Shown piece by piece: positions 1 to 25,042 of a DNA stretch of 25,042 nucleotides. The stretch's first letter is position 1. Each line of letters opens with the position of its first letter. Made by a program: the position numbers and the translations under genes. The stretch covers positions 1 to 25,042 of the forward strand of contig KV419489.1 of NCBI GenBank assembly GCA_001630475.1. Direction: 5' to 3'. The notes under the pieces are model-generated. The model worked only from the letters and a program-made list of their open reading frames with translations. It ran no database searches and was not told the origin of the DNA. Origin of the DNA: Sistotremastrum niveocremeum HHB9708. Lineage: Eukaryota > Basidiomycota > Agaricomycetes > Sistotremastrales > Sistotremastraceae.

Positions 1-2709
1 CTCCGCTGGTACACTCACCTCCGAAACCAATGCGAGGTTCTCCTGGAGGAACTCATTCACGACCCGTCTTTGCCGAATATTCTCTCACAAGAGAAGGGAC
101 AGCATGACAAGGTAAACCGCTGCAGCGTTCCTAAATTTGATATATATATATTCAAACACGTGTCAGTCCCCAGACTCCCAAACGCCAAGTCCGCCTTTGG
201 ACAGACCCAGCGAATATCTCAGACGACGATGCCCTATTTGCTTCGGCGCTGATGATTATTCCCACCTCAGCGAGCAGGATCTGTAAGTACGTACATGGGA
301 CTTCAACACACATCTCACATAGTTATAGACCGTGGTGGATTGTTGCCACCGATGCCTGCTTTACCCACTGTTCTTTGGGCAACTTCCCAGATCCGCCATT
401 GACACATGCCGACCCCGTCACCCTCGCAACCGAAGATCTACGAAAAGCCGAGGCTCATGTTAACGAGAAACGCCCACCGCCTCAGAAGCCACGCGCCAAG
501 GATCCAGATCACAGTGACGAAGACGAAGCCGACGAGGATGTCATCCCCGGCACCAACCTCCCCCGTTCCATAGCGCATGACTGTCGCAAGACATTCAAGG
601 CGGCAGATGAAAATCGAATTAAGGGTGTGGCCTCCAGCAATGGCGACACTGGCATCATGTCCCTCGTCTGTCGGCACGATCGCGTTCTGTTTCTCGCCAG
701 CATGAACACCCCAGGGGAGCGACAATTCTACCCGATAGCTCTCCTTATGAAATTCTTTGAACATATACCGCCAAAAGCGAAAGTCGGCGTTCTCTACAAC
801 GTTGGCTGCACTCTCCACAGTAGCATAGGGAAGTGGGACTTCATTCCTGAAATCGCTGAACGAATTATCTGGGCCATATCAATCTTTCACGCCTACGGGC
901 ATCACTGGGCCTGCCAATTGATTTATAATCCTCGAAAGCGTGACAAATTTGGGCTATCCAATGGAGAACAATGTGAACGGATATGGAGCTTGTTACAGCG
1001 ACTCATATCTCACGGGCAACTCTCTGGGGTGAGTTTTATCTATGACGTCGATAACAGGCGCTCATTCCGAATGCAGCCCTATCACCGCTTGTACACGATC
1101 AACAACCAAGTCATGCATATCGAAGACACATCGCTTCCCGGCCTAGGCGAATGGATTCGACGCGCCTATAAGACGGCTTATCGCAAGAAAAAAGTCGCCG
1201 AGAAGAAACTCCAATCTCTTCCTTATACTCGTCAAGACATTGAAGCTGCATGGCAGGAGCAAGTCGCTGCGCAAACTAAACCTCTCCCACGTACGTTGCT
1301 CCCCTCAGTGCAGTTTTCCAATTAACGTATCTTCTCATAGGGCAACACAAGACTGCAGGTCGAAAACATACCTTGGAGGCACTCGCAATCCACGGGGAAA
1401 TCCTGACTTACAAGGAACAGGTACGCGTGCTGAAGGCCATCAAGAAGCCGACCGAAAAGCAGAAAACGAAACTAGCCGAAGCCATATCTGGTCTGGCGGC
1501 TTCTAAGGTTCGCTTGACCAAGCATCTCAAGGCTATCGGTCTACCTGCAAACGCGAGGCTACATACCTTGGAAACCAAGTATGAGCGATACGTCACGCTT
1601 CGAGCTAACGCCATACAACATCTCCGTCGAATATATGAGCGCGTAGTCAGACGCCATTTTGAATGGGAACGAACGCATACGGGTACAAGAAATTCAGCCA
1701 ATGGTACGTCCGACACAGAAGCCCCTTATACCATCCTCAACCCTCTGTAGCGCGGCGTCTCACGGATAACGTCGTGGCTGCCATTACCCGGACAGACGGC
1801 TCTCTTGATAAGACAGTGACGAAGTTCAACAAGCTCGCAAAAGAAGTAAATGCCCTGATATCCAAGAAATCAGTACCTCCGAAAGCCTCCCGCATGAAAC
1901 TCATACCTACTAAGAAAACGTATGAAATCGACATAGACAACCACATATGGCAGGACTTAGCCATTGATCCAACCACAGACGAGGCTGCTCCTCGCTGGTT
2001 GACCAACAAATCTCTACGTAGCGCTATTATCAACCACTTGCAATCACAACGTTGCGATGAAGAGCTTGCACGCGTTGCCCACGAAGCGAATGCTTTACAA
2101 AGCTGGTTTACCCGCGAATGGGACCTTTTGATTGCGGCTCTTCGACGAAATAGTGGGCAGCTAACTGGTTTGCGCTTTGCATGTAACTAAACTCTTCTAC
2201 ACAGACGATGACAATGTGGCTCATGCTCTGGAAGGCGCAAAATTAAGATGATACGACTGTATATATTATGGGAGAAAGCTCTCAGAGGCGTTGCTACAGC
2301 CAAACCCTTCTCCGCCTGGGGACCGACGTATTCCGAAGTCTATCCTCAAAAGGAATATGACAGGCAGAGAAATGCCATGCGTGTACCTGCTTTTGACTCA
2401 AGTCGACGTAACGCCCAAGAAGAACCGAGCACCCAATACGACTCTGACGAAGAGGTTTTTGACCGACCTAACTCCAATCACTCAGCTCCATCGCCCTTCG
2501 GACCAGAACACGAAGACCCGAGAGAGGACGAGGCAGACGCAGAAGAAGAGGATGAGGATGAGGATGAGGATGAGGATGAAGAAGCGGCGGCATCAGGAGA
2601 AGCAGAAGCCGACTCAGCTGACGAACAGCGATTCGGATCTCCGCACGGGAGTCTGATCGATTCTGACGACTCTGCGGATGACCTAGAACTCTCGGATTCA
2701 GAGGACTGA
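1..2709 (+). pseudogene. KDZ-type (Kyakuja/Dileera/Zisupton) DDE transposase, 5'-truncated by window edge, decayed
   Basis: Cut-and-paste transposase with an RNase H-like core; it enters from the left edge. Reconstructed exons: <1-111, 167-282, 323-1028, 1077-1290, 1341-1703, 1751-2167, 2205-~2247, then ~2248-2709. Family signatures in order: a CPICFG Cys pair (exon 2), VATDACFTH with a probable first catalytic Asp (codon 351-353), a CRHD block, YNVGC, FHAYGHHWACQLIYNPRK, GLSNGEQCERIW, then a long Lys/Arg-rich helical C-terminal part with IWQDLAID and LQSWFTREWD. The 1029-1076 intron (48 nt) has no in-frame stop but must be removed to give the usual LSG-YHRLYTI junction. Damage: YDIGC, usual in the family, reads YNVGC (Asn codon 798-800), and a one-base frameshift at about 2246-2250 separates GAKLR from the WGPT tail. 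The tail ends in an acidic Asp/Glu/Ser stretch. Family identity is well supported by motifs; no search was run. Confidence 0.85.
2546..2580 (+). repeat. GATGAG microsatellite in the acidic tail of the KDZ gene
   Basis: Tandem GATGAG hexamers encode an Asp/Glu run near the C-terminus of the KDZ transposase. The antisense reading (Ser or His/Pro runs) is an artefact of the repeat. Confidence 0.8.
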
Positions 2710-3408
2710 CCGGAAACCCACTCCCATCGTGATTGCCCTTGAGGTGTGCACTTAGATATGAATACATTTACTGCGAACTTGAACACACTGTGCCCCTCGA
2801 CACTTCTCTCGAAGTACCCCACACCCCGGTCCCAATAGCATCTCCAGCAGAGGTGTAGACTTTCGGAACTCACTGCACCTGTCAGCCACGACCTCATATA
2901 TGAGATCGAGGCTGGGGGTTAGTAGGACGCGACTAATCCACAGGCTGTAAGGTATACATATGTGCCGATGATGCCAACAATGATACGATACGAATCTAAT
3001 GCTCGAGAGCGAAGCAATGCGAGGCCCCGAAAAGGGGAACAGATCTCTCATATCAGTATGTACGGTAGTACATTACCGGTTGAACATCGAACGCGTTAGA
3101 TGCTGATGCACCTCTCGCCTGCAGGGAGTCTTAGATTTCTTGCGCAGTTTGTATAGTATACATAGGATTTATGCTCTCTTAGTGAGCACTCGGGGCACAG
3201 CTTGACTGATAAATTGCTTGTCCTCCCCGACCTCAGCGAGACACCAGGGTACACAGTTCCCGCAATCAACGCGTAGCCTCGCCCACGCGCAGCCAGTACA
3301 CCTACAAGAGCTAACCTATCCAACCTGAACTCGCGGCTCTGGTTGAAACATCCCTTTTTGCTGGTTTCGGGTCGATCACACTAACCACAACAAGTTCTGA
3401 CACCCATC
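2710..3408. other. Gene-free spacer downstream of the KDZ gene
   Basis: I see no convincing exon, repeat array or RNA gene here. Short open frames on the minus strand lack recognisable motifs. The right end of the KDZ element may lie here, but its left end is outside the window, so no inverted repeat can be matched. Confidence 0.4.
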
Positions 3409-3703
3409 ATGGCCCTCCCCCGTTATCTTCCCATCCACATCCATATTGCGGCCCGCGAAGCCTTCAGGAGTATCATAGAGCTCCTGATCCTCAATCACCT
3501 GTTAGTCAGAGCTGTCTTTGGAAGAATTCGAGTCGTATGTTCTTCAGTCGATACTCCTGGGTAGCCCCAACTAACTCAATGTCCAGATTCTCTCCCAGCC
3601 CCCTTCTACACCCAAACTCCTTCCCGAGGATCGTTTTGACGATCATGATAACGATGGCGAGGACAGGAGCGATCTTCTGCAGGACTTTTCCTTGGATGGT
3701 TGA
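3409..3703 (+). CDS. Small two-exon gene with acidic second exon (paralogue copy R1)
   Basis: Unrecognised family. Exon 1 is 3409-3534 (42 codons, ATG in a good context, CCCATCATGG). The intron runs from GTATGT at 3535 past a CTAAC branch site to CAG at 3586 or 3598; the second acceptor matches the intron length of the other copies. Exon 2 encodes a Pro-rich start and an acidic stretch (DDHDNDGEDRSDLLQDFSLD) and stops at 3701-3703. Exon 1 ends LLILNHLLVRAVFGRIRV, closely matching the end of the equally long exon at 5815-5940 (LLVLNYLPWTAVFTRIRV). Downstream, a GGTGAG donor near 3745 suggests that the ancestral gene had a third exon, so the stop may itself be a lesion. It may be a decayed copy rather than a functional 76-80 aa protein. 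Confidence 0.45.
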
Positions 3704-3964
3704 GAGGTCCTCAACGTGGGCAGAATCACTAAACGATTTCATCGGTGAGTATACTATCATCGTTCATCCTCTTAGCACATAAGCGCTCTGGCTGACATAT
3801 GTTCAGACTATCTACCCATTGCATAGTACATCCTCCTCGGCGCTCACAATTGCGCGTGTCAGTCATGTCGTAGATTTTAGTTAGAGACATGTGCTTTGTT
3901 CACTAGCCCATCCCTCCACGCACCCCGAATAGCCAAGCGCACTCAGCCATTGTCTCATAACTCT

Positions 3965-4400
3965 GCCTACAATGCCGTCGTGGTTACATATGTCATCGCT
4001 CTGACTGCCTTCACTCCCATCACTCCTTCACAAGGGGTCTAGCTCCTCCCGATGCCAAACCACAACTCCAAGACGACGTCACCGGAGACGATCACGATGC
4101 GCACGAGGAAGGCATTAGGACGTGAAACTATCCTGGATGGATGCGCGGTACCAGCAGCACCAGCCCCGAAAGCGACACTGGCTATCAATGGAGCCAGGAA
4201 ATTTCAATCGTGTGTAGATCTCGCCAGATGGATGAGCCGTTCGAGGATAGGATGACAGTGACTGGAGCCGTGTATTGCCAACCGATGTCTCACAAATGAG
4301 TCGGTGAGTCTTCTAGCATCATATACCATTCTATGGCATCCATATTCTGACCTTGTTGCTTCCAGATTCCTCCCCGCTTACGTCACATCCCCTTCTTACC
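3965..4400 (+). pseudogene. Decayed paralogue copy R2 of the small acidic-exon gene
   Basis: The acidic exon begins after an AG at 4041-4042 with Pro-Pro (4045-4050) and runs into GDDHDAHEEG before a stop. A later donor-acceptor pair (CGGTGAG near 4303, TTCCAG near 4367) leads into an exon starting GATTCCTCCCCGCT (DSSPL), the same exon start seen in copies R3 and R4. Upstream, a VVVTY segment (about 3980-3995) resembles the segment upstream of copy R3. The frame is broken within the copy. Confidence 0.4.
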
Positions 4401-4456
4401 TCCATCCACGCTAGTATCTGACACTCCTATTCATCACCTGTATTGGGCAGCCCATA

Positions 4457-4744
4457 ATGCAAGATGAAGCTTGCTTCACTGTGCAGTCTCGAGGAACCCA
4501 GAATAGCGAGAATAGCAATACTTTGAAATTTCAGGGCTGCACACTTGAATCATCAGCACAAGAACATTTTGTATATGATAACAGCGAGAGATCGATTGCG
4601 ATGGCGTCACTCACTGAAGAGCTTTCTGCAAGCAACTTAACAGACGAGCGTCCGGTGAGGAGGTGCCGATGGAGGGCGCAATCGCGGCAACTAGTGCGCC
4701 GACGAAGGAGGCTGTCGAGAATCCTCAAGGCGGAAAGTTCATAA
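4457..4744 (+). CDS. Unassigned 95-codon open frame
   Basis: An ATG-to-stop frame with an Arg-rich C-terminus and no recognisable domain. It overlaps an equally long frame on the opposite strand (4531-4827), so coding potential is doubtful on either strand. It is listed only because nothing else explains the stretch. Confidence 0.12.
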   Translation: MQDEACFTVQSRGTQNSENSNTLKFQGCTLESSAQEHFVYDNSERSIAMASLTEELSASNLTDERPVRRCRWRAQSRQLVRRRRRLSRILKAESS

Positions 4745-4984
4745 CATATCGCTCTTGGGGCAGGCATTATGTCAGAAAATCGACGGTCTTTTGCCGCATC
4801 TAAGGCTCTTTGCCTATTCCGAGTCATGTCTCAAATTATCCTTATCTCCCAACCCCTCAGTTGCAGTGGACCGAAGGCCAAAACATCCGAAGGGAAATAC
4901 TCTAGCAGTTTAGTGCCCGCGATGCTCGCTAATTCATCCAGGTAGGCATCACTTTGACGGCTCACGGTAAGCGCCGAAAAACGA

Positions 4985-5335
4985 TTGCGTCTACCTTCCT
5001 TCGCAACGACCCGCTTCTCTCAAAAAGTCTCAGCTCTCAAATACATGTACTCTCATACCTATGATGTTGTCTACTACCGCTACTCCGCCTTGGGCTTTGC
5101 CCACGTCGTTTACGCCGAATACCGTGTCAAACAGGTCAGCATTCGCTCTGAGCCATACGATGTATGTCTTACTTATCGTCAATAGGATCAATCAGGTCCT
5201 ACTCTTGAGATCATTGAGTCCTTCTTCGAAATGACCGACACCCGCCGCAAGGAGCAGTTTGCCGAGAAGATCATGGTTTTAAAACAAAAGTACCCGGGAG
5301 AGATGGTCTTGGACTTGAGGCGGGTCGACCTTTAG
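4985..5335 (+). pseudogene. Two-exon gene fragment of unknown family
   Basis: Two adjacent frames join in phase 0 across a plausible 51-nt intron (5135-5185, GTCAGC to ATAG). The first exon carries an aromatic-rich segment (YMYSHTYDVVYYRYSALGFA) and ends YRVKQ. The second reads DQSGPTLEIIESFFEMTD, then charged helical residues, and stops at 5333-5335; a GTATGT donor follows that stop directly. The composition looks like genuine protein, unlike the surrounding frames. I do not recognise the family. It could be a 5' part of the same decayed gene whose later exons recur downstream. Confidence 0.35.
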
Positions 5336-5598
5336 GTATGTCACCGCTCTTTGCTTGAAAAGCTATGCTCATTCCAGTCTGTCACCCCAGCCATGATGCT
5401 ACAGAGAAATCGATACTGAACGATTAACGCATGAGCACGCGGTTTTCGAGTTCATCGCCTTGAGTACGGACAGGAGTATAGTCGAGGCTGGCGAAATAAC
5501 ATATTCGTTCTCATGTCTATCTCGACTTGTATAAGTTCACATTCCTTCACCCGAGGCTTCCCCAAAACAGACAAACGTCGTGACTATTTCGATGATGC

Positions 5599-6260
5599 AT
5601 GCCAATGCACGATCACGCTCAGACCGCCAACGAAGCGCCGACGGTTCATGTGGTTGTCACATACATGGCGGCTCCATCTCACTTCTATTTTGCTGTAACG
5701 ACCCCTCAGAAGATTAACGACGCGCAGACAATGGCCAAGGAGTGGGTTTGCAATGCTCTCCTCCTGATATCACCCAGACCCTGAAGATTCTCACATCCAG
5801 CAGAGGCGGTCACCATGACCAAGCACCCACTTTCGCCCATTCAGCTCCATCTATCCCCTGTTGCAGCTCTCACGAGGATCACAGACCTCCTTGTCCTGAA
5901 CTACCTGCCGTGGACCGCCGTTTTTACGAGGATTCGGGTGGTACGTGTCTCAGTCCACTTTAGAGACCTGGGGAGCTCACCGAACGCGCAGCTTCTTTCG
6001 TAGCCTCCTGCGACTTCCAAGAGCATGGGACACGTTCGACGAGACGACACGGAGAATGACCGAGACGAGGGGACGATTCAGTGCCCGAATTCGCGCTGGA
6101 TGGGCGAGGGGATGAAGATGAGGATGAGGACGGGATGGAGGATGGGATGGCTGATGGAAAGCATAGAAATGCATGGGTGAGGCTCTAACGACATACCTGA
6201 TTCTCTTTCATTCATCTTCCAACTCGTTCACTTCCAGATTCCTCGTCGCTCGCATCCTAT
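5599..6260 (+). pseudogene. Decayed paralogue copy R3 of the small acidic-exon gene
   Basis: The upstream segment (about 5640-5740) reads VHVVVTYMAAPSHFYFAV. It is followed by an exon 5815-5940 of exactly 42 codons beginning at an ATG (CACCATG) and ending LLVLNYLPWTAVFTRIRV at a GTACGT donor. The next exon starts Pro-Pro at 6004 after a 63-nt intron (copy R1 has 64, R4 has 62) and is acidic (DDTENDRDEG). It shifts frame within the GAGGGGACG stretch near 6070 into DDSVPEFALDG, which corresponds to DLLQDFSLDG in R1. A GGTGAG donor (6176) and CCAG acceptor (about 6238) lead to an exon beginning GATTCCTCGTCGCTC. The family is unknown. Confidence 0.45.
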
Positions 6261-6324
6261 CCCCTCGTAATTCCATCGCAGCCAGTGTTTCGCAATCGTC
6301 TTTGTTGCATCGATTCCTCTCGCC

Positions 6325-6720
6325 ATGACTTATTCACGAATGTCCTCCTTACATTCAGATCTTCCATCTCAATCAACGCCATACTGATACGGATCCGCCT
6401 CGTAAGTGCTTTATTTGGCTTGTGAGACTAACGACCTTACCGAACGAACGGGTGGTATCGCAGCCTCCCCCACCGCTCAGGATTGTTGCGCGGGACCAAC
6501 GCGAGGATATATATAATGAGGAGAACCACGGCCACGACGCTTAGATGGATTTATCGCTGGCTGGAGGTTGGAGAATACTAGGCCAAACAGCCGGATGGTC
6601 AGGTCATGCAGGTACACATCGGTGAGCTATATATGGTAATCTACGCCTTTAAATACATTGGTGTCCTAACAGCCCCGTGTCCGTCCAGATTCCTCGCCGC
6701 TCTCGCTTCGTATTGCCTCG
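6325..6720 (+). pseudogene. Decayed paralogue copy R4 of the small acidic-exon gene
   Basis: A shortened first exon (6325-6401) ends CGGATCCGCCTC at a GTAAGT donor. The 62-nt intron (6402-6463) contains a GACTAAC branch site and ends CGCAG. The next exon starts with four Pro codons, then an acidic stretch ending EENHGHDA and a stop. A downstream GGTGAG donor (about 6620) and CCAG acceptor (about 6689) precede GATTCCTCGCCGCTC, the shared third-exon start. The order of elements matches R1-R3. The first exon is 49 nt shorter than in R1 and R3, which breaks the frame. Confidence 0.4.
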
Positions 6721-7262
6721 CATTCCGCACCCACCAAAGGCGGCATTTCTTTTCGTCTCATTGATAGCGATCGCGATGTTCGTCATTCTTTTTCTGCTGT
6801 CGAATGTCTATTCGAAAGTCTGAGTTCTGAGTGTATCTGCGTGGCTGTAATAACATATAATGACTCAATATCCGCTCTCAAGTCTGAATTTTGGCCGGAA
6901 GAGCACGAAACTCACATTTTCAAGCCTTGGATAGTGAAGCAACCACCGATTTATTTGCTACAAGCATAAATTCCATTGTATTAGAGCCGTCCTCACAAGA
7001 CATATACACAGTATCTCGTATATCGAGTAGGATTTGAGGGAGATACGGCCCTCGCAAGTTAGAAAGGGTGATGTAATGGTACGGAACGAGCACTGAGAGA
7101 ACGTTGATGCAGTGTGATTTCCATGTCGTCGAGCAGATCAACATATAGCAATAAATTCAAGCTGTGACAAGCGGTCGAGATCTCGGCAACCGGTTGACAT
7201 CCGGAAAAGATGTAGTAGAAGAGAACTTGGTCTAACATAAGAGGCGAAGGTCCGACCTCGAG
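6721..7262. other. Stretch without recognisable genes
   Basis: AT-rich in places. I see no convincing exon structure, repeat or RNA gene. A 74-codon minus-strand frame (6920-7144) has no motif and is probably chance. Confidence 0.35.
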
Positions 7263-7366
7263 GCCTAGGACGTTCGTCGAAAGGTTTGATATATTATTGA
7301 GAAATTTGAGATGGACGACGCAATAACTACAGGCGAGGCTAAAGGACCCAGGACCCAGGACAAGCG

Positions 7367-7374
7367 ATCAAGTC
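7367..7374. repeat. Left target-site duplication of the MITE
   Basis: ATCAAGTC, immediately outside the left inverted repeat; identical copy at 7884-7891. Confidence 0.85.
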
Positions 7375-7883
7375 TAGGGTTCTGAGGTCCAGTCACGACT
7401 GGACTTTTGACCCCCGGAGGGTGCGACTGGCAACTGCCGGTCCGGTTGCCGTCCAAAATTTGGCGTGACTGGCAACTGCGACTGCGGTTGCGGTCCAGCG
7501 ACCGGTCACGGCTGCGACCAGTTGCGCAACCGGTCATGGCCACTTTTTCCAGTCACAACTGGTCTTTTATCAATATTTTAATCATTATTATATTATATAT
7601 ACTGTATATACACCTCATATGATGTGGTACATGCCTATAGAGACTAATATCTACTGTATATGTCACTCAAAACACCCATTTGAGACCCAAAATACCCCCT
7701 GGGTACCCTGGATGGGGACCCTTAAGGGTCCTCGGTTGCGACCACGGTCACGACCGGTCATGACTGCGGTTGCCGGTTGCCTGATTTTCCAAGAACTTAG
7801 GCAACTGGCAACTGCGGTCCGGTCACGGTCCGGTCACGACTGCCGGTTGCCACCGGTCACGGCAACTGGACCTTGGAACACTA
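7375..7883. mobile_element. hAT-like non-autonomous element (MITE), 509 bp
   Basis: The left end TAGGGTTCTGAGGTCCAGT (7375-7393) matches the inverted right end (7865-7883) at 16 of 19 positions. It is flanked by an identical 8-bp direct repeat, ATCAAGTC, at 7367-7374 and 7884-7891. An 8-bp target duplication and TAG-starting ends fit the hAT superfamily. The inside has two GC-rich blocks full of short subterminal motifs (CCGGTCACGAC, GGCAACTGC) around an AT-rich core (about 7560-7625). No transposase frame is present, so it would need a hAT transposase supplied elsewhere. It inserted into the GCCTAGGACAT repeat field. Confidence 0.88.
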
Positions 7884-7891
7884 ATCAAGTC
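7884..7891. repeat. Right target-site duplication of the MITE
   Basis: ATCAAGTC, immediately outside the right inverted repeat; identical copy at 7367-7374. Confidence 0.85.
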
Positions 7892-8518
7892 GGGCCGATT
7901 CGATAGGGTGTGAAGGACAAAAGATATATATTAGTGGATTGAAGTACGAGACATATGCATGGAAAAGCCTAGGACATACGTTCGCGGGACACCAAGGTGG
8001 AAGGCCCATGGGCCCAGGACATAAATGTTCCAAAGTGGTCAGAGATATGATAATACATTGAAACGCCATTCATGAACAGGCCTAGGACATGTATTTCGGA
8101 AGATTAGCCAAAGTGAACGGCCTAGGGCATGTTCGTTGGAAAGAAAATCAAATATATATTAATGCATTGGGGCCTCACATATGGGGACGCCTAGGACATA
8201 CATGTCACAAGAGAAGTTAAAGACAATGGACGTACAGAAGGGAGGGTGTTCCTAGGACAGGTTCAAGGAGCTGTTCGAGGCCATGCGCACGAGCGAAACC
8301 GACAAGAACGTCCTGGGAAGAGACCCCGTACACCCCTAATCTACCGAAGTCCTCAGGAGGCCCTAGGAACGCCCAAGGACCACCCATTACTTGCAACCAA
8401 AATTGCCCCCCAGGACGTGACTCCTTTACGGACCGTTTTGAAGCCAGGACACCGATACCTAACAGGCTCCAAATTTTATGTGCCCGTATTGTACGGTAAT
8501 AAAGATATGATATGCTTT

Positions 8519-9256
8519 GCAACCGTGGCAATACTCTGTGACGAAGACTGCACATATAGTTAGCTCAGTGCACCCACTACAAAACGCCAACGGACCTCAC
8601 TCTGTCTGCTATTGAGGGTAACCAGGAAACGCGCCGGCCATGAAGACCGTCACAGAAAATGGAAGTCCATCAAGTGCCCAAGGGTTGGAACGGGATAAGC
8701 TGCAACATGATCCATTTAAGCGATGTTGAAACAAGATCTTTGGAGTTTTAGAGATATGAAAGGAGAGCGAAACTTCAGAACGACACCCTCCGATACGACG
8801 TATACTAGTAGATAAAGATAGATGGAGGAAAGATGAGGGTCTATTTGGTCACCTCTGTCCTTTTATGCACCGGCGGTTCAACACGCGGGATCTGGGATCG
8901 GAGCGCTACTGAATTGAAGGCAGGAATCAGGACGTATTTTCAGAAAGTTCTTGGCATTAATGGGGATCGCGTACACTGGATTGGACCTCTACGGTGAAAG
9001 GAAGGACGCGGAAGCAAATCGAAGCCATGAGTGTACTAGACGCCCACGAAGCGCTCTCCGATTATGAGCCCAACAACTTCTGACTCTCGATCATAGCCTC
9101 AACGCGGAGCGTGCTCGATCGCCAAGGACATGAAGCCATTCCGATGAGAATGAGTGTGAGAAGCCATATCAAGGGGTTTGGAATGATCAGAGCCGGAGGA
9201 AGAAGATCGATCTTAATTCGTGCGATCCGAGCTCGATCGCTGGTCCTGATCGAACG
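8519..9256. repeat. Long direct repeat, copy 1
   Basis: Aligns by eye, with only small indels, to 21454-22199 in the same orientation. Shared blocks include GTGGCAATACTCTGT, TAGTTAGCTCAGT, AGATAAAGATAGATGGAGG, CACGAAGCGCTCTCCGAT and the end TGCGATCCGAGC...GATCGAACG. Read on the minus strand, it holds a promoter (TATA-like at 8859-8870) and a possible first exon starting ATGGATCATGTTGCAGC near 8721 that stays open for 18 codons. Copy 2 has a TAG in that frame. It is probably a duplicated gene 5' region rather than a classical transposon; no inverted ends were seen. Confidence 0.75.
8859..8870 (-). promoter_or_regulatory. TATA-like core promoter, minus strand (copy 1)
   Basis: GTGCATAAAAGG on the minus strand is followed about 20-60 bp downstream by a pyrimidine-rich tract (complement of 8810-8839) typical of fungal transcription starts. 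The arrangement is conserved in the second repeat copy at 21787-21798. Confidence 0.45.
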
Positions 9257-9785
9257 AAGGCTTCTCGAGTATCATCACATGTGAGAGGCAGAAGAAGATC
9301 ACTGCGTCGTGTGTAGAATCAGAGTCCGAGTTATCGATTACGGTCAGATCATCGCTTGAGGATGTGGGGGAATAATATAGATATTCTTGAAGACACAAAT
9401 AATTCGATGTTTGATGAGACGAGTGAGACTCGTTTTATGACTGTGCCGACGCATGAGAAGCTTGCACGGAGGACGTTCAAGTTGCCATTAGGTGTAGGAA
9501 GTCGCGTGATTTGTCCATAGAAACTTTCGATGAAAATCTGATGAAATGCATGTCAGCGGGGTGCGATGAGGAGATATACACGAACGACGCACCCGTTCAC
9601 ACCATTCACTGAACATCAGCTTTCTCTTCCCATCATCACACAGGCAGAGCCGTTGAACACACACTCTTAGGCCTGTGAAATTTACCAACACTTGTACTAC
9701 AGGATACGTCGCAAGCAGATGCTTGGAGCGATTGGACGAAGTCGCGTTGGTCGATCGATCAAGGAGTCGGGCGGACAGAGAGGAT
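9257..9785. other. No firm gene; possible minus-strand acidic tail
   Basis: A minus-strand frame (9398-9213) has an Asp/Ser-rich stretch (TSSSDDLTVIDNSDSDSTHD) ending in a stop inside the direct repeat. The corresponding place beside copy 2 (about 22250-22180) also has a minus-strand frame with a short acidic piece (FSRDDF). This hints that the repeat overlaps the 3' end of a duplicated gene. No domain is recognised. Confidence 0.25.
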
Positions 9786-10110
9786 TCAAAGTGAATCAGA
9801 TATAACCTCGACGGTGATGAAGACGAAAATGGTCAGAGAGCATGGAAATTTGCTCGAAGAATAGCTGAAAGCAGGAGCCTGAGTATGTCAGAATGGTCCA
9901 GAGTTTAATTGGATGAGCACTATGAACGCACCTGGGCCTCCACGTAGGCTGTACTGTCCGTTTCCAAAGGTACGCAACTAGCACTAGCAGTCTCCTCAAG
10001 CTGTTCTTCGAATGCCGTAGAGTTGCAACGCGTCCGTCGGCGCGGCGATGCATCATTCCTAGACAACTGAGTTACTGAAATGACGCCAGTATCCCAAGTA
10101 GAGTTATACC
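9786..10110 (-). CDS. 3' exons of an unidentified minus-strand gene
   Basis: Two internal/terminal exons are open and join in phase 0. Exon 10066-9932 (45 codons) reads through a Glu/Ser/Thr-rich segment ending YVEAQ at a GTGCGT donor. After a 53-nt intron (9931-9879, ending ACTCAG), exon 9878-9786 reads into a hydrophobic stretch (SLTIFVFITVEVI) and stops TGA. Upstream, an exon ending at 10110 (VFAVTKAVFQIK) uses a GTATAA donor with the intron 10109-10067 and is also in phase 0. I could not find the start, and the frame upstream of about 10240 meets stops. The family is unknown; it could be a decayed membrane-protein gene. Confidence 0.35.
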
Positions 10111-10428
10111 TTAATTTGGAAAACGGCTTTGGTAACAGCGAAGACGTCCGAGTCGATCAAGCTCAGTGTGATACGGACAGAGTAGAGTCGTCGCCGGCAT
10201 CGGAGGGTGTTTATCCCTTGGTTTATCCGGGCGCGAATATGTTATGACTGTCTGCGAGCAGATTCCTTTTCAATGAGATTATTGCGAGAGAGATGCGAGA
10301 ATGGCATGGCACTGGCCAGAGCGTGCAAGACGGCAGGCCCTGGAGAGGGATAGAGGCCTAGTAGAGGCTCAGAGCGTGACGTGACGAGACGGACTTCGCT
10401 CGATCAATCGTTTCGGGTTTGTTTAGTT

Positions 10429-10453
10429 CATCAGCAAAGCCGCGTGGACCTGA
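10429..10453 (+). repeat. Left terminal inverted repeat of the Plavaka element
   Basis: CATCAGCAAAGCCGCG, then three mismatched bases, then ACCTGA; inverted partner at 17686-17710. Confidence 0.75.
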
Positions 10454-10460
10454 CCCCGTC

Positions 10461-10500
10461 TGAGCAGACCTGAGCAGACCGTTCAGACCCGTCAGACCCG
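10461..10500. repeat. Left subterminal CAGACC repeats
   Basis: Short direct repeats CTGAGCAGACC, CTGAGCAGACC, GTTCAGACCC, GTCAGACCC, GTCAGA. Variants CCTGAACAG and TGTTCAGAC occur near the right end, so these may be transposase-binding sites. Confidence 0.5.
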
Positions 10501-10732
10501 TCAGATGCTCCCTAAGAAGCCGTCAGACGTGAGCACGCCTGTCTTGGAAACTCGGAACCTGAGCAGAGAGCGGTCAGAGACTGGTCATTTTACTTTCAGA
10601 TCAGTTCAGACGAAGTAGTAAAAGGCACGAATATCGTATATAGAATCTGAACAGGCCTGATTACATCGGAACATAGACTAGATTTCTGTACATAAAGAAT
10701 AAAAGTATTGTCCAAATTGTCGTACCATGAAT

Positions 10733-12729
10733 TTAATCGCTCGCCTCCAATTCGCTCAATTCGCTCTCGCTCTCGCTTGCTTCCTCCTCCTCATCTTCGA
10801 CCACCGCGGCCTGCTTACGACCCTTTCCTTTTCCTTTCGCTATCCCCTTCCCTTTTCCCTTCCCCTTCTTCCCCGCAGCTTTCGTGGTCGCCTTGCTTTT
10901 CTTTGCGGGCTTGTTCGTCGCGTCCGCAAGAGGTCGTTTAGCCGAGGTTCGGGTCGCACGAGGGACATCGGGGATGATGGGCGTGGAGGTGGTCGCACGG
11001 GGCTTGGGCCTGGGACGGATGGATGTCGTCGGGCTAGGAGAGGTGTTGGGAGCAGAAAGGGACTCTTCTGTAGCCAGATCTCCGGCGGATGACAGGTGGG
11101 GGTCAGCAAGGGCACGGTTGGCAGCATCCTTGGCAACATTCGAGGCGATGACACGGAAAGTGTTGATGATAGGCACTGGGGGAGCTTGTATAGGTGTCTG
11201 GGGATTGTTGACTGGAGGGGGAGGAGGGGGAGGCGCCGTCGGTCTGACACGGGGGACGCTGGATGGTGGGGTTGGAGGAAGGGGTATGCCGGCTGCCGCT
11301 TTCTTTGCTCGTCGCTGACGCTGTATCTTAGCCAAAGAGGACTCGTCGGACTCGCCCCTTTGTGTGGAATAATTGGCGGAGCCAGGGTACAAGATCCTAG
11401 AGGCTTTCATGAGCAAGTTTCAGCGGCATGAGGTGTGGCGTACCTATCATAAAACACGATGAGGTCCTCGGTAAACTCTCGACTTTCAGGATCTTCAAAG
11501 AAGCGAATCTGAATGCGATAATAGGTCTGATAGTCGAATTCGTCGATGCGACCGTGCGAAGAGAGTGCGAAAAGAAGCTGATTGGGTTGAGTTCATGCCA
11601 GCAGGTGAGGTAAAGTCCGGAACTTACCAGCGTCGCCCAGTAGACAATTGTCTGATAGGTCAAGAGCTTACGCGGTTGCGTGGAACGGCCGACATCCTTG
11701 AGAGAGCTGACATTCATGTGACAGATGACCATGACCTATGGTGGGAGCGAGTATGAGCTCGGCAAGCAAATGGAAAGTCAAACACCTTACGAGGATCATG
11801 AGTTGGCTGCGGTAAAGACCAATGGTAAGATCATCGGCATTGGAAAGATAGTTCTCGTAGAGATAAGCACGGAATATGCTGGGGGGGAGTTCGTTTCCGG
11901 GAGCGAGGTAAAATGCTTGTTCACTTGAACAAGGTATGTGTTCAGTGCCTTCTCATCAAGGAGTGATATAGACTTACGTGGCATTGAGGGTGTCCCACAC
12001 GACGTCGCCTTCAACCAGTAGTTTGGCGATGGCGGGATGATGAAAGCCACGGTCCGATTTGTTTCGTGCGATGAGAGGTGGATTGAAAGGGAGAAAAGGA
12101 TGGTTATCGGCGGGGGTGATGTTGAAGCTGTCCTTGACAAGGTTCTTGATTTTCTTGGTGTCAGTATTCCGCTGCTCAGTCTGACCAGTGTTGACCTGCA
12201 TTTTGTGTCAGGTCTTGTTTGCAGGCGAGCTCATCGGCACTCACGTGTTTGTTGTAGAACTCGAGATCTTCGGGCGATGCTTCATCAATCAGCCTACCAA
12301 CATGAGGACTGATCTCGTTTGCGAAGGTCACGATCTTGACGTCTTCAAAGAGCCTCATTATAAATGGTGAGACACGAGCGTAGCAAGGGTAGTGAGGGGA
12401 ACTGACTGTTCTTCATCGTCCAGGGACGTCACCTCGCCGGCAGCTAACTTATCCAACTGAACCTTTGCGTTAACTCCAGCCCAGAAGTTTCCATAGGCAT
12501 CAAAATGGCGAGCAATGAGATGTCCGACGCGAATTGGATCTCGGACCTTGGGATCACTAGGGTGGGGTGAGTTCTCTGTTGTATTATATATTGATAAGGT
12601 CACTTACCGCCTGCCTTGTGGGGCAACATTTGCAGCGACTGGAGTGTGGACGACTGGTGCTACTGCGGGGGCGGGTTCAACAATTTGAGTGGACGGGGTA
12701 GCAGGAGGTGAAGACATGCTGAGGGCCAT
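10733..12729 (-). CDS. DUF6698-like protein gene inside the Plavaka element (8 exons)
   Basis: Function unknown. Exons on the minus strand: 12729-12608, 12556-12407, 12353-12245, 12195-11978, 11923-11791, 11735-11628, 11577-11444, 11396-10733; all phases close, giving 545 codons plus stop. The first ATG is 12729, in frame with a second at 12717 and preceded by a TGA; a CTATAAAT box lies about 75 bp upstream. The N-terminus is Pro/Ala-rich. The middle has a globular region with FNPPLIARNKSDRGFHHPAI, then IFRAYLYENYLSNADDL, LLFALSSHGRIDEFDYQTYY and FTEDLIVFYDR, resembling by memory the agaricomycete DUF6698 family. The C-terminus has a poly-Pro run, a GKGKGKG-rich basic tract and an acidic Glu/Ser tail, suggesting a nuclear, nucleic-acid- or chromatin-associated protein. 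It is divergent from the transposase gene. It could be a TnpA-like helper or cargo. Confidence 0.75.
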
Positions 12730-13058
12730 CCGCTGTCAGGAGGATTGGAGAGGATTGGGGGGCTTTGTTGGAAGTGCAGAGTGAATCTCAACATGGGGGA
12801 GAATTTATAGAGGTTTGCGATGTTTGTTTTTCGCACGTTCAGCTTATATCTGTAAAACTTGGCTTCCGCTACAAATAAATACAAAGAAGTTGATATTCCC
12901 TTTCTCAGTTAGACGGAAGCCCGCGTCATGCGCTTCGCTCTCGGCAACGCTCTCGGCATTGCCGATCGTATTCAGTTTAGCCGACGCTTAGGCCTGCAGA
13001 AGCGTGACCCTTACGCCCTTCTGCTTCTCTGAGTCAGACTTTAACAGGGTTTTGTCTG
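12730..13058. promoter_or_regulatory. Bidirectional intergenic promoter region of the Plavaka element
   Basis: Separates the two divergent genes. On the minus strand, TATAAATT (complement of 12802-12809) sits about 75 bp before the DUF6698-like start. On the plus strand no clear TATA is seen; ACAAATAAATAC near 12870 is a weak candidate. It contains AGCCCGCGTCATGCGC (12918-12933), nearly identical to a motif near the right end (17668-17683), possibly a site bound by an element-encoded protein. Confidence 0.55.
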
Positions 13059-16000
13059 ATGCCCTCGCTGTCTTGCCCAGGCGCGCCACGTTGCGACAGG
13101 CTTTTCGAAAATAATCGAGCTGTGAATATTCACAAATCGTCTTGCGAGCACTATGCGCAAAGACAGACTGCACTGTCCCTTTCAATTTCGAAAAAACAAG
13201 AAAAAAGGGCCTCAGTTGCCCATGAGGGACCTGCACCGAAGAAAAGGGCTGTCTTCTCATGGGACGCACTCTCTTCTCGCAGAAAGCGTCCCAGACTAGA
13301 CACAAGTGCTGTTGTGTTGCCTGAGGTGTGTAATTGTGTGTTGCTAAGAATTTTGCCAATGAATAATATTTTTACAAAATTAGGCGGTGCACCAATCTGC
13401 CGCTGAGCCACCGATTACGTCCTCTTTGAGTGATCCATTTGACTCAAATCATGGCGTATCACCATCACATCATGAGATCAACATACCCGAATCCCCTCCC
13501 ACGCCAGAACCAGAATTTCAGACCCGACGAGGGCGAAATGTCAGGCAGCCAGCTCGATTCCATGACTTTCTCCCTCACGATCTCAATGAACCCGAGCCGG
13601 AGGTTACACCAGTACCTGAGGCAGAAAATGATCGAGTCAACCCAGTCCTGCCTCGCATCCGTCTGGTTCTTAATCGCTGGCGGACCAAAGCGAATAAATT
13701 TGGTTTATTTCGAGAGTATTCTCGGAAGCCGGGCTTTGTGCCTCGTATGAAGTCTCCAATCGCAGGTCCCTTGTCCGGATCTCCTCATGAAGCGACCTCA
13801 TCTCCTGCGCCCTCTGTAGTGCCCGATATCTGTGATACCGCTCCGCCCGAGAACCACTCCCGCACCAAAACTTTCGCTCAGAAGCTTGCAGACGCTCTCC
13901 AACCATTTCACAACTACTCGACATTCTCTCAAACCCGGTGGTATCTCCGCGGTGGCACAACTCAGCTCACCAAGGCAAAGCATGAAGATTTAATCAACAA
14001 TGTGTATCATCCCAAAAATGGCATGCATTTTGATACAGGCGATGTCACTGTGAAAGCAGTCAACAAAGGTCTGGAGGATTTGGCCGACTTCAATCCAAAT
14101 CCCGACCTGTTTTCAACGGTCGAGGGCTGGAAAGAATCACCGCTGAACATCTCCATACCACTCGGCACACCATTATCTGCGGATTACACTGTTCCAGGCC
14201 TTCGTCATCGGAGTATAATCGACATCATCAAGAGGGTCCTCACCACTGATCCAAACGCCGAAAATTTCCATCTTTATCCACATAAACAACACTACACGAA
14301 ACCATTTGTGAGCGACAACCTCCCCGACTGTATCCGCAAATCTCACTATTGCATGTCCCACAGCTGCCGGACAATGTTGAAGATTTTATTCTGCGTAAAA
14401 CGGGTAAATCAGCGAAAGGCCCACTTCTCACACACTGTCGCCGAGAGCTGTTCCAGCAAACTTGGACTACACTTCTGGATGACGACTTTCTGGCAGCTTA
14501 TCAGCATGGAATGGTCATCAAATTTCCGGATGGTGTAACTCGCCGTGCCTTTCCGCGTATATTGACATACTCAGCTGATTATCCAGAGAAGTCTGTTATT
14601 GTTCTGCTCTTCCAGACATCATTCTGATACCGTTGTACAGAGTCCTCATTGCCACTATTCGTGACCTCGGTTTGTGCCCTTGCCCTCGGTGCACGGTGAA
14701 GAAAGCAGACATTGGCCAGCTCGGAACGGATGCTGATGCCAAAAAACGAGACGAAGACACTCGCCGCAATGATGCCCGATATCGCAATCGTGTCAAAGCA
14801 AGTCGGCGAGAAGTGTACGATCGAGGAAAGGCAGTGAACAGTGCCGCGGTGGATGCCTTCTTGAAAGAATTTTCTGAAGTGCCTACCAACGTGAGTTCTG
14901 CTCGTATCAAATTTCCTGCATCACTCAACCCAAGCAGAATGCTTTTCTCCAACGTCTTGGCCCTCATGGATTCGATGTCTTTAAGATGTTGGTCGTTGAT
15001 CTGTTGCATGAATTTGAGATCGGCGAATGGAAGACGTTCCTGGCCCACCTTCTTCGCATCCTGACCACTCTCGGAGAACATAAGATCAGTGAATTGGATG
15101 ACCGGTACGTGTATCACTTCCAACATTCACATACACTTCGATTCAAAGGCTTCTTCCAGCTTTCGCAAAGTACCTCCCTTTGGAAGAGACACAATCCGCA
15201 AGTTCGCCGACAATGTATCCGAGATGAAACGACTGGCCGCCCGAGACTACGAGGACATTCTTCAGGTGCGCGAATGAAACCCCCCTTACCAGGCTGTGCC
15301 AGATAACAATTGAACATTCAGTGTGCCATTCCGTGCTTTGAAGGTCTATTCGACGAGCCACATGATGCCGAAATTCAGTCGCTCTTGTTCGCCTTTGCTG
15401 ATTGGCACTCACTTGCCAAACTACGTCTTCACACCGACACAACTCTCGAATATCTCAATGTTGCTACCAAGAATCTTGCCAAGCTCCTTCGCCATTTCGT
15501 CACAAACACATGCCCTACTTTGACGGCCTTTGAAACACCCCGGGAAGCCACGAGGCGTGCTCGAGCTGCTGCGCAAAAGCAAACTGGCCTCCACACCGCT
15601 CCCACAACCACCACCTCTACCCGAAAACCCGTCGTTTACCACCTCCTTCGCATCAAATTTCATGCCCTGGGAGATTATGTTGCTCATATCCGAGAGTTTG
15701 GGACCACAGATAATTACGATACAAGGATAGTGCGTGTTTTGCTTTCCAATCCTTTGCGTCGCTTGATAATATTCTGATAAGGGAGAAGCTCGTCATCGTC
15801 AAAAGAAACAACAATACAAACGGACAAACTTCCGGAATTTTGAAAGCCAGATTGCTCTCCAGACCCTGTTGCAGGAAAACATCGAGATCGTGAGCCATCG
15901 GGTGGAAAAGGTGCTTGGATCAATTGCGGAAGAAGAAGGAGACTCAGCACCGCGCGAGCCCATTGTCTCCGCCCCCACCGTTCTCTCAATGCCCGCTCCC

Positions 16001-17185
16001 CCTATCTCACTCGCCCTGGATATGGAGGAGACATTTCCTGAGAACACCAGATATGGCATCAGCTCCTTTTCCAAGCAAAGACTGAACATTTCCAAGTTTT
16101 ACCAGGATCATAAGGACGATCCTGCCTTGAGGGCATGTCAAACTGGCTCCATCTCATTGTTCCGATCACACTGACTTCATCCATAGGATTTCCGAGCTCA
16201 ATTGAACGATCACGTACTCTCACGCCTCCGCTCTGACAACTACAACTGGGACGAACTTCGCTTCCGTCCTGAAGAAATGCAATATCTCGACATTCACAAG
16301 GATTCTCTTCATGTCCATCAAACTCTCCAGATAAACTATACCTCATACGACCTTCAACGAGGGCGAGACTCCATTAAGCCATACCTTGAATTCAAGCCCG
16401 CAAAAATTGTTTCCAACAACGCTCCCCGCTGTCATGTCATGCTTTCAGCGCGCGAAGGGGAAGCCGCTGATGGAAAACAGACTGCTCACTCATTCTGGTA
16501 CGCTCAAGTGCTCGCAATATTCCACGTTATGGCTCGGGATCGACTCGGCTCATCCTCTGAGCACCGCCGAATTGATCTCGTATGGGTCCGTTGGCTGGGA
16601 CTTGAGCAGGAAAGCCAAGGCAGTTTCAAAGCAAAGCGATTGCAGAAGGTCGGATTCGTTCCACAAGCACCGGATGTCGCTCTCGCCGATCCAGATGCTC
16701 TCGCCGCCTTCGGTTTTGTGGACCCAGCTGATATACTGCGAGGTGCACACCTTATACCATCATTTGCTCAAGGTCGGCGTCACGATTTGTTTGGAATGGA
16801 AGTGCGTTCGGCCGTACAACCTGCTGATGGCGATTATCAGTATTTTTCCGTGAACCAGTGAGTCCCCGTTGGATAAGCGTAAGAATATCACTGACTTTGA
16901 TTCAGGTTTGTTGACCGAGACATGGCGATGCGATACCGAGGAGGAGGGGTCGGTCATCTGGATCCAGCGCAAAGTATAACGCTGGAGCTGGATACTTTCG
17001 ACGAGGAGCTGTCCCAGTCACCCATGGCTCATTCTGGGAACAACTTGGGAGGTGGTGAAGACGGGGGCTCCGAGCGCGAAGCACTTGATGCAGACGACGT
17101 ACCATCAGATTCGGACGAAGAGAGGGCCGATATAGATGAGGAAGCACAGGAGACTTCAGGTGCTCCCTGGGATATCGAAGAATAA
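13059..17185 (+). CDS. Plavaka transposase (10 exons, 1216 codons)
   Basis: DNA transposase of the CACTA-related Plavaka family. Exons: 13059-13325, 13384-14307, 14364-14590, 14641-14890, 14938-15104, 15160-15265, 15322-15729, 15782-16132, 16187-16857, 16906-17185; phases close with no stop. N-terminus: a C2H2-like finger (C6, C12, H25, C29/H31), then RGRNVRQPARFHDFLPH. Core: DDDFLAAYQHGMVI, FPRILTYSADYPEK, IRDLGLCPCPRCTV, MLVVDLLHEFEIGEWK (Asp577 probable catalytic), VPPFGRDTIRKF, CAIPCFEGL, KLRLHTDTTLEYL, HALGDYVAHIREFGTTD. C-terminus: FVDRDMAMRYRGGGVGHL and an acidic tail ending at TAA. The part normally lying between the HLYPHKQHY block and LPDNVEDF, with a SD-x-T motif giving the first catalytic Asp, appears missing, so catalysis is doubtful. 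One intron (16133-16186) is GC-AG. Start: first ATG before the zinc finger. Confidence 0.88.
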
Positions 17186-17685
17186 GGTGCGTGTGAGAAC
17201 GCTATGTGCTATCAAGGCATCATCAGGCTCATCCAATATCTTGTTTACAGGCTCTCCTTCTCTTTGAACACTCATCCCATGTTCCTCCGCCTTCCACTGC
17301 TCATGCCTGAGTATCCCACCATCCCTCAGCCAACATTCGATTTTCTAGGCCTCGCATATCGCCTCTAGAGCCACGGTCCCAAGTCTTCTCGACGAACTCA
17401 TACCTTAGCAGTCAAATCACTGTCCATTGGCTCGAGACTGATGGCCAATGGTCCACAAAGCATCATGTGCAGGCTTTGACAGCAAACGTCGGAGATTTGC
17501 CGTTGCATCAGTCCTTTTTTCTCGTTTTCTCGATTCATTGCATTAATTTATACGAGGGGATCATAGATTAATATTTGTGATATTTTAAAATGTTCTATGA
17601 CTTGGATACGAGCTGTTCAGACGAGCTCAGAGCCTGAACAGCCGCCGCGGATCGGAGTTCAAACCGCAGCCCGCGTCACGCGCCT
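17186..17685. other. 3' non-coding part of the Plavaka element
   Basis: No coding signal. It contains AT-rich sequence (about 17535-17590) that may hold transcription termination signals, then right subterminal motifs: TGTTCAGAC (about 17615), CCTGAACAG (about 17632) and AGCCCGCGTCACGCGC (17668-17683), a near repeat of the internal promoter motif at 12918. Confidence 0.5.
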
Positions 17686-17710
17686 TCAGGTTTTCGCGGC
17701 TTTGCTGATG
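17686..17710 (-). repeat. Right terminal inverted repeat of the Plavaka element
   Basis: Complement of the left end: 16 outer bases identical, 22 of 25 overall. TTAGT follows directly. Confidence 0.75.
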
Positions 17711-18400
17711 TTAGTCAAAGTCAAGCTCATGAGGATACCGAAGCTTTGAGACGTTTCTGCTCTCCCCCGGATACAGCAATATAGTTTGAAAGTGAAAGTT
17801 GGTCACAGGCGTAATTCTCGTATACGAAACCCTCAACCACAAATCATTCGAGACAACTGCAACCGATCTTTCGCATGCAAGCTTTGGGATGTATTATCCA
17901 AGACAATGACACAAGATAATACATGGATCATACTACCACAACGCACGATATTCTTTCACATATGACCTGCATTCTCACCTCTGTCGCATCCCAGAGCAGC
18001 CGTGCAGTTCCGCAGAGTACAAGAATATGTGCCGCGCTGGACCAAATGCTTGCGGAAACTGTATAGGCTTGTGAACAAGAATTGGCATCTGAAAAAGATG
18101 GGATCACCGAGATCATGGCAATTAGACAGAAAAAAGGTTTTTCGTACCCGAGGAGAGTCCACAGATATAGGACGACAGAGGGCTGAGCGACATCATCACG
18201 TACGCGCACAGATAGTGACGCCTAGGTGATCTGGGTGAAGCAAGTCAACATCTCGATACTCGAAGGAGAGAAAGGACGCGGACTGGGAATCAGATGCGAG
18301 CTCGGGAGACAAGAAGAAACAGCGAGGACGCCTTTGAAATGATCAGATAGATAGAGATGAGATGAGGGGAATCGCACAAAAGTCGTCCTGCTTATATATG
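17711..18400 (-). other. Possible short minus-strand gene, unidentified
   Basis: Downstream of the TATA box at 18391-18400, the minus strand has a 93-codon frame (18209-17928) starting VRDDVAQPSVVLYLWTLLG. A GTACGA donor and a TTTTTCAG acceptor fall inside it, so it may be two exons with a different true frame. No family is recognised. Confidence 0.25.
18391..18400 (-). promoter_or_regulatory. TATA box, minus strand
   Basis: CATATATAAG on the minus strand is followed by a CCCTCATCTCATCTCTATCTATC tract (complement of 18346-18368) like a fungal start region. Architecture and wording resemble the promoters inside the two long direct repeats. Confidence 0.5.
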
Positions 18401-21400
18401 GTCAGAACAGTCTATCGGGGCAAAAACCATGTGGCAAGTATCCAATTGGACGGAGGAAGTCGGAGTACAATATTTTGAGAATCCTCTTGGCATCGAGAGC
18501 ATCGAGATCGAAAGACTTGACGTGAATTCAACAGTCGGGAGACCCGGACCGATCGTCGTATTTTTGAGAAGTTCTCGGGCGGGTATCGATAAGAAGCCCG
18601 TTCAGATCGGACGATCGAGATTCCAACCGGGCAGAGACCATCAATTTTTAGGCCTCAAATTCCACGCGATGGACATCTCATAAGGCATCTTGTCCATCCG
18701 ATTGACCTCAAAATTAGTTGAAAAATTCCCCGTGCCATAGACGCATCACACCAAAGTATTTAACAAATATCCTCTATTCAAATATCCAAAACTACAATAC
18801 AAAACAGCCCGGGGTCGTATGCAGCAACACACATGGAACTCCCCTGTGCACGCTCACAGAGACTCAGTCAAACAGAAGACTACACAGCCTGCTAACATGT
18901 ACCTCTCGACTGCTACGCCCTTGATACCCTGGTAAGGGCCATGGCAATGCGTGGCGAATATCCGGGAGAAGGAAGTGGACGGAGATGATGATACAGAGGA
19001 ACGGCTCTGTTGCGAGCGTCCAGTCACAAAGGCATGCACAGTATGCCTGAGCGCGGAGTAGAACCTAAGTTCGGTTAGTCAACAAGCGGAGAACAAAAGG
19101 TCACGGACATGGCCTGGATCTCACGTGGGTCCTCAGCCGACACGTCTTCAAAAGACATAAGAGACAAGCAGTTATGATGAATTCAGGCTGCAGAGCAGAT
19201 CAGAGACGCGATAGATATATCACATGATGAGAAGACGCACCTGTTAGTTGACCGGAGTGAACTGATCAAAAGGCAAGTCAGATAACTAGATGTTCTTGGG
19301 ATACAGGGTCTCCCCGAGGGTAAGCAATGCGCTGATAGCATACGTTGAGCCATGACCATATCCTGGAAATCGAAAGGCTCTTAGGACAGCTGCATATGTG
19401 CCTCAGTTACAGGGAGGTCAGAGAGTAAAACGAGTACTCACAACACTATGGTCGACAATCAGGCCTACTTCTCCAGCGCCATGTGATAGGATCGAGGAAC
19501 ATGGGCCAGTGGAGGACCAATCCTCTCGAGACCTACAAATCGACTGGAGCATGCGATGGGCTGAAGCGCGGAAGAGACGGTGATAGCGATTCCGGTGAAC
19601 TTCAATATGAATCCAAGAAAGGATGCGGTCCAACAGGGAAAGTTAGATGAGGGAGATGAGGGAAAGATGGAGAGATCCATCGACGCCATTGCAACTTTAT
19701 ACATTTCCTTAGGCGATACCTGAAGGGCTCTCCGGAGCATCGGAGCAGACGCGTGGAACATGCTTGGTACTCCGAACAATCCATCGATCGATCGGTGTGG
19801 AGTCATTGACAGCGGTTGGACAAGAGCGGAAGTAATATCGAAGCTTGAAGAGAATCAGACGCCGAAGACGAGGGTGGGGTCGGAATGATCGCGATCGACC
19901 GGGGTCGGGACAAAACGCAAAAGGAAGGGTTCTTGAGATCGGCATCGGAAGGAACGGTCGATCAGGAGCGGGGACGGATCGAGAAGTGATCGAGAGAGGG
20001 TAAGCGCGGTACGAGCTCGATGACGATGTGCGAGGAGAGGAGATGAGTTGTGACTAACTCCGAGGTTCGTAATAACATTGACACACAGAGCCAGAGTATT
20101 GACGGCCATGGTTGACAATTATCAGGGTTCGTCGAGCAGATCGCAGAATACTGATGCTGAGACGTCATCCAAAGGAACCAAGGCCCTCAATCGGTCAGTT
20201 GTATCAAGAGCTTTGAAAATCTGGGAATCAATTCATCTCTGGGTCAGGAGCACATGATACTGAAGGAGGTACCTAGATCTGTTCATCTCCAACGCATGAA
20301 TTCGCTCAGCCCAGAACTCGTCCACCTCGAAACTTCTTCATCGGAATCCTTCACGCCACATCAACGAAATACATTAATATCATAGACGAAGGCCTTGATT
20401 GAGACTCCATATCGTCAGTACCAGTGCAACGAGCAGCCGAGCAGCAGACGAGACGACTTGCGAGACAAGAGAAGAGCTTGGAAAGGCAAGTGGAAAGGAG
20501 AGAGAGCGTCCCGTGACATAACGCGTTTCGTGACAAGTTTCGTTCATTTGCTCGGTCTGATCGGCACAAATCAGACAGAATACATTGTGGTGAAGGTAGC
20601 ACGTTAGCGAGTCGTATACTCATATTCAATGTCGCAGCATCCGTTTTACTTCCAATGAAGGGAGATCGATCTCAAAGCGAAGAATTTCAGACGAAGGAAT
20701 CACATTCATAATCAAGACACTACCAACAGTCGACTACGAGATCAAAAGCACCGCCAAAGCATACAACGCTGTATGCGAGCGCAAGCTCGGGCCACACCGC
20801 CTGCCTATCAAATCCCAAGATGCCGTCATTCCTGGGGTCCGATGACCGTCTGATGCCGTTTGCCTCATTCCAAACCCTGCATTGGTAAGAACAGATCGTC
20901 ACGATTGCTGCAGTCGATCGCACGGACACCCTGGTATCACTGAAGAATCGTCAACGACGAGTAAGAGCGTGATCAAACAGAGTCATACCTCATGAATGGG
21001 TTGGTCATAATACGAGGTGCAGGCTGCGAGTTCACGAAATGCTGGGCTAGTTGACAATTTTAGCTGCTGCAGTACAACGCGGAATAAGCTGAAATGCCAT
21101 ACATAGCTTATTAAGAGTGAACTCTCGATGCAGCCGACTGCGGAGGTGGGTCTCGCGGCGGTTTCGTCACTGACGCTAGAACTTGAGCCTAGTAGCACCT
21201 GTTGTCGAACATCGTGATCAGTCCATGCTCAATCGGGTGATACGGGAAAATGTTGACATAACGATCCATCCGTTCGAGATGCATTGTAGGCATGTCGATT
21301 CGGGCATACGAGTTGTACGCAGTGATGATGACCGTAAGCTAGAGATAGGCATCAGTGCTTGATATATGAGAAAATTACAAAGCAAAAGAAGTAGCTTACT

Positions 21401-21453
21401 ATCAGGCATGACACGCAGAGATATCTAACATATCATATGTTACGCCATGCTGA
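18401..21453. other. Gene remnants only; no firm annotation
   Basis: Many short minus-strand frames occur, for example 19806-19465, 20118-19855 (MAVNTLALCVNVITNLG ending at a GTTAGT donor), 19074-18860 with a hydrophobic stretch (LATEPFLCIIISVHFLLP), 20929-20720 and 21340-21210 (MHLERMDRYVNIFPYHPIEH). Some have fitting splice sites, and the hydrophobic content suggests decayed multi-pass membrane protein genes. I could not build a continuous model or assign a family. An 84-codon plus-strand frame (18429-18683) lies upstream of the minus-strand TATA box and is probably not coding. Confidence 0.25.
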
Positions 21454-22199
21454 GCAACTGTGGCAATACTCTGTCACGAGGACTGCACATGTAGTTAGCT
21501 CAGTACACCCGCTACAGAACGCCAACGAAGCTTACTCTGTCTCTTACTGAGGTTAGCCATGACACGCTCCGGAAGCGAAGGCCGTCGTAAAAATCTGCGA
21601 GTCCACTAAGTGCCCGAGAGGTGCAACAAGCTAGGCTGCAACATGATTCATAAACGCGATGTCGATCCAAGAGATTAGAAGTGAAAGAACAAGAGAGGGT
21701 AGAGGAATCGTCAAAGTGACACCTTCCAATCCGACCTAGATAAAGATAGATGGAGGAAAGATGAGGGACTACCTCGTATCGTCTGTCCTTTTATGCACCA
21801 CCGGTTCAACACACGGGATTGGGGATCCGAGCGCAAATGAATTGAAGGCAGGAATCGGGACGTATTTCTAGCAAGCTCTTGGCATTCACAGAGATCGTGT
21901 ACACTGGATTGGACATCTACGATGATACGAAGGATGCGGAAGCAAATCGATGCCAAGAGTAAAGACGCCCACGAAGCGCTCTCCGATCTGAGCCCAACGA
22001 TTCTGCCTCTCGAGTCTCGATCATAGCCTCAACGCGGAGCATGCTCGATCGCCAAGGACGGAAAGTCTTTCCCGAGGTCCGAAGACGATCGTTGCAAAAT
22101 CTAGACAGGATGTCAAGGGGCTCGGGTGAATCGGGAAACCGCATGACAGACAATCTTGAGTCGTGCGATCCGAGCTTCATTCGTGGTCTCGATCGAACG
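21454..22199. repeat. Long direct repeat, copy 2
   Basis: Second copy of 8519-9256, same orientation. It keeps the TATA-like box (21787-21798) and the pyrimidine tract (complement of 21738-21767). The first-exon candidate near 21652 on the minus strand carries an in-frame TAG where copy 1 has TAT, so at least this copy is likely non-functional. Confidence 0.75.
21787..21798 (-). promoter_or_regulatory. TATA-like core promoter, minus strand (copy 2)
   Basis: GTGCATAAAAGG on the minus strand, identical to that of copy 1 at 8859-8870, with the same downstream pyrimidine tract. Confidence 0.45.
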
Positions 22200-25042
22200 G
22201 CCATTCTGAAGAGAGGACGATCATAGACGGGTAGAGCTTGACAAAATCATCGCGTGAAAAATTTAGCTCGGGGTCTTCGGTCGGGGACTGGTTGGAATGT
22301 TTTGCCGAGGGCAAAGGAGAGGGGTGATAGGACGATTTGGATAGCGGAATGCTCGAAAAAAGGAGGGTACGTTCAAAGGACTGAGGTGCATGCTTTTCCA
22401 TTCGATGATGACACTGAACGATGTGCGATGCCAATATTAATGAGTGGAAGGACGTATAATCTGGTATTATCTGGATATCGACAGCCGACAAGAATCGCTG
22501 CGGTCGGCGTTTCAGCAGACTCCGATGAGCACATGAACCACGAAGAACGCACTATTTCAAGGCTTCCACACAGCTCCTTTCTACTGTCAAACCATCACGA
22601 TCGTCGAGCCCGAGCTTCCCTTCCTCAAGAATCCCTCGGACTCGCAGTTGGCGAAACTCATCGCAAGCACTTTTTCTCAAACTTGACATTAAAAAGGAGT
22701 CTTGAGGTGTTGAGGTTGACTTAATTTGAACCCAGTATATTCACCAAATCCCGACTGGCCAATGAAACCTGAGTAGGAGGACTGACCAAAGCTGACAGTC
22801 TGTCTCATTCAGGATAGAGAATTGGCCCGGATTTACCAGTCCGTAGTCACGGGTCGTAGTACTGATTCTGATGAAGCGGAGAGTGTTTCAGCGTGTATAT
22901 GAAGACGATACATATATTGTAACGCACTGTTCTCATTTCAGTGATTTCACAGAGTTCGAAAGAGTAGATTGTACATTTTTGACCCTGCGTTACCAAGAAA
23001 CTCGTCATTCGTGTGCATATTGATAACGATAAAGGTCGCAGCGATAAGCCTCCTTGTCAGTGTGCCGGCGAAGGCCAAGGAGCAAAACCAGTCTCGGTCG
23101 ATTTTCGGAAGAGGAGGACAGACTATTCAGAGACTGTCGCTGAAATGAAGCACGAGTCGCTGGTTAAGCTGAAGACGAATTAAGCCCGAGTTCCAGATCG
23201 AATACTGATCTATGAAAACACACCATGGACACTAGTACTGTGATCACGGACACAAATGAGGACTGCTCTCCCATGCGATGCGGTGATAACTCGGGACCTC
23301 CATTTCTTTCTTGTTCAACTTTGATCTGGTAGGCGTGATAGCTGGCTCGATCAAAACCTAGTACACGAGCGGAGGCTTGTATGATTTATTGGATGTATTA
23401 GGTGTCTGTCTTCGTTGCGAAACTATGGCAAGTCGGAATGGCCATTTTTCACGTATTAGAATGGCTGAGAGTTCAGTTACTCATGAGTTCGTCGATTCCT
23501 CCTAGTTTTGGAGAAATATGCATGCCTGAGGCCTGAGGGGCAGGCGGATGCGTTGGTGGGATGTGTCGGATCCGAATTCAAGTTCCGATGGATGCTGTTC
23601 CTCATCGTCGACGACAACCTCCAGCAAAATCGAGATGTCCTAATCTCCTAAGTACGTTCTTTCAGATTATCCAGATCCAAAGCGTTGAAGAGACCGAAAA
23701 CGTAGATCTGAACAATCCTACGAACAACAATGCGACCATCGGCGCCGTCTGTGTCATTCCTCGACCAGCCTGATTTCAATCCCATGAAGATCAAATCATG
23801 CGAACTCATTCCCTCATCCCATGCGACTCTCAACCCAAGTTGAAACCCCACTTATGGACAAATCCGTCGTGGCTCCTGTCCCATGTCAGCGCCTCGCTCC
23901 GTCAACGGGTGTATCGCGGGTCGCGTGGATATCTCTGACAGAGCTCTGCTCTCTTCCGCCAAGTAAATTTCTCTCAATGCCTACGATCTTTGTGGCGTGA
24001 CTGACTTCATCCTCTAGTCTACTTCGCTTGCTCGTGTAACTCATGCCACCGATATTGCAAGTCGAAGATACCCTCAGAATGTGGACGAAGATGGTTGGCA
24101 GAACAGTACAAACAGGTTGTGACAATGGCGGCTTTGGTTCGTCGTCACTTGCTCAGATCCTGAACACTCTTTGATAACTTCAATCTGAGCAGCATCGAGC
24201 CTTAGTTTCTCTGGGCCCTATCGGTCTTTCGAGATCTCACAAACAAGGATACTCTCCATCGAGACGACAGAACGACGAATCCAGTTCACAATATGATCGT
24301 GCGATAGAGCATCTGTGAGTCAACTATCGTTTGATGTGGCATCGCAAGCTGATCGGAGGATCTTGCCTGCTCAGCCCGAAAAGATAAGGACTACATGTAC
24401 AGTGGGAGAGGCAAACATACATGGCATTGCGCCAAGAGATCTGCATGAAGATGGGTTGCCAAAACCAAGGCCGCTCAGGAGCAGCATGCGCAACAGACGG
24501 ATTTCGATCGAGCACTTGGTCGGATTATTATGTGCGTCCTCAGTTTACCATCATACGCTGTCGCTCAATCCATTCCTAGTCCACAGTGTACTTTCGTGTA
24601 TGTGTAACCGGCATAAACTTCAGGCAATGCACCCGTTCGCAAGGACCGCTTTCCGGGCCTACGTCTCGTTCGCATCTGTGTAGGTATTGCCCTTCACAGT
24701 CCTATTGTTCTCAAATCTGACAGATTTGGTGCGCCAAATTAGTTCGAGAGTACTCTGTAGCGGCCGAGGGGAAGCATTTTGCGTCGACTTTGGTCAAGAA
24801 ATTGAAGAAGTCGCTAGAGATCATGATCCGAGCGTCCGTGCATGTTCTCGGTTATCAACGACTTTATATCATCCTTTCCCTCTGAGTGAAAGCACCACTT
24901 CGCAGTCTTTGGCCCCATGACGTCCTGGGTCAATGGCGTCCGGCACTTCATCATCCAAAGGCAAATTCCCTCTACTGCCGACGCAGCTCAGATCTCACGG
25001 CTCCCAGACATCCGATAGCAGAGATCTGAGTGACTGGAGGAC
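22200..25042. other. No firm gene; short unassigned frames
   Basis: The longest frames are 22254-22724 (+, 156 codons, opposed by a 104-codon minus frame) and 24315-24683 (+, 122 codons). Neither has a recognisable domain, consistent codon pattern or clear splice partners. Isolated donor and acceptor motifs near 23960-24020 did not join in frame. I see no repeats, RNA genes or element ends here. Confidence 0.3.

Follow-up and report, generated by a model that had tools for sequence, protein, structure and literature searches.

The window analyzed here, 25,042 bp in length, is the whole of contig C96 in the Sistotremastrum niveocremeum HHB9708 assembly (34.7 Mb in 111 contigs), and it raises the question of whether a pair of inverted ends encloses a DNA transposon and, if so, whether the second gene that lies between them beside a Plavaka transposase gene is part of it. 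The sequence itself, with introns of ∼50 nt and transposases of the Plavaka and KDZ types, suggests a fungal and probably basidiomycete source. The segment at 10429-17710 is a PlavakaB-type DNA transposon of 7,282 bp (Table 1). The sequence CATCAGCAAAGCCGCG is found exactly at 10429-10444 (+) and 17695-17710 (-), and a search of the window with as many as 3 mismatches allowed gives no further site. The inverted ends, CATCAG..CTGATG, agree at 16 of 16 positions, and the 25-nt arms are complementary at 22 of 25 (88%), as the earlier note had described. It should be noted that the inverted ends alone are not overwhelming evidence of a transposon, because 5 of 100 dinucleotide-shuffled versions of the window contained an exact 16-nt inverted repeat with arms 3-12 kb apart.

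Table 1. Features of the element and its immediate flanks, in window coordinates.
Feature	Position	Strand	Basis
Left target-site duplication, TT	10427..10428	.	Flank sequence and related uninterrupted sites
Left terminal inverted repeat (16 exact, 22/25 extended)	10429..10453	+	End alignment, genome search of extended end
Left subterminal TCAGAC/GTCTGA cluster, 5 in window copy	10458..10611	+	Motif count; candidate protein-binding array (inferred)
DUF6698 gene, 545 aa, 8 exons	10733..12729	-	Exon model, Pfam match, comparison with copy B
DUF6698 gene exons	12729-12608, 12556-12407, 12353-12245, 12195-11978, 11923-11791, 11735-11628, 11577-11444, 11396-10733	-	
Region between divergent start codons	12730..13058	.	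Best conserved of three non-coding blocks against copy B (320/329)
Plavaka transposase gene, 1216 aa, 10 exons	13059..17185	+	Exon model, Pfam match, comparison with copy B
Transposase exons	13059-13325, 13384-14307, 14364-14590, 14641-14890, 14938-15104, 15160-15265, 15322-15729, 15782-16132, 16187-16857, 16906-17185	+	
Junction of 270-bp in-frame deletion relative to copy B (90 codons including first catalytic Asp)	14300..14301	+	Copy alignment
Right terminal inverted repeat	17686..17710	-	End alignment, genome search of extended end
Right target-site duplication, TT	17711..17712	.	Flank sequence and related uninterrupted sites

The ends in the window are secure because they combine a TT duplication, related sites that align without a gap, the rarity of the extended end, and a second copy. 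The dinucleotide TT directly adjoins both ends on the outside, forming a 2-bp duplication. When the two flanks, joined with one TT, were searched against the genome, no empty allele of the element was found in its own assembly, the matches being the window itself and diverged related sites. Two of the latter, C33:23293-23873 (192/282 identical to the joined flanks) and C54:60207-60486 (63/81), run through the junction gap-free and with a single TT; both breakpoints and the 2-bp duplication are therefore fixed, and the boundaries proposed in the earlier note are borne out. At up to 3 mismatches, the extended end is found at four places in the genome, namely the two window ends, C83:11807-11831, and C45:278121-278145.

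The last two places mark the ends of a second copy, designated copy B, whose left half (C45:278121-281818) corresponds to window 10429-14126 and whose right half (C83:4881-11831) corresponds to window 14122-17710. With adjoining bases included, C45:278118-281818 is 91.5% identical to window 10426-14126, and C83:4881-11832 aligns with window 14122-17711 in four pieces of 88-95% identity. The halves overlap by 5 bp (GAGGG), and 397 of 397 bases are identical between C45 at the break and C83 just before it. Because GAGGG is duplicated and these 397 bp are shared by the two contigs, we read copy B as a single copy split by a young LTR retrotransposon, the middle of which would lie on the contig ends. 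The outer flanks of copy B carry TG on both sides, a 2-bp duplication that differs from the TT of the window, and a sequence made of the left flank on C45, a single TG, and the right flank on C83 aligns gap-free across the junction with a related site from C45:273271 on (213/321). This alignment backs the breakpoints of copy B and shows C45 and C83 to hold opposite ends of a single insertion. Two further insertions are present in copy B on C83, one of ∼2.8 kb near the position of window 16682 and one of ∼0.3 kb, with an apparent 8-bp duplication, near 17262. The ends of copy B match each other and enclose both genes in the same order and orientation as in the window copy. Thus the search for further copies of the 25-bp ends that the earlier note had proposed led to a second copy in which the two genes occur together, and both copies found in the assembly have two genes between matched ends. 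These two copies, one of them spread across two contigs, come from one genome and constitute the evidence base for the comparisons that follow.

Exon models and Pfam matches agree with the earlier description of one Plavaka gene and one divergent 8-exon gene between the ends; the two are arranged head-to-head, on the + and - strands, respectively. The 8-exon gene has seven GT-AG introns of 47-55 nt, and its product matches DUF6698 (PF20414) at residues 131-326, nearly end to end (profile positions 2-204 of 206, E = 7e-32). The score of 111.2 bits exceeds the curated Pfam cut-off of 23.7 and places the protein in the family, for which the Pfam entry gives no function. The protein has no other Pfam domain up to E = 10 and ends in a basic, Lys/Gly-rich tail that is followed by an acidic stretch. 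A sequence search with its first 365 residues returned no relative in the PDB up to E = 10, and no DUF6698 relatives were found in viral contigs. The copy B protein has 547 residues and is identical to that of the window at 509 of 545 aligned residues. All seven introns keep GT..AG in copy B, six at equal length and one 3 nt shorter, and the indels between the copies are intronic or keep the frame (net coding changes being multiples of three). At a synonymous divergence of ∼0.28 in this comparison, dN/dS (Nei-Gojobori, two sequences) is 0.11 for the full comparison and 0.061 when only the first 330 residues are taken. The gene that had been called "conserved-looking" is thus strongly constrained between the copies, and the earlier suggestion that it travels with the element agrees with its presence, under purifying selection, in both copies.

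The transposase gene has an open reading frame of 1216 residues with no internal stop, and its intron 8 is GC-AG in both copies. The spliced product scores 51.8 bits against the Plavaka profile (PF18759), above the cut-off of 26.3, and belongs to this domain family, whereas the unspliced DNA scores 25.5 bits, slightly below it. The match pairs residues 422-591 with profile positions 179-321 only, and the earlier part of the profile is unmatched. Relative to copy B, with which it was aligned up to window 16688, the coding sequence has two indels, a 270-bp deletion near 14300 and a 3-bp insertion at 15941. The deletion removes 90 codons, and the first catalytic aspartate, present in copy B, is absent from the window transposase, which therefore does not have all three of the D,D,E residues; the element is in this respect not "complete" as the earlier note had it. 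The alignment column for this residue was examined with 34 sequences (33 loci, several of them overlapping, and the window) and holds Asp in 25 of the 25 aligned, taking the best match of each; 8 loci were not reached, and at the threshold used the window aligns only past the missing stretch. By our count the 25 sequences represent 16 distinct transposase places, one of which is copy B, the query itself. One locus, L004, has a weak second match with Glu in this column (E = 0.041), and a strict motif expression for the first Asp matched copy B only (loci L033 and L038). The second Asp of the copy B transposase is seen in direct translation. The assignment of the deleted Asp as catalytic rests on this conserved pattern together with the D,D,E arrangement published for the Plavaka group (Kojima 2025, PMC12730594). 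Since the deletion removes this residue, the window copy is probably non-autonomous, a point that bears on the activity of this copy and not on its family membership. Between the copies, the transposase has a dN/dS of 0.19 in its N-terminal part (336 codons) and of 0.069 in another 729 codons, and given these low values, probably either the deletion is young or the remaining transposase is still constrained; two copies cannot tell which.

Among the non-coding sequences, identity between the window and copy B reaches 97.3% in the 329 bp that separate the start codons, as compared with 84.8% in the introns of the DUF6698 gene, 70.7% in those of the transposase gene (a value pulled down by a low stretch at 15079-15828), and 91-92% in the end regions. 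This conservation could reflect constraint on a shared control region or, alternatively, gene conversion. The motif TCAGAC occurs 5 times in the left and once in the right 300 bp of the window copy, and 8 times and once, respectively, in copy B, so that nearly all occurrences lie at the left end. In a control restricted to the window copy, a count of 6 was reached in 0 of 500 shuffles; it should be recognized that the motif was picked after looking, and the commonest 6-mer of each shuffle reached 6 in 4 of 500.

Across the genome, there are at least 38 matches to PF18759 among scored candidates and at least 9 to PF20414, the latter at four places: the window copy, copy B, C19:136236-137014, and a weaker one on C6. 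None of these places other than the window, copy B, and C19 adjoins a PF18759 match; for the weak match on C6 the nearest listed Plavaka match is ∼225 kb away. On C19, the DUF6698 match lies ∼1.5 kb downstream of a transposase (C19c) whose matched parts span 130720-134759, and both genes are on the + strand, an orientation unlike the head-to-head pair of the window. A FastTree phylogeny was built from 17 own-genome transposase cores, with rows projected on one query. These comprised the window, copy B, and 15 loci out of a selection of 18, of which three were dropped for short coverage; C19b, C67, and C28 were outside this selection. It groups the window, copy B, and C19c in a clade with support of 0.91. 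C19c shares 112 of 195 residues with copy B, as against 28-37% for the other 14 loci; the closest other transposase in this tree is thus one that has a DUF6698 gene beside it. A search for CA ends around the C19 pair gave 15 end pairs at ≥12/14 (1 in the control), but in none of them was there a CATCA end or a matching flank of 2 or 3 bp. Several of these 15 sit within one long inverted repeat, and its arms, ∼17 kb apart, were considered as termini and rejected, as they show no sign of transposon ends. The C19 pair is accordingly reported as an unbounded association.

The locus is very probably a PlavakaB-type cut-and-paste element that inserted at a TT dinucleotide, of a lineage that carries a Plavaka DDE-type transposase and a DUF6698 protein as head-to-head genes, with DUF6698 as part of the element. 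Movement of the window copy, whose ends are intact, would depend on the action of a related transposase on those ends. The DUF6698 protein may have an accessory part in transposition or a regulatory function; it would most likely reside in the nucleus in association with DNA or chromatin, and its targets would be the subterminal repeats or the promoter region that the two genes share. Counted against this explanation are the different gene orientation on C19 and the lack of termini found there, the one-sidedness of the repeat cluster, and the C6 match with no Plavaka match nearby, as well as the lack of a solved relative of DUF6698 by sequence and the restriction to two copies from one genome.

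The contrary reading, that the inverted ends match by chance and that the two genes form an ordinary host locus, can draw on the 5 of 100 shuffles that gave an equally long inverted repeat at such a distance, but it is already contradicted by copy B, which has the same ends with another 2-bp duplication, and by the related uninterrupted sites found for each of the two copies, and is vanishingly improbable. It is also quite improbable that a transposase without the first Asp has been kept as a repressor or end-binding protein and is not simply broken. The deletion is of exactly 90 codons, and the rest is open over 1216 residues with low dN/dS, but two copies cannot date selection to the time after the deletion, and a recent neutral deletion fits the same data, about one-third of random deletions keeping the frame.

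For DUF6698, a role as counter-silencing cargo, as TET/JBP is thought to be in other PlavakaB elements, in place of a role in transposition, is doubtful. Some PlavakaB families have a TET/JBP gene beside the transposase (Kojima 2025, PMC12730594), and DUF6698 holds a comparable second-gene position under constraint, but HxE, the hallmark of the PE-type TET/JBP that occurs in Plavaka (Kojima 2025, PMC12730594), is missing from the DUF6698 protein; the single HxD of this protein, at residue 58, lies outside the DUF6698 match, and the search of Pfam up to E = 10 yields DUF6698 only. A TET/JBP identity was rejected, HxE being absent from the proteins of both copies; counter-silencing by some other mechanism may still apply. 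Transposons do capture genes, and the weak C6 match with no Plavaka match nearby would suit a captured host gene that is a passenger with no role for the element; this is nevertheless unlikely, as DUF6698 is constrained along with the transposase at a synonymous divergence of ∼0.28 and is also found next to the nearest other transposase in the clade. An accessory role like that of TnpA is plausible, and an analogy with TnpA and TnpD fits the two-gene anatomy and the left-end repeat cluster. In plant En/Spm, TNPA recognizes subterminal repeats, and TNPA and TNPD are both required for transposition (PMC2613891); the analogy derives from these properties, which are not evidence for the window element. 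As a tentative extension, a subclade of PlavakaB may possibly use DUF6698 as its second transposition protein, which would bind subterminal repeats as TnpA does and be its counterpart in fungi; copies like that in the window, whose transposase is non-catalytic but elsewhere conserved, would then persist as trans-mobilized or regulatory derivatives.

The element resembles the PlavakaB elements of Agaricomycotina, described as having CATCA..TGATG termini and 2- or 3-bp duplications (Kojima 2025, PMC12730594), in its 5'-CATCA..TGATG-3' termini, its 2-bp duplications (TT in the window, TG in copy B), its Plavaka transposase, and, as in some families, a second gene. It differs in that this gene is DUF6698 and not TET/JBP and in that the transposase of the window copy has no first catalytic Asp; the assignment is based on ends, duplication, and domain. 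With plant CACTA/En-Spm elements, it shares two proteins, short inverted ends, a transposase of a related superfamily (CMC), and repeated motifs inside an end. However, its ends are CATCA and not CACTA, its duplication is of 2 bp (TT) and not 3 bp, its proteins are encoded by separate divergent genes and not by alternative transcripts, and DNA binding by the second protein is a candidate property only.

A second gene in PlavakaB is as such not unprecedented, because TET/JBP is reported in some of these elements (Kojima 2025, PMC12730594). In the literature searched, no description of DUF6698 was found, whether as a Plavaka partner or in a bounded transposon. The window element is a two-gene variant of PlavakaB, of which an earlier description may exist. 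In work on Marasmius oreades, autonomous Plavaka elements were defined by the Pfam domain, and such a definition would pass a copy that has no first catalytic Asp. The present element shows that the conserved second gene of a PlavakaB element need not be TET/JBP, and it places DUF6698 in a defined genomic context, a DNA transposon that has known boundaries and occurs in two copies, in which its role is testable.

The second genomic copy of the Plavaka element, copy B, is split between contigs C45 and C83 by a putative LTR retrotransposon, whose insertion appears very recent, as 397/397 bases are identical between the C45 and C83 stretches. Copy B also contains two more insertions, both on C83, and the smaller of these has TAAGGC..GCCTTA-like ends. 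The KDZ ORF at the start of the window represents a second DNA transposon on this contig, unrelated to the Plavaka element.

Coordinates of features in the window (no prefix) and on C83 and C45
Feature	Position	Details
KDZ (Kyakuja-Dileera-Zisupton) transposase ORF	141-1325	PF18758, E=2.5e-42
Plavaka transposase intron 8	16133-16186	GC-AG type; same in copy B
LTR retrotransposon (inferred)	C45:281819 onward + C83:1-4880	
Larger further insertion, copy B	C83:7721-10494	
Smaller further insertion, copy B	C83:11083-11382	apparent 8-bp duplication CTCTGAAC

The non-coding stretch between the two genes of the Plavaka element (12730-13058) is 97.3% identical in the window's copy and copy B, and is more conserved between them than the introns or the element ends. 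Identity with copy B per 150-bp step is only 69-81% within 15079-15828, compared with 84-99% in the rest of the element, and this drop in sequence identity suggests that the element is a mosaic derived from two lineages through recombination.
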